A stretch of DNA of 64,000 nucleotides from Cystobacter fuscus (GTDB taxonomy: Bacteria > Myxococcota > Myxococcia > Myxococcales > Myxococcaceae): positions 1,488,001-1,552,000 of the forward strand of contig NZ_CP022098.1 in the NCBI RefSeq assembly GCF_002305875.1. The letters are read 5' to 3'. This document shows, piece after piece, positions 1-64,000 of the stretch. Each line of letters opens with the position of its first letter. Position 1 is the stretch's first letter. Below the pieces are notes generated by a model. It was not told where the DNA came from, did no database searches, and saw only the letters and a list, made by a program, of their open reading frames with translations. Both the position numbers and the translations under genes were made by a program.

Positions 1-339
1 TGGCTGGGACACGAAGGTCCGCGCGTCCGGGGAGATCTCCTCGAGCCCGCGCAGCGCCCTCATGTCGATCACGATGCCCCCCTCGCACAGGGACTGGCCC
101 CGCATCGAGTGACCCATGGCGCGCGAGGCCACGGGAAGGTCCCGCGCGTGGGCGTAGCGCACGATGCGCGCGACCTCCTCGGCGTCACGGGGCCGCGCGA
201 GGGCCGCTGGCATCCGGCGCACGGTGCGGCCAAAGTCCTGGGAGTAGCGCTCCAGGACCTCCGGCTCCTCCGTGACTTCTCCTTCGAGCAGGCGCTGAAG
301 ATCCCTGACCAGGCTGGTGCGCGTCTTCTCCGACATCAT
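1..339 (-). CDS. FAD-binding oxidoreductase, N-terminal part (truncated by window edge)
   Basis: 113 codons are visible; the rest lies beyond position 1. After a short helical start the protein reads R-P-R-D-A-E-E-V, then S-R-A-M-G-H-S-M-R-G-Q and G-G-I-V-I-D-M. This is the layout of the FAD_binding_4 (PCMH/berberine-bridge, cytokinin-dehydrogenase-like) fold, in which the G-H-S-x-x-G-Q loop contacts the flavin. The start codon overlaps the stop of the glycosyltransferase gene (ATGA at 336-339), so the two are translationally coupled and the oxidase belongs to the lanthipeptide operon. A tailoring oxidation of the peptide or its sugar is inferred from context only. Covalent flavin attachment cannot be judged because the usual second attachment residue is outside the window. 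Confidence 0.75.
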   Translation of the reverse strand, partial: MMSEKTRTSLVRDLQRLLEGEVTEEPEVLERYSQDFGRTVRRMPAALARPRDAEEVARIVRYAHARDLPVASRAMGHSMRGQSLCEGGIVIDMRALRGLEEISPDARTFVSQP

Positions 340-1562
340 GTCTCTCCACGAGCAGGCGTCTGCGTGGCGCTCGGGGGCTCGCGCCACACGGGCGCGCGCC
401 GTCGGCCCAGCTCCTCCAATAGGTGGGCGGCCCGCTCGTGGCCGCCGGCCCGCTGGAAGGTGCTCTGGAGCCGGGCCGCCGCGGTCCGCAGCTCCTCACG
501 CCCGAGCAGCTCCCGCACCATCTCCAGGAGGCGCGCGGGCTCGGCCTCGTTGTCCTCGAGGTGCAGGCCCGCCTGGACGCGCACACAGCGCTGGGTGATA
601 TCCGGCTGCTCGGCACCGCCCCCGCCGGGAATCAGCAGCAGCGGCAGCCCGTGGGTGAGCGCGCCCAGCACGGACGTCGTCGTCGCGTTGGAGACGACGG
701 CGCGCGCGTGGGGCAGGATGGCTCCCTGGGACACGTGGGGTCGGACGAAGAAGTTTTCGGGCACCTGCTCCACCTCGCGGTCCATGCGCCCGACGGCGGC
801 CACCACGCGCACGGGCTGCCCCGTGAGTGCCTCCACCAGGCTGCGCCAGAAGGCCCGCTTGTTGAAGGCGCGCCCGGGCTGCACGTAGAGCAGGGGCTCG
901 CCCGACTCCCGCGCCGCCGCCAGCCACGTGTCCAGCTCCGCGTCGGGAGGACCCGGGGGCTCCCAGAGACAATCCCCCACGAAGTGCACCTGGGGCGGCA
1001 GTGTCTCCACGTTCCCCTCCAGCTCGGGCACGCTGCGCAGCAGGAACAGATCTCCGACGAGGGGACTCTCGTGGATGTCGTGCGCGCGCCGCTCCATGCC
1101 GAGCATCTCGCGCACCAGCGCGTAGGCCAGGTAGAAGCCCCGGTAGCGCCGCACCAGCTTTTCACGCTGCTCGGCCTCCTCGGGAGGAGGTCCGTGGGGC
1201 CACAGGTAGCTGGCCATCCCCACGGTGGCCACGGGCAGGGCCTTGCGCTCCGCGACGACGTACGGTCCGAGCGCGAGCTGCTGCGTCACGAGGACGTCCG
1301 CGGGGAAGCGCTCCAGGGCCCGCTCGACGTGGCGGACCTGGCGCATCGTGTCCATGGGGTGGCCGGAGATCTCCACGAGGAAGCTGCTGCCATCCGGCTC
1401 GCCGCGGGGGATGCGCTGGAAGCCCGCGCGCTCCACCACCCCGGCCAGTTTGAGGTCCGTGACGAAGGCGATCTCATGCCCCCGACGCCGCAGGGCCTCG
1501 GCGATCCCCAGGGACGAGAACAGGAAGCCGAAGTTGTCGAGCGAGCAGAAGAGGTACCTCAT
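336..1562 (-). CDS. GT-B glycosyltransferase (MGT/UDP-glycosyltransferase type)
   Basis: 408 aa. The N-terminus (M-R-Y-L-F-C-S, then F-L-F-S-S-L-G-I-A-E-A-L-R-R-R-G-H-E) is the classic acceptor-side start of a GT1/MGT glycosyltransferase. The C-terminal half has the donor-side pattern H-V-S-Q-G-A-I-L-P-H, then A-L-T-H-G-L-P-L-L-L-I-P and a Gly-rich loop before an AEQPD motif. The usual H-G-G-x-G-T motif is altered to S-N-A-T-T-T-S, which is unusual and may change donor binding. The gene overlaps lanM (ATGA, 1559-1562) and the downstream oxidase, so it is almost certainly co-translated with them. Glycosylation of the lanthipeptide is inferred. Trp is one possible acceptor, since the class III lanthipeptide NAI-112 is glycosylated on Trp and this core contains one Trp. 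Confidence 0.85.
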   Translation of the reverse strand: MRYLFCSLDNFGFLFSSLGIAEALRRRGHEIAFVTDLKLAGVVERAGFQRIPRGEPDGSSFLVEISGHPMDTMRQVRHVERALERFPADVLVTQQLALGPYVVAERKALPVATVGMASYLWPHGPPPEEAEQREKLVRRYRGFYLAYALVREMLGMERRAHDIHESPLVGDLFLLRSVPELEGNVETLPPQVHFVGDCLWEPPGPPDAELDTWLAAARESGEPLLYVQPGRAFNKRAFWRSLVEALTGQPVRVVAAVGRMDREVEQVPENFFVRPHVSQGAILPHARAVVSNATTTSVLGALTHGLPLLLIPGGGGAEQPDITQRCVRVQAGLHLEDNEAEPARLLEMVRELLGREELRTAAARLQSTFQRAGGHERAAHLLEELGRRRAPVWREPPSATQTPARGET

Positions 1563-4500
1563 GGCTCACGGGCTCCGATGGGGCGCGGCGGCTCGAACGC
1601 GAGGAGGGATGGGATGCGCGATGGCTCGGCGAGCCGGAGCAGCGCGTAGCCGATGCCAGCCAGTCCCGTCATGAGGCCGGGGGTCTCCACGCCCGTGGGC
1701 ACGCCACAGAGCAGTCCCACCCGGTCGAAGCTGGCGACGATGGCCCCGGCGAGCCGGTCGCACTCCCGTTCCAGCTCGGAGTCCGCCAACGTCCGCGCGG
1801 CGAGCGTCAGCACCTCCAGGTTGCCGAGGTCGCCATGGCACAGCGAGTGGTTGCCGCCGAAGCCCTGGACCCGCGTGGTCTCCAACGCCACCCGGAGCTC
1901 TTCGCGCACCTCGGGTGTATCCAGGTAGGGCAGCGAGAGCAGCCGCGCCAACCCGATGCCTGGAGCTCCATGACAGAGCGTGGTCATGAAGCCTCCCTCC
2001 GCGGCGACGGCCCGGAGATCCCTCCAGTTGCGTCGCTCGGGGGAGAACTCGGCGCGCTCGTACGCGAGGGCCCGCCGCGCCGCCTCCTGGAAGCGGGGGT
2101 CGCCCGTCTCGGTGCCGAGCGCCAGCAGGAACCAGGCGATGCCCGCGGCTCCATGCGAGAAGCCTGTCAGGGGCAGAGGGCCCAGGGGGGTCACCCACCC
2201 GAGTCCCTTCTCCGTCTTGTGCGCCGCCGTCAACAGACGCTCCCCACACTGGCGGGCCAGCTCGAGCGCTTGGGGCGAGGGGCGGCAGCGGTGCAGCTCG
2301 AGCATGAGCGTGCCGCAGCCCGCGACTCCGGTGAAGACATCGAGGGACTTGTCCTCGGCGATGAGCATCCTCAGCCGCCGGGACAGCAGTGCTTCGGCCT
2401 CGTCCCACAGCTCGGGCTGGTTCCAGAGGGCCCCCAGGTGCACCAGGGAGTGGATGACGCCCAGATCTCCCGTGGCCCCCAGGTTGCGCGGGGAGAAGGA
2501 GCCACCCCCCGTTCTCCGGCGCACCGTGGACAGGGTCTCGCGCGCCAGCGCCGTGTGCCGTGGCTGGCCCGTGAGGTGCCCCAGATAGGCCAGGAAGAGC
2601 ATGATGCCGGACAGGCCGCTGTACAGGTCCACGTCCAGCGACGACAGCGTCCAGTAGCGCTCGCCCACCGGGGTGAGGCCGAGCCATGAGGCGTCCGACT
2701 GACCCCGGAAGGCCAGTGCGGCGAGCCGGTCTCCGATGGCCTCCGCCTTTTCCAACAGCGGTTCCCGACGGGGGGCCTCGTGCGACACACTGAGCGCGTA
2801 GCTCGGCATCCGCCCGCCCCCCGCCATCACCGACAGCGAGGTGAAGGAGGCCCGGATGAACCAGAGCTGCTGAGTCAGCCCCTCCTCCGACAGCCGCTGG
2901 ATGCGGTCGCGAGAGAGCTCCAGTCCCGTGCGGGGGAAGAACTCCGCCAGCCGCTGGCCCGAGCTGCTCCACACATCGCGCGAGCCCGGCCGGGAGCCGA
3001 AGAACGGCACGTCGAGGTGCCAGAGATCCTCGTGCTCGTGGGGAATCAGCGGTCGGGTGTAGGGGATCTGATCGATCGTGCCCCAGAGCCGATCGAGGAA
3101 CCGCTCCAGGTCCAAGCCGTCGCGCAGGTGGTCCGGGTGGCAGCTCTCCCGCTCCAGCAGGTGGTAGAAGTACGTGGGCCGCAGGATGACGCGCGTCTCG
3201 TCCGGGGCGAACCGCTCGAGGGGCCCGTCGGGGGCGAGGAGCGCTTCGCGGTGCGCGAGCAGCAGCCGGTACATCTGGGAGAAGCCCTCCTGGAAGGGCT
3301 CGTTGAAGTCCAGGAAGTTGACGTCCTCGCCCTTCAGGGTGGGCCGGTTGGCGCTGGCGGCGACCTCCACCCGCCGACGCGTCATCCGCATCTCGTCCGT
3401 GCCGGTCTGTTCCCAGACCTGGGCGGCGCGGGGGGTGAGCTGCCCGGCCGTGGAGCCGAGTGCGCTGAAGTCGATTCCCTCCGAGCCCTCTCCCGACCAG
3501 CCGCGCTGGGGCAGCAGTCCCATGCGCATCACCGAGTCATCCTTCGCGCGCTCGGCCAGATCTTCCGCGCCCCGCGTCTCCCCCACGGCGAAGTGCGCAT
3601 GGAAGAGGGACTCCAGGTCCACCAGGCAGGGGTGCTCCCCCACGGCGATGATGTTCTCGAAGTGGACGTCTGTCGCTTCGAGCGCGTACATCAAGGCCAG
3701 CCAGCTCCCCAGCCGCGCGTAGAAGCGCGCCACCTCCTCGCGCGTGGCGCAGGAGCGCTGCGCCACGAACTCCATCCATCCGTACGCCCCCCGGTCGATC
3801 GCGCCCACGGGGCGCAGGTGTGGTGCCTCGCTCCTCGCGTTGAGCCACCCGACCAGCTGGTGGAAGTGCACGTCCGCCGCCAGCGAGCGCGGTTTGTAGA
3901 CGACGCGTGCTCCCGAGGCGAACGTGAGGATGGCCACCGTGCGGCCCCCGCGGTGCGCATCGCCCTTGCCGAGCTCACAGGCGCTCAGCCGATCCAGTGC
4001 GAGTGGGAGGCCGAGGCTCGCGCCGAGTTCCCGGTGGTCCGCCGCCAGCCGCTCCAGCATCTCCAGGGAGGAGATGAACCAGTTGTCCGCGCAGATGACG
4101 AGCCTGCGAGCCAGGACGGGATATTCGGCGAAGAGGGCGAGTGCCACTTCCCGCTGGCGCAGGCTCTCGGTGAAGCCGCGGAACCGCTCCTCCGCGTTGT
4201 CTCCCTGGAGCCGTTCCTCCTCGCGGGCGACGTTCAACTCCAGCGCCAGCGTTCGCGTCAGTTGCGAGAGCAGCCGCTTGCAGAGGAAGGGCATGCACAG
4301 GGTCGCCGCGCTCTCTGGCTCGAAAGGGGCGTCCGGGTGCCGTGTCACCACCGCGCCCAGGGCTCGCACCAGGCGGGCCCGGCTCTCGTCGATGAGCGGC
4401 TCGGCGAGGACCAGGAAGGTGGGCGTGGCGAGAGGCGATCCGGGAATGGCCCGCGCGGGTGGCTCCGCCGCCACCGGGTGCGTGTAGAGGCGGGCCAGTC

Positions 4501-4828
4501 GCGTCTGCCATTCGGGAGGGGGGCCGAGCCGCGCCGCCAGCGTCTCCGTGGACTCGCCGAGTAGCTGGAGCAGTTGCTCCTCGGTCGCGCCGTCCAGCGC
4601 GAGCCGTTGCGCGAAGAGCTCGTCGCGGTCCAGGGGTGCTCGGGAGCGCCACCGGGCAAGTCGGCGGGTGGCCCGGGCCTTGTCCTTCCCGGCTTCGGCC
4701 GTTGTGCCAGGCGGTGGTGGAGGGCCCAGGTGCCGGACACGCTCCGACAAGGTCGTCCCCTTGTGCCAGCCCGGACCTTCCGGGTTCACTCCCTCCACGA
4801 CCTCAGACGCCTCGGGGCGCATCGTCAT
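1559..4828 (-). CDS. lanM: class II lanthipeptide synthetase LanM
   Basis: 1089 aa from the chosen ATG. A GTG at 4855 would add nine residues, but the ATG at 4828 has AAGGA ten bases upstream. LanM dehydrates Ser/Thr of the precursor by phosphorylation and elimination, then closes thioether rings onto Cys. The N-terminal dehydratase (DUF4135) shows G-D-x-H-R-G-G-R-x-V, V-Y-K-P-R-S-L and D-V-H-F-E-N-I-I followed by L-V-D-L-E-S-L-F. The C-terminal LanC-like cyclase keeps the zinc ligands, one Cys in C-H-G-A-P-G (about residue 950) and Cys-His in S-L-C-H-G-D (about residue 997), plus G-F-S-H-G-A-A-G. The length is normal for LanM and no catalytic motif looks damaged. The gene lies downstream of lanA and overlaps both neighbours. 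Confidence 0.96.
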   Translation of the reverse strand: MTMRPEASEVVEGVNPEGPGWHKGTTLSERVRHLGPPPPPGTTAEAGKDKARATRRLARWRSRAPLDRDELFAQRLALDGATEEQLLQLLGESTETLAARLGPPPEWQTRLARLYTHPVAAEPPARAIPGSPLATPTFLVLAEPLIDESRARLVRALGAVVTRHPDAPFEPESAATLCMPFLCKRLLSQLTRTLALELNVAREEERLQGDNAEERFRGFTESLRQREVALALFAEYPVLARRLVICADNWFISSLEMLERLAADHRELGASLGLPLALDRLSACELGKGDAHRGGRTVAILTFASGARVVYKPRSLAADVHFHQLVGWLNARSEAPHLRPVGAIDRGAYGWMEFVAQRSCATREEVARFYARLGSWLALMYALEATDVHFENIIAVGEHPCLVDLESLFHAHFAVGETRGAEDLAERAKDDSVMRMGLLPQRGWSGEGSEGIDFSALGSTAGQLTPRAAQVWEQTGTDEMRMTRRRVEVAASANRPTLKGEDVNFLDFNEPFQEGFSQMYRLLLAHREALLAPDGPLERFAPDETRVILRPTYFYHLLERESCHPDHLRDGLDLERFLDRLWGTIDQIPYTRPLIPHEHEDLWHLDVPFFGSRPGSRDVWSSSGQRLAEFFPRTGLELSRDRIQRLSEEGLTQQLWFIRASFTSLSVMAGGGRMPSYALSVSHEAPRREPLLEKAEAIGDRLAALAFRGQSDASWLGLTPVGERYWTLSSLDVDLYSGLSGIMLFLAYLGHLTGQPRHTALARETLSTVRRRTGGGSFSPRNLGATGDLGVIHSLVHLGALWNQPELWDEAEALLSRRLRMLIAEDKSLDVFTGVAGCGTLMLELHRCRPSPQALELARQCGERLLTAAHKTEKGLGWVTPLGPLPLTGFSHGAAGIAWFLLALGTETGDPRFQEAARRALAYERAEFSPERRNWRDLRAVAAEGGFMTTLCHGAPGIGLARLLSLPYLDTPEVREELRVALETTRVQGFGGNHSLCHGDLGNLEVLTLAARTLADSELERECDRLAGAIVASFDRVGLLCGVPTGVETPGLMTGLAGIGYALLRLAEPSRIPSLLAFEPPRPIGAREP

Positions 4829-5924
4829 CAAGCACGTATCCTTGCTGGGCGTCACTGTAGTGCAGCCAGCGGTGCAGGGTCTCCAGGTAGACCTTGGCCT
4901 CCAGCGGCCTGCCAGGTTGGTGGACGACCTTGAGGTGGCTCAGCCGCCGCAAGAAGAGGCTCAGGCCACGTCCGTTCAGCTCGCGCGCGATGCGGCTCAG
5001 TTCCTTCGGCCAGGACTCCGGCTGGCTTCGCTGCTGCATGTGGCCCACCCAGGCGAGGATCGCCTCTCGCTTGTCGGGCAATCCCAATCCCCGCTCGACG
5101 AGGTGTCCCAGCAGCGTCTCCCAGCGGGGCTGGCTCGAGCCGATGGGTGCTTGGATGGCGAACTCGAAGCCGACCTTCTCGCCCAGGGTCTCGCCCACGT
5201 CGATGTCCAGGGAGAGCTGGTCCGCCAGCTCCGGGAGTCGCCCGAGCGCCGCCTCCACCTCACCGGGCTGGCCGGGCCAGCCGATGCGCTCGAGATAAGA
5301 CAGCCACCGAGGCAGGCTCGCGCCCGACAGGCACAGGCGCAAGGCGGACGTGCCCCGGGGGAACATGACCCCCACCGAGTAGATCCGTGCCTCTGGGGGC
5401 AGCGCTTCGTAACAGGCGGCGAGCCGTCGCCGGGTGCTGGCGGGGAGCCTGTCGCCGAGCAGCAGGTCCAGGCCCCGCTCGGCGAATTCCCGCGTCTGGC
5501 GCACCGGGCGTGCGAAGTCCATGAAGACGCAGGGCTCGGGCACCTCTGGCGGCGGGTGGTCGAGGTCGAACTCGAGGAAGACATCCATCACGCCCGTGTT
5601 CAGCGCGCCACCAGGCTTCCTCCACTCCCGGCAGAAGTCCCCGAGTGCCCGCCAGGTGGGGTGGTCGCGTGCCACTTCAGGGAGCGTGGGCGGGGTGTCG
5701 CCAAGGCCGAGCAAGGCATCACAACTTCCGTCCGTCAGCAGCAGGCGCGGCAGCAGGTCCACTCGGGACGCAGGGGAGCCGAGACGGCACTCGAACTGGA
5801 AACCCAGCACGGGCGGCAGCATGCGTGCGATGCGGCGCATGTCCTCGCGCACTGCCTCCGAGGCGAGCCGGACATCGAGATGGGAGTCGACCAACCTGAG
5901 GTTTACTTCCATCGACTCGTGCAT
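4803..5924 (-). CDS. unrecognised 373-aa protein encoded between lanA and lanM
   Basis: I do not recognise a family with certainty. The protein is soluble, with no signal peptide or membrane segment. Visible landmarks are V-F-L-E-F-D-L-D (about residue 117), a basic/aromatic stretch L-S-Y-L-E-R-I-G-W-P-G in the middle, L-S-L-D-I-D-V-G, and near the C-terminus H-L-K-V-V followed by A-K-V-Y-L and H-R-W-L. The alternating strands and the late H-L-K ... A-K-V-Y-L pair suggest an alpha/beta enzyme domain. It starts just after the stem-loop that follows lanA, and its 3' end overlaps the lanM start by 26 bp, so it must be produced with LanM. A role as tailoring enzyme or LanM partner is inference from position alone. 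A second ATG at 5912 is an alternative start. Confidence 0.8.
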   Translation of the reverse strand: MHESMEVNLRLVDSHLDVRLASEAVREDMRRIARMLPPVLGFQFECRLGSPASRVDLLPRLLLTDGSCDALLGLGDTPPTLPEVARDHPTWRALGDFCREWRKPGGALNTGVMDVFLEFDLDHPPPEVPEPCVFMDFARPVRQTREFAERGLDLLLGDRLPASTRRRLAACYEALPPEARIYSVGVMFPRGTSALRLCLSGASLPRWLSYLERIGWPGQPGEVEAALGRLPELADQLSLDIDVGETLGEKVGFEFAIQAPIGSSQPRWETLLGHLVERGLGLPDKREAILAWVGHMQQRSQPESWPKELSRIARELNGRGLSLFLRRLSHLKVVHQPGRPLEAKVYLETLHRWLHYSDAQQGYVLDDDAPRGV

Positions 5925-5937
5925 GGTGGGACAGGTC

Positions 5938-5960
5938 CTCGAGGCGACTTCCGCCTCGAG
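5938..5960 (-). promoter_or_regulatory. intercistronic stem-loop after lanA
   Basis: A perfect 9-bp inverted repeat (CTCGAGGCG / CGCCTCGAG) with a 5-base loop lies 81 bases past the lanA stop codon and 13 bases before the next start codon. On the transcribed strand there is no T-run after it, so it is not a textbook intrinsic terminator. The likely Shine-Dalgarno GAGGA of the next gene overlaps the 3' arm. It may therefore stabilise the lanA message, partly stop transcription, or mask that ribosome site, each of which would give more precursor than enzyme. Confidence 0.55.
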
Positions 5961-6041
5961 AGGGTGGCGAGGCGGACTGGAAGACGGCTCAGCTCGCAGT
6001 CCGCTCGCCGGGGTTGTTCGTGGAGGGGGAATTACAAACGA

Positions 6042-6218
6042 CTAGCAGCTTTCCCAACAGCACGACGACACCTGCTTACCGCCAGACAGCAGGCTGTCCA
6101 GGGCCTCGTCAGAGAGCTCCACGATACCGGCCGGGTTGGCCGGCAGCTGAGCGCGCTCCTCCTCGGTCAGGGACAGACGGAAATCCTCATCCTTCCACGC
6201 CTGGATCGTCTTCTTCAT
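6042..6218 (-). CDS. lanA: class II lanthipeptide precursor peptide, 58 aa
   Basis: A short gene with AAGGAG seven bases before its ATG. The leader (residues 1-47) has the mersacidin/lichenicidin-type pattern: W-K-D-E-D-F-R-L-S-L, then N-P-A-G-I-V-E-L, then L-S-D-E-A-L-D-S-L-L-S-G-G. It ends in the double glycine cut by C39 peptidase exporters. The predicted core is K-Q-V-S-S-C-C-W-E-S-C, 11 residues with three Ser, three Cys and one Trp. Ser51 and Ser52 sit directly before Cys53 and Cys54, and Ser57 directly before Cys58. Any thioether rings must therefore be very small or must join distant residues. The gene sits between the exporter and the 373-aa gene in a single transcription direction. 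I find no second precursor in the cluster. Confidence 0.93.
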   Translation of the reverse strand: MKKTIQAWKDEDFRLSLTEEERAQLPANPAGIVELSDEALDSLLSGGKQVSSCCWESC

Positions 6219-6241
6219 GTGTTGCTCCTTGGTTCTCCTTG

Positions 6242-6258
6242 CCTGGAACCACTCCAGG
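6242..6258 (-). promoter_or_regulatory. small stem-loop in the lanA 5' leader
   Basis: A 6-bp perfect inverted repeat (CCTGGA / TCCAGG) with a 5-base loop lies between the exporter stop and the lanA ribosome site, about 25 bases before the lanA ATG. It could be an RNA processing or stabilising element that separates lanA from the upstream exporter message. There is no T-run. The evidence is only the sequence symmetry. Confidence 0.3.
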
Positions 6259-6275
6259 AAGGGAGCTTCGCGGCG

Positions 6276-8546
6276 TCAGGCCCTTGCTCCTGGCTCCTGC
6301 GCCAGATCCGTTTCGCCCCGGGCCTCGCGTGGAGGCGTGGGGGTCGCATCCGCTGCCTGGCCACGGGCCAGGGCGGCATAAAGTCCATTGCGCTTCATGA
6401 GCGTGTCATGCGTTCCCTGCTCGACGAGCCGTCCCTGATCCAGCACGAGGATGAGGTCCGCGCTGCGCACGGTGCTCAACCGGTGCGCGATGATGATGCG
6501 TGTGCATGACATGATACCCAGGTTCGCGTCCACCTGCGCTTCCGTGGCGGTATCCAGATGGCTGGTGGCCTCGTCGAGCAGCAGCAGGGTCGGGCGCGAC
6601 GCCAGTGCGCGCGCCAGCGCCAGCCGTTGACGCTGACCGCCGGACAGCCCCGCTCCACCCTCGCCGATCCACGTCTCGTGGCGCATCGGCATCCGCTGGA
6701 CTTCCTGCTCCAGCGCCGCGAGGCGGAGGGCCTCCTCCACCTGGCCCAGTGCGATCCCGGGTGCGTTGAGCGAGACATTTTCCCGGAGCGAGCCGCTGAA
6801 GAGCAGCGGCTCCTGCATCACCACGCCGAACTGGGCGCGCACCTGGCGCACGTCCAGCTCCCGCAGCGGCAGACCGTCATAGAGGATGCGTCCCTCGGTG
6901 GGCTCGAGGAGTCCGAGCAGGAGGCTGCCCAGGGTGCTCTTGCCGCAGCCGCTGCGACCCACCACCGCCACCTTCTGTCCGGGCTCGATGGTGAAGGAGA
7001 GGCCCGAGAGCACCGGGGCGCTCCCCCTGCCATAGCGGAAGCCCACGTTCTCCAGGTGGATGTGCCCGCGCAGCCGCGGAGTGGGCCGGGTCGTCACCGG
7101 CTGGGGCTCTGGCTCGGCCTCGAGCACATCCAGGATGCGCGAGATGTGGGCCCCCGCCAGGTGCAACTGCTGCCCGGTGGTGACCAGCTGCGCCAGCGGC
7201 GTGAGGACGGCGGCGGCGATGGCGTTCAGCGCCAGCATCGTGCCCAGGCCCATCTTCCCGTCGAGCACCTGGATTGCTCCGAGCCACAGCAGCGCCAGCG
7301 GCGCGAAGGTGCGCAGGGCGTTGAGCAGCGCGTTGATGAAGGCCGTCAGATGGCCCCGCTCCAGCGACGCGTCGAGCTGCCGGTGGAACAGTGACGACCA
7401 GAAGCGCAGCGTCAGCTCCTCCGCCGCGGAGGCCTTGACCAGGGCCATTCCCTTGAAGGCCTGGACGGTGAAGCTCTGGAACTCGGCCTCGGTGGTGAGG
7501 CCACGGTTGAGCAGCTCGCGCATGCGGCCGGCCGTCATGAGCACCAGCATCAACTGGAGCACCCCCAGGCCGAACACCACCGCGCCGAAGAGCGGCGCCT
7601 GGAAGGAGAGGATGGCGAGGTAGGTGACCATCAGCGAGCCATCGAGCACGGTGGTCAGCGTCTGGTTGGTCAGCACCTCCCGGATCATCCCCGCGCTGCT
7701 CAGCCGCGCGAGCAGATCCCCGCTGGTGCGCTGCATGAAGAAGCGGAAGGGCAGCCGCAGCAGGTGGCCCAGCATTCCGAGCAACAGATGTTCATCGAAG
7801 CGTCCCTTGAGGGACACGAGCAGCACGTTGCGCAGGTAGCCCGTCACCGCCTGGGAGAGGGTGACGGCCACCATGCCCACGCCCAGCAGGGCCATCATGC
7901 TGAAGCCGCGCAGCGGCAGGACATGGTCCACCAGCACCTGGGTCATCAACGGCACTGCCAGCCCCAGCACCTGCAGGAGCAGCGAGGCGGCCAGGACCTG
8001 GAGCGCCAGCCCCTTCACGGCCCGGTTGCCCAGCAGCGGGCGCAGGAACGTGCTCCACGGGGAGGGCAGGGGTCCTCCGGTCATGAACTCCGGACCCGGC
8101 TCGAACGTCAGCACCACGCCCGTGAAGCCCTTGCTGAACTCCTGGGCGGACACGTGGCGCCGCCCCACCACCGGATCGAAGAGCTCCGCGCCCTTCGGCG
8201 ACCACTGTTCGATGACGACGAAGTGGTTGAAGTTCCAGTGGGCGATCGCCGGCAGCCGGATCTGCCCGAGGTGCTCGAGGTCGGTGGAGAAGACCTTGGC
8301 CCGGAGTCCCAGCTCGCGCGCCGCATCCACGAACATGCGGGGCCGGACTCCGTCCCGGGTCACGCCCAGCCGATCCTGGCACTCCGCCACGGAGGTGGGC
8401 CGTCCGGCGTGGGCGAGGATGCGCGCCAGACACGCCGCGCCACAGTCGGTCGCCGTGGCCTGGAGCACCAGCGGCGGGCGGGGAGGAAAGAGCCGCCGCC
8501 ACAAGCTGCTCGCAATAGAGGAGGGAGCGCGTCCAGATCCGGTCAT
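6276..8546 (-). CDS. lanT: peptidase-containing ABC exporter (C39 leader peptidase plus ATPase)
   Basis: 756 aa with three parts. Residues about 25-160 form a C39 protease with Cys35 in T-D-C-G-A-A-C-L, a His in N-H-F-V-V-I-E and an Asp 16 residues later in F-D-P-V-V-G-R. This is the complete triad of double-glycine leader peptidases. A membrane domain with about six helices follows (residues about 170-450). The C-terminal ATPase has Walker A G-R-S-G-C-G-K-S-T, signature L-S-G-G-Q-R-Q-R and Walker B L-L-L-L-D-E-A-T-S-H-L-D. It should cut the precursor after Gly-Gly and export the modified peptide across the inner membrane. It follows the HlyD-like gene with almost no gap, GAAGGGG serving as ribosome site, and precedes lanA. 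Confidence 0.95.
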   Translation of the reverse strand: MTGSGRAPSSIASSLWRRLFPPRPPLVLQATATDCGAACLARILAHAGRPTSVAECQDRLGVTRDGVRPRMFVDAARELGLRAKVFSTDLEHLGQIRLPAIAHWNFNHFVVIEQWSPKGAELFDPVVGRRHVSAQEFSKGFTGVVLTFEPGPEFMTGGPLPSPWSTFLRPLLGNRAVKGLALQVLAASLLLQVLGLAVPLMTQVLVDHVLPLRGFSMMALLGVGMVAVTLSQAVTGYLRNVLLVSLKGRFDEHLLLGMLGHLLRLPFRFFMQRTSGDLLARLSSAGMIREVLTNQTLTTVLDGSLMVTYLAILSFQAPLFGAVVFGLGVLQLMLVLMTAGRMRELLNRGLTTEAEFQSFTVQAFKGMALVKASAAEELTLRFWSSLFHRQLDASLERGHLTAFINALLNALRTFAPLALLWLGAIQVLDGKMGLGTMLALNAIAAAVLTPLAQLVTTGQQLHLAGAHISRILDVLEAEPEPQPVTTRPTPRLRGHIHLENVGFRYGRGSAPVLSGLSFTIEPGQKVAVVGRSGCGKSTLGSLLLGLLEPTEGRILYDGLPLRELDVRQVRAQFGVVMQEPLLFSGSLRENVSLNAPGIALGQVEEALRLAALEQEVQRMPMRHETWIGEGGAGLSGGQRQRLALARALASRPTLLLLDEATSHLDTATEAQVDANLGIMSCTRIIIAHRLSTVRSADLILVLDQGRLVEQGTHDTLMKRNGLYAALARGQAADATPTPPREARGETDLAQEPGARA

Positions 8547-8549
8547 GGC

Positions 8550-9167
8550 TCACCCCTTCAGGAAACGCGCGAGGATGGGGAGAGACGTGAGAAGGCGTTG
8601 CTGGCCCACCTCGACTTCGACACGAAAGGTGCTGCCGAGCCAATCCGTCGCGGAGAGCCCCTCCGTCCCAGGCGGCGCGAACACGGCGAAGGCGCACGCG
8701 GTGGGTCCGTTGGGACCTTGTCTGGAGTCGCCCTTCAGCCCGAAGCGCTCCAGCGCCGCCTCCGGACTCACCACGGACTGCTCCACCTCCTTGATATGGC
8801 TCTCCAGGCGAACGCCCTTTCCACTCACGTCCACCAGGAGTCGCTGGCCGGCCGCCAGGCGCGTACGTGCCTCGGGTGGAAAGAAGGCCACGAGCATCAG
8901 CCCTTCTCCGCCCGCTCCAGGCGATGGCGCCGCCGGCACGACGATGGCCGTGCCCGACACATGTGCCGGAACGGGAACCGCCACGAGTGCCACGCCGAAA
9001 GCCACACTCGCCAGCGAGGTGGCCCAGAGCAGCGCGAGGGTCCGGGACGAGGTGTATTGGGATGCACGGAAGTGCTCGCGGGCCTGGCGGTGGGCCGCGA
9101 TGGCTTCGGGGCGGTAGACAACCTGGTTCGCGGCCGACGTTCCGTTCTCAGGTGCGCCCTCGGCCAT
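8550..9167 (-). CDS. HlyD-like membrane-fusion adaptor, short form
   Basis: 205 aa from the ATG, which has GAAAGGGG about ten bases upstream; an in-frame GTG at 9194 has no comparable site. There is one transmembrane helix near residue 45 after a basic cytoplasmic stretch. The remainder is periplasmic and ends in a strand pattern like the beta-barrel part of HlyD/MFP adaptors (L-A-A-G-Q-R-L-L-V-D-V, later F-R-V-E-V-E-V-G-Q-Q-R-L-L). The usual lipoyl halves and long coiled coil are absent, so it is a compact adaptor. It is the first gene of the lanthipeptide operon, directly before the exporter, so it probably links the exporter to an outer-membrane channel. No outer-membrane channel gene is visible in the window. 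Confidence 0.75.
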   Translation of the reverse strand: MAEGAPENGTSAANQVVYRPEAIAAHRQAREHFRASQYTSSRTLALLWATSLASVAFGVALVAVPVPAHVSGTAIVVPAAPSPGAGGEGLMLVAFFPPEARTRLAAGQRLLVDVSGKGVRLESHIKEVEQSVVSPEAALERFGLKGDSRQGPNGPTACAFAVFAPPGTEGLSATDWLGSTFRVEVEVGQQRLLTSLPILARFLKG

Positions 9168-9484
9168 GTACGAAGCACCCCTTTCATGTTTCACGACCGG
9201 AACGTCACGGTGCTTCCGTGGAGATTAAGTCAAAAATCGGAAACTGAGAAGAGCACTCCGTGCTCTTGACCGGGCTGGAACCGTTACGGCGTGTGGCCCC
9301 CCCTGGTGCCTCCGCCTCGGGCACATCTCACGAGGTTCCACGGCGTCTTCGCTCCAGGCGCCAGACCGCGGCCATTTTTGCTCCCCCAAGCAGGTGTGGA
9401 GGCGAGGGGGGAGCCCCAGGCATCGAAGCCATCTTTCCGGGCCCGCCGGCCTCCTGGGGCCGGTGGGGCGGGACGCCAGTGACT
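9168..9484 (-). promoter_or_regulatory. upstream region of the lanthipeptide operon
   Basis: 317 bases without a gene, between the S9 peptidase stop and the adaptor start, with both genes reading leftward. On the minus strand there is a TTGACT hexamer about 55 bases before the adaptor ATG, which could be a -35 element. No convincing -10 follows, which is common in GC-rich bacteria. A perfect palindrome (9249-9267) lies just upstream of that hexamer. The remaining bases up to 9484 show no supported feature. Confidence 0.35.
9249..9267. promoter_or_regulatory. perfect palindrome AAGAGCAC-TCC-GTGCTCTT
   Basis: Two 8-base arms are separated by 3 bases, with no mismatch. It lies about 80 bases before the adaptor start codon and 17 bases upstream of the TTGACT element. 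This position suits an operator for a dimeric regulator of the lanthipeptide operon. It could instead end the S9 peptidase transcript, since a T-rich stretch (TTTTTG) follows on the minus strand after 13 bases. The short loop and late T-run make a terminator less convincing. Confidence 0.45.
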
Positions 9485-11419
9485 TCAGTTCACCGGGGTC
9501 GGGCCGCTGTCCCTCAGGTGCGCGTTCAGGAAGCCGAGCATCCGCGAGTAGGCCTCCACCTCGTTCTTCTTCTTGGTGAAGCCGTGGCCCTCGTCTGGGA
9601 AGATGACGTACTCCACCGGGATGCCGTTCTTCTTCACCGCCTGCACGATTTCATCCGACTCGGGCTGGATGACGCGCGGATCATTGGCGCCCTGTAGGAC
9701 GAGCAGTGGCTTGGAGATCTTCTCCGCGTGGAAGAGGGGTGAGATGTCGCGCAGCATCTGCTCCTGCTTCGCCGGGTCGCCGATCTCCTTGTAGAGGGCC
9801 TCACGCTGGCTCTCCCACCAGGGCGGGATGCTCTGGAGCGTGCGCAGCCAGTTGGAGACACCGAAGATGTCGATGCCCGCCTTGAAGGCATCCGGGTGGA
9901 AGGCGAGCGCGGCCAGCGTCATGTAGCCACCGTAGCTGCCACCGGCGATGCCGATGCGCTCGGCGTCCACGTAGGGCAGACTGGCCAGGTACTTCCGGGC
10001 CTCGACGCAGTCCAGCAGCGGCTCGTGGCCGTGCTTCTGGTCATCCGCGGCGAAGAAGCTCTTGCCATAGCCGGAGCTGCCGCGGTTGTTGATGCCCAGC
10101 ACGACGTAGCCGTGGTTGACGAGGTATTGGATGACCGGGGAGTAGCCCTTGCGCGTCTGCCCCCCGGGGCCGCCGTGCACCCAGACAATGGCGGGTGCCT
10201 TGGCGTCGGCGGTGGCCTGATGCGGTTTGAAGAGGATGTTGGGAATCTCCATCCCGTCGAAGGACTTGAAGCGCACCACCTGGGCCTCGACGAGATCCTC
10301 CGGGTCCATCTGCTTGTTCCTCGCGTCGGTGAGACGGCTGACCTTCTTCGTGCCGAAGTCGTAGACGAAGAGGTTCGACGGGGAACGATCCCCATTGTGG
10401 TAGAAGGCCATCCGCTTCTCGCTGTCCGAGATGCGCACCGAGGTGATGTCCCCCGCGGGCAGCTGCGGCAGCTCCAGGAGCTTGCCTGTCTTCTGATCAT
10501 GCACGCGGATGACGGTGCGGCCGTCCTCGTTGATGGCGGTGACGCGGAAGCCGCCCTTGCGCGAGAAGTACGTGTACATCACGTCCCAGTCGGCGCGCTC
10601 CACCTCCTCCATCACTCCGGTCGTCAGCGTGTAGCGGGCCACGCGCTTGAACTCGGAGCCCTGGTTCGTGAGGAAGTAGAGGGCGCTGGAGTTCGGATCG
10701 AAAGAGCTCGCCTGGAAGAACGCGTCGCCCTGGTGCGGGGTGATGTGCTTGAGTTCCTTCTTCTCCACGTCGTAGAGGTGGATGTCCGCGTCGTTGGTGG
10801 TCCGCACCTTGTTGAAGGCGATCCACCTTCCATCGGGCGAGACCGCCTCGAAGGAGAGACCGGTGTCGTTCTGGTAGACGAGCGTGCGCGCATACGTCTT
10901 CGCGTCGTAGCGGTAGAGGTCGAAGAACCGCGCGTCGCGCTCGTTGGTGAGGACGTAGAAGGCCGAGTCGTCATCGCTCCAGCTCACGAACATGGCCTTC
11001 AGCTTGTCGCCGGGCGAGAGGTCGCGCTCCTTGCCATCCGGAGTGCGCACGAAGAGGTGGTTGGCTTCGTTGCCACCCTGGTCGCGCGTGAAGAGGATGC
11101 GCTCGTCCTTGGGGAAGAAGCTCACGGCGTAGGTGGAGTCCGTCTTCGAGTGGGTGAGCGCCTTCGCCTTCCCGCCACTGAGGGGCAGGGTGTATGCGTT
11201 GAAGATGCCACTCTCGTTGGAGGAAAAGAGGACGCGCTTCTCGTCCGGCGAGAAGGAGGCGCCGGAGAGCTTCGTCGTCGTCATGAACTGCTCGACGGTG
11301 TACTGCTTGGAGGGCCGGGGGACAGCCGGGGCCGGTGTCGCGTTGGGCGCAGCGAGTGCGAGGGCGGGCACGAGCGTGGCCGCGGCCAGTACTCGCACGA
11401 GGGTGGACCGGAACTGCAT
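9485..11419 (-). CDS. exported S9-family prolyl oligopeptidase / acylaminoacyl peptidase
   Basis: 644 aa. I use the ATG at 11419 because it has GGAG five bases upstream and opens a clear signal peptide (M-Q-F-R-S-T-L-V-R-V-L-A-A-A, A-L-A-A cleavage region). The N-terminal half is a WD40-like beta propeller with repeated S-P-D-x-x-R-x-x-F/A-x-x units. The C-terminal alpha/beta hydrolase holds H-G-G-P-G-G near its start, the nucleophile in G-G-S-Y-G-G-Y-M, the Asp in G-A-N-D-P-R-V and the His in D-E-G-H-G-F. Peptidases of this family release dipeptides or acylated residues from short peptides in the periplasm. The gene is separate from the lanthipeptide operon, though a role in peptide turnover nearby cannot be excluded. 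Confidence 0.93.
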   Translation of the reverse strand: MQFRSTLVRVLAAATLVPALALAAPNATPAPAVPRPSKQYTVEQFMTTTKLSGASFSPDEKRVLFSSNESGIFNAYTLPLSGGKAKALTHSKTDSTYAVSFFPKDERILFTRDQGGNEANHLFVRTPDGKERDLSPGDKLKAMFVSWSDDDSAFYVLTNERDARFFDLYRYDAKTYARTLVYQNDTGLSFEAVSPDGRWIAFNKVRTTNDADIHLYDVEKKELKHITPHQGDAFFQASSFDPNSSALYFLTNQGSEFKRVARYTLTTGVMEEVERADWDVMYTYFSRKGGFRVTAINEDGRTVIRVHDQKTGKLLELPQLPAGDITSVRISDSEKRMAFYHNGDRSPSNLFVYDFGTKKVSRLTDARNKQMDPEDLVEAQVVRFKSFDGMEIPNILFKPHQATADAKAPAIVWVHGGPGGQTRKGYSPVIQYLVNHGYVVLGINNRGSSGYGKSFFAADDQKHGHEPLLDCVEARKYLASLPYVDAERIGIAGGSYGGYMTLAALAFHPDAFKAGIDIFGVSNWLRTLQSIPPWWESQREALYKEIGDPAKQEQMLRDISPLFHAEKISKPLLVLQGANDPRVIQPESDEIVQAVKKNGIPVEYVIFPDEGHGFTKKKNEVEAYSRMLGFLNAHLRDSGPTPVN

Positions 11420-11679
11420 GCATTCTCCGCGTTGGTGGGAAGTGGGGTGACCAACACCGTACGAAACACCCTCCTCCTGATTTCCCGCCAGTCCCCCCCT
11501 GAGAATCTTCCTGCCTTCCGGTCTTCGACGCTGCGGCGATAGGCCAGCGCCACTCGGGCAGCCGGCACCGGCTCGAAACCAGGGAAGTGCGGGGATGAAC
11601 AGGGCCCCAGTGTATTCCCTATCCCGTAGGCGATAAATCCCTGATGGTTTCATTCACTACAAACCAGGAGTTTGCAATC

Positions 11680-11868
11680 ATGGACAGACTGCGTGCGGCG
11701 GAGGTCTATGTGGCCGTGGTCGAGGCCGGCAGCTTCAGTGCCGCGGCACGGGCGCTGGTGATGAACTCGGGGGCGCTGAGGGGGCTGCCGACGCCGTGCA
11801 CCCAGGCCAACGCGCGTTCGAATAAAACGAAACCCTTCCGTAAGGATGACCGCCCGGCCGGCATCTAA
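11680..11868 (+). pseudogene. truncated LysR-family regulator, N-terminal stump
   Basis: The reading frame begins like a LysR helix-turn-helix (M-D-R-L-R-A-A-E-V-Y-V-A-V-V-E-A-G-S-F-S-A-A-A-R-A-L) with an AGGAG ribosome site. It loses similarity after about 29 residues, before the recognition helix is complete, and runs on for 33 unrelated residues to a stop. The whole effector-binding domain is missing. It lies just before a sigma factor/membrane protein pair, so it probably marks the edge of an insertion or deletion. Confidence 0.7.
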
Positions 11869-11891
11869 TCAGCTTGAACACGGGACGGATC

Positions 11892-12407
11892 ATGGACGCG
11901 CGAGAGGATCAGGACAGGGCTTTCGTCGACTGGCTGGCGCCGCACCTGGCGACCTTGCGCCGGATCGCCCGCGCATTCGCGCCCCCGGAAGACCAATACG
12001 ACCTGATGCAGGAGCTGATGCTGGCGGTCTGGAACGCCCGCCCGAGCTTCCAGGCGCGCAGCGCCGCCACGACCTTCGTCTACCGCGTGGCCCACAACAC
12101 GGCCCTGACCTGGAAGCGCGGCGAGACCCGCCGTCGCCGCCGACGCGAGGCAATCGAGGTCGAGATGCTGTGGCGGGCCGAACAGGATCGCGCCGAGCCG
12201 GAGGCAGGCCTGCTGGAGCGGCTCTACGCGGCGATCCGCGTGCTGCCGCCGCTGGACCGGTCGTTGATCCTGCTGTCGCTGGACGGGCTGGCCTACGCCG
12301 AGATCGCTCGTCTGCACGGCCTTTCCGAAACCAATGTCGGGGCGCGCCTGACCCGTATCCGCCGGCGCGTCACCAGCCTCGTGGAGGGCGCCGACGATGG
12401 ATTTTGA
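11892..12407 (+). CDS. ECF-type RNA polymerase sigma factor
   Basis: 171 aa. Region 2 is visible in D-L-M-Q-E-L-M-L-A-V-W-N-A-R-P-S-F and the nearby A-A-T-T-F-V-Y-R-V-A-H-N. Region 4 is Y-A-E-I-A-R-L-H-G-L-S-E-T-N-V-G-A-R-L-T-R-I-R. There is no sigma-3 domain, as expected for extracytoplasmic-function factors. I chose the ATG at 11892 over a TTG at 11874 because it matches the usual family start. The downstream gene begins inside its last codons in another frame (11-bp overlap), so its product is probably the regulator of this factor. The pair looks like sigma/membrane-partner pairs of alphaproteobacteria; acquisition from outside is an inference. Confidence 0.9.
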   Translation: MDAREDQDRAFVDWLAPHLATLRRIARAFAPPEDQYDLMQELMLAVWNARPSFQARSAATTFVYRVAHNTALTWKRGETRRRRRREAIEVEMLWRAEQDRAEPEAGLLERLYAAIRVLPPLDRSLILLSLDGLAYAEIARLHGLSETNVGARLTRIRRRVTSLVEGADDGF

Positions 12408-12996
12408 CAAGCTCGAAGCCGCCTGGCGCTCGCCGGCCAACACGCCCGACGACCGCGCCCAGGCCTATCTGATGGAGGAATTGATGCGCACGCTGAAGGC
12501 CCGCCGTCGCCGCGAACTCCTGTTCTACGCGATTCCGGCGACGGCCATGACGATCTTCACGGCCATCACGGTCCAGGCGATCGCCGCCGGGCGGATGGAT
12601 GTCGGCCGGGAGTGGGCGTCGCTGGTCATGCTGGCGATGTGCTGGCTGGTGCTGGCGGCGGTGCTGGTCGTCGGCTTCTTGCTGCGAAGTCGAGGTAGAT
12701 CCGGAGGCTCTCCGGTGCGGGACACCCTCACCACCATGCTGGTCGCCAATCGCCGGGCCCGCGCCAACGTCAAGATCTTCTGGATGATGCTGCCGGTGTT
12801 CCTCGCGCCGATGCTGGTGGGCGTCCAACAGCTGCGCGAGGTCGGCAAGGCCACCGACCGCGACGCCTGGCAGATGCTGTTCGTATTCGGCGTGGCGCTG
12901 GTCGCCAGCGTCGGCTGGAACACGGCGCGGTACGTCTGGGTGCTGAAGCCCGAGCAGCGGCGACTGGAGGCGTTGCTGGCGGAATACGAAGCCTGA
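12397..12996 (+). CDS. four-helix inner-membrane protein, putative anti-sigma partner
   Basis: 199 aa. A charged cytoplasmic N-terminus of about 40 residues (with M-E-E-L-M-R-T-L-K-A-R-R-R-R) is followed by hydrophobic helices at about 41-63, 73-95, 127-145 and 157-180, and a short charged tail. There is no zinc-binding HxxxCxxC motif, so it is not a ZAS-type anti-sigma. Its start overlaps the end of the sigma gene by 11 bp, which points to coupled expression and a direct functional link. Sequestering the sigma factor at the membrane is the likely role but is inferred only from this arrangement. Confidence 0.75.
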   Translation: MDFDKLEAAWRSPANTPDDRAQAYLMEELMRTLKARRRRELLFYAIPATAMTIFTAITVQAIAAGRMDVGREWASLVMLAMCWLVLAAVLVVGFLLRSRGRSGGSPVRDTLTTMLVANRRARANVKIFWMMLPVFLAPMLVGVQQLREVGKATDRDAWQMLFVFGVALVASVGWNTARYVWVLKPEQRRLEALLAEYEA

Positions 12997-13270
12997 CCTT
13001 TACCAGCCGCATGGCCAACACCGGCGCGAACGCGCGGCGAGGTGTCTCCGCTTCCGCCACCTGTCCGGACTGAGCCCGTAGAGGACAAGGGCACCCTGAT
13101 CGTTCTCGCACCAGAGCGTCTCAGGGCATCGAACCCAGAGCACCTGTCGCTCGGTCGCGGGGTTCAGGAGGTATTGGACTCGAAGGGGCTACTTCGCCCC
13201 GTACTCTCATAGAGAAACCTCATGACTCCCTCCCTGGAGGGGGGCAGCGCCGGAAGCTCCTCGATGTTGT

Positions 13271-13867
13271 CTACACAGCCACGTTTTCAGGATCAGTCGC
13301 GAAGAGCGCATGAAAGAGCGTGGTAGCAGGCGGCTCCAGTAGATCCACGATGAGCGGGATTCGAGTCTCGGCGATCTCGCGAGGAAGGGCCTCAGCCCCG
13401 AACATCGCCTCGATCTTCCTGCCAACGACCTCCGCGAGTGCCTGCATCTCGGGCGGAAGCGGATCGAAAAAGACCTTGGCGGCGATCACGTCTTTACCTT
13501 TGTAGTCGTACTGCAGGCCATAGACCGTATAGATAGGCGCCAGGATGCTGAGGCAGCCGACAACCCCCCAGCGGCGCTCTCGTGGCCCATCCTCATGACT
13601 CGCCTCCACGGACTGCCGATCCGTAAACACGGTACAGCGGAAACAGGAAGTAGAGGTGGCCGTGGCATGTCCGATCTCGAATTGCGGAAGCGCCGCCCTG
13701 AGCTCGCGCATGAGCACGCGCCATTGATCCAGTTTCTTGAGCTCTTGTTTCCACAAGGCCTGGAACCTCTTCAGCTCGGGGCTCCTTTCCAGCTTGCCAT
13801 CAAACTCATGGTCCGAACGCCAGTATTTCCGAACGACAGAAAGCAACTCTTCCGCTGAAATTGGCAT
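13271..13867 (-). CDS. uncharacterised cytoplasmic protein paired with a small lipoprotein
   Basis: 198 aa, from an ATG four bases after the stop of the upstream lipoprotein gene. It begins M-P-I-S-A-E-E-L-L-S-V-V-R-K-Y-W-R-S-D, has no signal peptide, and contains a C-F-R-C pair in the middle and a G-V-V-G-C-L-S-I-L-A-P-I-Y strand. No enzyme motif is apparent. The arrangement (exported lipoprotein first, soluble partner second, coupled) resembles lipoprotein toxin plus immunity pairs such as the myxobacterial Sit systems. I cannot show homology to a known SitI, so that reading is tentative. Base composition here is somewhat less GC-rich than in the flanking core genes. Confidence 0.7.
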   Translation of the reverse strand: MPISAEELLSVVRKYWRSDHEFDGKLERSPELKRFQALWKQELKKLDQWRVLMRELRAALPQFEIGHATATSTSCFRCTVFTDRQSVEASHEDGPRERRWGVVGCLSILAPIYTVYGLQYDYKGKDVIAAKVFFDPLPPEMQALAEVVGRKIEAMFGAEALPREIAETRIPLIVDLLEPPATTLFHALFATDPENVAV

Positions 13868-13871
13868 GGGC

Positions 13872-14318
13872 TTAGAAGTCAACTCGGATGGGCTTTGTTT
13901 CCTCTTCACACCAGGCTGTCACTCTCGAGCCAAGCACGGCGCGATTCAAAACGACATTGAAGGTGCTCGTGAATTGCCTACAGACGAGGCCAGGAAGTGG
14001 GGATGCGGGGGAGGCGATCACCTCTCTCAATGCCTCGTTGGCACAATCGGCGGCGATTCGCTGAGCAAGCGGCTCGGACATCAGTCCAAACTTTTCGGTC
14101 GCGATGGGCATTCCCACTCCGAACTTGCAAAAATAAGGCTCCAAGGTCGATTTGTTTACTACGGTTGCATGGATACACGCGGCACGCCAGCCATCTGCTC
14201 CTGCTTCGGTTTTTTCGACGATGGTAGTGAATTGGAAGTGGCTGGGTTGGTATTGATTGATGCTGCATCCCGAGACAACTGGCAGCAGCACCCCCGGCAA
14301 CCGCAGGAGCGCGGACAT
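13872..14318 (-). CDS. small lipoprotein of unknown function
   Basis: 148 aa from the ATG at 14318. The start M-S-A-L-L-R-L-P-G-V-L-L-P-V-V-S-G-C puts a lipobox Cys at residue 18. The mature part contains four further Cys (in A-A-C-I-H, Y-F-C-K-F, A-D-C-A-N and G-L-V-C-R-Q) and another near the end (A-W-C-E-E). The long upstream extension of this frame runs over the decayed gnd remnant and is not coding. The gene is coupled to the 198-aa gene downstream (4-base gap). It sits in the accessory island next to the gnd remnant, so it is a likely island cargo gene. Confidence 0.7.
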   Translation of the reverse strand: MSALLRLPGVLLPVVSGCSINQYQPSHFQFTTIVEKTEAGADGWRAACIHATVVNKSTLEPYFCKFGVGMPIATEKFGLMSEPLAQRIAADCANEALREVIASPASPLPGLVCRQFTSTFNVVLNRAVLGSRVTAWCEEETKPIRVDF

Positions 14319-14425
14319 CCACGCGAGTTGCCTTGAAATGCCCACGGTATCACCTTGGATCAAAAGGGTCAGCCAAGCGCCCGGCACATCATCCCGACCA
14401 TCACCGAGGAATCGGCCATCCAAGG

Positions 14426-14780
14426 CCATGCCCCGGAGCCCTCCACGAAGAGGAGACTCCGGGGCGGGGCGAGGCCTCAGCTCCAGTCGGAGTGGATGAA
14501 GCCGGCGTCGGGCCGGTCGCGGCGCTGGTAGGTGTGGGCGCCCAAGGCGTCGCGCTGGGCCTGGGTGAGGTTCTGCGGCAGCTCCGGGCTGCGGTAGCTG
14601 TCGAAGTAGGCCAGGCTCGCGCCGAGCACCGGCACGGGGATGCCCAGCCGCGTGGCCACTCCCACGGTGCGCCGCCACGCGGGCGCCATCTTCCCGAGCA
14701 CCGGTGCCAGCCTTTCGGCCACCATCACCTTGAGAGAGGACAGGTTGCACGCGTCGAGCGCTCCGGCGATGGACGGTACG
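14426..14780 (-). pseudogene. duplicated gnd 3' end with internal deletion
   Basis: Bases 14426-14728 match 16210-16511 (gnd 3' end and its downstream hairpin) nearly base for base, at a constant offset of 1784. Bases 14729-14780 then match 16797-16848, so 284-285 bases of gnd were lost between the two blocks. Differences are few, for example C-to-G and G-to-A in the G-A-H-T-Y region. The translated remnant reads [16 protein letters not shown] and then [13 protein letters not shown] to the original Gnd C-terminus. It has no start or promoter of its own. The two copies flank the 16.1-14.8 kb gene cassette as direct repeats. Confidence 0.9.
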
Positions 14781-14869
14781 ATTCTCTGACGCCTTCTCGA
14801 GGCACCTTCTCGGAGCTGAGACTGCGGAACTGCGTGCACCTTGGGCCTTTTCGGGCCAACCAGCCTGTC

Positions 14870-15658
14870 TCACGTCCCCTGCTCCCGCTGCCACTTCTCG
14901 AGCCTCTCGACGATGGAGATAGGATGGATGGCTCGGTGGTGGATGTTCTCGTGGAAGACAGCGAGATGGTACTCTCCGGCAATCAAGATGAAGGCATGTG
15001 TCGGTGGCGCGAGCTGCTTCGCCAGCCAGTCCTCTGCTTCCTCATGAGAGACAAAGGAGGCCGCTGTGGCGGGGGGTCCTTCCTCCATCAATTGCCGGAT
15101 GAGCATCTCCAAGGTGAACTGTGGTCGGATCCCCCGGCGGTTCAGCTCGCGGAAATAGTAGAACTGATAGTATTCACCCGCGACCAACACCTGTCCTTGA
15201 GCCGGCGGCTCGGGCTGATTGTCGAGCCAGGCCTCCGCCTCCTCTCGTGTCCTGAAAGAGGCGACGACGTGCGGCGGCCCGGCGGCGAGAGCATCGCGGC
15301 GAAATGCCTCGAACGCCGTGTGCTGGCCTGTCGCGGCGATGAAGTTGAGTGCGTCGATGAGGACTGACGCCAGCTCCTTCTCCTCTGGTGAGTGGAGTTT
15401 TCCTCGGAGCTGGACCATGAGCCCCGCCGCTTCACCCAAGATCGTCTTGATGGAGGCCCCGCCCCCGGAGGACGAGAAAGGGGAGTCGGGGCTCCGGTGA
15501 TAATCCTCGAAGCGGTAGTCCTGACCAAGCTCGGAGATGAACAACAAGGCATCTCTCGCCACCAGGAGCAGTTCTCTCTCCTCGGGAGAAGTCTGCTCCG
15601 TCAGATACCTTCCGATGAGCCGTGGAGCCTCGAAGCTGAGAATCTCCCCTATCGTCAT
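14870..15658 (-). CDS. uncharacterised protein with two tandem repeat units
   Basis: 262 aa. The C-terminal half carries an internal duplication. Unit one (about residues 126-175) has A-S-F-R-T-R-E-E-A-E-A-W-L-D and L-V-A-G-E-Y-Y-Q. Unit two (about residues 196-245) has A-S-F-V-S-H-E-E-A-E-D-W-L-A and L-I-A-G-E-Y-H-L. Each is followed by a N/H-R-R/H-A/G-I-x-P motif. The N-terminal part is helical, with no signal peptide. The start overlaps the stop of the 70-aa membrane protein gene (ATGA). It is cargo of the cassette between the two gnd copies. I know no function; its position suggests it is the soluble partner of the two small envelope proteins upstream. Confidence 0.7.
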   Translation of the reverse strand: MTIGEILSFEAPRLIGRYLTEQTSPEERELLLVARDALLFISELGQDYRFEDYHRSPDSPFSSSGGGASIKTILGEAAGLMVQLRGKLHSPEEKELASVLIDALNFIAATGQHTAFEAFRRDALAAGPPHVVASFRTREEAEAWLDNQPEPPAQGQVLVAGEYYQFYYFRELNRRGIRPQFTLEMLIRQLMEEGPPATAASFVSHEEAEDWLAKQLAPPTHAFILIAGEYHLAVFHENIHHRAIHPISIVERLEKWQREQGT

Positions 15659-15867
15659 TGTGGACCCTCGGCGAAGAGCAAGACGGGGGCGAGCAGCACG
15701 ATGCCTCCACTGGCGGCAACATAGAAAGCCACCCCCGCGATGATGACTACGGCTCCGAGCGCAAGCTCATCCTGGTGGCGCTCAAGCCAATCGACCGCGG
15801 TGTCGATGGCCTCGAACTGCACAGGCTCACGGCCCGCTTCTCCCAGGCAGTTGGCGAGCTGCTTCAT
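15655..15867 (-). CDS. 70-aa protein with one membrane helix pair; possibly frameshifted part of the lipoprotein gene
   Basis: It starts M-K-Q-L-A-N-C-L and then has T-A-V-D-W-L-E-R-H-Q followed by a long hydrophobic C-terminus (G-A-V-V-I-I-A-G-V-A-F-Y-V-A-A-S, then G-I-V-L-L-A-P-V-L-L-F). The gene overlaps the upstream lipoprotein frame by 41 bp and the downstream 262-aa frame by 4 bp. Its first codons lie inside the end of the lipoprotein in another frame. The two could therefore be one longer lipoprotein with a C-terminal membrane-active segment split by a single frameshift. As given, both frames are open and either reading is possible. Confidence 0.5.
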   Translation of the reverse strand: MKQLANCLGEAGREPVQFEAIDTAVDWLERHQDELALGAVVIIAGVAFYVAASGGIVLLAPVLLFAEGPQ

Positions 15868-16120
15868 GCAAGCGGTCCTGCAGTAGCCCCATTTCCCAGT
15901 CTGCCAGGGACCGTATCCGGTACTCCGTCAGGTCGAAGTACTTGGCGGGTTTCCAGGCATGGGTCGCCTGCCCATCTGCCGTATTCTCGATGACCAGCAC
16001 GTACCTGGGCAGGTCCTGCGGTCCGGATGGGCCCGCGACCATCGGCCGGGTGGCGCTACATGAGCCAATGAGAAGACATAAGCTCAACGCCATGAGCTTC
16101 CGCACCATCCTGCTGCTCAT
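15827..16120 (-). CDS. small lipoprotein, first gene of the island cassette
   Basis: 97 aa from the ATG at 16120; M-V-R-K at 16108 is an alternative start. The signal sequence K-L-M-A-L-S-L-C-L-L-I-G-S-C places a lipobox Cys near residue 22. The mature part contains Y-V-L-V-I-E-N-T-A-D-G-Q-A-T-H-A-W-K-P and E-Y-R-I-R-S, then ends abruptly after A-A-R-Q-L-P-G-R-S-G-P. Its 3' end overlaps the 70-aa frame. A short lipoprotein followed by a hydrophobic segment and a soluble partner fits the idea of a contact-dependent lipoprotein toxin cassette, but no toxic domain is recognisable. Confidence 0.6.
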   Translation of the reverse strand: MSSRMVRKLMALSLCLLIGSCSATRPMVAGPSGPQDLPRYVLVIENTADGQATHAWKPAKYFDLTEYRIRSLADWEMGLLQDRLHEAARQLPGRSGP

Positions 16121-16167
16121 ATAAAAGTACCTATGTTCTTGTGGGGCCGAATCCCATCCACACCGGG

Positions 16168-16205
16168 TGGGGGCGGCGACGGGAATCGAACCCGCCGCCA
16201 ACTGA
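16168..16205 (-). pseudogene. tRNA 3'-end remnant, putative attachment site
   Basis: On the minus strand the sequence has a T-arm (stem GCGGG / CCCGT around loop TTCGATT), then CGCCGCC as a 3' acceptor strand, one base and CCA. No D-arm, anticodon arm or 5' acceptor strand precedes it; instead it abuts the end of the gnd repeat at 16210. A lone tRNA 3' end at a direct-repeat boundary is typical of an attachment site left by an integrating element. The parent tRNA is not in the window, so its identity is unknown. Confidence 0.5.
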
Positions 16206-16209
16206 CAGC

Positions 16210-16511
16210 CCATGCCCCGGAGCCCTCCACGAAGAGGAGACTCCGGGGCGGGGCGAGGCCTCAGCTCCAGTCGGAGTGGATGAAGCCGGCGTCGGGCCGG
16301 TCGCGGCGCTGGTAGGTGTGGGCGCCGAAGGCGTCACGCTGGGCCTGGGTGAGGTTCTGCGGCAGCTCCGGGCTGCGGTAGCTGTCGAAGTAGGCCAGGC
16401 TCGCGCCGAGCACCGGCACGGGGATGCCCAGCCGCGTGGCCACCCCCACGGTGCGCCGCCACGCGGGCGCCATCTTCCCGAGCACCGGCGCCAGCCCGTC
16501 GGCCACCATCA
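16210..16511 (-). repeat. direct repeat, gnd copy (partner of 14426-14728)
   Basis: This is the intact-gene copy of a roughly 302-base direct repeat that covers the last codons of gnd plus its downstream hairpin. The two copies bracket a cassette of about 1.4 kb with three genes. On the left side of each copy (downstream of gnd) the homology ends sharply at CCATG, where the two sites continue into unrelated sequence: the tRNA remnant here, and the 148-aa lipoprotein upstream region at the other copy. The arrangement suggests duplication during insertion at the end of gnd. Confidence 0.85.
16215..16248 (-). terminator. stem-loop after gnd
   Basis: Arms CCCCGGAG and CTCCGGGG pair perfectly, with a second inner CTCC/GGAG pairing, starting 12 bases beyond the gnd stop. 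No T-run follows, so it may act as a transcript-end stabiliser or a weak terminator. The same hairpin is preserved in the duplicated copy at 14431-14464. Confidence 0.5.
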
Positions 16512-18386
16512 GGTTCTTCAGGTCCGGCGTCTTCTCGAAGGCCTCGCGCAGGGGCGTGAGCAGCCGCGCGCGGATGATGCAGCCGGCCCGCCAGATGCGC
16601 GCCATCTCCGAGAGCGACACGTTCCACTTGTACTCCTGGCTCGCCGCCTGGATGAGGCGCAGGCCCTGTGCGTACGTGGCCACCCGCGCCGCGTACAGCG
16701 CGTCATGCGCCCACGCCGCCAGGTTCGCCTTCTCCTCCGCGCTGAGCGCCTCGCCCTGGGGCGCGGCCAGCACGCGGCCCGCCGCCACGCGCTCGTCCTT
16801 CAGCGAGGACAGGTTGCGCGCGTCGAGCGCTCCGGCGATGGATGGCACCGACACGCCCAGGTCGAGCGCCACCTGCACCGTCCACTTGCCCGTGCCCTTC
16901 TGGCCCGCCTTGTCCAGCACCTGCTCCACCAGCGGCTTGCCCGTCTCCGCGTCCTTCTTGCGCAGCACCCGGATCGTCGTCTCCAGGAGGAAGGACTCGG
17001 CGATACCCTGGTTCCATTGCTCGAAGAGCCCCGCGAGCGCGTCCGCCGACATCCCGAGCCCGCGGCGCAGCAGGTCATACGTCTCCGCGAGCAGCTGCAT
17101 GTCCGCGTACTCGATGCCGTTGTGCACCATCTTCACGAAGTGGCCCGCGCCATCCGGGCCCACGTGGGTGACACACACGCCCTCCTCGCTCCGGGCGGCG
17201 ATGGCCTCGAGCACCGGGCGCACCAGCGCGTACGCCTCGGCGGGGCCACCCGGCATGAGCGAGGGGCCATGGCGCGCGCCCTCCTCGCCGCCGGACACGC
17301 CCACGCCGAGGAAGTGCAGCCCCTTCTGCTTCCACGCCGCCTCGCGCCGCCGGGTGTCCTGGAACCAGGAGTTGCCGCCGTCCAGGACGATGTCCCCCGG
17401 CGCGAGCAGCGGCGCCAGGCGCTCCATCACCGAGTCCACCGGCGCTCCGGCCGTCACCATCATCAGGATGCGGCGGGGCCGCTCCAGCGCGCCCACGAAG
17501 TCCTCCAGCGCGGCGTGGCCCTGGAGGCTCGGCGGCGCGCCCTTGTGGCGCAGGTCCTCGAAGCGCTTGGGCTCGATGTCCCAGACGGCGACGCGGAAGC
17601 CCCGGTCCGCCACGTTGAGCGCGAGGCTCTGTCCCATCACCCCCATGCCCACCACGCCGAACTGCGCGAGGGGCGGTGTCTTCGTGCTCATGTCCTTGGC
17701 TCCGGTGTTCGCCGAGGGCCCGGGCGTCTGTCCCGCCGCGGCCTCATCCATCATCCACTGCGTCTGCTTCACCCGCGCCGCCGGCAGGTCCTCGCCCGCG
17801 CGGAAGCGCTGCACGATGTCCTTCTTGCCCGCCCCACTCACCAGCCCCAGTACCTTCCGGGCGGACTGGAGCACGGGCAGCGTCAGCGTCATGCGCCACG
17901 GGGGCGGCTTGGGGCCCACCACCGCGAGCACCCGCCGCTCCTTCTCCTGGAGCGCGGCGTGGCCGGGGAAGAGCGAGGCCGTGTGGCCATCCTCGCCCAT
18001 GCCCAGCACCACCACGTCCAGCACCTCGGGCAGGAGCTTCTCGTAGTCGCGAGCCGCCTGCTCGCGGTCCTCGCGCTCGCCCTGCATCCGGAACACCTGA
18101 TGGGGCTGGATGCCCAGGGGCTCGAGCAGCGTCTGCTTCGCCAGCAGGTAGTTGCTGTCCGGGCTGTCCGGCGGCACGAAGCGCTCGTCCACGAAGTAGA
18201 AGTCCACCAGCGCCCAGGGCACGTCCTGCTTCGCCAGCTCCCGGTACACCTGTCCCGTCGTGCTTCCACCGGACAGGGCGAGGCTGGCGCGCTGGCCTCC
18301 CGCCACGGCCTCGAGCAGGGCGCGGGAGATCCACTCCGCGCCCCGCCGGCCCAGCTCGTCCTTCTGCACCACCACGGGCGTGGAAC

Positions 18387-18390
<4 letters not shown>
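16261..18390 (-). CDS. pgl-gnd: fused 6-phosphogluconolactonase / 6-phosphogluconate dehydrogenase
   Basis: One uninterrupted frame of 709 codons. Residues 1 to about 214 are a DevB-type lactonase ([29 protein letters not shown]). A short Ala/Gly/Pro linker follows. From residue 234 (M-S-T-K-T-P-P-L) there is a full-length decarboxylating 6-phosphogluconate dehydrogenase with [17 protein letters not shown] and [10 protein letters not shown]. The two catalyse consecutive steps, lactone to 6-phosphogluconate and then to ribulose 5-phosphate plus NADPH. The start overlaps the zwf stop (ATGA). An internal GGAG eight bases before the ATG at 17691 could also yield separate Gnd. These genes are usually separate, so a lost stop codon or a sequencing indel should be considered. 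Confidence 0.85.
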
Positions 18391-19931
<1,541 letters not shown>

Positions 19932-20164
19932 GTCGCCCTCCGGATTCCGGATGTAGGGGTGATAAAGCGAGGTGCTCGTGCGTCCGTGAGGCGGCCATAT
20001 ATCGGGGAGCGCGCTGACCGCCAGCCGCATGTGGATGTCCACTGGGGTTATGGGTTGCGGGCCAACCATTCGGGGCTCGCGCTCAGGGGCATCGAGCTGG
20101 ATTGAGACAGTTCCAGCCCGGGTAGATAGATTTCACGGGCTTTCCTTCCCCAGGAGGTCCTCCC

Positions 20165-21517
20165 ATGCCGTTGAAGTACCTGCTGCCCGAGGAGCAGATC
20201 CCCCGCCACTGGTACAACATCATCCCGGATCTCCCCTCGCCGCCGGCCCCCGTGCTGCACCCGGGCACGCTCCAGCCCGTCAAGCCGGACGATCTGTCGC
20301 CGCTGTTCCCCATGCCGCTCATCGAGCAGGAGATGAGCGCCCAGCGGGAGATTCCCATCCCCGAGGAGGTCCGCTCCGCGCTGGCCCTCTGGAGACCCTC
20401 GCCGCTGTTCCGTGCCGTGGCGCTGGAGCGCAAGCTCGGGACGCGCTCGCACATCTACTACAAGTACGAGGGCGTCTCCCCCGCGGGCAGCCACAAGCCC
20501 AACACCGCCGTGGCCCAGGCCTTCTACAACGCGAGGGCGGGAGTGCGGCGGCTGGCCACGGAGACCGGCGCGGGGCAGTGGGGCAGCTCGCTGGCCTTCG
20601 CGGGGCAGCTCTTCGGACTCGCCGTCACCGTGTACATGGTGAAGGTCAGCTACGAGCAGAAGCCCTATCGCCGCTCGCTCATGCGCACCTGGGGCGCCGA
20701 GGTGTTCGCCTCGCCCACGGACAAGACGAACGCGGGGCGCGTCATCCGCGGCCAGCATCCGGACAGCCAGGGCTCGTTGGGCATCGCCATCTCCGAGGCC
20801 GTGGAGGACGCGGCCTCTCACGAGGACACGAAGTACGCGCTCGGCTCGGTGCTCAACCACGTGTGTCTGCACCAGACGGTGGTGGGCCAGGAGGCCCAGG
20901 CGCAGATGAAGCTGGCCGGCGAGTACCCGGATGTCGTCATCGGCTGTCACGGCGGTGGCAGCAACTTCGCGGGCATCGCGTTTCCCTTCGCGCGCGACAA
21001 GATGCACGGCAAGCAGGTGCGGCTGGTGGCCGCCGAGCCCACGAGCTGTCCGACCCTCACGCGGGGTGTCTACGCCTACGACTTCGGCGACACCGTGAAG
21101 ATGACGCCGGTGATGAAGATGCACACGCTGGGGCACGATTTCATGCCGCCGGGCATCCACGCGGGCGGCCTGCGCTACCACGGCGCCAGTCCGCTGGTGT
21201 CCCAGTTGGTGGCCGCCGGGCTGGTGGAGGCCGTCGCCTACCCCCAGCGCGCCTGCTTCGAGGCCGCCATGCTCTTCGCCAGTGCCGAGGGCATCCTCCC
21301 CGCTCCGGAGAGCTCGCACGCGATCAAGGCGGCCATCGAGGAGGCCCGTCGCGCGGACGCCGAGGGTCACGAGCGGGTGATCCTCTTCAACCTCTCTGGC
21401 CACGGCCACTTCGATCTGGGGGCCTATGATCAATACCTCGCCGGCCAGCTCGAGGACTTCGCCTACCCAGGTGAGGCCATCCAGGAGTCGATGAAGAAGC
21501 TGCCGCACGTCGGGTAG
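20165..21517 (+). CDS. trpB: tryptophan synthase beta-like PLP enzyme, TrpB2 type
   Basis: 450 aa with CAGGAGG six bases before the ATG. It carries the long N-terminal extension typical of TrpB2 (W-Y-N-I-I-P-D-L, then R-P-S-P-L-F-R-A), the PLP lysine in S-H-K-P-N-T-A, the glycine-rich [10 protein letters not shown], and the phosphate loop [11 protein letters not shown]. TrpB2 makes tryptophan from indole and serine, often without a partner alpha subunit. No trpA or other trp gene lies nearby, which agrees with a stand-alone or salvage role. It is divergent from zwf. Confidence 0.93.
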
Positions 21518-21528
21518 GCTCGGAGGAG

Positions 21529-22143
21529 ATGAGCCCGCCCATGCAGCTTCGTCCCTACCGCCCGAGCGATCGCGATGCCGTGTATGACATCTGTGTGCGC
21601 ACGGGCGCGTCCGGCCAGGACGCCCGGGGCCACTACCGGAGCGACGACCTGCTCCCCGACGTCTACGCCGGCCCCTACCTGGAACTCGAGCCGCGCCTCG
21701 CGTTCGTGCTCGACGAGGGCGGACGCGCGGTCGGGTACGTGCTCGGCACCGCCGACACGCCGTCCTTCGTGAAGGCCTGGCGCGCCCGGTGGCTGCCCCT
21801 CGTGGCCGGCCGCCATCCCCCTCCGGTCGAGCCGGCACTCACCGCGGATGATCGGCTCATCTCCACGCTGCACCACCCCGAGCGGATGCTCCTGTCCGAG
21901 CTGGCCCTCCACCCGGCGCACCTGCACGTCGATCTGCTTCCGCATGCGCAGGGGGCCGGGCACGGCCGGCGCCTCGTGGAGACCTTCCTCGCCGCCGCGG
22001 CGGCCGCGGGCGCCCCCTCCCTGCACCTGGGCACGGGCAGCGACAACACCCGGGCGGTGCGTTTCTACGAGCGGCTGGGCTTCCAGCGGCTCACCGTGAA
22101 GGGGGCAGAGGGCACCACGTTCTTCTGGCGCTCCACCCGGTGA
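21529..22143 (+). CDS. GNAT-family N-acetyltransferase
   Basis: 204 aa, starting 11 bases after trpB with GGAGGAG as ribosome site, so probably co-transcribed. The start (L-R-P-Y-R-P-S-D-R-D-A-V-Y-D-I-C) and the acetyl-CoA region (L-P-H-A-Q-G-A-G-H-G-R-R-L-V) followed by N-T-R-A-V-R-F-Y-E-R-L-G-F are GNAT hallmarks. The middle part (L-A-L-H-P-A-H-L-H-V-D) is like the acetyltransferase-like domain attached to human O-GlcNAcase. The substrate is unknown. Confidence 0.85.
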   Translation: MSPPMQLRPYRPSDRDAVYDICVRTGASGQDARGHYRSDDLLPDVYAGPYLELEPRLAFVLDEGGRAVGYVLGTADTPSFVKAWRARWLPLVAGRHPPPVEPALTADDRLISTLHHPERMLLSELALHPAHLHVDLLPHAQGAGHGRRLVETFLAAAAAAGAPSLHLGTGSDNTRAVRFYERLGFQRLTVKGAEGTTFFWRSTR

Positions 22144-22164
22144 CGCGCGCTCGCGCCGGGTCGC

Positions 22165-23775
22165 TCAGAGCCCGAGCGAATCCAGCACGTCGCAGCGCTG
22201 GGCGTTCAGGTTCGAGCCGTGCCCGAGCTGCGTGTTGATCTCGAGGTACTTCTCCTCCTCCCGCGTATACGAGGGCCACTCCACCGTGCCCTCGGCGTTC
22301 GGGTTTCCCCCGGTGGCGAAGCGGGTCCAGTAGCCGATGAGCTTCGTGGACAGCTCCCGCTCGGAATCGGAGTCCAGGGCGAAGCGGCCCCGGCTCAGGC
22401 CGAAGACGAAGGGCAGCTCGGCGGAGTGGTACGCGCCCAGCTTCAGCAACCCGCCGAAGATGCTGCCGAAGGCCTTCCTGGGCTCGTAGGTGAAGAAATA
22501 GGCATGCACGGGCTGTCCCTGCTCCACCAGCGTGCGCGCGAGTCGGCGGGTGGGACACACGAACATCGCGTCCCCCAGCAGCCGGCTGAAGGCCGCCTTG
22601 GGCGAGGCGAAGTCCTTCGCCGGATAGGCGCGCAGCAGGGGCTCGGCGTTGCCCGGCGCGCGCACGTTCACCGCGGCCTCGTACTGCTCGGGCGTGTCGA
22701 TCTTCGCCTGGAGGGTGAAGATCGTGCCCTCGTCCCGGTTGGCGCCGAGCAGCAGGGGCACCCGCGCGTACCTGCCCTCCGCGAGGAGCTGGCGCGGCGC
22801 CGCGGGAATGACGTTCCCATCCACCACCGGCCCGAAGCCCACCCGGGGCTTGATCAGGTCGAGCGCGGCCCCACTCGCGGCGAGCAGTTGCTCGGGCGTC
22901 CGGGTGCGCAGGCACGCGGCGATGTCTCCCTCCGTGCAGCCCACCTCGTGGGCGAAGCGCACCCCGCGCTCCTCGGCGCTGTCCTCCTGCTCGGGCGTGC
23001 CCGGATCCCTCAGCGGCGTGGTGCCCAGGTAGCAGGTGCCGCTCTCGGCGATGACGCGGTGGAAGAGGCCCTGCGCCGCGGGCGAGAGCATCTGTAGGCA
23101 CGCGGAGATGGCACCCGCGGACTCGCCGAAGAGCGTGACGTTGGTGGGATCTCCCCCGAAGGCGGAGACGTGGTCACGCACCCACTCGAGCGCGAGCCGC
23201 TGGTCCATGAGGCCATAGTTGCCCGAGGACTCCGCGGGTGCTCCGGCGCCGAGCGCGGGGTGGGCGAGGAAGCCCAGCGCGCCCAGCCGGTAGTTCATGC
23301 TCACCACCACCACACCCGCGTGGGCCAGTGCCGAGCCGTCGTACAGCTCGTCCCGGGACGAGCCGAGGGTGAAGGCGCCACCGTGGATGTAGACCATCAC
23401 CGGCGCGGGCTTCTGGGGCCTGAGCGCGGATGTCCAGACGTTGAGGGTGAGGCAGTCCTCGCTGGTGCCCTCGACGGGCTTGCCGTTGCGCAGGTCCGCC
23501 TGGGGGCAGGGAAGGCCGAAGTGCGAGGCATCGCGCGGGGTGCTCCACGCAGTGGCGGGCTCGGGGGCGCGCCAGCGGCGCTCGCCGGTGGGGGGCTGGG
23601 CGAAGGGGATGCCGAGGAAGGCGGCGCTGCCATCCGCATAGGCCAGGCCCTGGACGGGTCCCCGGCCGGTCTCGACCACGGGCGCGGGCCCCTCGGCCAG
23701 CGCGGGCCCCGTGTGGGCACAGTGGGTGAGCAACAACAGGCAACTGGAGAGGAGGATCCGGAAGGACGAGCGCAT
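22165..23775 (-). CDS. type-B carboxylesterase, predicted lipoprotein
   Basis: 536 aa from M-R-S-S-F-R, which opens a signal sequence ending L-L-L-T-H-C, a plausible lipobox. The catalytic Ser is in F-G-E-S-A-G-A. An oxyanion H-G-G-A-F-T-L-G lies upstream, and the His is likely in A-Y-H-S-A-E-L-P-F. The family (pNB esterase/cholinesterase fold) hydrolyses carboxylic esters of small or lipid-like molecules in the periplasm or at the outer membrane. A longer frame reaching 23883 exists but lacks a signal start. It is convergent with the GNAT gene and divergent from the coiled-coil gene. Confidence 0.9.
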   Translation of the reverse strand: MRSSFRILLSSCLLLLTHCAHTGPALAEGPAPVVETGRGPVQGLAYADGSAAFLGIPFAQPPTGERRWRAPEPATAWSTPRDASHFGLPCPQADLRNGKPVEGTSEDCLTLNVWTSALRPQKPAPVMVYIHGGAFTLGSSRDELYDGSALAHAGVVVVSMNYRLGALGFLAHPALGAGAPAESSGNYGLMDQRLALEWVRDHVSAFGGDPTNVTLFGESAGAISACLQMLSPAAQGLFHRVIAESGTCYLGTTPLRDPGTPEQEDSAEERGVRFAHEVGCTEGDIAACLRTRTPEQLLAASGAALDLIKPRVGFGPVVDGNVIPAAPRQLLAEGRYARVPLLLGANRDEGTIFTLQAKIDTPEQYEAAVNVRAPGNAEPLLRAYPAKDFASPKAAFSRLLGDAMFVCPTRRLARTLVEQGQPVHAYFFTYEPRKAFGSIFGGLLKLGAYHSAELPFVFGLSRGRFALDSDSERELSTKLIGYWTRFATGGNPNAEGTVEWPSYTREEEKYLEINTQLGHGSNLNAQRCDVLDSLGL

Positions 23776-23909
23776 GGGGAGATCTGGAGCACATTCGCCC
23801 GTCTCCGCCCACGGCCATGTTTCATGTGTCGTCCACTCCCACCCCTCGTCGCGGGATGCATCCGGGAAGGGCATCGAATACAAGGAGCGTTGACCCGTCT
23901 GGGAGACAT

Positions 23910-24680
23910 ATGAACCGGTTCCTTGGCCCCGCGTCCCTTGCCGTGTCCCTGCTGGCCCTCACCGTGGCCGTCTGGAGCCCTCGAGGAGGGGACGAGGCGC
24001 CCGTTGCCCCGCCTCCTGCTTCCCCGCCCTCCGCGTCCGCTCCTCAAGCGGTGAAGGATCTGGAACTCCGGGTGAAGATGCTGGAGGAGAACGCGCTGAG
24101 CCTGTCGCGGCGGTTGATGCTGCTGGAGCAGCGGCCGGCGGTCGCGGGGGCGGATGGGGGCGCCGCCGCTCCGGCGGGGCTGGCCTCGGAGGTGGAGCAG
24201 CTCCGCTCGGAAGTGCGCTCCATGGTGGCGGGCGAGGCGCTGCAGTCCGAGGGGGGACGCGAGTACCTCAAGGGCGTGATGCGCTCGGTGCAGGACGAGA
24301 TGCGCACCGAGCAGCGGCAGCAGCGGCAGGAGCGGATGATTCAGGGCATGGCGCAGGCGCAGGCGCAGCAGGCCGAGCGCGTGCGCCGCTTCGCCACCGA
24401 GGCGCGGTTGAGCTCCAGCCAGGAGCGCGATGTCCTGCGCCACCTGGAGAACGAGTCCACCCGGCGCCAGGAGCTCTTCCAGGCGATGCAGAGCGGATCG
24501 GAGCCGCAGAACACGCGTCAGGAGCTGCGGCAGTTGCGCGAGCAGACGGACACGCAGATCAAGGCCCTGCTCGATGAGTCCCAGCAGGCCCAGTACGACC
24601 AGATGCGCCGCGAGGATCGGCGGGGGGGCGGACGTGACCGTGGGGACGGGCAGGGGCAGGCGCCAGGCAACAGGCGCTGA
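23910..24680 (+). CDS. membrane-anchored coiled-coil protein of unknown function
   Basis: 256 aa with GGGAG four bases before the ATG. An uncleaved or signal-like hydrophobic helix (residues 5-23) is followed by a Pro/Ala-rich linker. Two coiled-coil stretches then appear (about 47-75 and 95-215), rich in Gln, Arg and Glu, with a run of Q-A-Q-A-Q-Q. The tail is basic and Gly-rich (G-G-G-R-D-R-G-D-G). It probably faces the periplasm. No enzymatic motif is present. Confidence 0.75.
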   Translation: MNRFLGPASLAVSLLALTVAVWSPRGGDEAPVAPPPASPPSASAPQAVKDLELRVKMLEENALSLSRRLMLLEQRPAVAGADGGAAAPAGLASEVEQLRSEVRSMVAGEALQSEGGREYLKGVMRSVQDEMRTEQRQQRQERMIQGMAQAQAQQAERVRRFATEARLSSSQERDVLRHLENESTRRQELFQAMQSGSEPQNTRQELRQLREQTDTQIKALLDESQQAQYDQMRREDRRGGGRDRGDGQGQAPGNRR

Positions 24681-24692
24681 GGCGACCCGGGC

Positions 24693-25724
24693 TCACGGGG
24701 GACCCGGCGGCGGCTCCTCGTCGGGAGGGAGTTGAAGGGCCTCGACGCGCGAGAAGGCATCGAGGATGGCGCGGACGATGGCGCCGCGGCTGGTGACGAA
24801 GGCGCTCAGGTGTCCCCCGGACAGGTAGCGCAGCTCGGCTCCCCGCCAGTGTTGGAGCAGGCGCAGGGTGGAGGCGGCGGGGACGAAGCCATCCTGGCGC
24901 GCGGCCATGAAGATGGCCCGCTTGGGGTGGGGCAGGGGCGGCAGCGCGGTGGTGGCCGCGGCGGAGAGCAGCTCGTGGAGCCGTTGGCGCGCGGCCTCGA
25001 TGCTTCCCAGGGGCCGGCCCAGGGTCTCCCAGTCGGGGAGGGCGGACATCACGCCCTCGGTGAAGACGGGGGCCGCGGCGTGGGCGGCGGCCAGGGGGAT
25101 GACGGCCACGGGCAGGGGGAACAGGGCGGCGGCGTAGGCGGCGATGCTGCCCCCCATGCTGTAGCCGCAGATGCCCACCTTGGGGTGTCCCCGCGCGAGC
25201 AGCCACCCGAGCAGCGCCGTCGCCTCCACCGCCGTGGCGCGGAACATGAGCAGCAGGTCCGCCACGGTGCGCACCGCGGGGCCCTTCTGGGAGGGGGGAC
25301 GGCGCGAGCCGTAGTAGGGATTCTCCAGCAGCAGCGCGCCCACGCCCGAGCGGGCCAGCTTCCCGGCGATGAAGCGGCGCAGGCCGAAGCCCTCGTCTCC
25401 CGAGGACGCGAGGAAGACACACACCGGAGGCAGCGGGCCGGCCTCGTGGGGGAGCAGCAACTGGAAGCGTGCCTCCTGGCAGGCGGCGGGCAGCGAGCCC
25501 ACGGCCGCGGGGCTCGGAAAGCGTCCCTCCTGGACGAGCAGGTGCCCCTCGTGCCGCGGCGGGCTCATCCGCACGTCGGACAACTCCGGGAAGGCGAAGC
25601 CCTGGGGTCCCCGGGTGAGCTTCTCCAGGAGGGCGGACGAGCCCCATCCGTCCTCGAAGAAGCGCGGCTGGCGCGCCACCACCCATCTCGCGCCGAGCGC
25701 GTCCAGCCAGTGCATGCCGTTCAT
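24693..25724 (-). CDS. alpha/beta hydrolase, ABHD18-like
   Basis: 343 aa. I use the ATG at 25724, which has a GAGGATGG site, rather than the frame start at 25766. The order is L-A-S-S-G-D-E-G-F, the characteristic E-N-P-Y-Y-G-S-R-R-P loop, the nucleophile G-Y-S-M-G-G, an Asp in A-R-Q-D-G-F-V-P, and the His in S-G-G-H-L-S-A-F. E-N-P-Y-Y-G-x-R is a mark of the DUF2048/ABHD18 group. The substrate is not established. It is convergent with the coiled-coil gene. Confidence 0.8.
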   Translation of the reverse strand: MNGMHWLDALGARWVVARQPRFFEDGWGSSALLEKLTRGPQGFAFPELSDVRMSPPRHEGHLLVQEGRFPSPAAVGSLPAACQEARFQLLLPHEAGPLPPVCVFLASSGDEGFGLRRFIAGKLARSGVGALLLENPYYGSRRPPSQKGPAVRTVADLLLMFRATAVEATALLGWLLARGHPKVGICGYSMGGSIAAYAAALFPLPVAVIPLAAAHAAAPVFTEGVMSALPDWETLGRPLGSIEAARQRLHELLSAAATTALPPLPHPKRAIFMAARQDGFVPAASTLRLLQHWRGAELRYLSGGHLSAFVTSRGAIVRAILDAFSRVEALQLPPDEEPPPGPP

Positions 25725-25793
25725 CCATCCATCCTCGCCGCGTCCGGACGGCCTGCCAACCGGCAAGCCTCCGGATGCGGGCGGGGAGCGCCG

Positions 25794-27722
25794 TCACGGC
25801 TGATCGTGAACGAACTGGTGCGCGGGCTCGGGCTGGTCCGCCACGGACTCCGCGGTGTCGGCGGGAGACACCGGCCCCTGCTTGAGGAACGTGGGCTGCC
25901 GGTAGGGGCTGTCCACCGGGCCCGGAGGCGTGTCCGACGCCGGCGTCGCGGTGCTCAGGGTGGCCTTCGCATTGGCGCTCACCGTCTTGGTCAGCGTGAG
26001 GCTGTCGCGCACGGTGTTGCTGGAGGTGATGAACTTCGCCGTCAGCGTGCCGCCGTCCACCGTCACGTCGAGGAAGCCCACGTTGGTGTCGTCGCGGAAG
26101 GCGGACCAGCTCGGCTGCGAGGTCTCGAAGGGACGCATGGTGGCGCCGCCGCTGCCCACCACGAGGTAGGGAATGCCCTTCGTGCCCGAGGCCGCCACCG
26201 CGTCGCCCTTCATCGGCTTGGAGCGCTCGTAGTTGTGATCATGCCCGGTGAGCACCAGGTCCACCCCGTACTGCTCGAAGGTGGCGGCGAACGCCTTGCG
26301 CATGGACGTGCTCGAGCCGTGCTCGCCGCTGGACCAGAGCGGGTGGTGGAAGAAGACGATCTTCCAGGGCCGCGTGGTGGCGGCGAGATCCTTGGCCACC
26401 CAGTCCTGTTGAATCGCCTTGGTGCACTCGGTGGTGGGGTAGCTCAGGCAGTTGGAGTCGAGCGAGACGAAGTGCACCGGACCCCAGTCGAACGAGTAGT
26501 AGCGCTCGGTGCGCGCGGAGTTGTTGGCCGGCAGGTAGAAGTTGTCCAGGTAGGGCTGGGCGTTGTTGGTGAGGTACTCGTGGTTGCCCGGCGTGGGGAA
26601 CAGGGGCGTCTGCCGCAGCAGGGTCGCCATGGGGGTGAACATGTTGCTCTGGAACTCCGCGTCCGTGCCGGAGGAGTACGCGTTGTCGCCGAGCGTGAGG
26701 AGGAACTCGCCCGCGCGCGAGGGGGTGAGCACCTGGAGCACCTTGCGCTGCAGCGAGCCGCCCGTGCCGAAGTCCCCCATGGCGGTGAAGTGCACGCGCG
26801 GGATGTCCGGACCCGTGGCGGTCTGGAAGGTGCGCGCGCCCGTGACCGAGCCACACGCCTCGACCACGTAGCTGTACGTGCGGCCCGGGGACAGTCCGTC
26901 CAGCTTCACCGCGTGGCGGTAGCCCGTGACCGTGGCCGAGGCCGAGCGCGACAGGTACGCGCCCTCGCCGAAGCGCACGAAGGGCGTGCAGGAGGTGCTG
27001 GTGCGGAAGGCCACGAGCGCGCTGGTGGTGCCCACGCTCTGCAGGTACGGCTGGCGGGGCAGTACCGGGCCCGAGTCCGTGGTGGGCGCGGGCGTGGGCG
27101 TCGTCCCCCCTCCGGCGCATGCGCGCGCCTCGGCGATGGAGGCCCAGTCATTGACGGTATTGCCGTTGACGGTGACGCGCACGTAGCGCGCCTGGCGCGC
27201 GCTGGGGAAGGCGTACGTCTGGGCCTCGGCCGTCAGGGCGCTGTCCCCGGCGTACGCCTGGGTGAAGGTGGTGCCATCCGTGGAGGTGGCGAGCGTGAAG
27301 TGGTTCTGGCGCGTGTCTCCCTGGTGCCAGGCAATGGCGGCGCCCGAGAGCGATTGCGCGCTGCCCAGGTCGAGCGTGAGCCAGGCCCCCTTGCCCGGCC
27401 CGCTCCAACGCGTGCCCAGGTTGTCGTCCTGGGTATTGGCGGCCACGCTGCCCGCGCCGTCATCACCACTCGCGGACGTGCTCTGGGTGGTCATCGCCTG
27501 GCAATTGCTCGCGGAGAAACCCGGCGCGGGGGGGCCGCCGGTGGTCGTTCCAGGCGGAAGGGATTCGCTCTTCTCGGAACCCACGTCCTCGCGAGGCGCC
27601 GCGGGGGCGGGCTCCGTGACGGACGGCTCCTTCACCGGGGAGGGGGACGACTGCTCACAGGCCGTGACCAGCAGCACGCCCAGCAGACAAGCGGACGAAA
27701 TCAACGGATTGGCTTTGTGCAT
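25794..27722 (-). CDS. lipoprotein metallophosphoesterase with F5/8C domain (purple acid phosphatase-like)
   Basis: 642 aa. The lipoprotein signal ends L-L-V-T-A-C. A Pro/Ser-rich linker leads to an F5/8 type C (discoidin-like) carbohydrate-binding domain at about residues 70-205, a fibronectin-like PAP N-terminal domain at about 215-300, and a calcineurin-like phosphoesterase at about 310-540. Metal ligands are in G-D-F-G-T-G, L-G-D-N-A-Y, G-N-H-E, F-H-H-P-L-W and G-H-D-H-N-Y-E-R. It probably removes phosphate from extracellular substrates while bound to glycans. Full motif conservation indicates an active enzyme. Confidence 0.93.
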   Translation of the reverse strand: MHKANPLISSACLLGVLLVTACEQSSPSPVKEPSVTEPAPAAPREDVGSEKSESLPPGTTTGGPPAPGFSASNCQAMTTQSTSASGDDGAGSVAANTQDDNLGTRWSGPGKGAWLTLDLGSAQSLSGAAIAWHQGDTRQNHFTLATSTDGTTFTQAYAGDSALTAEAQTYAFPSARQARYVRVTVNGNTVNDWASIAEARACAGGGTTPTPAPTTDSGPVLPRQPYLQSVGTTSALVAFRTSTSCTPFVRFGEGAYLSRSASATVTGYRHAVKLDGLSPGRTYSYVVEACGSVTGARTFQTATGPDIPRVHFTAMGDFGTGGSLQRKVLQVLTPSRAGEFLLTLGDNAYSSGTDAEFQSNMFTPMATLLRQTPLFPTPGNHEYLTNNAQPYLDNFYLPANNSARTERYYSFDWGPVHFVSLDSNCLSYPTTECTKAIQQDWVAKDLAATTRPWKIVFFHHPLWSSGEHGSSTSMRKAFAATFEQYGVDLVLTGHDHNYERSKPMKGDAVAASGTKGIPYLVVGSGGATMRPFETSQPSWSAFRDDTNVGFLDVTVDGGTLTAKFITSSNTVRDSLTLTKTVSANAKATLSTATPASDTPPGPVDSPYRQPTFLKQGPVSPADTAESVADQPEPAHQFVHDQP

Positions 27723-27788
27723 CGTGGGTGCCCAAAGCGATGACGCACCCGCGTCATTCCAATCCCTGTCGAGGATTCTGAAGCCTGT

Positions 27789-28472
27789 CTACCGGGCGGC
27801 CGGGCTGGCGAGGAAGGGGCGGAGGAAGTCATCCGCTTCGGCGGTAATGCGCTCGAGCGAGGCCACCAGCTCGTGGCCGTCGTCCACCTCGACGAGCCGC
27901 ACGTGGCGCCGGCCCTGGGCCCACTCACGTGAGTAGGAAATCTCCGTGGTGGTGTCCTGCCGGCCGTGGACGAGGAGCGTGGGCACGCGCACGTCGGGTC
28001 CTCCTCCCGAGCGGGCCTCCAGCGCGTCGAGTTCATCCAGGAGGCCGGCGTGCACCTGCGTCTGCCGCTTCTGCGCGTAGTCGTGAATCTCCAACCAGCC
28101 CGTCTCGCGCCACCGGTGCAGGCCCGGCTCGCCCACCGTGCGCCGCATCTGCCGGGCGATGCTCAGGGCGGGCGCGAGCAGGACGAGCGCGCACACCCGC
28201 GCGTCCTCCTGCGCCACGTGGCACGCGGTCAGCCCTCCCATGCTGGAGCCGATGAGGATGGCCCGATCCCGCTCTCCCCCCAGGGCCTCGCGCACCGTGC
28301 TCACCATCGCGCTGAAGCTCAAGCGCTCGAGCGAGGGCTGGCGCAGGTTCAGCCGCTCCAGGTGGATGCCCTGGCGGGCATAGTGCGCGGCGAGCCTCAC
28401 GCCCTTGGCGGACTCGGGCCCCGAGGCGAAGCCGTGCAGGTAGAGCCACTTGGGTCCGGGGAGAACAGTCAT
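27789..28472 (-). CDS. YqiA/YcfP-type alpha/beta hydrolase
   Basis: 227 aa. It begins with the diagnostic [13 protein letters not shown], has the nucleophile elbow G-S-S-M-G-G, an Asp in V-H-G-R-Q-D and the His in D-D-G-H-E-L. Members of this group are small cytoplasmic esterases or thioesterases with poorly known substrates. It is divergently transcribed from the SDR gene, with only 36 bases between start codons. Confidence 0.85.
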
Positions 28473-28508
28473 AGGGGGCGCACTCTACCCCTTGGAGGAG
28501 AAGGTGCT

Positions 28509-29315
28509 ATGCCCGTCCGTATGACGACTGCTCCCGTGGCGCTCATCACTGGTGGCTCGCGAGGCGTGGGCCGCGCGCTGTCCCTGCGGCTCGCGAAGGC
28601 GGGCTATGACATCGTGTCCACCTACCGGCGCGACGCCGAGTCCGCTTCCCTGCTCGCCCGTGACGTCGAGGCGCTCGGCCGGCGCTGCCGCACCGTCGTC
28701 GCGGATCAGCTCGAGCCCGCCAGCCTCCATGCCGCCTTCGACCTCGTGCAGCAGGAGTTCGGCGCGCTGGACGTCTTCGTGGCCAACGCCGCCTCCACTG
28801 CCTTCACGCCGCTCATGCAGATGAAGCTCCACCAGATGGACAAGACCTTCAACGTCACGGTGAAGAGCTTCCTGCTGGGCGCCCAGCGCTCCGTGCCGCT
28901 GATGGAGGGGCGCAAGGGCCGCATGGTCGCGGTGTCCGGCATGGACTCGCGCATGCCGCTGCCCTTCCATGGCTTCCTGGGCTCGATGAAGGGCGCCATG
29001 GAAATCCTGGTGAAGTACCTCGCCGCCGAGCTGGCCCCGAACGGCATCCGCGTCAACGCCGTCAATCCGGGCTACATCGACACCGACTCCAGCCGCTTCT
29101 ACATGGGCGATGCCTGGGCCACGCTCGAGGCCAAGGTGCGCGACAGCGTGCCCGTGGGCCGCGTGGCCGACGGGGACGAGATCGCCAAGGCCATCGAGTG
29201 GTTGTGCTCCGAGGGCTCCTCGTACGTGAACGGCCAGACCCTGGTGGTGGATGGCGGCCTGGAGATCAACTACGCCATGCAGTTCGCCAGCGCCCTCACC
29301 TCGTCCTCCAAGTGA
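28509..29315 (+). CDS. short-chain dehydrogenase/reductase, FabL-like, without the catalytic Tyr
   Basis: 268 aa with GGAGGAGAAGG upstream. Cofactor binding is clear (T-G-G-S-R-G-V-G at 14-21, N-A-A-S at 93-96), and S143 and K161 match the active-site Ser and Lys. The residues before the Lys read F-H-G-F-L-G-S-M-K, so there is no Tyr at the Y-x3-K position of ordinary SDRs nor at the Y-x6-K position of enoyl-ACP reductases. The late [12 protein letters not shown] is like FabL. It may be a non-classical reductase or an enzyme that has lost activity. A CCCCGG/CCGGGG hairpin (29320-29344) follows without a T-run. Confidence 0.85.
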
Positions 29316-29366
29316 ACCCCCCCGGCTTCGCATGGCCTCCGGGGTAGGGTAGATAGGGGACCACGA

Positions 29367-30158
29367 ATGCCCACTCGTCTGCGCCTCTATCAGGTCGACG
29401 CCTTCTCCTCCCAGGTCTTTGGCGGCAACCCCGCCGCCGTGTGTCCGCTGGATGCCTGGCTGCCGGATGAGGTGCTCCAGGCGGTCGCCGCGGAGAACAA
29501 CCTCTCCGAGACGGCCTTCGTGCTGCGCGACGAGGTGCGCGGCTGGCAGATCCGCTGGTTCACCCCCACCCAGGAGGTGGACCTGTGCGGTCATGCCACG
29601 CTGGCCGCGGCCTACATCCTCTTCACGCGTCTGGCGCCGGGCCTGGAGAAGGCCGAGTTCCACTCGCGCTCGGGTCCGCTGGTGGTGACGCAGCAGGAGG
29701 GCGAGTGGATGGAGATGGACTTCCCCTCCTGGGCGCCCGAGCCGTGCGCGGCGCCGGAGGGGCTCGCCGAGGCCCTGGGCGCCGAGCCGCGAGAGACATT
29801 GGCGACGCGCGACTTGTTGGCCGTCTTCGACACCGAGGAGCAGGTGCGCGCGCTCGCGCCGGACATGGCGAAGCTCGCCGCGCTGGAGTACTTCGGGGTG
29901 GTGGCGACGGCGCGGGGTACGGAGGCGGACTTCGTCTCGCGCTTCTTCGCGCCGCGCGTGGGCGTGCTGGAGGATCCGGTGACGGGCTCGGCGCACTGCT
30001 CGCTGGTGCCCTACTGGGCGCGCGTGCTGGGCAAGCGCCAGTTGCTCGCCCACCAGCTCTCCGCCCGCGGCGGCGTGCTCCAGTGCGAGGACCGCGGCGA
30101 GCGCGTGGGCATCGGCGGTCAGGCGGTGCTCTACCTCGAGGGCCACATCACGTTGTGA
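29367..30158 (+). CDS. PhzF-family isomerase/epimerase
   Basis: 263 aa. It starts L-Y-Q-V-D-A-F-S-S-Q-V-F-G-G-N-P-A-A-V and has the catalytic Glu48 in N-N-L-S-E-T-A-F, W-F-T-P-T-Q-E-V-D-L-C-G-H-A-T, and E-D-P-V-T-G-S-A-H-C near the end. The fold is two diaminopimelate-epimerase-like halves. PhzF itself acts in phenazine synthesis, but no phenazine genes are present, so the substrate is unknown. It probably shares a transcript with the SDR gene 51 bases upstream. Its last 11 bases overlap the convergent 200-aa gene. Confidence 0.92.
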   Translation: MPTRLRLYQVDAFSSQVFGGNPAAVCPLDAWLPDEVLQAVAAENNLSETAFVLRDEVRGWQIRWFTPTQEVDLCGHATLAAAYILFTRLAPGLEKAEFHSRSGPLVVTQQEGEWMEMDFPSWAPEPCAAPEGLAEALGAEPRETLATRDLLAVFDTEEQVRALAPDMAKLAALEYFGVVATARGTEADFVSRFFAPRVGVLEDPVTGSAHCSLVPYWARVLGKRQLLAHQLSARGGVLQCEDRGERVGIGGQAVLYLEGHITL

Positions 30159-30750
30159 GCCCCTGGGCGCGGCGGCGCTCGGTGTCCACGACCACGTCGG
30201 GCCAGGGGACGGGTTCCCAGTCAGGTAGGACCACGGACAATGCCCACTCGAGCGTCGCGGCGGGCCGGAGCGCGGGAAGGGGAACCCGGACCGCGGGCGG
30301 CGTCTCGAAAGAGGGGCCGACGTGGCAATGGAACAGGGAGTGGCCGCACGCGCCCGAGCCCATGTGCCGGTCGTCCAGATGGGCCGCCACGACGAAGGGG
30401 CCGCTGGTGACGCTCTTGCCCTCGATCATCACCGAGAGCTTGCCCAGCCGGGTGTTGGACGTGTCGGTCAGCGCGAGGAGCGTCAGGCGCGCCTCGGCGA
30501 TGTCGGGAGCGAGTTGGTGCAGTGGCTCCGACCACTCCTTGGCCTTCACGCCGCTACGCGGCGCGGCGATGTACCAATCGCGCAGGCCCGTCTCCGAGTT
30601 CTTCAAGTAGGTGAATCGATTGTTGAGTGAGGGTTCGGCGTGCTTGCGAGTGGTGAGCTGGCGCAGCACGCGGCGAATGTCACCCAGCGACGAGCCGCCC
30701 TCCGCCCGGAGCTTTCGATGTGCCTGGTGAAGCTCGAGCCAGTCGCTCAT
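30148..30750 (-). CDS. third protein of the ATPase module, 200 aa, function unknown
   Basis: I do not recognise the family. It starts M-S-D-W-L-E-L-H-Q-A-H-R-K-L-R-A, continues with a helical basic region (V-L-R-Q-L-T-T-R-K-H), then mostly strands (L-G-K-L-S-V-M-I-E-G-K). A dense His/Cys stretch follows: A-A-H-L-D-D-R-H-M-G-S-G-A-C-G-H and then F-H-C-H. With six His, one Asp pair and two Cys within 25 residues, metal binding is plausible. The start codon overlaps the stop of the 179-aa gene (ATGA), so the two proteins are made together. It is the last gene of the module, and its 3' end overlaps the convergent phzF-like gene. Confidence 0.8.
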   Translation of the reverse strand: MSDWLELHQAHRKLRAEGGSSLGDIRRVLRQLTTRKHAEPSLNNRFTYLKNSETGLRDWYIAAPRSGVKAKEWSEPLHQLAPDIAEARLTLLALTDTSNTRLGKLSVMIEGKSVTSGPFVVAAHLDDRHMGSGACGHSLFHCHVGPSFETPPAVRVPLPALRPAATLEWALSVVLPDWEPVPWPDVVVDTERRRAQGLTT

Positions 30751-31286
30751 CGCTTCTCCAGCAGAGATGCGCGGTAGCTGAGCACAACTGTCCTCGCATC
30801 CCGTGGAATCCCGTTCGCGCGCCACCGTGAGAGCCACTCTTCAGGAGAAGCGCCGTTCTCGGCTTCAAAAGCCTGGCGCTCCGCCTCCACGTCGACTTCG
30901 GCGAGCCTCTCGGGGTCGGGATCGCTGCCTCGAATCCAGCTCGCCAGGCTCGGTGCCTCACGGAGCGCGCGCGTACCATCGCCGTCTCGCAGAAGGAACA
31001 ACACGACGGGGTGCTTGCGCCGCGGCTCGAGCAACTGATCGCGAGTCCCATCGAGTTCCTCGATCGCAGCCCTCTCGTTTACTGGGGTCAGCAGCACCAG
31101 GGCGTCTGGACGTTGACGCGCTTCCGCCACTGAATCCGTGCGCACGGACATATCGGCACCCGCGATCGATTCGACTTCATCGACGAGCCAGTCACGTGTC
31201 CCGAGATCTGGGTAGTACACGACGACGATGCCGTCCCCGCCATCACGCTGAATCGCGTTTGCAATGCTCGCTACGGGATTATTCAT
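30747..31286 (-). CDS. second protein of the ATPase module, 179 aa, function unknown
   Basis: It has an alternating strand/helix Rossmann-like pattern: G-I-V-V-V-Y-Y-P-D, then D-A-L-V-L-L-T-P-V-N-E-R, then H-P-V-V-L-F-L-L-R-D-G. A charged C-terminal part rich in Glu and Trp follows (E-E-W-L-S-R-W-R). There is no Walker motif and no signal peptide. The sequence could be a sensor or an inactive nucleotide-binding domain; I cannot name the family. It starts eight bases after the ATPase stop and overlaps the 200-aa gene by four bases. Confidence 0.8.
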   Translation of the reverse strand: MNNPVASIANAIQRDGGDGIVVVYYPDLGTRDWLVDEVESIAGADMSVRTDSVAEARQRPDALVLLTPVNERAAIEELDGTRDQLLEPRRKHPVVLFLLRDGDGTRALREAPSLASWIRGSDPDPERLAEVDVEAERQAFEAENGASPEEWLSRWRANGIPRDARTVVLSYRASLLEKR

Positions 31287-31293
31287 GGACAGC

Positions 31294-32403
31294 TCAGATC
31301 AGGAACCGGACAATGGGGTGCGGTCGCATGACAGGCTGTCCGTTCTCGTGCCGCTCCAGAAGAACGCCATGCGCGAGCATCCGGAGTTTCTGATCGAGCG
31401 CCATGTCGCGCCCGTCTGTGCCATCGACTTGGCGAAGTGCGGCGTCATCTCCTGGAGTCAACAATCGACGAAAGCTCTCACGTTGATCCGCGACTGCTTG
31501 TGCGACATGGGAGAGTGTTGGCCAGTCTGCGCTGTCGGTCACGCGGGCGTAGGATGCTGCATCCGCGAGGAGTTGAAGGAACGAACGTGGAATTCCTCCG
31601 CTCCACTGTGCGCACTGGTCGAGAACTCCCCCTGGCTGGCCAAAGTCGGTTGGAGCCTGTGCGATTGCCTCTTGGTCTAGCTGTAATCGGCGTATCGCCA
31701 CAGTGCGGAGAAACGCGACTCCCTCGGACCCTGCTGTGCCCTCAATTTCGACAGGCGGTACGACAATTAGCTTCTCTCCTGGACCGATAACTGTCTCGGC
31801 CCCCGGACCATAAGCGGCATGCCAGGGCACGACGACGACAAGCTCGACTTCTGTTTTAAAGAGCAGACGCTGGAGGGCATCGAAAACAAGCTGGGCGGGA
31901 GCAGGTGGTGTTTTTTCAAGCCCATCGATGAGCAGCGCGACGTGGCCTAGAGTGCTTTTCTGATTGACTTCTCGTATGATAAGAACCGCGAGATCCTCAG
32001 CGTTTCTCTGCTGCGATACTTCGCCGCCCAGTGGAGCATTTCTGGTCGCTAGCTCGAGTTCATTGAGCAGTTTCGGACTGATCTCTATCTTGTAGATATG
32101 TTGTGCGCCCCGAGCGATCACATCTGCGATTTGAAGCAGTGCACGTTCGGCCGTCAGGGTCCGCATGTTTTCAACGCGGTCAAGAGGGATGCGGCAGACG
32201 AAGCGGCTGGTTGCGAGCGCTTGTACCGCGAATGCCAGTTCCGTGCTTTTCCCGACGCCGACAGGACCCACCACGAGCAGCGGTGAGCGCCCGGCGAGAA
32301 TCCAGTCGGCGATTCGAGGAGCCCCCACGGGCCGGGGAACGTACGCCTCGTTACCCGGGTTGAGTGGGCGGTTGGGGGCGAGTCGTGACCAGTCGGGGAT
32401 CAA
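31294..32403 (-). CDS. P-loop ATPase of the three-gene module (AAA/STAND-like)
   Basis: 369 aa from a TTG start with AGGAG six bases upstream; no in-frame ATG matches it as well. It begins R-P-L-N-P-G-N-E-A-Y-V-P-R-P, then Walker A G-P-V-G-V-G-K-S-T-E-L and Walker B A-L-L-I-D-G-L-E-K. A later V-V-V-P-W-H-A-A-Y strand and a helical C-terminus suggest an AAA/STAND-type ATPase of the kind found in signalling or defence modules. No fused effector domain is present, so effector function may sit in the two downstream proteins. The codon choice and lower GC, compared with plsC and phzF, hint at transfer. Confidence 0.85.
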   Translation of the reverse strand: MIPDWSRLAPNRPLNPGNEAYVPRPVGAPRIADWILAGRSPLLVVGPVGVGKSTELAFAVQALATSRFVCRIPLDRVENMRTLTAERALLQIADVIARGAQHIYKIEISPKLLNELELATRNAPLGGEVSQQRNAEDLAVLIIREVNQKSTLGHVALLIDGLEKTPPAPAQLVFDALQRLLFKTEVELVVVVPWHAAYGPGAETVIGPGEKLIVVPPVEIEGTAGSEGVAFLRTVAIRRLQLDQEAIAQAPTDFGQPGGVLDQCAQWSGGIPRSFLQLLADAASYARVTDSADWPTLSHVAQAVADQRESFRRLLTPGDDAALRQVDGTDGRDMALDQKLRMLAHGVLLERHENGQPVMRPHPIVRFLI

Positions 32404-32493
32404 CGTGGGCTCCTGCCTTCATTCTCGCTCGATCGCGTTCGTCTCTCGTATCCGACGGGCTTGGGCGGAGCCAAGGTGTTTCGCCGCCTGGGC

Positions 32494-33249
32494 TCAGGCC
32501 ACCCGTTGCTCGGGCGCCTCGCCCTGCTTCGCGCTCAGGCCCAGCGCCTCGAGGTGCATGTCGCGCACGCGTCCGGCCAGCTCCACCGGATCCTCCCCGA
32601 GTGCCTGCGCCAGCACCGGCGGCAGCACGCGCACCCGCACCCGGGCACTCGCCCCCATCAACGGCCCGTCCCCCGCGATGACGTCCGTCGTGCCCTCGAT
32701 GACCACCGGCACCACGGGCACCTGCTCCGCGATGGCCAGTTGGAAGGCGCCGCGCTTGAAGGGCAGGGGCTCGCGCGTGCGTGCGTAGGTGCCCTCCGGG
32801 TAGATGAACACCGCCACCCCCCGCCGCAGCCACCCGCGGCAGTCCTCCAGCATCCGCTCCATCGCCTGGGGATGGCCCCGCTTCACCGGGATGTACTCCA
32901 TCAACTGCATCAGCCACCCGACGCACGGCGTGCGGAAGACCGCCTCCTTGGCGACGAACTTGAACGGGTGGTTGAGCCCCATGGACGCGAGGATGTCCGA
33001 CGCGGACTGGTGGTTGGCCACGAGCACCGAGGGCCCCGGGGGCAGGTGCTCACGGCCCTCGATGCGCACCCGCCAGCCCGGCCACGACAGGTAGAGCACG
33101 TGGCACCAGCCGCACACGAAGGCGTGCAGCGCGTTGCGGTTCCGGTCGAAGGGCCAGGTGACGAGCCAGATCAGCGCTCCGATCGCCGTACAGAACGGGG
33201 CGGTGCTCAGGAAGACGAGCCAGAACCACAGGGTGGCCAGGTACCTCAT
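32494..33249 (-). CDS. plsC: 1-acyl-sn-glycerol-3-phosphate acyltransferase
   Basis: 251 aa from M-R-Y-L-A-T-L. An N-terminal membrane helix is followed by the acyltransferase motifs N-H-Q-S-A-S-D (His and Asp catalytic), V-A-K-E-A-V-F and P-E-G-T-Y-A-R. It makes phosphatidic acid from lysophosphatidic acid at the inner membrane, an essential step in phospholipid synthesis, although bacteria often have several PlsC-like proteins with different lipid substrates. It is divergent from sbcD, with about 255 bases between starts. Confidence 0.93.
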   Translation of the reverse strand: MRYLATLWFWLVFLSTAPFCTAIGALIWLVTWPFDRNRNALHAFVCGWCHVLYLSWPGWRVRIEGREHLPPGPSVLVANHQSASDILASMGLNHPFKFVAKEAVFRTPCVGWLMQLMEYIPVKRGHPQAMERMLEDCRGWLRRGVAVFIYPEGTYARTREPLPFKRGAFQLAIAEQVPVVPVVIEGTTDVIAGDGPLMGASARVRVRVLPPVLAQALGEDPVELAGRVRDMHLEALGLSAKQGEAPEQRVA

Positions 33250-33504
33250 TCTCGGTGTCTCGCGGTCAGCAGGGGGCACATCCGCCCCCCGGCAGCGGGA
33301 GGCGGCGCGTCATGATGCCCGCCCGGACGCCACTCCGCACGTCCGAAGCCGCCTGCCCGCCTGCTCCTCGCGGGAGAGAACGGGGGAGGGGCACTCCGCA
33401 TTTGGCTCCACGCACGCCAACGGGCACACTGGCGCGGCCTGAACGTGCGAGCAGGCAGGGGCTCTCCCGTCCCGCTCGCATCGCTCCTGGAGGGGTACGC
33501 ACGG

Positions 33505-34751
33505 ATGCGCCTGCTGCACACGTCGGACTGGCACCTGGGTCACTCACTGTACGACACCTCGCGCGAGGCCGAGCACGCGGCCTTCCTCGCGTGGTTGCTC
33601 GACACCCTGGCGGCACGCGAGGTGGACGCGCTGCTCGTGGCCGGTGACATCTTCGACACCTCCAACCCCAGCGCCGAGGCCCAGGCCGCCTGGTACGAGT
33701 TCGTCGCCCAGGCCCGCCAGCGCTGCCCGAAGCTGGACGTCGTCGTCATCGGCGGCAACCACGACTCGGCGGCGCGGCTGGATGCGCCGGACCCCCTGCT
33801 CACCGCGCTCGGCGTGCGCGTGGTGGGTGGCCTCACTCGCTCCCGGGATGACCGCGGCCTGGAGCGGCTGCTGGTGCCGCTGCACGATGCCCGGGGCCAG
33901 GTGGGCGCGTGGGTGGCGGCGGTGCCCTACCTGCGGCCCGCGGACCTCCCCTTCCTCCCAGACGAGGTGGGCGACCGGCTCATCGAGGGCGTGCGCGCGG
34001 TGTACGCCGAGGTGCTCGATGGCGCGCGGGCGCGGCGCGAGTCCGGACAGGCGCTCGTGGCCATGGGCCATTGCTACATGGTGGGCACCGAGCTGAGCGA
34101 GCTGAGCGAGCGCCGGATCCTCGGCGGCAACCAGCACGCGCTCCCAGTGGACCTCTTCCCCGAGGACATGGCGTACGTGGCGCTCGGGCACCTGCACAAG
34201 GCCCAGCGCGTGGGTGGTCGCGAGGGAGTGCGCTACAGCGGCTCGCCCCTGCCCCTGTCCCTGTCCGAGGCGAGCTACGTGCACCAGGTGCTGCTCGTGG
34301 AACTCGAGGGTGAGCACCTCGCCTCCGTGGAGTCCGTGCGCGTGCCCCGTCAGGCGGAGATCCTCCGGGTGCCCGAGCGCGGCGCGCCCGCGATGGACCT
34401 CGCCACCGTGGTGAAGGCGCTCCAGGCCCTGCCCTCCGCCGAGGCCGGAATGGTGGAGTGGAAGCGCCCCTATCTGGAGGTGTGCGTGGAGCTGCCCAGG
34501 CCCGAGCCCGCCCTGCGCCGGCAGGTGGAGGCCGCGCTGGAGGGCAAGGCCGCGCGGCTGGTGAAGATCACTCCCCAGTACACCGGCACGGGCCTGGCGC
34601 TCGCCGAGTCGCGGCCCGGGCCCTCGCTCAAGGATCGCACCCCCGAGGACGTGTTCCACGCCCGCTACGCCCAGGACTACTCCGAGCCCCTCGCTCCCGC
34701 GCTGCTCGAGGCCTTCCACGAGCTGCTCACCCAGGTGCAGGAGGACGCGTC

Positions 34752-34755
<4 letters not shown>
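33505..34755 (+). CDS. sbcD: SbcD nuclease subunit
   Basis: 416 aa. The phosphoesterase motifs are intact: D-W-H-L-G-H at the N-terminus, A-G-D-I-F-D, G-G-N-H-D, M-G-H-C-Y and G-H-L-H-K. SbcD carries the Mn-dependent nuclease site of the SbcCD complex, which opens hairpins and trims blocked or broken DNA ends. The TGA overlaps the sbcC ATG (ATGA, 34752-34755), so the two subunits are co-translated. Confidence 0.97.
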
Positions 34756-38537
<3,782 letters not shown>

Positions 38538-38560
38538 AATGGTAGTGGATGAATCCCCCT

Positions 38561-38577
38561 CCCCGGATTGTCCGGGG
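38561..38577. terminator. hairpin after sbcC
   Basis: Arms CCCCGGA and TCCGGGG pair perfectly around TTG, 24 bases past the sbcC stop. There is no T-run, so it is at best a weak terminator or an mRNA end protector. The following 220 bases up to the next start are less GC-rich and probably hold the promoter of the large lipoprotein gene, but I cannot place the boxes. Confidence 0.4.
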
Positions 38578-38797
38578 TGAGACTCAGATTGGGACGATGG
38601 GAAAATTCTTCGACCCTTCTGCACTCTTCAGGAGTGAACGCCTCTGTCGCATCTGCACAGCAGGGGGCGGAGTTTCGTACTCTTCTGTTTCCGTGCGGGC
38701 CGGCGTATGGAACAGGAGGGCAGGTTACACAATCACCCACTAGGCAACAGACAACCCCATTCCCAAATTCGCCCCCCCTTCCCCCGTGAGGCTGTTC

Positions 38798-41700
38798 ATG
38801 AGAGCCCCTAAACGTTTACTCGCGGCCGCCCTGGTCGCATTCCTCGCTGGTTGTCCTCAGCCGCCGACCACGGAGCCCGATCCGGATCCCACTGGTGACG
38901 GTGGCACCTCCGATGGTGGCCCCACCACTCCCGACGACGGTGGCACCGACGGCGGCGACGTCCAGCAGCCGACGGACGATCCCTTCGAGAAGCCCCCAGG
39001 TCCCCTCAATCCGACCAACAAGACGATCGACACCGACTGTGACGGTCTGTCGGACGCGGAGGAGTGGGGCAACATCTACGCGGGCGACAAGCGCACCGAC
39101 CCGGACAAGTGGGACACGGACGGCGACGGCCTGCGCGATGGTGTGGAAGCCGCTCGCACCACCACCCTCAACCCGCTCCCGCTGTGCGCCTCGCTCTTCA
39201 TCGCGGACGCGGATCCCACGAGCCGCACCAACCCGACCAATCCGGACACGGACGGCGACGGCATCCTGGACGGCGTGGAGGACCGCAACCGCAACGGCCG
39301 GCTGGACCCGGGCGAGACGGATCCCGCCAACCGGGACTCGGATGGTGACGGCCTGTCGGACAGCGAGGAGGACACCAACAAGAACGGCATCGTGGAGGCG
39401 GGCGAGACGGATCCCCGCAAGCGCGACACGGACGGCGACGGCCTGTCGGACTTCGTCGAGCTCAAGAACAGCAAGACGGATCCGCTCAACGCCGACATGG
39501 ACGGCGACACCTGCGTGGACGGGCAGGAGGACCGCAACGGCAACGGCCTGGTGGATCCGGGCGAGACGGACCCGAAGAAGGCTGGCGACTGCGGCGGGGC
39601 CACGGGCACGGACACGGACGGTGACGGCATCTCGGACGAGGTCGAGCAGGCCAATGGCACCGACTGGCGCAACGCGGACACGGATGGTGACGGGCTGCGC
39701 GATGGTCAGGAGGACCGCAACCGCAATGGCCGGGTGGACCTGGGCGAGACGGATCCCCGCTCGAAGGACTCGGACTGCGACGGGCTGTTGGATGGACCCA
39801 ACCAGGGCACCTTCCTGGGCGAGGACCTGAACGCCAGCGGTGGGCGCGACTCGGGCGAGACGGACCCCACCAACCGCGACACGGACGGAGATGGTCTGGT
39901 GGATGGCGTGGAGCGTGGCGTGGCCACCAACGCGGCGCCCATCACCACCTGCGGCTATGTCGGCGACCTGGACCCGGGCACCAAGACGAACCCCACCAAC
40001 GCGGACAGCGACGGCGATGGCATCGCCGACGGCGCCGAGGACTCCAACCAGAACGGCCGCGTGGATCCGGGCGAGCTCGACCCGAGCAATGGCGCGGACG
40101 GCACCGGCACTTCTCCCGCGGGCCAGGCGTGCTCCGCGCAGAACCTGCGTCAGGTGACCTTCAAGGAGGACAACGGCAGTGACATCCGCCTGGCGCTCCG
40201 CCCCACCTTCAATGAGGTGAAGACGATCTCCTCGGGCAACGTCAAGGGCTACATCGGCTTCGACAACACCAACAAGGTGGCCTTCATCGCCTACAAGCGT
40301 GGCCAGGCGGGCACCTCCACCACGGCGGCGGGCGACGAGCTGTTCGTTCGTGGCCAGTTGAATCCCTCGGTGACGGAGACCACGCAGACGTTCACGACCT
40401 GGGACGGTCATGCCGCCGTGCAGGGCAACTACGAGCAGTCGGTGACCACCACCCTGGGTGCCTACACCAACGCGGTGGCCAACGTCATCGTCGGCTCGGG
40501 GGCGGGGACGCTCTCCGGTGGCACGGACGTGTCGGGTCCGTTCAAGATCCAGGCGCAGTACGTGCACCGCTCCAACTCGAGCGTGCTCGTGGTGCTGGCC
40601 ATCACTCCCAAGGCCCGCTTCGTGGAGCCGGGGGTGTTCGTCATGAGCGACACCGCGGGTGGCACGGCGCTGGCCCAGTTCGGTGACGCGGACGCGGTGC
40701 AGTGCGAGACCTTCGCCTCCGCCGGCAGTGGCCCCACGGACTTCCTGTTCGTGGTGGACGACAGCGGCTCCATGGCCTCGTCCCAGACGGCGCTGGCCAA
40801 CGCGGCCAATGCCGTGGCCTCGCGATTGGGCAACTCGCAGCTCGACTGGCGCATCGCCCTGGTCACCACTTCCTACGGTGCGACCTACAGCAACAACCGC
40901 AACATCTTCCGGGGCTTCACCCGGGACATCAACCAGTTCAAGGCCTGGCTGGATCAGAACGCCGCGTGCCCGGACACCACGCAGGGTTGCTGGATTGGTG
41001 TCAACGGCATCGCCGACGAAGTCCACCTGAGGCCGGCGCGCAAGGCGGTCAACGACATGACCGCCGCCAGCACGACGGATCCCAACAAGAAGTACCGCAC
41101 TGGCGCCCGCCTGGTCGTCATCATCCTCACGGACACGCGCGATCAATCCACGGATGATGCCGTGGCCGGGTCTGGGAACACGCTCCCGGAGTTCATCAAC
41201 TACTTCAAGAGCGGCAACCCCACGGGCGCTGCCATCCAGATGCACGGCATCATCTGCGATCCCGCCGACAGCGCCACCCGGTGCAACAGCCAGGAGGATC
41301 ACCTCATCCCGGTGCACAAGGACGCCATCCAGGCGTTGGGTGGCATCGTGGGCAGCATCCGCACCGCGACGGGCATCCAGACGGCCATCAACAGCATCAT
41401 GGACAGCGTGATCGGCTCCGCGGGCTACAAGACGCTCAAGCCGCCCATCGGCGCCTCCGTGCGCGTGGCGCTGGCGAAGGTGCGTGACTCCTCGAAGTGC
41501 AACCCGAGCGACCTGCCGCGCAGCCGCACGGATGGCTTCGACGTGGACGGCCGCAGCCAGGCCCTGTCCTTCTATGGTGCGTGTCGTCCGCCCGAGACGG
41601 GCACCACCCTGGGCGCCATCTCCTACCGCTACTGGAGCGACCTGACGGCCAACACGGATGGCAACCAGCCGCCCTGCTATAGCGACACGGGGTACTACGA

Positions 41701-42121
41701 CTCCACCCAGGCGGACTTCTGCAAGGGCAAGCTCGTGTGCAACCGGCAGACGAACCGGTGCGAGTGCCCCGCGGATTGCGGCGGTGGCGGCGCGCCCGGC
41801 CAGGTGTGCAACACCAACCGGGACGTGTGCAGCTGGTCCTGCGGCTCGGAATGCGCGGGCGCCTGCGGCAGCTTCGAGACGTGCAACCCGACCACGTGCG
41901 CGTGCACCTGCGTGCAGTCCGCCACCTGCTCGCCGGGCTTCAAGTTCGACGCGGCGGCCTGTGGTTGTGTCTGTGACACGGGGGCGCTCAACTGCGGCTC
42001 GAACTACCAGGCCGATGCCAACGCCTGCGCCTGCGTCTGCAAGCCCAACTGCGGTGGCAACTGCCCGTCCGACACGGTGTGCAACGAGAGCACCTGCGCC
42101 TGCCGGCCGAAGCCGAACTGA
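38798..42121 (+). CDS. large surface lipoprotein: thrombospondin type-3 repeats, VWA domain, Cys-rich end
   Basis: 1107 aa from the ATG with GTGAGG upstream. A lipobox (F-L-A-G-C) is followed by an acidic linker, then about a dozen calcium-binding thrombospondin type-3 repeats of the form D-T-D-G-D-G-L-S-D (residues about 75-430). A beta-rich middle domain and a VWA domain with MIDAS D-D-S-G-S near residue 653 come next. The last 130 residues hold closely spaced Cys (C-x-C and C-x3-C), like EGF-type knots. Calcium-stiffened repeats that present an adhesive VWA head suggest cell-cell or prey contact, but that is inference. Repeats at DNA level reflect the protein repeats. Confidence 0.9.
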   Translation: MRAPKRLLAAALVAFLAGCPQPPTTEPDPDPTGDGGTSDGGPTTPDDGGTDGGDVQQPTDDPFEKPPGPLNPTNKTIDTDCDGLSDAEEWGNIYAGDKRTDPDKWDTDGDGLRDGVEAARTTTLNPLPLCASLFIADADPTSRTNPTNPDTDGDGILDGVEDRNRNGRLDPGETDPANRDSDGDGLSDSEEDTNKNGIVEAGETDPRKRDTDGDGLSDFVELKNSKTDPLNADMDGDTCVDGQEDRNGNGLVDPGETDPKKAGDCGGATGTDTDGDGISDEVEQANGTDWRNADTDGDGLRDGQEDRNRNGRVDLGETDPRSKDSDCDGLLDGPNQGTFLGEDLNASGGRDSGETDPTNRDTDGDGLVDGVERGVATNAAPITTCGYVGDLDPGTKTNPTNADSDGDGIADGAEDSNQNGRVDPGELDPSNGADGTGTSPAGQACSAQNLRQVTFKEDNGSDIRLALRPTFNEVKTISSGNVKGYIGFDNTNKVAFIAYKRGQAGTSTTAAGDELFVRGQLNPSVTETTQTFTTWDGHAAVQGNYEQSVTTTLGAYTNAVANVIVGSGAGTLSGGTDVSGPFKIQAQYVHRSNSSVLVVLAITPKARFVEPGVFVMSDTAGGTALAQFGDADAVQCETFASAGSGPTDFLFVVDDSGSMASSQTALANAANAVASRLGNSQLDWRIALVTTSYGATYSNNRNIFRGFTRDINQFKAWLDQNAACPDTTQGCWIGVNGIADEVHLRPARKAVNDMTAASTTDPNKKYRTGARLVVIILTDTRDQSTDDAVAGSGNTLPEFINYFKSGNPTGAAIQMHGIICDPADSATRCNSQEDHLIPVHKDAIQALGGIVGSIRTATGIQTAINSIMDSVIGSAGYKTLKPPIGASVRVALAKVRDSSKCNPSDLPRSRTDGFDVDGRSQALSFYGACRPPETGTTLGAISYRYWSDLTANTDGNQPPCYSDTGYYDSTQADFCKGKLVCNRQTNRCECPADCGGGGAPGQVCNTNRDVCSWSCGSECAGACGSFETCNPTTCACTCVQSATCSPGFKFDAAACGCVCDTGALNCGSNYQADANACACVCKPNCGGNCPSDTVCNESTCACRPKPN

Positions 42122-42132
42122 GTCACTCCCCC

Positions 42133-42157
42133 GGCGGGCCTGGAGCTGAGGCCCGCC
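42133..42157 (+). terminator. first hairpin after the TSP3/VWA lipoprotein gene
   Basis: GGCGGGCC and GGCCCGCC form an 8-bp stem with a 9-base loop, 12 bases after the stop codon. It has no T-run and probably assists the stronger terminator that follows at 42171. Confidence 0.55.
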
Positions 42158-42170
42158 AGGGATGAGCCAG

Positions 42171-42222
42171 CCGGGGCCGGGTACCGCTGAGCCGTCAGCG
42201 GCGCCCGGCCCCGGTCCTTTTT
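42171..42222 (+). terminator. Rho-independent terminator
   Basis: An 11-bp stem (CCGGGGCCGGG / CCCGGCCCCGG), with an inner CGCTGA/TCAGCG stem, is followed by TCCTTTTT. This is the clearest intrinsic terminator in the window and separates the large lipoprotein gene from the LPMO gene. Confidence 0.9.
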
Positions 42223-42331
42223 CGGCTCCAGGAGGTGACCCGAATAATCACGCGACGAACTCCATACCCGTACTCCGCGCGAACGCGGTGAATCCCGGGT
42301 CCGTCCCCTGTCCGAACAGGAGTTCGTCCTC

Positions 42332-43300
42332 ATGCTCAAGTCCATGCTGGCGCCGTCCCTCGCCCTGGTGTCCGCGCTGTCCGCCGGGCAATCCCTCGCA
42401 CACGGCTCCATCGAGATTCCCATCAGCCGCGTGTACAACTGTTACAAGGAGGGCCCGGAGACTCCCCAGTCCGCCGCCTGCAAGGCCGCCATCGCCTACG
42501 GTGGCACCCAGGCCTTCTATGACTGGAATGGCGTCCGGCAGGGCAACGCCAATGGCCAGCACCGCGCCCTCATCCCGGATGGGAAGCTGTGCAGCGCGGC
42601 CAATGAGTCGCACAAGGGGTTGGATCTCGCGCGGTCGGACTGGCCGGCCAAGCGCATCGCGCCCAATGCCCAGGGCCGCTTCGATTTCGTCTACCACGCC
42701 ACGGCGCCCCATGCCGCGCGCAGCTTCCAGTTCTTCGTCACCAGGCAGGGCTACAATCCCACGCAGCCGCTCAAGTGGTCGGACCTGGAGGCGACGCCCT
42801 TCTGCACCGTGGGCACCACGCCCCTGCAGAACAACCGCTACACGTTGAACTGTCCCTTCCCCACGGGGAGGACGGGCCGGCACGTCATCTACAACATCTG
42901 GCAGCGCTCCGACAGCCCGGAGGCCTTCTACGCCTGCGTGGACGTGGAGATCGGCACCACGCTCGCCGCCTCCGAGTGGAAGGAAGCCGAGCCGGTGCGG
43001 GCCCGTGAGGACCTGCGCGCGGGCAGCACGGTGACGCTCCGGGTCTTCGACGCGGCCGGGCGGGACGTGGAGCGCCACGAGCTGCGCCTGACGGAGGAGG
43101 TGAGTCCGGCGGCCCACTGGCTCGTGCGTCTGGCCCGCCGGGTGAACCAGGACTCGCGCTACGTCCGCGTGGGCGCGCTCGACGCCCAGGGTGACATCTC
43201 CCCCGTCGAGTCGCTCCAGGGCAACAGCGTCTATGTCCGGGACGCGGGCTACCGCTTCCAGCTCGACATCGACAAGCCCGCGGCGCCCTCGAGTCCCTGA
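42332..43300 (+). CDS. AA10 lytic polysaccharide monooxygenase (chitin/cellulose-active, GbpA-like)
   Basis: 322 aa. A signal peptide ends S-L-A, leaving His24 as the mature N-terminus (H-G-S-I-E-I-P-I-S-R), the copper-binding 'histidine brace' start required in this family. The second copper His is in the T-A-P-H-A-A-R-S-F region. Six or more Cys suggest disulfides. The C-terminal 110 residues (G-S-T-V-T-L-R-V-F-D, later L-A-R-R-V-N-Q) resemble domain 2 of GbpA-type proteins rather than a carbohydrate-binding module. It should oxidatively cleave chitin or cellulose outside the cell, which suits a predatory soil bacterium. Confidence 0.9.
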   Translation: MLKSMLAPSLALVSALSAGQSLAHGSIEIPISRVYNCYKEGPETPQSAACKAAIAYGGTQAFYDWNGVRQGNANGQHRALIPDGKLCSAANESHKGLDLARSDWPAKRIAPNAQGRFDFVYHATAPHAARSFQFFVTRQGYNPTQPLKWSDLEATPFCTVGTTPLQNNRYTLNCPFPTGRTGRHVIYNIWQRSDSPEAFYACVDVEIGTTLAASEWKEAEPVRAREDLRAGSTVTLRVFDAAGRDVERHELRLTEEVSPAAHWLVRLARRVNQDSRYVRVGALDAQGDISPVESLQGNSVYVRDAGYRFQLDIDKPAAPSSP

Positions 43301-43306
43301 GCGCGT

Positions 43307-44629
43307 CTACACGCTGGCGGCGCCGTCGCGCGACGTCTGGCCGTGGGCGGGCCATTCGATGCGCAGGCGGGCGCCGCCCTCTTCCCGGTTCTCCGCGGTG
43401 AGCGTCGCGCCGCAGTGCTCCAGCAGCTCGCGCGAGATGACGAGCCCCAGGCCCGTGCCCTTCTCCGGGCCCTTGGTGGTGAAGAAGGTCTCGAAGAGGC
43501 GCGGCAGCACCTCGGGAGGAAAGCCCGGGCCGTTGTCCTCGACGAAGAGCATCACGCGCTGCCCGCGCGCCTCGCCGCGCACCAGGATCTGCCCCGGCAC
43601 CCGGCCGGACTCCTCGAGGGCGTCGCCCGCGTTGACGAGCAGGTTGAGCAGCACCTGGACGAGCCGCCGGGGCGTGGCGAGCACGGGCGGCAGTCCGGGA
43701 GGCAGCTCGACCTTCACGTGGGCCATGTGCTTGAGCCGTACCGCCGCCAGCCGCACCGCGTCCGCCACCACGTCCGCCAGGGCGCAGGCGGTGGACTCCT
43801 CCGTGTCCCGGCGCGAGAAGCCCTTGAGGTCCAGGACGATCCGCTGGACGCGCTCCACGCCCGAGCGCGTCTCGGCGAGCACCTGCTCCAGCTCCGCGCG
43901 GGCCCCGGGGGTCAGGGGCTGGGCGTGCAGCTCCTCCTGGAGGAAGCGCAGGTTGGCGTGGACGAAGGCCAGCGGGTTGTTGATTTCGTGCATCACGCTG
44001 GCGGCCAGCCGCCCCACGGTGGCGAGCCGCTCGGAGAGGGCTTGATCCGCCAGCGTCCGGGCGAACTTCTCCGCGGCCTCGCGGCGGGTGCGCTCCAGCC
44101 GGGCCTCGTTGCGCGCCTCGAGCGCCCGGCGGAACTGGGTGGAGCCCGCCACGCCGAAGAAGCTGGTCATCGCGACCAGGGAAGCCCAGGTGATGGCCTG
44201 GGCCGGAGGGTGCCCGGTGAGCACCACCAGCGCGCCAATGCCCAGCATGCAGACGCAGCCGCTGACGATGGCCGCGCCCGCCTCCTCCGCGTAGATGAGG
44301 GCCACGAGCAGGGGCAGGCACATCACCAGGTGGACGTACGGACTGTCCACGTCCCCGGTGCAGGCGACGATGGCCAGGTAGAAGCCCGAGCCGAGCGCGC
44401 TGTTGACCAGGAAGAACAGGCGTCGGCGCCACCCGGAGAGCCGGCCCATCCAGAACGCGCAGGCCACCAGCTCCACCGCCCACAGCACGCGCACGCCGAG
44501 CGCCCCGAGGTTGACGCTCGAGAAGATGAGCACGTCCAGCACGGACAGCAGCGGGAGCACCGCCGCGAACAAGAGGGTCGTCTTGTCCGGCTTCGTTCGC
44601 GTGGCCTCGCCGTGTGGACGCACTGTCAT
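43307..44629 (-). CDS. membrane sensor histidine kinase
   Basis: 440 aa from M-T-V-R-P-H. The N-terminal third has about six membrane helices and no large periplasmic domain, so it probably senses something in the membrane. After a short coiled coil comes the H-box V-M-H-E-I-N-N-P-L-A-F, then the N-box L-L-N-L-L-V-N-A-G-D-A-L, D-N-G-P-G-F, F-F-T-T-K-G and G-T-G-L-G-L. The gene ends six bases from the convergent LPMO gene. The next upstream gene (cyclase/ATPase/TPR) stops just before its start, so the two may share a transcript. No response regulator is adjacent. Confidence 0.92.
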   Translation of the reverse strand: MTVRPHGEATRTKPDKTTLLFAAVLPLLSVLDVLIFSSVNLGALGVRVLWAVELVACAFWMGRLSGWRRRLFFLVNSALGSGFYLAIVACTGDVDSPYVHLVMCLPLLVALIYAEEAGAAIVSGCVCMLGIGALVVLTGHPPAQAITWASLVAMTSFFGVAGSTQFRRALEARNEARLERTRREAAEKFARTLADQALSERLATVGRLAASVMHEINNPLAFVHANLRFLQEELHAQPLTPGARAELEQVLAETRSGVERVQRIVLDLKGFSRRDTEESTACALADVVADAVRLAAVRLKHMAHVKVELPPGLPPVLATPRRLVQVLLNLLVNAGDALEESGRVPGQILVRGEARGQRVMLFVEDNGPGFPPEVLPRLFETFFTTKGPEKGTGLGLVISRELLEHCGATLTAENREEGGARLRIEWPAHGQTSRDGAASV

Positions 44630-44634
44630 GGGAA

Positions 44635-47600
44635 CTAGGAGCTCTCCAGGAGTAGCCGCTCCCGGCCGGGCGAGCCCCGTACATCCTTTTGTCGGCGCCA
44701 CTCCACCTGGATCGTCCGGTGGGTGGGAATGGACAGGAAGGAGCGCCGCAGCTCCTCCTCGTGCATCTTGTCGGCCTGGGCCTGGAGCCGCTGGTGGGCT
44801 GCTTCCAGCAGGTGGGGCGCGCGCGCGTCCTGGTGGGCCCGGAGCACCCGGAAGCAGGTGAGCCAGATCCAGAAGGGCTCCTCCACGCCCCGGTGCATGC
44901 CTTCCAGGTGGGGCAGGAGCTGCTCGACGAGCTCGAGCGCCTCGTGCAACTCCCCGCCCATCAGCGCCACGGCGGCCAGCCCCGTCATGGCCTCGTGCTC
45001 CAGGTGGGGCATGCGGATGCGCGCCCGGATGTCGCGCGAGCGCTGGTAGGCCTCGCGTGCCTCGGACAGGCGCTCCAGGGCGCCCAGGGCGAGGCCCCGG
45101 CTCATCCACGCGTAGCCCTGGTAGCGCAGGCTGCCGATGTCCTCGCCGATGCGCAGGCCCTGCTCGCTCAGCTCGAGCGCGCCGGCGGGATCGCCCAGGT
45201 GGTAGTGGATCCGCGCGAGGTTGGTGTAGTCCATGGCCTCCCAGAACCGGTAGCCGATGACCCGGCTGAACTGGAGCGTCTGCTCGAAGCCGGCGCGGGA
45301 CGCGGCGAAGTCTCCCAGGCTCTTGCGCACGTAGGCGAGGTAGCGCCGCGCCGAGCACTCCAGCCAGCGGTCCCCCATGGACTGGCAGAAGGGGATGACG
45401 CGCTGGATGGGCTGGAGGCTCGCCGACAGCTCACCCCCCTCGTGCATGACGGCGCTGAGGTTGAGCAGGCTCTCCACCTCCAGTTGGGGCAGCCGCGCCG
45501 ACTCGGCGAGCGCGAGGCTGCGCTCCAGGTGCTCGCGGGCGCTCGTGAAGTCGCCCCGGAGGTGGCGCAGCATCCGTCCCCAGCTCAGATGGGCGAGGGC
45601 CTCGCTGGCCACGTCCCCCTGCTGCTGGGCGAGCCGGATGGCCCGCTGCACCGCCTGCTCCCCCATCGCGAACTCGCCGACCTCCACGGCATACAGCGCC
45701 CGGCGCAGGGCCGCCTCGGTCCGCCGCCGATCGTCGTCGAGCCGCTCGGCCCACTCCTCCATGTGGTCCAGGGCCATGTGTTGCTCGCGCCGCTCGCCCT
45801 GGATGGCGTGGACGCGCTCACGCGCCGCCACGATGGCGTAGCGCTCGGTGACATTGTCCTCGGTGCTCAGGGCGAGCGCCCGCTGGAGGAAGGCGCGCGC
45901 CTCGGCGTGGGCGAACAGGGACAGGGCCTCCTCCGCGGCGCGCCGCAGGAACGTCGCCGCGCGCTCACCCTGGCCGGACGCCTCCAGGTGATCCGCGAGC
46001 AGTCCCAGGTGCTCGCGCGAGCGCTCGCCTCCGCGCGCCTGCAACCACTCGGCGATCCACCCGTGGAAGGCGCGTCGCTCGCGCTTGAGCACGGTGTCAT
46101 AGGCCACCTCGCGCACGATGGCGTGCTTGAAGGTGTACTCGTGCGCCCCGGCGAAGGCGGAGCTGGACTGCTCGAAGATGAGCTCGCGCTCCTGGAGCGC
46201 CGCCAGCGTGTCATGCAGGGACACGCCCTCGGGCAGGGCGCCGCCCATCATCAAGAGGGGCTCGTCCCAGAAGACGCGGCCCACCACCGAGGCGCGCTGG
46301 AGCACCTCGCGCTCGTGCGCGGGCAGGCTGTCCAGCCGCGCCTGGAGCACGCCACTGAGCGTGGGGGGCACCTTGAGCGAGGTGAGCCGGTGGGGCTCGA
46401 CGTGCCAGTGCTCCTTGCCGGCGAGGATGACGCCCTCCTCCAGGAGCATCTGGATGAGCTCCTCCAGGTAGAAGGGATTGCCCTCGGCGCGCGTGACGAC
46501 GAGCTCCTCGAGCGCCGGGGGGATGGACTCCACCTTGCGCAGCAGCTCCGCCACCAGCCGGTGGCTGTCGTCCGGGGACAGGGGCCGCAGCTCCAGCCGG
46601 ACATGGGCGGGGGCGTGGGCCCAGCCGGGGCGCCGCTCGAAGAACTCGGGCCGCGCGGTGCACACCACGAGCAGCTGCTCGGGCGCGAGCGTCTCGTGCA
46701 GGCGCTCGAGCAGATCCAACGCGCTGTCGTCCGCCCAGTGGATGTCCTCCAGGAAGAGCACCATGGGCTCGCGCCGCAAGAGGGCGCGAAAGTACTCGCC
46801 GAGCGACTCCAGGCCCCGGGCCCGGAGGCTCTGCTCGTCCATGGGCGTGCCCTTGAGGTGGGGGCTGTTGCTGAAGTCGAAGCCGATGAGCGAGCCGGCG
46901 AGGTGGGCGCGGATGCGGCTCGACTCCCCGGGGCCGAGCGCCTCGTGGAAGCTGTCCTCCAGCCGGGCGCGCACCACGCTGGGTGGGTCGCTCTCCTGCA
47001 CCTGGAGGTGGAAGGAGAACAGGTCGCGCAAGAGGGCGTTGGGGTGCCGGCGCATTTCCGGACTGGCGCGTCCCCGGAGGCAGAGGGGGGGCGTGTCCAG
47101 CGACTCGAGCCACGTCTCGAACTCGCCGAGCAGCCGCGACTTGCCGATGCCCGCCTCGCCCGTGAGCGTCACCCGGTGGCTGCCGTTGCCCGCGAGCACC
47201 GCCTGGAGCGCCGCGCGCAGCTGGCGTGTCTCCTGCTCGCGTCCCACCAGCCGGGCCCAGACCCCATCCAGACCGCGGCCCCGCCGGAGGAAGGCCCGGG
47301 GCTTGGCCGCCGTCACCCGGTACACCTGCAGGGGCTCCTGTTTGCCCTTGAGACGCAGGGGCGCCAGGGGCTCGGCCGCGAAGGCCCCGCTCACGTGGCG
47401 CCAGGTGTTGTGCGAGATGAGGATTCCGTCCACGGGCGCGGCCTGCTCCAGGCGGCTCGCGGTGTTCACGGTGTCGCCCATCACCGTGAGCTCCCCGCGC
47501 GTGCCCACCACGCCCAGCAGCACCGGCCCCGTGTGGATGCCGATGCGCATGTGCAGCCCTTCCGGGGGCGCCGCGGGGAAGGAGGCCAGCTGCGCCTGGA

Positions 47601-47982
47601 TGTCCAGGGCCGCGTGGAGCGCCTGCTCGGCGTCGTCCTCGCTCGCGCCCTCCGTGCCCCAGAGCGCCATGACGGCATCCCCGATGTGTTTGTCGATGTG
47701 CCCGCCGTGCCGGAGGATGGCCCCGTCCACGCGCTCCCACAGCCGGTTCATCAGCTCGCTGACGTCCTCGGGATCCATCCGCTCGCTCAGCGCGGTGAAG
47801 CCGCACAGGTCGCCGAAGAGCACGGTGACGTGCCGGCGCTCGAAGGGGACGTGCGGGGCGAGGGCGGCGATCCGGACGCGCAGGGCGGCCAGCGCGGCCT
47901 CGGTGGCCTCGTGGCCGAGCACCGTGCGCTGGGTTTCCAATACCGCCATGGCCTGCTCGAGCAGGTCGCGTTCGTTGCTCAT
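44635..47982 (-). CDS. class III nucleotide cyclase with ATPase and TPR domains
   Basis: 1115 aa, with GGAGGACG before the ATG. Residues about 50-220 form a class III cyclase homology domain (L-F-G-D-L-C-G-F-T, then H-I-G-D-A-V-M-A-L-W-G). Residues about 280-600 are an ATPase with Walker A T-G-E-A-G-I-G-K-S-R and F-L-E-D-I-H-W-A-D-D. The C-terminal half is tetratricopeptide repeats with many A-x-x-x-L/Y-x-x-A units. Such cyclase-AAA-TPR proteins are common in myxobacteria and are thought to make cAMP or cGMP under control of protein partners. The metal-binding Asp residues of the cyclase are present, but the substrate cannot be told. Confidence 0.9.
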   Translation of the reverse strand: MSNERDLLEQAMAVLETQRTVLGHEATEAALAALRVRIAALAPHVPFERRHVTVLFGDLCGFTALSERMDPEDVSELMNRLWERVDGAILRHGGHIDKHIGDAVMALWGTEGASEDDAEQALHAALDIQAQLASFPAAPPEGLHMRIGIHTGPVLLGVVGTRGELTVMGDTVNTASRLEQAAPVDGILISHNTWRHVSGAFAAEPLAPLRLKGKQEPLQVYRVTAAKPRAFLRRGRGLDGVWARLVGREQETRQLRAALQAVLAGNGSHRVTLTGEAGIGKSRLLGEFETWLESLDTPPLCLRGRASPEMRRHPNALLRDLFSFHLQVQESDPPSVVRARLEDSFHEALGPGESSRIRAHLAGSLIGFDFSNSPHLKGTPMDEQSLRARGLESLGEYFRALLRREPMVLFLEDIHWADDSALDLLERLHETLAPEQLLVVCTARPEFFERRPGWAHAPAHVRLELRPLSPDDSHRLVAELLRKVESIPPALEELVVTRAEGNPFYLEELIQMLLEEGVILAGKEHWHVEPHRLTSLKVPPTLSGVLQARLDSLPAHEREVLQRASVVGRVFWDEPLLMMGGALPEGVSLHDTLAALQERELIFEQSSSAFAGAHEYTFKHAIVREVAYDTVLKRERRAFHGWIAEWLQARGGERSREHLGLLADHLEASGQGERAATFLRRAAEEALSLFAHAEARAFLQRALALSTEDNVTERYAIVAARERVHAIQGERREQHMALDHMEEWAERLDDDRRRTEAALRRALYAVEVGEFAMGEQAVQRAIRLAQQQGDVASEALAHLSWGRMLRHLRGDFTSAREHLERSLALAESARLPQLEVESLLNLSAVMHEGGELSASLQPIQRVIPFCQSMGDRWLECSARRYLAYVRKSLGDFAASRAGFEQTLQFSRVIGYRFWEAMDYTNLARIHYHLGDPAGALELSEQGLRIGEDIGSLRYQGYAWMSRGLALGALERLSEAREAYQRSRDIRARIRMPHLEHEAMTGLAAVALMGGELHEALELVEQLLPHLEGMHRGVEEPFWIWLTCFRVLRAHQDARAPHLLEAAHQRLQAQADKMHEEELRRSFLSIPTHRTIQVEWRRQKDVRGSPGRERLLLESS

Positions 47983-48074
47983 CGTCCTCCGGTGGGGAGC
48001 CGGGCCAGGGCCCTCGTCATTACAACCAATCAGGGCGGGTGACGTCGAGTGGGAGAAGAAAATTCCGCTCTTTC

Positions 48075-49832
48075 TCACCGTCCGGGTTTCAGGCCCGTGG
48101 GCGCGGTGTCCGTGCGGAAGACGGGGTAGAGGTGGAGCCGCGAGTCCCAGGCGGGGTGCCGCTCGGCGAAGAAGCGCAGGCGGGCGCGTGCATCCCCGGC
48201 GAAGGCCTTGTCCTTCAGGCGCTCCTCCCAGGCGGCCTTCACGGCGGGGTCCTTCGCCAGCAACTCCCGGGCGAAGGGCTCCACCACGTAGTCCTCGATG
48301 TACTCCTTCTGCTCGAAGTGGTTGTTGAAGAAGCCCCAGGCGAGGAGCGAGTCCGGCCCGAGGGGCTCGAACAGGTGGGCGAGCAGGGGCGCGCTCTTCT
48401 GGGCAGCGGGGACATAGAGCGTGCCGGCGGGCAGCGGCCAGGTCTCCTTCGTCCACTGGCCCTTCACGGACAGGGGCTGTCGGCCCTCGTAGGAGCCGGG
48501 GCGGAAGGTGGCCTCGGTGGCGCGGAACACCTCCACCCCGGTGGGGGGCAGGGCCTGGCCGAGCCGCTGGAAGCGCAGGCCGTGGACGGTGAGCTTGCGG
48601 GCCACCCACTCCGCGTGGGCCGGGGGCACGAGGTAGCCGCCCGCGGGCAGGGTGGTGGTGAGGGCGGGGCGGAGCTCCTCGAAGTAGGGAAGGGTCCACA
48701 CCTGGGGGCGGGTGGGGTCGTAGCGGATCCACGGCTGCTGGGTGAGCTCGGAGGGCGAGCGCTCATAGGCATAGCCGCGGAAGTCGATGGGGCGGCTCTT
48801 GTCCGTGTTCTCCCAGGCGAGCACCACCTCGCGTGCCTTGCCGGCCTCGGCCTCGGCGTCCACCGCCGCGCGGGCCTTCATGAGCGCCTGGCCGTCCCGG
48901 GCGACGAGCCGCAAGAGCCCCTCCAGCACGTGGCGCGTGGTGGCCACGCGGTGCGCGTAGGGCTTCCACGAGTGGGTCTCCACCAGCACGCCGTAGCGCC
49001 GGTTCACCATCCAGTAGGCGTTGCTGAAGCGCGGCGGCGCCACGCCGTAGCCCACGCCCGAGCGGGGATCATCCTCCTTGCGGAACGAGGGATAGAAGGG
49101 CAGGGGCAGGTGGCCCTGGGCCTCCAGGGCGGTGAACAGCTCCTGGCGCAGCTTCTCGCCGGCGGCCCGGAGCGGCTCGGGGCCCGTCTTCTGCGGCTCC
49201 AACTGCACGCTCACGTCGTGCTCGAACTGGGCGCCGTCGGTGACGTGCAGGTCGATGGAGACGAGGGGATCCCACGTGTGCAGCAGGGTGAGCAGGGCGC
49301 CCATCTCCGGGGCGTCCGCCTTGACGTAGTCGCGGTTGAGGTTGAAGCCCTGCGCGGTGACACGCCAGCCCATCTCCTCGGGGCCCACCTGGTTGGGGCG
49401 GTTGTTGAGGCCGAAGCGCTCGTGGCCATCCACGTTGAAGACGGGCACGAAGACGGCCGTCACGCCCTGGAGTACCCCCGGCAGCGCCTTGCCATCGAGC
49501 AGGTCGCGCAGGAGCCAGAAGCCCGCGTCCTTGCCATCGATCTCCCCGGCGTGGATGCCGCCCTGGAAGAAGACGACGGGGCGGCCCTTCTTCGCCGCCG
49601 CGGCGGGGGTGAGGGTGCCGTCCGCGCTCGCGGTGAGCACCAGCAGGGGGCGGCCCTCGGGGGTGGTGCCGAAGGAGTCACAGCGCACCTTGCCGGGGTA
49701 GCGCTTGGGGAAGGCGTGGCAGAGCGTCTCCACCTCGGCGTAGCGGCCGGTGCGGAGCCACCCGCTCTGCTCGGCGACGGTGGTCAGGGGCGTCTGGTGG
49801 AGCGTCAGGGCGAGGAGGGCGGACAGGAGCAT
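48075..49832 (-). CDS. secreted M14-family zinc carboxypeptidase
   Basis: 585 aa from the ATG at 49832, opening M-L-L-S-A-L-L-A-L-T-L as signal peptide. The zinc site is H-A-G-E (H-x-x-E) in F-F-Q-G-G-I-H-A-G-E plus the later His in S-I-D-L-H-V-T. G-F-N-L-N-R-D-Y lies between them, with the Arg that binds the substrate carboxylate. The extra C-terminal region of about 250 residues is not assigned. It probably trims peptides or cell-wall fragments outside the inner membrane. Confidence 0.88.
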   Translation of the reverse strand: MLLSALLALTLHQTPLTTVAEQSGWLRTGRYAEVETLCHAFPKRYPGKVRCDSFGTTPEGRPLLVLTASADGTLTPAAAAKKGRPVVFFQGGIHAGEIDGKDAGFWLLRDLLDGKALPGVLQGVTAVFVPVFNVDGHERFGLNNRPNQVGPEEMGWRVTAQGFNLNRDYVKADAPEMGALLTLLHTWDPLVSIDLHVTDGAQFEHDVSVQLEPQKTGPEPLRAAGEKLRQELFTALEAQGHLPLPFYPSFRKEDDPRSGVGYGVAPPRFSNAYWMVNRRYGVLVETHSWKPYAHRVATTRHVLEGLLRLVARDGQALMKARAAVDAEAEAGKAREVVLAWENTDKSRPIDFRGYAYERSPSELTQQPWIRYDPTRPQVWTLPYFEELRPALTTTLPAGGYLVPPAHAEWVARKLTVHGLRFQRLGQALPPTGVEVFRATEATFRPGSYEGRQPLSVKGQWTKETWPLPAGTLYVPAAQKSAPLLAHLFEPLGPDSLLAWGFFNNHFEQKEYIEDYVVEPFARELLAKDPAVKAAWEERLKDKAFAGDARARLRFFAERHPAWDSRLHLYPVFRTDTAPTGLKPGR

Positions 49833-49867
49833 GTCGGCCGCCTGTTGAGCACACCCCCCGGGTCCGC

Positions 49868-50818
49868 TCAACCTCGTCGTGGGGCGCCCGGTGGGACGGT
49901 GAGGCTCTCGCCCACGGCGAGCACGTGCAGGGGCTCCACCGGGAGCGCGCGCCGCTTCCACTCGGCGTCCAGACGCTGGGGCGGCTCGTCGAGGGGCTCG
50001 TCGGTGAGCTTGAAGGTTCCCCAGTGCATGGCGAGGAAGCGCCGGGCCCCGAGGTCCTCATAGGCCCGCACCGCCTGCTCGGGGTTCATGTGCTGCTTCT
50101 CCATGAACCACTCCGGGTCATAGGCGCCGATGGGCAGCAGGGCGGCGTCGATGCCGGGAAAGCGCCGGCCGATCTCCCGGAAGCCCTCGAAGTAGGCGGT
50201 GTCGCCCGAGTGGTAGACGCGGGTGTGGGCGCCCTCCACCACGAAGCCGCCCCAGAGCGTCTCGTTCACGTCCGCGAGGCCGCGGCGGCTCCAGTGCTGG
50301 GCGGGGACGAAGTGCACGGTGACGGGGCCCACGCGCGTGGAGCCCCACCAGTCCAGCTCGGTGACGGACAGGCCGGTGCGCTGGAAGTAGCGCGTCAGGC
50401 CGAGTCCCCCGATGACGGGCGCGCCCACCTGGCACACGGTGGGCATGTCCAGGTGATCATAGTGGTTGTGGGACACCAGGGTGGCCTGGATGGGGGGGAG
50501 CTGGCCGGTCGGCACTCCGGGGGGCACGTTGCGGCGGATGAAGCCGGGAATGCTGTCGCGCAGCACGGGATCGATGAGCAGCGACACGCCCTCGAGCTGG
50601 ACGAGCCAGCTGGCGTGGCCCAGCCAGGTGAGGCGCGCGCCCTCGCCGGGGGCGGGGGGCACGGCCAGGACGGCGAGGTCCGGCTCCACGCGGCGCATGG
50701 CGCAGGTGGCCTCGCTCTTGCGGCGCTTGCCGGCCACCTTGTCCGCCACCGCCCACTTGAAGACGGTGGACAGCGGGTGGGGACCACTGCCATCCAGGTT
50801 CTTGAAGCGCAACGGCAT
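49868..50818 (-). CDS. MBL-fold metallohydrolase (NAPE-PLD/UlaG-like)
   Basis: 316 aa from M-P-L-R-F-K, with GAGGAA upstream; an ATG at 50863 would add 15 residues and also has a plausible site. Metal ligands are H-N-H-Y-D-H-L-D, the His in P-A-Q-H-W-S-R, Asp in H-S-G-D-T-A and the His in M-H-W-G-T-F. The pattern L-G-H-A-S-W and P-A-Q-H-W-S-R-R is that of the NAPE-PLD group (phosphodiesterases acting on N-acyl-phosphatidylethanolamine). The true substrate is unknown. Confidence 0.9.
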   Translation of the reverse strand: MPLRFKNLDGSGPHPLSTVFKWAVADKVAGKRRKSEATCAMRRVEPDLAVLAVPPAPGEGARLTWLGHASWLVQLEGVSLLIDPVLRDSIPGFIRRNVPPGVPTGQLPPIQATLVSHNHYDHLDMPTVCQVGAPVIGGLGLTRYFQRTGLSVTELDWWGSTRVGPVTVHFVPAQHWSRRGLADVNETLWGGFVVEGAHTRVYHSGDTAYFEGFREIGRRFPGIDAALLPIGAYDPEWFMEKQHMNPEQAVRAYEDLGARRFLAMHWGTFKLTDEPLDEPPQRLDAEWKRRALPVEPLHVLAVGESLTVPPGAPRRG

Positions 50819-50941
50819 GGGGAAGGGTTCCTCGTGGGAGGGTGGAATGGGCTCTTGCCCCATCCTGTTCCGCCCTCATCCTAGCAAGCACGGGAATGAT
50901 TTCTTCCCGATGCGCCAGGGGTGGAGAAGTATCCAGCCAAT

Positions 50942-52345
<1,404 letters not shown>

Positions 52346-52517
52346 AGGGCCGGCGTCGTCGCTTCCCCACCCGCGTCAACGTTTCACCCGGGGCATGACA
52401 CGGGTGTCAGGGCGCGGTGGGGCCGGGGAGGCGGGGGAGCGCCGCCCTCCGAGTGGTTCATTCCTGGAACATGTCTTGCTTTGGGCCTGGGTCCACCCCT
52501 TCACCCGGAGCATGTGC

Positions 52518-53951
52518 ATGAGCAGGACACGGCGGTTGTGGATCACAGGGCTGACGGTACTGACACTGGTAGGTTGTTCTGGGCTGGGTTCGGTAGGTGC
52601 TCCCTCCGCTGGGGACATGGGAGCGACTCCTGGCGGAATCCAGGACATCGCGCTGGCGCGGACGAAGATCGCGGCGGGGCAGATTCCCCTCGCGGAGGAC
52701 TTCACCGCCGAGGGGCTCTACGCGGAGCATGATCTTCCCCTGGAGGGCCCGCCCTGTGAGCAGGTGTTGTGTCTGCGCACGGCGAAGGGCATCGCGACGG
52801 CCATCGACACGGGCCGCCAGGAGGTGTTCGTGCAGGTGGGGTTCTCGTCCAACGTGGAGCCCTCCACCTTCCACCGCAAGCCGCTCGACGCGGCGCTGGT
52901 CATCGACCACTCCGGGTCCATGCAGGGCGAGCCGATGGCGGCCGTGAAGGAGGCGGCTCGCCGGTTGGTGGCGAAGCTGGACGAGAGCGACACCTTCTCG
53001 CTGGTCATCTTCGATGACGTCTCCCAGGTGCTGGTGAAGCAGACGCCCGTGCGCGACCGCGCGGCCCTGCTGCGCGCCATCGACACCATCCAGGTGGACG
53101 GCTCGACCTGCATCGAGTGCGGACTGGCCGATGGCTACGCGCAACTCGCCACGCGCGCGCCGGACGCGTCACGCGCCCGCCGCGTCTTCCTCTTCACGGA
53201 CGCGATGCCCAACGTGGGCCAGACGCAAGAGGGCGGGTTCATGAAGCTGTTGCGCGACCACTCCCAGGAGGGCCGGGACCTGACGCTCTTCGGGGTGAAC
53301 ATCGCGTTCGATCAGTCCTTCGTCACGGCCATCTCCTCCGTGCGGGGCGCCAATGCCTTCTACCTGCGTGACGCCGAGCGCACGCGAACGGTCTTCGACG
53401 AGGACTTCGACTACCTGGTGACGCCCATCGCGTATGACCTGAAGATGGTGCTCACTCCCGCCCCGGGCTTCCGGGTGGAGGCGGTGTATGGCGTGCCCGG
53501 GGTGGAGCCCGGCGCGGGCCAGGCCTCGCTGGAGATCTCCACGGTCTTCCTCTCCCGGCGGCGCGGCGCCATCCTCGCGCGCTTCTCCCGGGAGGCGGAC
53601 ATCCAGCCCGGACAACGGATGATGTCGGGGGGGCTCTCCTTCACACCCGCTCGCGGCGAGGCGAGCCCGCCCACGCTCGTGACGGCGAGCTACGAGGGCA
53701 GCGAGCCGCTCTCGTCCACCGGCACGTGGTACTCCGAGGACACGGTGCGCAAGACGGCGGCCCTGACGAACTTCATCCTCGGCGCCCGGGCGGCGTGCTC
53801 GTCCTGGCATGCGGGGGACAAGGCCCGGGCCCGGGAGCTGGCGGACCGGACGGCGGAGCTGCTGCGCACCCACGCGGAGCAGTTGGACGACGCCGCGCTG
53901 CGCGCCGAGGCGGAGCTGGCGTCCAAGCTCGCCGCGCTGATGGTTCCCTGA
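52518..53951 (+). CDS. VWA-domain lipoprotein
   Basis: 477 aa. The ATG at 52518 has GGAG seven bases before it; a nearby ATG at 52512 overlaps that site. The signal ends L-V-G-C-S-G (lipobox). After a linker, the VWA domain begins A-A-L-V-I-D-H-S-G-S-M with a complete MIDAS. The C-terminal half is beta-rich, as in Vault-IT/VWA proteins. A Cys-containing insertion (C-I-E-C) lies in the domain. The role is probably extracellular protein or surface contact. It is convergent with the MATE gene, four bases apart. Confidence 0.9.
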   Translation: MSRTRRLWITGLTVLTLVGCSGLGSVGAPSAGDMGATPGGIQDIALARTKIAAGQIPLAEDFTAEGLYAEHDLPLEGPPCEQVLCLRTAKGIATAIDTGRQEVFVQVGFSSNVEPSTFHRKPLDAALVIDHSGSMQGEPMAAVKEAARRLVAKLDESDTFSLVIFDDVSQVLVKQTPVRDRAALLRAIDTIQVDGSTCIECGLADGYAQLATRAPDASRARRVFLFTDAMPNVGQTQEGGFMKLLRDHSQEGRDLTLFGVNIAFDQSFVTAISSVRGANAFYLRDAERTRTVFDEDFDYLVTPIAYDLKMVLTPAPGFRVEAVYGVPGVEPGAGQASLEISTVFLSRRRGAILARFSREADIQPGQRMMSGGLSFTPARGEASPPTLVTASYEGSEPLSSTGTWYSEDTVRKTAALTNFILGARAACSSWHAGDKARARELADRTAELLRTHAEQLDDAALRAEAELASKLAALMVP

Positions 53952-53955
53952 ACCC

Positions 53956-55386
53956 TCAGGCCTCGCCCGCCTCGTTGGCGAAGACCTCGGCGGGGTCCGG
54001 CTTGGCCTGCTCGAGGACGGTCGGCTTGTGGTGGGCCACCGCCTTCTTCCAGCGCCCGGAGAAGTAGTAGGCCATGCTGCAGCCGAGCGAGACGAAGAAG
54101 CTGATGGCGATGGCGTACCAGACGCCCTTCACGTCGTGCATCTGGCGCGACAGCGTGTAGGCCAGGGGCACCCGGACCACCCAGAGGCTGAGCAGGGAGA
54201 TGAGGGTGGTGATCATCGTCGAGCCGGCTCCGTTGATGATGCCGTTGCTCACGAAGGTGAGGCCGAACAAGACGTAGCAGGCGCCCACGATGTGCAGATA
54301 CGAGGTCCCCAGCTCGACGACGACGGGATCCGTGATGAACACCTTCAGGAGCGTCTCCGGGAAGAGGACGGCCACCAGGGAGATGACGAGGGTGATGGCC
54401 CCGCTGAAGGCACATCCCCACGCGAAGATCTGCCGGACGCGGGGCAGGTGGCCCGCCCCCAGGTTCTGTCCGGCGAGCGTCGAGATGGCCATGCCGAAGT
54501 TGATGGCCGGCATGAAGGCGATCTGATCGATGCGCGAGGCCGCGCCGAAGGCCGCCGTGGAGATCTCCCCGAAGCCGTTCACGATGCCGGTCACCATCAC
54601 CATGCCGAGCGACACCAGGGACTGCTGGATGGAGGCGGGCACGCCGATGCGGAAGGTCTGCCAGGTGGCCGGACCGAGGTGGCGCAGGCTCGGCCAGCCG
54701 GGCGCGACGGGGGACTTCTGGCGGTGCAGCCAGACCACCAGCACGGTCAGCACGAGCACCTGGGAGACGATGGTGGCCCAGGCGGTGCCGTTGAGCCCCA
54801 GACGTGGCAGGCCCAGGTGGCCGAAGATGAGGAGCGGATCCAACACCGTGGTGAGCACGACGGAGATGAGCTGGAAGTACAGGGGCGTCTTCGAGTCCCC
54901 CATGCCCTGCAACATGCTGCGCAGCGCGAACATGGCGAAGCTGGTGGGCATCGACAGCAGGAAGATGCGCAGGTAGTCCACCGAGGGCTGGAAGATGTCC
55001 TCCGGCGTGTCCATGGCGCGCAGGATGTGGGGCGTGAAGAACTCGCCCAGCAGGGTCAGCAGGATGCCCAGGCCGAGGATCAACACGGTGGAGCTGTCCA
55101 CCACCCGCCGCAGCTCGTCGAAGCGTTTGGCGCCGTAGCTCTGCGACACGAGGATGTTCGTCGCGAGCGTCATGCCCATCCCGATACCGAAGAGGGTGAA
55201 GACGACGGGGAAGCTCACCGTGACGGTGGCCAGCGCCCCGGTGCCGAGGAACTGCCCCACCCAGATGGCGTTGATGAAGCTGTAGGCCGTCTGCAGCAGG
55301 CTGCCAATGAGCATCGGCAGGGAGAACGTCACGATGTGCCGGGGGATGCTGCCCGTGGTCAAATCTGTCCCGAACTTCGGTTTCAT
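53956..55386 (-). CDS. MATE-family efflux transporter
   Basis: 476 aa from M-K-P-K-F-G, with AAGG seven bases upstream. Twelve hydrophobic helices are arranged as two similar halves. The first has G-S-L-L-Q-T-A-Y-S-F-I-N-A-I-W-V-G, and the second starts at about residue 240 (G-V-P-A-S-I-Q-Q-S-L-V-S-L-G). MATE proteins export cationic drugs or metabolites in exchange for Na+ or H+. The charged C-terminal tail (K-P-D-P-A-E-V) is cytoplasmic. No regulator is next to it. Confidence 0.93.
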   Translation of the reverse strand: MKPKFGTDLTTGSIPRHIVTFSLPMLIGSLLQTAYSFINAIWVGQFLGTGALATVTVSFPVVFTLFGIGMGMTLATNILVSQSYGAKRFDELRRVVDSSTVLILGLGILLTLLGEFFTPHILRAMDTPEDIFQPSVDYLRIFLLSMPTSFAMFALRSMLQGMGDSKTPLYFQLISVVLTTVLDPLLIFGHLGLPRLGLNGTAWATIVSQVLVLTVLVVWLHRQKSPVAPGWPSLRHLGPATWQTFRIGVPASIQQSLVSLGMVMVTGIVNGFGEISTAAFGAASRIDQIAFMPAINFGMAISTLAGQNLGAGHLPRVRQIFAWGCAFSGAITLVISLVAVLFPETLLKVFITDPVVVELGTSYLHIVGACYVLFGLTFVSNGIINGAGSTMITTLISLLSLWVVRVPLAYTLSRQMHDVKGVWYAIAISFFVSLGCSMAYYFSGRWKKAVAHHKPTVLEQAKPDPAEVFANEAGEA

Positions 55387-55516
55387 GTGTCTGCCTTCTC
55401 CCGTGATGGCTTCTTCACGGTCAGGTGCGGTATGCACCCTCGAAGGCGGGCGCGCCAGTCCCCCAGGTGGGTTTTCTCACCGGGTGGAAGCCGGGACGTG
55501 TCGTGCCGCGGACGGC

Positions 55517-56758
55517 TCAGGGCTCGAGCGGGTTCTTGTGGTGGAAGCTCCTCGGCCTGAGCTCGAAGGACAGCCAGCTCATGGGCATGTTGTCCTGGTC
55601 CTCGTCCCGAGGGACGTGCAGGTGCCGGTTGACGTACCACACCACCACGTCCTGCCCATCCACGGATTGCCCGTCCACCATGGCGCTGACATTCGTTGGC
55701 GCGGTGCTGCAACCCGAGGCGATGTGTGGAGGGAAGTTGCCCACCGCGAGACTCTCGCACCCGTTGTAGCGGGTGACCCAGAACTCGTGCGCGGACCAGG
55801 GCTCCGTGGTGGAGACCTCGCCGGTCCACAGCCCCTCGATGTGCGGGACGAGCTCATAGCCCACGTTCCGCCCGTCGGCGTTGGTGCTCGTCTTGTCGTA
55901 GATGAACCACGACGTATAGCTCTCCGGGGCGAGGTCCTGGGCGGCCTCGAGCGGGATGGGCGTCCTCACGTTCACCCCGCAGGTGCCCGGCGTGGCGCAG
56001 GAGCTGTCGGGAGAAGGGGACGTGGACGGCTGGAAGGTCATCTGCTCGACCGCGTCGTTCGCCGCTCCATCGATGTCGAAGTCCAGCCGGTAATAGATGT
56101 TGTGCAGGTGGGAGATTCCATAGACCGGCGTCTCGTTCGTCTCGGAGTCCATGCGGCTGCCATAGGGCGCATAGCCCGCGCCCGAGCGGACCTGCTGGAG
56201 CCGGCCCGACAGCCCCATCCGTGGCTCGATGGTCCCGTCATCATGGAACTCCCACTGGTTGATGTACGTGTACTGGCCGAGTTGTGAGGCCATGCTCACC
56301 GAGACGCTCTCTCCCCGCTGGAAGTTGTCCCTGAACTTCCAGGCGTAGCCGCGATCGTCGACGTTCTGGCAGATCTGGTTGTTGGCCAGCAGCGTCCCTC
56401 CCGCGCACTCCGCCTCGGTGAGCGTGAGGGCATTGAACCCCAACCCCGCGTTGGTGACGTCGAGGGGGCGGGGGGTGCCCATGACATAGGGGACGTGGAG
56501 CTCCGCGATGCTCCCCTGGCCGAGCACCAGTCGCGACGTGCCTCCCACGGGCATGTAGCTGGCCTTCTGGATGACCATCCCCTCACAGGGACAATTCTGG
56601 ACGGAGAAGTTCCACCTCGAGCCCGACGCGAAGGTGTGATCCACCACGGTGGAGCCGGTGCAGGCCGCGGGGGAGCACCCTTGTGCCTCCGCGACGCGCG
56701 CGAAGCCCACTCCCATACCGATGGCCACGACCCCATGGACGACGCGATACCAGGACAT
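55517..56758 (-). CDS. secreted copper-amine-oxidase-like protein with altered cofactor motif
   Basis: 413 aa, GGGAG before the ATG, signal peptide ending A-E-A. The sequence follows the catalytic domain of copper amine oxidases in order: a G-S-I-A-E-L-H-V-P-Y segment, Asp100 in D-V-T-N-A-G-L-G, a TPQ-region L-G-Q-Y-T-Y-I-N-Q-W-E-F, copper ligands H-L-H (217, 219), H-E-F-W-V-T-R-Y, and H-V-P-R-D-E-D before N-M-P-M. The usual N-Y-D/E around the cofactor Tyr is Q-Y-T. The N-terminal accessory domains are missing. It may be an active short variant or a protein that binds copper without oxidising amines. Confidence 0.8.
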   Translation of the reverse strand: MSWYRVVHGVVAIGMGVGFARVAEAQGCSPAACTGSTVVDHTFASGSRWNFSVQNCPCEGMVIQKASYMPVGGTSRLVLGQGSIAELHVPYVMGTPRPLDVTNAGLGFNALTLTEAECAGGTLLANNQICQNVDDRGYAWKFRDNFQRGESVSVSMASQLGQYTYINQWEFHDDGTIEPRMGLSGRLQQVRSGAGYAPYGSRMDSETNETPVYGISHLHNIYYRLDFDIDGAANDAVEQMTFQPSTSPSPDSSCATPGTCGVNVRTPIPLEAAQDLAPESYTSWFIYDKTSTNADGRNVGYELVPHIEGLWTGEVSTTEPWSAHEFWVTRYNGCESLAVGNFPPHIASGCSTAPTNVSAMVDGQSVDGQDVVVWYVNRHLHVPRDEDQDNMPMSWLSFELRPRSFHHKNPLEP

Positions 56759-56893
56759 GCTCGACTCCCGTGGGCGAAGGAATTCCAGAAACGGGGAGTT
56801 AGGGCCGCGGCCGCCGGAGGGGCTACGTACCCCGGGGCACTCCGTCACCGGCGAACCGGGCCTGTGAGGAGCGATGCACTCTCGAGCGGTCAG

Positions 56894-58830
<1,937 letters not shown>

Positions 58831-58834
<4 letters not shown>

Positions 58835-59289
58835 TCGTGGGGTGTTTCGGGGGGCAGTTCGACGATCTGCAGCCAGTGCCGGTTGAGGACCTTCACGACC
58901 TCGACGAGCCCATCGAAGGTCACCGGCTTGGTGATGAAGCAGTTGGCCCCGAGGTTGTAGCTGCGCAGGATGTCCTCCTCGGCCTTGGACGTGGTCAGCA
59001 CGACGATGGGGATGTTCTTGAGCTCCGGGTCGGACTTGATCTCCCGGAGCGCCTCGCGGCCATCCTTGCGCGGCATGTTCAGGTCCAGGAGGATCAACCC
59101 GGGCCGTGGGGAGTCCTTGGGGTTGGCGTAGCGGCCGAGGCGGCGCAGGTAGTCGATGAGCTCCTCGCCGTCCTCGACGAAGCGCAGATCGTTGGCGAGC
59201 CGGCTCTCCTCCATGGCCGAGCGTGCGAAGTCCCGGTCATCCGGGTCGTCATCCGCCATCAGGATGGTGACAGCTCGTTTCGGCTCCAT
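58831..59289 (-). CDS. single-domain response regulator, Rcp1-like
   Basis: 152 aa. The acidic pocket is A-D-D-D-P-D-D, the phosphorylated Asp is in I-L-L-D-L-N-M-P-R-K-D-G, and the conserved Thr/Lys are in V-L-T-T-S-K and F-I-T-K-P. The long loop before the Asp (R-Y-A-N-P-K-D-S-P-R-P-G) is typical of receivers paired with phytochrome-like kinases. It probably shuttles phosphate between the kinase encoded eight bases upstream and the hybrid kinase downstream (ATGA overlap). Confidence 0.94.
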
Positions 59290-59297
59290 GGCTCTTT

Positions 59298-60575
59298 CTA
59301 TCCGTGCAAGGGCTGCCGCATGGGCAGCGTGATGTGGAAGGCCGTGCCCTCTCCGGGCGTGCTCCGGGCCTCGATGTTTCCGCCATGCCGCTCGGCGATC
59401 TTCCGGCAGATGGCGAGGCCGATTCCCGTTCCCTCGTACTGGCCCCGGCCGTGCAGACGCTGGAAGACGTTGAAGATGCGCTCCCGGTACTTCTCCTCGA
59501 AGCCGATGCCGTTGTCGCGCACCACCAGCTCGCACCGGCCGCCCTGGGCTTCCACCTGGGCCCCGATGGACACGCGGGGCGTCACGCCCTCGCGGCGGAA
59601 CTTGAGGGCATTGCCCACCAGGTTCTGCAAGAGCTGGCGCATCTGGGTGGGATCCGCGTCGAACACGGGCAGCGGCTCGAGCGACACCTCCGCCCCGGTC
59701 TGTTCGATGGTGGCCTCGAGGTCCTCGATCACCTCGCGCGCGATGGTGGACAGGTCCACCCGCTTGAACGGCTGACCCCTGGCGGACACGCGCGAGAAGG
59801 CGAGCAGATCGTCGATGAGCCGGCGCATGCGCGTCGCGGCGCCCTGCATCCGCGTGAGGTAGTCCTGTGCCTCGGGGCTCAAGGAGGTGGCCGTCTTCGA
59901 CAGGCGCTCGCCGAAGGTCTGGATCTTCCGCAGCGGCTCCTGCAGGTCGTGCGAGGCCACGTACGCGAAGCTCTCCAGCTCGCGGTTGGACTGCTCCAGG
60001 CGCAGCTGCGCCCGCTTGAGCTCGGTGATGTCGGTGAGGATGACGGTGAAGCCGACGATCCGCTGGCCCACCTGGATGGGCCCCACCCGGGCGGCGAACC
60101 ACTCGGGGCCCCCGCTGACGTTGGGCCTGGCCTCGTAGCCTCCCGTCTCCCCCGTGGCGAGCACCCGCTGGATGACGCTCCGGGCCGTCTCGCGCGACTC
60201 CGGGGCGATCCAGTCGTAGAGGTTCTGGCCGAGCACCTGCTCCACCGTCAGGCCCGGTATGGTGAAGTTGATGAAGCGGATGCGCGCTTCGACGTCACAG
60301 CAGAACATGCTGTTGGGCGACTGGGCGATCAGCGCCTGGGTGCCAAACGCGTCCTCCGACCTCGTGCGCTCCACGGTGAGTTGGGTGGACAGGTGGTTGA
60401 GGGCCACCACGACGGGGGCCAGTGGCCCGCTTGCCTCGGAGCATCGGGCATGCGGCTCGCGAGCGGCCATCCGCCGGATCTGCTCGAGCAACTCCTCGAC
60501 GGTTGTTTCCTTCGTCCTTCTGGCGGCGGAGCCTTCCGCCACCACGCTCGCCTCGTCGTCTCGACACGTACTCAC
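59298..60575 (-). CDS. PAS-domain histidine kinase, phytochrome-kinase type
   Basis: 425 aa from a GTG with AGGAC eight bases upstream; no better ATG exists. An N-terminal coiled-coil region leads to a PAS domain (S-P-N-S-M-F-C-C-D-V-E-A-R-I-R-F, G-F-T-V-I-L-T-D-I-T-E). The kinase begins F-A-Y-V-A-S-H-D-L-Q-E-P-L-R-K-I, the H-box form seen in bacteriophytochromes, followed by N-L-V-G-N-A-L-K-F, D-N-G-I-G-F and G-T-G-I-G-L. No bilin-binding GAF domain or membrane helix is present, so it responds to an internal signal. It is first in the operon with the receiver and hybrid kinase. Confidence 0.93.
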   Translation of the reverse strand: MSTCRDDEASVVAEGSAARRTKETTVEELLEQIRRMAAREPHARCSEASGPLAPVVVALNHLSTQLTVERTRSEDAFGTQALIAQSPNSMFCCDVEARIRFINFTIPGLTVEQVLGQNLYDWIAPESRETARSVIQRVLATGETGGYEARPNVSGGPEWFAARVGPIQVGQRIVGFTVILTDITELKRAQLRLEQSNRELESFAYVASHDLQEPLRKIQTFGERLSKTATSLSPEAQDYLTRMQGAATRMRRLIDDLLAFSRVSARGQPFKRVDLSTIAREVIEDLEATIEQTGAEVSLEPLPVFDADPTQMRQLLQNLVGNALKFRREGVTPRVSIGAQVEAQGGRCELVVRDNGIGFEEKYRERIFNVFQRLHGRGQYEGTGIGLAICRKIAERHGGNIEARSTPGEGTAFHITLPMRQPLHG

Positions 60576-60866
60576 TGCGAAGGTCCTCGCTCGAACGCTG
60601 GCTGGACGTGGTTTGGCTCCCCCTGGAAGACCACCTCGAAACAATATGCAACACAAATGGGTGGGTTGTATAGCACTCGACAACGAGGGCTCCGAGGCAT
60701 TGATTCGAGACATCGACGGCCGGGCGGAGGGGCGCCTCCGACGAGTGCCTGCTCCTGGAGTGGAGGAGTCTCGCGCCCGGTGAATGAAGTGGGCCCGGGG
60801 AGCAGGCGAGACCACACCTTCACTCCGTGCGCCACGAGCGCGGGCGCCGAACTATGGTCCCGCCGC

Positions 60867-61775
60867 ATGAACGCCAGGTACTACTCCTTCGCTCTCACTG
60901 TCGCTGTCTGCCTTCTCTCCTCCGCCGTGTCGGCCAAGCCCTACCGGGCGATGGTGACGCGCACCGCGTCGACGACCCGGCCGGGCAACCTGGAGCTCGG
61001 TTTGCGCTACCAGGGCTTCTTCTCGCTCGAGCAGGGCAAGTCGCTGCCCTACCACCAGGTCTCCCCGAGCATCCGCTGGGGCATCGTCGACAACGTGGAG
61101 GCCAACGTCTACTTCGAGGTCCTGGGCATCGGCACGCCCGGGGAGAGCAACTTCCAGGTGGCCTTCGGAGACATCCCGCTCGGCCTGCAGTGGACGTTCC
61201 TGGAAGCGGGCCCCCTGGCGCTGGGCGCCTATGGCCGCGTCACCTTCCCCACCGGGCCGAGCGACCAGGACGCCATCCAGCCGCTGCTGTCGGACGGAAC
61301 GTGGGACATCGAGGGCACGCTCATCGCCGAGCTGCGGGTGACCAAGGACCTGCGCTTCATGCTCAACCCGAGCTACCTCCACCATGGGACGCGTGACCGC
61401 GGGTCCCGGCCGGACTTCGATGTCCCGGACGCGCTCCAGCTCGCCGTGGCGGGCACGTACAACATCAACGACCAGACCCTCGTGGGCCTGGAGGTCATCG
61501 GCCGCCGCTACTTCGCGCCCACCATCACCCCGACGTGGACGAACAACGCCAACCAGGTGGAGATCATCCCCGTGGTGCGCCGCGAGCTCTTCCCGGGACT
61601 GGTGCTCGAGGCCGTGGCGGGCATCGCGGTGACGCCGGACCTCTCCGACATCTACAACTTCCGCGTCCTGCTCGGCGGCACCTACGAGTTCGACCTCGCC
61701 TCCGGCCCGAACCTGCCCACGAAGAATCAGGTGAAGAAGCCCACCCCCCCGAAGAAGAAGCCCACCAAGCGCTGA
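60867..61775 (+). CDS. outer-membrane beta-barrel protein
   Basis: 302 aa with signal peptide (A-V-S-A cleavage region). The mature protein alternates hydrophobic and polar residues in many short strands ending in aromatic residues (E-L-G-L-R-Y-Q-G-F-F, L-G-A-Y-G-R-V-T-F), typical of a monomeric barrel of 10-12 strands. The tail is a basic Pro/Lys string (K-K-P-T-P-P-K-K-K) after the last strand. I cannot name the substrate. It is convergent with the SAM hydrolase gene, six bases apart. Confidence 0.8.
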   Translation: MNARYYSFALTVAVCLLSSAVSAKPYRAMVTRTASTTRPGNLELGLRYQGFFSLEQGKSLPYHQVSPSIRWGIVDNVEANVYFEVLGIGTPGESNFQVAFGDIPLGLQWTFLEAGPLALGAYGRVTFPTGPSDQDAIQPLLSDGTWDIEGTLIAELRVTKDLRFMLNPSYLHHGTRDRGSRPDFDVPDALQLAVAGTYNINDQTLVGLEVIGRRYFAPTITPTWTNNANQVEIIPVVRRELFPGLVLEAVAGIAVTPDLSDIYNFRVLLGGTYEFDLASGPNLPTKNQVKKPTPPKKKPTKR

Positions 61776-61781
61776 GGCGGG

Positions 61782-62579
61782 CTATCCGCGCGCGGCGACG
61801 CGCACCCGGGTGCCCCGGCCCACGCCGAGCACCCGCGCCGCGTCGCCGTCCCGCACGGACACCTCCAGCAGTCCCGTGCTGCCTCCCAGGGAGAGGAGCT
61901 CCCCGGGAGCGACGGCCTGATAGTGGGCGAGGGGCGCGCCCGGGACGAGGCGGTCGCCGACCTGGACGTCGAAGCGGGCCGGCAGCCGCGCCACCGGCAG
62001 ATTGGTGATGAGGTTGCCGTAGGTATCCACGTGCAGCACCTCGCCCACGAGTGCGCTGCCTCCGCCTTCCTCTCGCGGCTCGGGGAAGGTGAAGGGCGTC
62101 TCCAGTCGCTCCAGACGCCGGCCGAGCTTCTCGAGTGGCACGCCCGCCGCGAGGTGGCCCACCACGGGGGCGAAGAGATCCCTGCCATGAAAGGTCCGCG
62201 AGCGACGGGGTCCCCACCATGCGGGGTCGTTCAGCTCGACGGCGTCGGCCAGTCCGCCGAGCAGGAGGAGCGCGGGCACCAGCAGGCCGTTGTCCGGGCC
62301 CACGAGGACGTCGCCCCGGTGGCTTCTCACGGCCACGGCCCGTCGCGCGGAGCCCACGCCGGGATCCACCACCGCGAGGTGCAGCGAGCCCTCGGCGAAG
62401 GCTTCCACCGCGCTCCACAGCAGGAAGGCGCCTGCTCTCACGTCCTGCGCGGGGACCGCGTGCGTGAGATCCACGAGGCGCGCGTGCGGAGCGACCCGGA
62501 GGATCGCCGCCTTCATCTGGCCCACGTAGGTGTCCGTCAGGCCGAAGTCGGTGAGCAGGCTGATCAGGGGTGGAAGCAT
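61782..62579 (-). CDS. SAM hydroxide adenosyltransferase (DUF62)
   Basis: 265 aa from M-L-P-P-L-I-S-L-L-T-D-F-G. Family motifs are T-D-F-G-L-T-D-T-Y-V-G, V-V-D-P-G-V-G-S and R-R, G-P-D-N-G-L, and F-H-G-R-D-L-F-A-P, giving the Asp-Arg-His set used to activate water. It splits S-adenosylmethionine into adenosine and methionine. The related fluorinase and chlorinase carry different loops, and nothing here suggests a halogenase. A longer frame to 62651 exists but has no family sequence. Confidence 0.92.
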   Translation of the reverse strand: MLPPLISLLTDFGLTDTYVGQMKAAILRVAPHARLVDLTHAVPAQDVRAGAFLLWSAVEAFAEGSLHLAVVDPGVGSARRAVAVRSHRGDVLVGPDNGLLVPALLLLGGLADAVELNDPAWWGPRRSRTFHGRDLFAPVVGHLAAGVPLEKLGRRLERLETPFTFPEPREEGGGSALVGEVLHVDTYGNLITNLPVARLPARFDVQVGDRLVPGAPLAHYQAVAPGELLSLGGSTGLLEVSVRDGDAARVLGVGRGTRVRVAARG

Positions 62580-63009
62580 GGTGCCGGGAAGATAGTCACC
62601 CTCCGCTCCGCTTGGGCTCGTCATCCAGCTCGACGCCTTCCGCACCACCATGGGGGCTCCGGTGAGGATGTACGTGGACTGGGCGAGGATCTATCAGCGC
62701 TGAGGCCCTCAGCTCGCGATGTCGCTCACCACCGACCTGGCGTTTCGCAGTCGCCCCTTCGAGGAGCCGGAGATCATCCAGCACAAGTTGATGCACATGG
62801 ACTACGCGCTCTATGCCGCAGCGGGTCTGCCTCATCCGCGCGCGGGGGACGGGGCGCGGGCTGCTCGCTGGTGACGATGGATACGGCCTTCGGGACGCTG
62901 CCCGAGTGGACTGGCTCCTCGGGAAGTGAACGCCGGTATGATATGACAATGGGAACTGGCGCCCAGCCGGCTGGCCAGGAATACAACGCGTTGCACGGGA
63001 GAGGTGCTC
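62580..63009. other. gene-free stretch with decayed coding remnants
   Basis: 430 bases lie between the SAM hydrolase and the lipoprotein genes. On the plus strand a short frame around 62616-62703 reads D-A-F-R-T-T-M-G-A-P-V and ends at a TGA. The region 62719-62930 resembles part of a regulator's effector domain and is listed separately. No intact gene, repeat or RNA is visible. The final 70 bases hold the leader of the next lipoprotein gene. Confidence 0.5.
62719..62930 (+). pseudogene. possible LysR-family effector-domain remnant
   Basis: One frame reads T-D-L-A-F-R-S-R-P-F-E-E-P-E-I-I and L-M-H-M-D-Y-A-L-Y-A-A-A-G-L, like the D-L-A-x-R...ALYAA strand of LysR effector domains. Then an adjacent frame continues S-L-V-T-M-D-T-A-F-G-T-L-P-E-W. 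The switch of frame near 62850 and the lack of a start or DNA-binding region mark it as broken. The assignment rests on short motifs only. Confidence 0.35.
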
Positions 63010-63618
63010 TTGAGAAGGTTGTTTGTCTTTTTCGCGGTGATGGGCGTCGTGGCACTCGCGCGATGTGGGGGCCGCTCTTCCGGGGGGCACGATGCGGGGC
63101 CCGTGGGCAACCAGACGGACGGCGGCGTGCCGGATGCGTCCTCCGATGGGAGTGTGCCCGTGGATGGGGGTGACGTCGCGGACGCGGGTGGCGGTACGGA
63201 GGGAGACGGTGGTTTCCCGGAGGCGGACGCGGGAGAGCCCGTGGACGCAGGTGAGCCCGTGGACGCGGGATCGCCCACGGATGGCGGTGACACGGTTCCC
63301 GATGCGGGAGTTCCGGGTGGTGGCTCGCGGAGCGCGTGCACGTTCAACAGTGACTGCCCGGCTGACGAGCGCTGCGAGTGCGACGAGTTGGAGGGCTGTC
63401 TGTGCCTCACCGGGCCGCGTGGGACCGGGCGCTCGGGGATGGACGCCTGTGTGAGCGGCAATGATTGCGAGAGTTCGCTCTGCGTCGAGGGCTGGGGCGG
63501 CTTCTTCTGCTCGGGGCCGTGCGCTTCCGACTCGGACTGCGGGCCCCGGTTGCCCCTCTGTGCCTACATCACCTTCGTTGGCGACATGTGCATTCGCCAA
63601 CCCGACGGAGGCAGCTGA
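63010..63618 (+). CDS. Cys-rich lipoprotein with Asp/Gly linker
   Basis: 202 aa from a TTG with GAGG five bases upstream; a GTG at 63004 is possible but overlaps that site. The signal ends L-A-R-C, a plausible lipobox. A low-complexity linker of D-A-G, D-G-G and E-P-V-D-A-G units (about residues 27-100) leads to a C-terminal domain with twelve closely spaced Cys (C-E-C-D, C-L-C, N-D-C-E, D-S-D-C), probably disulfide-bonded. This architecture, a linker plus Cys-rich head, is common among myxobacterial surface lipoproteins. The function is unknown. Confidence 0.8.
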   Translation: MRRLFVFFAVMGVVALARCGGRSSGGHDAGPVGNQTDGGVPDASSDGSVPVDGGDVADAGGGTEGDGGFPEADAGEPVDAGEPVDAGSPTDGGDTVPDAGVPGGGSRSACTFNSDCPADERCECDELEGCLCLTGPRGTGRSGMDACVSGNDCESSLCVEGWGGFFCSGPCASDSDCGPRLPLCAYITFVGDMCIRQPDGGS

Positions 63619-63669
63619 CCCGGGCCCCGGGCGGGGCGTTGGCCCCGCTCGGGTGTGAGCCGTGGTGGC

Positions 63670-64000
63670 TCAGGGCTCGAACTGGATGGCGTAGGCCGTC
63701 CAGCTCGTGGTCCCGTTGGATGCGTCCCTGGTCACCGAGAGTTGGCTGCCGTTAAGGGACAGTCTCCCGGTGGCCACGCCCAGGATGTCGTTCGCGCCGT
63801 ACGAGGTCTCGCCAGCTCCCTGTCCGCCAGACTGGGAGCTGGTGAGCAGCAGCGTCCGGGTCGCATCCACTGAAGCGGCGAGAGTGGCGCTGGCGCTCGC
63901 GTTGGTATCATTCACCCTCAACACGTGCGTTTGGACGAGCGTGCCCGTGGGGAAGGTGATGCGTTCCCAGGAGACTTGGGGAATGTCGGCGGTGGTGATG
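63670..64000 (-). CDS. C-terminal part of a secreted protein (continues past window edge)
   Basis: The open frame on the minus strand reads in from position 64000 without a start codon that fits, so the gene begins outside the window. The visible 109 residues are rich in Thr, Ser, Gly and Asn (W-E-R-I-T-F-P-T-G, L-L-L-T-S-S-Q-S, T-R-D-A-S-N-G-T-T-S-W-T) and look like a beta-sandwich repeat of an extracellular protein, ending Q-F-E-P. No family can be assigned from this piece. Confidence 0.65.
   Translation of the reverse strand, partial: ITTADIPQVSWERITFPTGTLVQTHVLRVNDTNASASATLAASVDATRTLLLTSSQSGGQGAGETSYGANDILGVATGRLSLNGSQLSVTRDASNGTTSWTAYAIQFEP

Follow-up and report, generated by a model that had tools for sequence, protein, structure and literature searches.

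Cyanobactin prenyltransferases (PagF and LynF/TruF/PatF, TIGR04445) act without a leader peptide. Another enzyme to be considered here is NctPC, reportedly described by Hubrich et al. in 2024. A review describes it as an abba-barrel prenyltransferase with low similarity to the cyanobactin enzymes, which is fused to an MstE-like cyclase and geranylgeranylates tryptophan, with cyclization taking place afterwards (PMC13290415). In the mpp cluster of Moorena producens, MppC catalyzes the leader-dependent geranylation of one tryptophan of a class II lanthipeptide (PMC12715784), and prenylated class II lanthipeptides are already documented in cyanobacteria (PMC12715784; review PMC13290415).

The operon described here lies in a 64,000-nucleotide stretch of DNA (G000:C1:1488001-1552000, hereafter the window) from the 12.35 Mb single-contig genome of a soil myxobacterium that belongs to the family of Hyalangium versicolor. 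Like the mpp cluster, it encodes a LanM, a precursor with a leader, and also a soluble enzyme for which prenylation of the core tryptophan is proposed, namely a 373-amino-acid protein termed D373. It differs in its short mersacidin-type leader, which is Nif11-like in mpp, and in an additional glycosyltransferase (GT) and FAD oxidase. Relatives of D373 share with NctPC a tryptophan-bearing partner and an MstE-like cyclase, which may be paired or fused, whereas D373 of the window stands alone with no adjoining cyclase. The chemistry proposed is also that of the cyanobactin enzymes, to which D373 has no detectable sequence or profile similarity. NAI-112 is a glycosylated lanthipeptide from an actinomycete host. 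Cacaoidin is likewise a glycosylated lanthipeptide (PMC8068269). Both resemble the window in combining a lanthipeptide cluster with a glycosyltransferase, but they belong to other lanthipeptide classes and to actinomycetes, and in the window the donor motif of the GT is altered and the sugar is putative. Plant-type cytokinin dehydrogenases share FAD_binding_4, the cytokinin-binding domain and a GHSxxGQ motif with the oxidase of the window; the latter, in contrast, is encoded in a RiPP operon and its substrate is presumably a modified peptide.

Organization of the operon and its precursor

All genes of the operon are found on the minus strand (Table 1) and, from right to left, encode a membrane-fusion-like protein, a C39-ABC exporter, LanA, D373, LanM, GT and FAD oxidase. 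The oxidase gene, with its ATG at 339, shares 4 nt with the end of the GT gene, GT and LanM overlap by 4 nt, and LanM and D373 overlap by 26-53 nt, the LanM start being at 4855 (GTG) or, more likely, at 4828; a gap of about 117 nt separates lanA from D373. The oxidase frame leaves the window and is completed in the adjoining genome sequence (complete gene at about 1486951-1488387 of G000:C1; 8948-10387 of L003), where it is the final gene of the operon, the neighbor beyond it being convergent. The initial annotation had placed the tailoring genes in the operon of lanM, with overlapping start and stop codons, and had pointed to the region left of position 1 for the remainder; the operon was confirmed. 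The LanM with dehydratase and LanC domains, the GG-leader LanA with a core of Ser/Thr and Cys, and the C39 exporter together identify a class II lanthipeptide cluster. No Pfam match above the cut-off was obtained for the membrane-fusion-like protein, a homologue of which adjoins the transporter in L034, L044, L096-L098, L101 and L148.

Table 1. Coordinates of the operon's features in the window
Feature	Position	Strand	Remarks
FAD oxidase, N-terminal part	1..339	-	cytokinin-dehydrogenase-like; extends left of window to about position -1050
GT-B glycosyltransferase	336..1562	-	EryCIII-like_C; SNATTT for HGGxGT; no canonical base His
LanM class II lanthionine synthetase	1559..4855	-	TIGR03897, 960 bits; DUF4135 + LANC_like
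D373, 373-aa protein, proposed tryptophan prenyltransferase	4803..5924	-	new family; locus contexts
LanA precursor, 58 aa	6042..6218	-	TIGR03898 (mersacidin family), 5.2e-19
Codon of core Trp55, proposed acceptor	6054..6056	-	Trp invariant in 12 linked precursors
C39 peptidase / ABC exporter	6276..8546	-	Peptidase_C39 (PF03412) 1e-29, ABC_membrane, ABC_tran
Membrane-fusion-like accessory protein, small	8550..9194	-	homologues beside relatives' transporters

D373 was found together with LanA, and with LanM where the contig extends to it, in nine myxobacterial genomes including that of the window. It directly adjoins LanM, with LanA, in the window, Hyalangium versicolor (L034/L094), G038 (L043), G016 (L044), G141 (L096), G149 (L097), G142 (L098) and G148 (L101); in G129 (L095), its neighbors are LanA and the first part of a LanM that is truncated where the contig stops. 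An FAD oxidase is present at eight of these nine loci, L095 being the exception, and a short contig of G130 (L148) carries FAD oxidase, GT, LanA and exporter together. It had been stated at the outset that a failure of the flanking genes to accompany lanM in relatives would speak against the assignment; co-occurrence was found for D373, oxidase and GT alike. The genes form a dedicated tailoring set, in which D373 is the most conserved gene.

The precursor reads MKKTIQAWKDEDFRLSLTEEERAQLPANPAGIVELSDEALDSLLSGG/KQVSSCCWESC, with a leader of the mersacidin-family type ending in ...LLSGG. Each of the 12 LanA precursors linked to D373, to the GT subfamily or to both has the core tryptophan, which is always separated by one or two residues from a preceding S-C. 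By comparison, only 6 of 30 LanAs from other LanM clusters have a core Trp (Fisher p 1.7e-6, which is indicative only, as the sequences are related and non-independent and the 30 other LanAs were counted by eye). Because of this invariance, the single core Trp, earlier proposed as a candidate acceptor, is the likely acceptor (Trp55). A locus from the genus of the window's organism (L119) keeps the Trp core, LanM and GT and has neither D373 nor oxidase; hence the conservation of Trp is not due to D373 alone.

The D373 family and its genomic contexts

In agreement with the initial annotation, D373 belongs to no recognized family, as there were no matches in Pfam or NCBIfam. A Pfam PSP match at 0.004, below the cut-off, was judged to be due to chance, since it was obtained for 1 of 23 members. 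A profile of these 23 members gave no matches in the PDB, and hhalign comparison of 33 members with a profile of TruF-type enzymes, derived from an alignment of PDB fragments, revealed no similarity; membership of the abba (PT-barrel) group was thus not found by sequence or profile in NCBIfam, the PDB profiles or the TruF-type comparison. An AlphaFold2 model computed from two sequences (window and H. versicolor) reached a pLDDT of 42, and only its first half suggests a helix-strand-strand-helix order. In 33 diverse members, E45, R47, D56, W101, E118, D120, R190, R196, W216, D242, K332, K344 and Y346 are invariant or nearly so. Relatives of D373 occur in 16 of 98 close genomes and 30 of 195 Myxococcota genomes, three of them within the window's own genome, and homologues with 26-36% identity to the L037 member were found on plasmids of Nostoc, Pseudanabaena, Acaryochloris and Azospirillum; the scanned viral contigs and phage collection contained none. 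As many D373 loci are without LanM, a role as LanM accessory only was ruled out.

The partners of D373 are mostly small proteins or peptides in which a Trp comes shortly after the leader. Apart from the LanA cores (12/12), the Trp-bearing ends are ...GGAQELSATQAWE, ...EGSCTWGANCGK, ...SDGWI/F, ...NTFW, ...PPIKW and ...RYWH. At L037-L042, a short peptide, D373, a DUF2378 protein and an alpha/alpha protein are encoded together, and the peptide ends in GG(or GE)-AQELS[A/N/K]TQAW[E/Q] (read in L037 and L039-L042; L038 by its matching leader). The alpha/alpha partners at these loci are MstE-like monodomain class II terpene cyclases; the L038 copy matches PDB 8pak over its full length (776 bits) and is essentially identical to it, matches MstE at 1e-25 and keeps the DADS motif. 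At L050, L099 and L100, a peptide ending in ...GSCTWGANCGK is accompanied by two copies of D373, an adjacent cyclase-like protein and a 2OG enzyme of the WelO5 family (4e-80), a family known to act on prenylated indole alkaloids; a LanM (TIGR03897, 651 bits) is located about 4 kb downstream in L099, and L050 and L100 have LanM matches on that side as well. In L046-L048, L102, L103 and L106, D373 forms the C-terminal half of a fusion protein, the N-terminal half of which is weakly similar to the cyclase (hhalign E 1e-4 over 76 columns), and peptides ending in [S/G]DGW[I/F] lie near the fusions in L047, L048, L102, L103 and L106.

A further group (L045, L049, L051-L058, L060 and L062) has D373 after a protein of 164-210 amino acids in which an N-terminal LigA-like stretch (PF07746, 2e-5 in L052), a Trp and a TIG-like domain follow one another; the L056 copy is from the window's own genome. 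The Trp, at residue 66-75 where leader and TIG domain meet, is invariant and is the sole Trp in 8 of 12 of these LigA-leader/TIG proteins. At L061, the partner is an 88-aa peptide with the NTFW end. D373 homologues also occur in cyanobacterial LanM/Nif11/NHLP clusters: Pseudanabaena has a LanM, a Nif11-like precursor with the PPIKW end and a D373 fused to a 2OG domain, while the Nif11-like peptide near D373 in Acaryochloris has the RYWH end. Genes resembling TfuA and YcaO were recognized by eye near the Azospirillum homologue. The one clear exception to the Trp pattern is Nostoc UHCC 0926 (L131), where no Trp was found in the nearby NHLP peptides; at L059, L104 and L132, no partner peptide was identified.

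This pattern matches that of the nearest precedents, NctPC and MppC, from which we infer that D373 is most probably a tryptophan prenyltransferase. In favor of this are the Trp partners, the leader-bearing substrates, the MstE-like cyclases found beside or fused to D373 relatives, the WelO5-family neighbor, the homologues in cyanobacterial LanM/Nif11/NHLP clusters and in the YcaO-TfuA-like cluster of Azospirillum, the conserved set of R, K, Y, E and D residues, and the cytokinin-dehydrogenase-like oxidase among the tailoring enzymes. Counted against it are the lack of TruF-type or PDB similarity, the low pLDDT of the model, the Trp-free Nostoc peptides, L119, and the absence of a cyclase beside D373 in the window. 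As far as the operon shows, the product of the window would not undergo cyclization by a terpene cyclase.

The FAD oxidase and the glycosyltransferase-like protein

The oxidase had at first been described as berberine-bridge-like. It contains FAD_binding_4 (1.7e-34) and the Cytokin-bind domain (PF09265, 4.5e-12), has the GHSxxGQ motif and finds its best PDB matches among cytokinin oxidases (4ml8, 1.2e-46), so that it is of the cytokinin-dehydrogenase type and the BBE-domain label was dropped. The H. versicolor oxidase is closely related to it (69% identity). The L043, L096, L097, L101 and L148 enzymes form a separate lineage, with FAD_binding_4 in both members scanned (L043 and L096). In the oxidase tree, the two RiPP lineages lie apart from each other, and that of the window also lies apart from the general myxobacterial oxidase; the placement of the L044 oxidase is unsure. 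The two independent recruitments to D373-LanM clusters suggest that an oxidation step has been under selection. Cytokinin dehydrogenases act on an isopentenyl-amine, i.e., on an N-isopentenyl group, which makes it plausible that a prenylated Trp unit is oxidized by this enzyme.

It was found that the GT belongs to the GT-B fold by its match to PF06722 (EryCIII-like_C; 36.7 bits against a cut-off of 31.7) and by PDB matches to EspG2, CalG4 and CalG1. The altered donor motif noticed in the initial annotation was recovered, SNATTT standing where HGGxGT would be expected, and extends to the whole subfamily: a similar replacement is seen in all 10 aligned members, none of which has His at the usual position of the N-terminal base. 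The GT may rely on a different donor or mechanism, or may lack catalytic activity. The subfamily (E up to 1e-40) occurs at 11 places in 184 genomes, all 11 in RiPP clusters and 10 of them with lanM/lanA, the remaining one (L147) being a different RiPP-like cluster.

These findings bear on two alternatives to a product that is primarily prenylated. The GT-like protein could be a pseudo-enzyme or have acquired an altered function (chaperone, immunity or binding of another ligand), leaving the product free of sugar. That HGG is replaced in the donor motif, and that the base His is missing, across the subfamily would agree with this, as would the absence of the gene from L034 (76% LanM identity) and L044, two otherwise conserved clusters with D373 and oxidase; against this, the subfamily still has GGEQ close to the donor site along with numerous invariant residues, as would befit an active enzyme with a different donor or mechanism. 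We regard this alternative as a serious one, although slightly short of probable. The other alternative is a primarily glycosylated lanthipeptide, in which the GT would attach a sugar to Trp (or to Ser/Cys), the FAD protein would oxidize it and D373 would be an accessory. The family match, the confinement of the subfamily to RiPP clusters and the retention at L119 of a Trp-bearing LanA, LanM and GT in the absence of D373 and oxidase argue for it, but the absence of the gene from the same two clusters, the subfamily-wide replacements and the terpene-cyclase contexts of D373 without any GT make it less likely than not. Of the glycosylated lanthipeptide originally envisaged, the dedicated tailoring set with a GT has stood, whereas glycosylation no longer appears to be the main story; it is possible, and less certain than was supposed.

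Proposed pathway and distribution

A third alternative retains Trp as the target and assigns D373 to other chemistry (hydroxylation, halogenation or cross-linking) or to a non-catalytic, leader-binding role. The absence of a family match leaves room for this, and co-conservation of Trp would suit any Trp chemistry; against it, a cofactor motif is lacking, the recurrence of terpene-cyclase-like proteins as neighbors or fusion partners would be hard to explain otherwise, and the invariant charged residues argue against a mere scaffold. It is considered unlikely. That the tailoring genes are chance neighbors, for which no supporting point was found, is refuted to near certainty by the overlapping frames and the co-occurrence across several genera.

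Taken as a whole, the operon is best explained by a Trp-prenylated class II lanthipeptide with oxidase and GT steps, a reading that we hold with good, if not full, confidence. LanM would dehydrate core Ser and form the thioether rings in KQVSSCCWESC, and D373, guided by the leader, would use a prenyl diphosphate (C5-C20) to prenylate the indole of Trp55. The FAD oxidase would next oxidize, or oxidatively cyclize, the prenylated Trp, and the GT-like protein would either add a sugar or, its motif being altered, serve in another accessory role. The C39-ABC exporter would then cleave at GG and export the product.

The product would be a myxobacterial member of the prenylated class II lanthipeptides, and the D373 family, whose chemistry is a strong inference, is newly delineated. 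A testable function is thereby proposed for an unannotated family spread over Myxococcota and cyanobacteria, and Trp-prenylated lanthipeptides are predicted beyond cyanobacteria, with added oxidase and glycosyltransferase steps. Antibiotic research has an interest in peptides that are both lipidated and constrained by rings, and the enzymes would serve as tools for Trp lipidation programmed by a leader. The LigA-leader/TIG partners point to Trp prenylation in small bacterial proteins. In its widest and more tentative form, the proposal would make D373 a large, hitherto undescribed family of leader-guided Trp prenyltransferases that serve lanthipeptides and several new myxobacterial peptide classes, including folded proteins in which a LigA-like leader and a TIG domain flank a single invariant Trp, so that proteins too would undergo Trp prenylation in bacteria, and that in the window act with oxidase and GT to give a prenylated, oxidized and glycosylated Trp.

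In the LanM tree, the L119 enzyme is nested among D373-linked LanMs, and D373 and oxidase have therefore likely been lost at that locus. Linkage to D373 is scattered across several LanM lineages, a distribution best read as modular recruitment.

Partners of D373 proteins

Genes of D373, the family of the 373-aa protein of the window and a probable Trp prenyltransferase, are paired with genes for proteins with a LigA leader and a TIG domain (loci L045, L049, L051-L058, L060 and L062), in which the junction Trp is invariant. A 1,260-1,300-aa protein resembling a Ser/Thr kinase with repeats is often encoded upstream of these pairs. It is possible that these partners are Trp-prenylated proteins and not small RiPPs. 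The clusters with D373 fusions look like a separate RiPP class.

Peptides with the core SCTWGANCGK, identical across three genomes (L050:12608-12733, L099:10622-10750 and L100:10508-10669), are encoded next to a cyclase-like protein, an enzyme of the WelO5 type and D373, which is present in two copies.

The fusion clusters (L102:2867-7041) also encode two radical SAM/SPASM proteins, a metallo-beta-lactamase-fold-like protein and peptides with a C-terminal GDGDGWI.

Genes in and around related clusters

Features located in the window and in other loci
Feature	Position	Remark
S9 prolyl-oligopeptidase-family gene	window 9485-11653	same strand as exporter, immediately upstream
Second LanM, own genome	L063:9020-12588 (G000:C1 about 9095000-9098600)	
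D373 and LigA-leader/TIG pair, own genome copy	L056:8833-10399	
RiPP-like cluster of different type, same GT subfamily	L147:6655-12122 (G149:C9)	
Terpene-cyclase-like protein	L146:8255-9205 (G129:C6)	316 aa, DLDD motif

No S9 gene was seen at the corresponding place in H. versicolor; therefore, it probably lies outside the lanthipeptide cluster. The locus of the second LanM has neither D373 nor GT; its precursor has the core GILEPTSAYCTPCPPKYCY.

In L146, the cyclase-like gene is convergent to the GT gene, which adjoins a LanM gene truncated by the contig end, and the D373/LanA half of this cluster may lie on contig C434 of the same genome (L095). The L147 cluster encodes a 631-aa protein with a SQHop_cyclase-like domain, a PqqD/M50 protein and precursor-like peptides with the leader NIDDLDIEELERRLEMA and cores rich in Cys/Thr.

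Follow-up and report, generated by a model that had tools for sequence, protein, structure and literature searches.

A Myxobacterial Class II Lanthipeptide Operon with a Predicted ABBA-Fold Tryptophan Prenyltransferase

The window analysed here is a stretch of 64,000 nucleotides from Cystobacter fuscus. It carries seven minus-strand genes with small gaps between them, in the order HlyD-like protein, C39-ABC exporter, lanthipeptide precursor, predicted prenyltransferase, LanM, glycosyltransferase, and flavin oxidase. The precursor gene (6042-6218, minus strand) encodes 58 amino acids. Its translation is MKKTIQAWKDEDFRLSLTEEERAQLPANPAGIVELSDEALDSLLSGG / KQVSSCCWESC with the stop codon TAG, and an AAGGAG-like ribosome site is found 5' of the ATG. 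Residues 1-47 form the leader (6078-6218) and residues 48-58 the core (6045-6077), both on the minus strand. The core ends in the motif S-C-x-W-x-S-C (SCCWESC, residues 52-58; 6045-6065, minus strand), which was defined by the alignment of 11 precursors.

This open reading frame (ORF) is a real gene and encodes a class II lanthipeptide precursor with a mersacidin/lichenicidin-type leader, as a preliminary description of the window had proposed. Besides its homologues and their alignment, the assignment is based on the match to NCBIfam TIGR03898, the mersacidin/lichenicidin family (E = 5e-19, 68 bits), which is above the curated cut-off of 23.5 bits. The precursor gene of Hyalangium versicolor is 85-88% identical to that of the window. 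Over the 47 leader codons, 14 of the codon changes between the two are synonymous and 3 are not, indicating that the gene is under purifying selection. The earlier statement that such a gene would easily be missed is doubtful, since the family is annotated under its own name in public records. The core had been described as 11 residues long behind a leader ending in Gly-Gly. It is indeed very short, with the composition given then (3 Ser, 3 Cys, and 1 Trp in 11 residues), and the double Gly is present; its length, however, is either 11 or 12 residues. The homologues LTDEALDVLVGG and LTDEVLEVASGG have the usual 12-position double-Gly spacing, with the Gly-Gly one residue closer to Leu-Ser/Thr than in LSDEALDSLLSGG of the window. 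Since the double Gly of these standard-spacing relatives is shifted by one position towards the N-terminus, the cleavage register is uncertain by one residue. Judged from these sequences, the leader may be cut after GG, leaving the 11-residue core, or after SG, leaving a 12-residue core, GKQVSSCCWESC.

The LanM gene (1559-4855, minus strand) encodes a class II synthetase of 1098 amino acids with dehydratase and cyclase domains (PF13575, PF05147; TIGR03897, 960 bits). The motifs VHFEN, LVDLE, SHGAAGI, LCHGAPG, and SLCHG are all found in it; its start codon is uncertain, a GTG within the overlap with the prenyltransferase gene. A leader-bearing precursor (TIGR03898) thus occurs with a LanM that has dehydratase and LanC-like cyclase domains, the genetic hallmarks of a class II lanthipeptide. 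The C39 peptidase/ABC exporter (6276-8546, minus strand; 756 amino acids; PF03412, PF00664, PF00005) has the motifs DCGAAC and HFVVI and the Walker motifs. With these family matches and the expected motifs in both, LanM and the exporter are intact, in agreement with the preliminary description. The HlyD-like protein (8550-9194, minus strand; 214 amino acids) has no Pfam or NCBIfam match and is named as membrane-fusion-like for its position beside the exporter and its one hydrophobic segment. At 336-1562 (minus strand) lies a gene for an MGT/EryCIII-like glycosyltransferase of 408 amino acids (PF06722; TIGR01426 below its cut-off), and the suspicion of a sugar voiced earlier, rightly raised, thereby has a candidate enzyme. 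Positions 1-342 (minus strand) hold the N-terminal part of a FAD_binding_4 flavin oxidase (PF01565 in its homologues). This gene runs past the window edge to about G000:C1:1486949 (464-479 amino acids; gene model L100:12949-14388), and its product is 69% identical to the oxidase of the Hyalangium cluster.

The gene for an S9 peptidase (9485-11653) was also weighed as a cluster member and rejected, as related clusters have no homologue of it. Elsewhere in the window, positions 14423-14722 and 16207-16506 form a 300-nt direct repeat, 98% identical and 1.78 kb apart. The repeated sequence is the 3' terminus of a gene resembling 6-phosphogluconate dehydrogenase, and the arrangement suggests that the gene end was duplicated with a segment inserted in between. 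The same genome has a further LanM cluster (L045, G000:C1:9086000-9104500, at 9078-12529), with a precursor ending in GGGILEPTSAYCTPCPPKYCY, of a kind often found in the family, and with no prenyltransferase nearby.

The ORF at 4803-5924 (minus strand; 373 amino acids) was overlooked in the preliminary description, as was the flavin oxidase crossing the window edge. It has no significant match in Pfam or NCBIfam, PF11991 (Trp_DMAT) included. An AlphaFold2 model built on an alignment of 19 homologues (mean pLDDT 92.0, pTM 0.91) has ten barrel strands in five pairs, as in the ABBA (PT-barrel) fold. When the model was compared with the PDB by Foldseek, ranks 1-44 were all ABBA prenyltransferases and the matches beyond them were at chance level; the best match is 5-dimethylallyltryptophan synthase, a Trp prenyltransferase. 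VIA-align gives Z-scores of 18.1 to CymD (298 of 373 residues, 4.0 A) and 17.7 to MpnD, both of which are indole enzymes. No sequence similarity was found when the family was compared by hhalign with myxobacterial PF11991 homologues, and a sequence-profile search with the prenyltransferase alignment against PDB sequences gave a chance match only. Since there is no profile similarity to the PF11991 proteins, it is the predicted fold that sets the enzyme class. On this basis the ORF is predicted to encode an ABBA-fold aromatic (indole/Trp) prenyltransferase outside the sequence family PF11991. Among the 19 homologues aligned, R196 is invariant, and R47, K332, K344, and Y346 are at least 90% conserved. 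The conserved residues E45, R47, E118, R196, K332, K344, and Y346, most of them charged, are placed on the barrel strands of the model, which is what a putative diphosphate and indole site would need. Note that PF11991 also occurs in fused form in the bacterial family: at L093 (646-2562) Trp_DMAT is joined to a haem-oxygenase-like iron redox domain (PF14518), and similar open frames of about 600 amino acids exist in other genomes.

Homologues of the precursor were sought in 145 genomes of the order, and their neighbourhoods were fetched. Similar cores were found in ten further genomes of one family, in ten further clusters or cluster pieces. The eleven distinct precursors of this family share the kernel S-C-x-W-x-S-C (or SCxCWSGC, carried by two G083 precursors). 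The Hyalangium core is ASEQLDSCCWSSCNSAEQF; others are VAEDVEVSSCGWDSCN, AAGVNASCGWSSCNRTN, and NAAASCDWCSCVAAEEAAE, four distinct cores have the form (V/L)xAASCDWCSC, and one tandem pair of precursors has the cores PSCVCWSGCGSEEVPGET and PSCMCWSGCGSDETQKEN. All eleven aligned precursors keep the Trp, two Ser, and two Cys, the last Cys among them. The leading Ser of the SS pair in the window varies, as does the second residue of its CC pair, and the spacer and tail residues diverge around the invariant Trp. The three Ser and three Cys previously taken as the key feature are therefore not what the family conserves. The interest of the locus rests less on an odd Cys/Ser count than on a conserved seven-gene pathway with a tailoring enzyme that evades sequence profiles.

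The other genes are conserved to different degrees in the ten related clusters. A prenyltransferase-like ORF is present in eight of them; one contig stops short of it and one cluster is truly without it. The flavin oxidase is also found in eight. Seven clusters have the HlyD-like protein and seven the glycosyltransferase (45-59% identical), the latter being absent from the Hyalangium and G083 clusters. One locus, L035 (genome G074), has the core AAGVNASCGWSSCNRTN with LanM and a glycosyltransferase at 4402-9215 and neither a prenyltransferase nor a C39 exporter nearby; the cleavage site of its precursor is HGA instead of GG. As the LanM tree groups the window, Hyalangium, and L035 with full support, the absence of the prenyltransferase at L035 is probably a loss. 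It also implies that prenylation is not universal even among close relatives.

The association between the prenyltransferase and the Trp motif extends across the order, where linkage was defined as a precursor match within 15 kb of a prenyltransferase homologue. Ten of the 118 precursor matches in the order are linked in this way, at distances of 98-3317 bases, and all ten have the Trp motif. The other 108 are unlinked, 81 of them in genomes that have a prenyltransferase copy elsewhere, and only two carry the motif: L035 and the precursor of G062, where the contig ends. No prenyltransferase homologue is near any of the 106 same-leader matches without linkage or motif, and among the matches listed the remaining unlinked cores have no Trp. 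In nine loci the prenyltransferase is co-inherited with the precursor and LanM, down to 31% identity.

Based on these observations, the operon probably makes a short, tailored class II lanthipeptide whose core Trp55 is prenylated by the ABBA-fold enzyme before further tailoring and export. The product could instead be a plain short class II lanthipeptide, with the ABBA-fold protein acting on another molecule or serving as a non-catalytic partner. L035, which has the same precursor type and LanM without the prenyltransferase, is in line with this. Against it stand the position of the enzyme within the operon and its co-inheritance in nine loci, its tracking of Trp-motif precursors only, and the occurrence of its homologues beside unrelated Trp-bearing RiPP precursors, and we consider it improbable. 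Prenylation of the peptide at a residue other than Trp (a free Cys, a Ser, or the N-terminus) is very improbable. Cyanobactin ABBA prenyltransferases do modify Ser, Thr, Tyr, His, Arg, and Trp (PMC12715784), and the third core Cys of the window may be unbridged. However, the Trp is invariant while the third Cys is not conserved, and a linked precursor outside the LanM clusters, ending in AQELSNTQAWQ, keeps its Trp without any Cys.

That precursor is one of two Trp-bearing RiPP types (...AQELSNTQAWQ and ...SCTWGANCGK) that adjoin prenyltransferase homologues without a LanM. In the C. fuscus genome it belongs to a second RiPP-like cluster without LanM (L046, G000:C1:5778500-5797500, at 7467-10973), where the 39-residue precursor MSNETLSEQPANLTELSDEALDDLISGEAQELSNTQAWQ lies next to a prenyltransferase paralogue (8208-9344), a DUF2378 protein, and a squalene-hopene-cyclase-like protein (9804-10973) in which DADSTA replaces the DxDDTA of hopene cyclases. 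Relatives of this cluster exist at L085 and in other genomes. Two other genomes have a prenyltransferase homologue beside a precursor ending in AEGSCTWGANCGK, and here too a cyclase homologue is present. The idea that the LanM clusters include a terpene cyclase was considered and rejected, as tblastn found no homologue of the L046 cyclase in L034-L044. Further afield, prenyltransferase homologues on cyanobacterial and Azospirillum plasmids are accompanied by LanM or a radical SAM enzyme and by precursors with Nif11/NHLP-type leaders; two of these precursors, in Pseudanabaena and Azospirillum, end in KW. Leaders and partner enzymes differ among the homologue loci, yet a Trp repeatedly lies within the last residues.

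The gene organisation at such loci is varied. At L077 (9883-12411) and L078 (12573-14978), precursors of the type ELTDEQLLQMAEGSCTWGANCGK occur near two homologues of the prenyltransferase and one of the cyclase. At L079 (8714-10813), L080 (7716-10088), and L076 (424-2511), in several genomes, proteins of 695-790 amino acids have the prenyltransferase domain as their C-terminal half, and one of them has a weak hopene-cyclase match in its N-terminal part, as in prenyltransferase-cyclase fusions. The plasmid-borne homologues are at L132 (5800-10761), L133 (8491-10033), and L134 (2209-10032), from Pseudanabaena, Acaryochloris, and Azospirillum. That of Pseudanabaena is inside a 597-residue protein annotated as a 2OG-Fe(II) oxygenase with a LanM nearby, and that of Acaryochloris is annotated as two separate ORFs and has a radical SAM C-methyltransferase nearby.

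For the window's own pathway, we infer the chemical steps and their order, as well as the prenyl donor, the ring topology, and the role of the product, from gene presence, conservation, linkage, and predicted fold. LanM would bind the mersacidin-type leader, dehydrate core Ser residues, and add Cys to the dehydroalanines, most likely forming one or two thioethers. The ABBA-fold enzyme (4803-5924) would prenylate the indole of Trp55, probably before the leader is removed. In some lineages the flavin oxidase and the glycosyltransferase would probably then oxidise and glycosylate the product. A FAD_binding_4 oxidase beside a Trp prenyltransferase recalls the oxidation of prenylated aromatics in the ergot and cannabinoid pathways. 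Finally, the C39 exporter would cut the leader after the double Gly and secrete the product, most likely an antimicrobial or signalling peptide. Transfer of the prenyl group with the leader still attached is expected because the cyanobacterial enzyme MppC is leader-dependent and prefers the macrocyclised peptide (PMC12715784).

If neighbouring residues are not joined, the conserved residues allow only Ser52-Cys58 (outer) and Cys53-Ser57 (inner, Cys first). By this arithmetic the simplest full ring pattern would be a small bicycle whose apex is the Trp; the SCxCWSGC of the G083 precursors fits nested rings only with shifted spacing. The retention of two Ser and two Cys in every core is what the use of both pairs would predict. 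The earlier view that no known lanthipeptide ring pattern could apply is a reasonable conjecture. A single thioether ring (e.g., Ser52-Cys58), with the other Cys residues free or in a disulfide as the preliminary description had suggested, is a strong competitor whose chances fall just short of even. There are three Cys in the window core and in the G104-type cores (SCDWCSC), and the published drawing of MppE, which has a heptapeptide core, shows a thioether macrocycle (PMC12715784). The prenylation of Trp55 would be unaffected by either pattern. The neutral monoisotopic mass computed for KQVSSCCWESC is 1258.478 unmodified, 1222.457 after loss of two waters, and 1204.446 after loss of three; two water losses combined with a C5, C10, C15, or C20 prenyl group would give 1290.520, 1358.582, 1426.645, or 1494.707, to which an N-terminal Gly would add 57.021 and a hexose 162.053.

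The glycosyltransferase might be a self-protection enzyme or act on a metabolite other than the peptide. Its similarity, below the cut-off, is to macrolide MGT and to self-immunity enzymes of the OleI type, and the Hyalangium and G083 clusters do without it. Its start, on the other hand, overlaps the LanM stop (ATGA) and it is kept in seven of ten clusters, which leaves this alternative somewhat unlikely. In the most elaborate form of the proposal, the product would be a seven-residue bicycle with nested, opposite lanthionines (Ser52-Cys58 and Cys53-Ser57) and an added sugar, in which the flavin oxidase further oxidises or cyclises the prenyl group of the Trp. This would be a meroterpenoid glyco-lanthipeptide of an undescribed ring type, made with a prenyltransferase family that serves several RiPP classes. 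So specific a combination is distinctly unlikely to be right in every part.

As standard profile libraries miss this prenyltransferase family, similar clusters are probably annotated as plain lanthipeptides. Six core strings of the related precursors did not occur in the literature searched, and no title or abstract describing such a cluster was found in literature on lanthipeptides, prenyltransferases, and myxobacteria. A survey of LanT includes Cystobacter fuscus LanT loci, and the parts of it consulted gave no description of the window precursor (PMC3951391). The locus would carry prenylated lanthipeptides, just recognised in cyanobacteria, into myxobacteria with a different, compact leader. 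The conserved minimal core S-C-x-W-x-S-C would lend itself to expression and variation, and one could directly test how a single enzyme family recognises a Trp that follows unrelated leaders.

Among known systems, the mersacidin/lichenicidin family (TIGR03898) has in common with the window the leader IxAWKDxxFRxxLsxeERaxlPxNPAG..ELtDeaL..GG, LanM, and the C39 exporter. Unlike mersacidin-type peptides, the window has a shorter core of 11-12 residues with S-C-x-W-x-S-C, and these clusters contain a predicted prenyltransferase and a flavin oxidase. The predicted enzyme shares its whole-chain fold with CymD, MpnD, PriB, IptA, and 5-/6-DMATS (Z 17-18), which are only about 10-14% identical to it and act on small molecules. 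The cyanobactin enzymes PagF, PatF, LimF, and KgpF also have the ABBA fold, with a weaker structural match; they are leader-independent and belong to other cluster types. NctPC (Hubrich et al. 2024) is described in a review as a Trp prenyltransferase of the ABBA fold that modifies a RiPP and has little similarity to the cyanobactin enzymes; it is fused to a terpene cyclase and adds a cyclised C20 group (PMC13290415). In contrast, the window enzyme is a single domain of 373 residues in a cluster without a terpene cyclase, while its paralogue in the same genome adjoins one. A further parallel is MppE/MppM/MppC of Moorena producens PAL, where an ABBA prenyltransferase likewise occurs in a LanM cluster and the core bears Trp, although MppC is compared here by its description and the window enzyme by its predicted fold. 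MppC geranylates one Trp of a heptapeptide core (PMC12715784). The cyanobacterial system has a long Nif11-type leader and two core Trp; in the window the leader is of mersacidin type, and a glycosyltransferase and a flavin oxidase are encoded as well. Since prenylated lanthipeptides have already been described in cyanobacteria (MppC, PMC12715784), the locus would extend a known class rather than found one.
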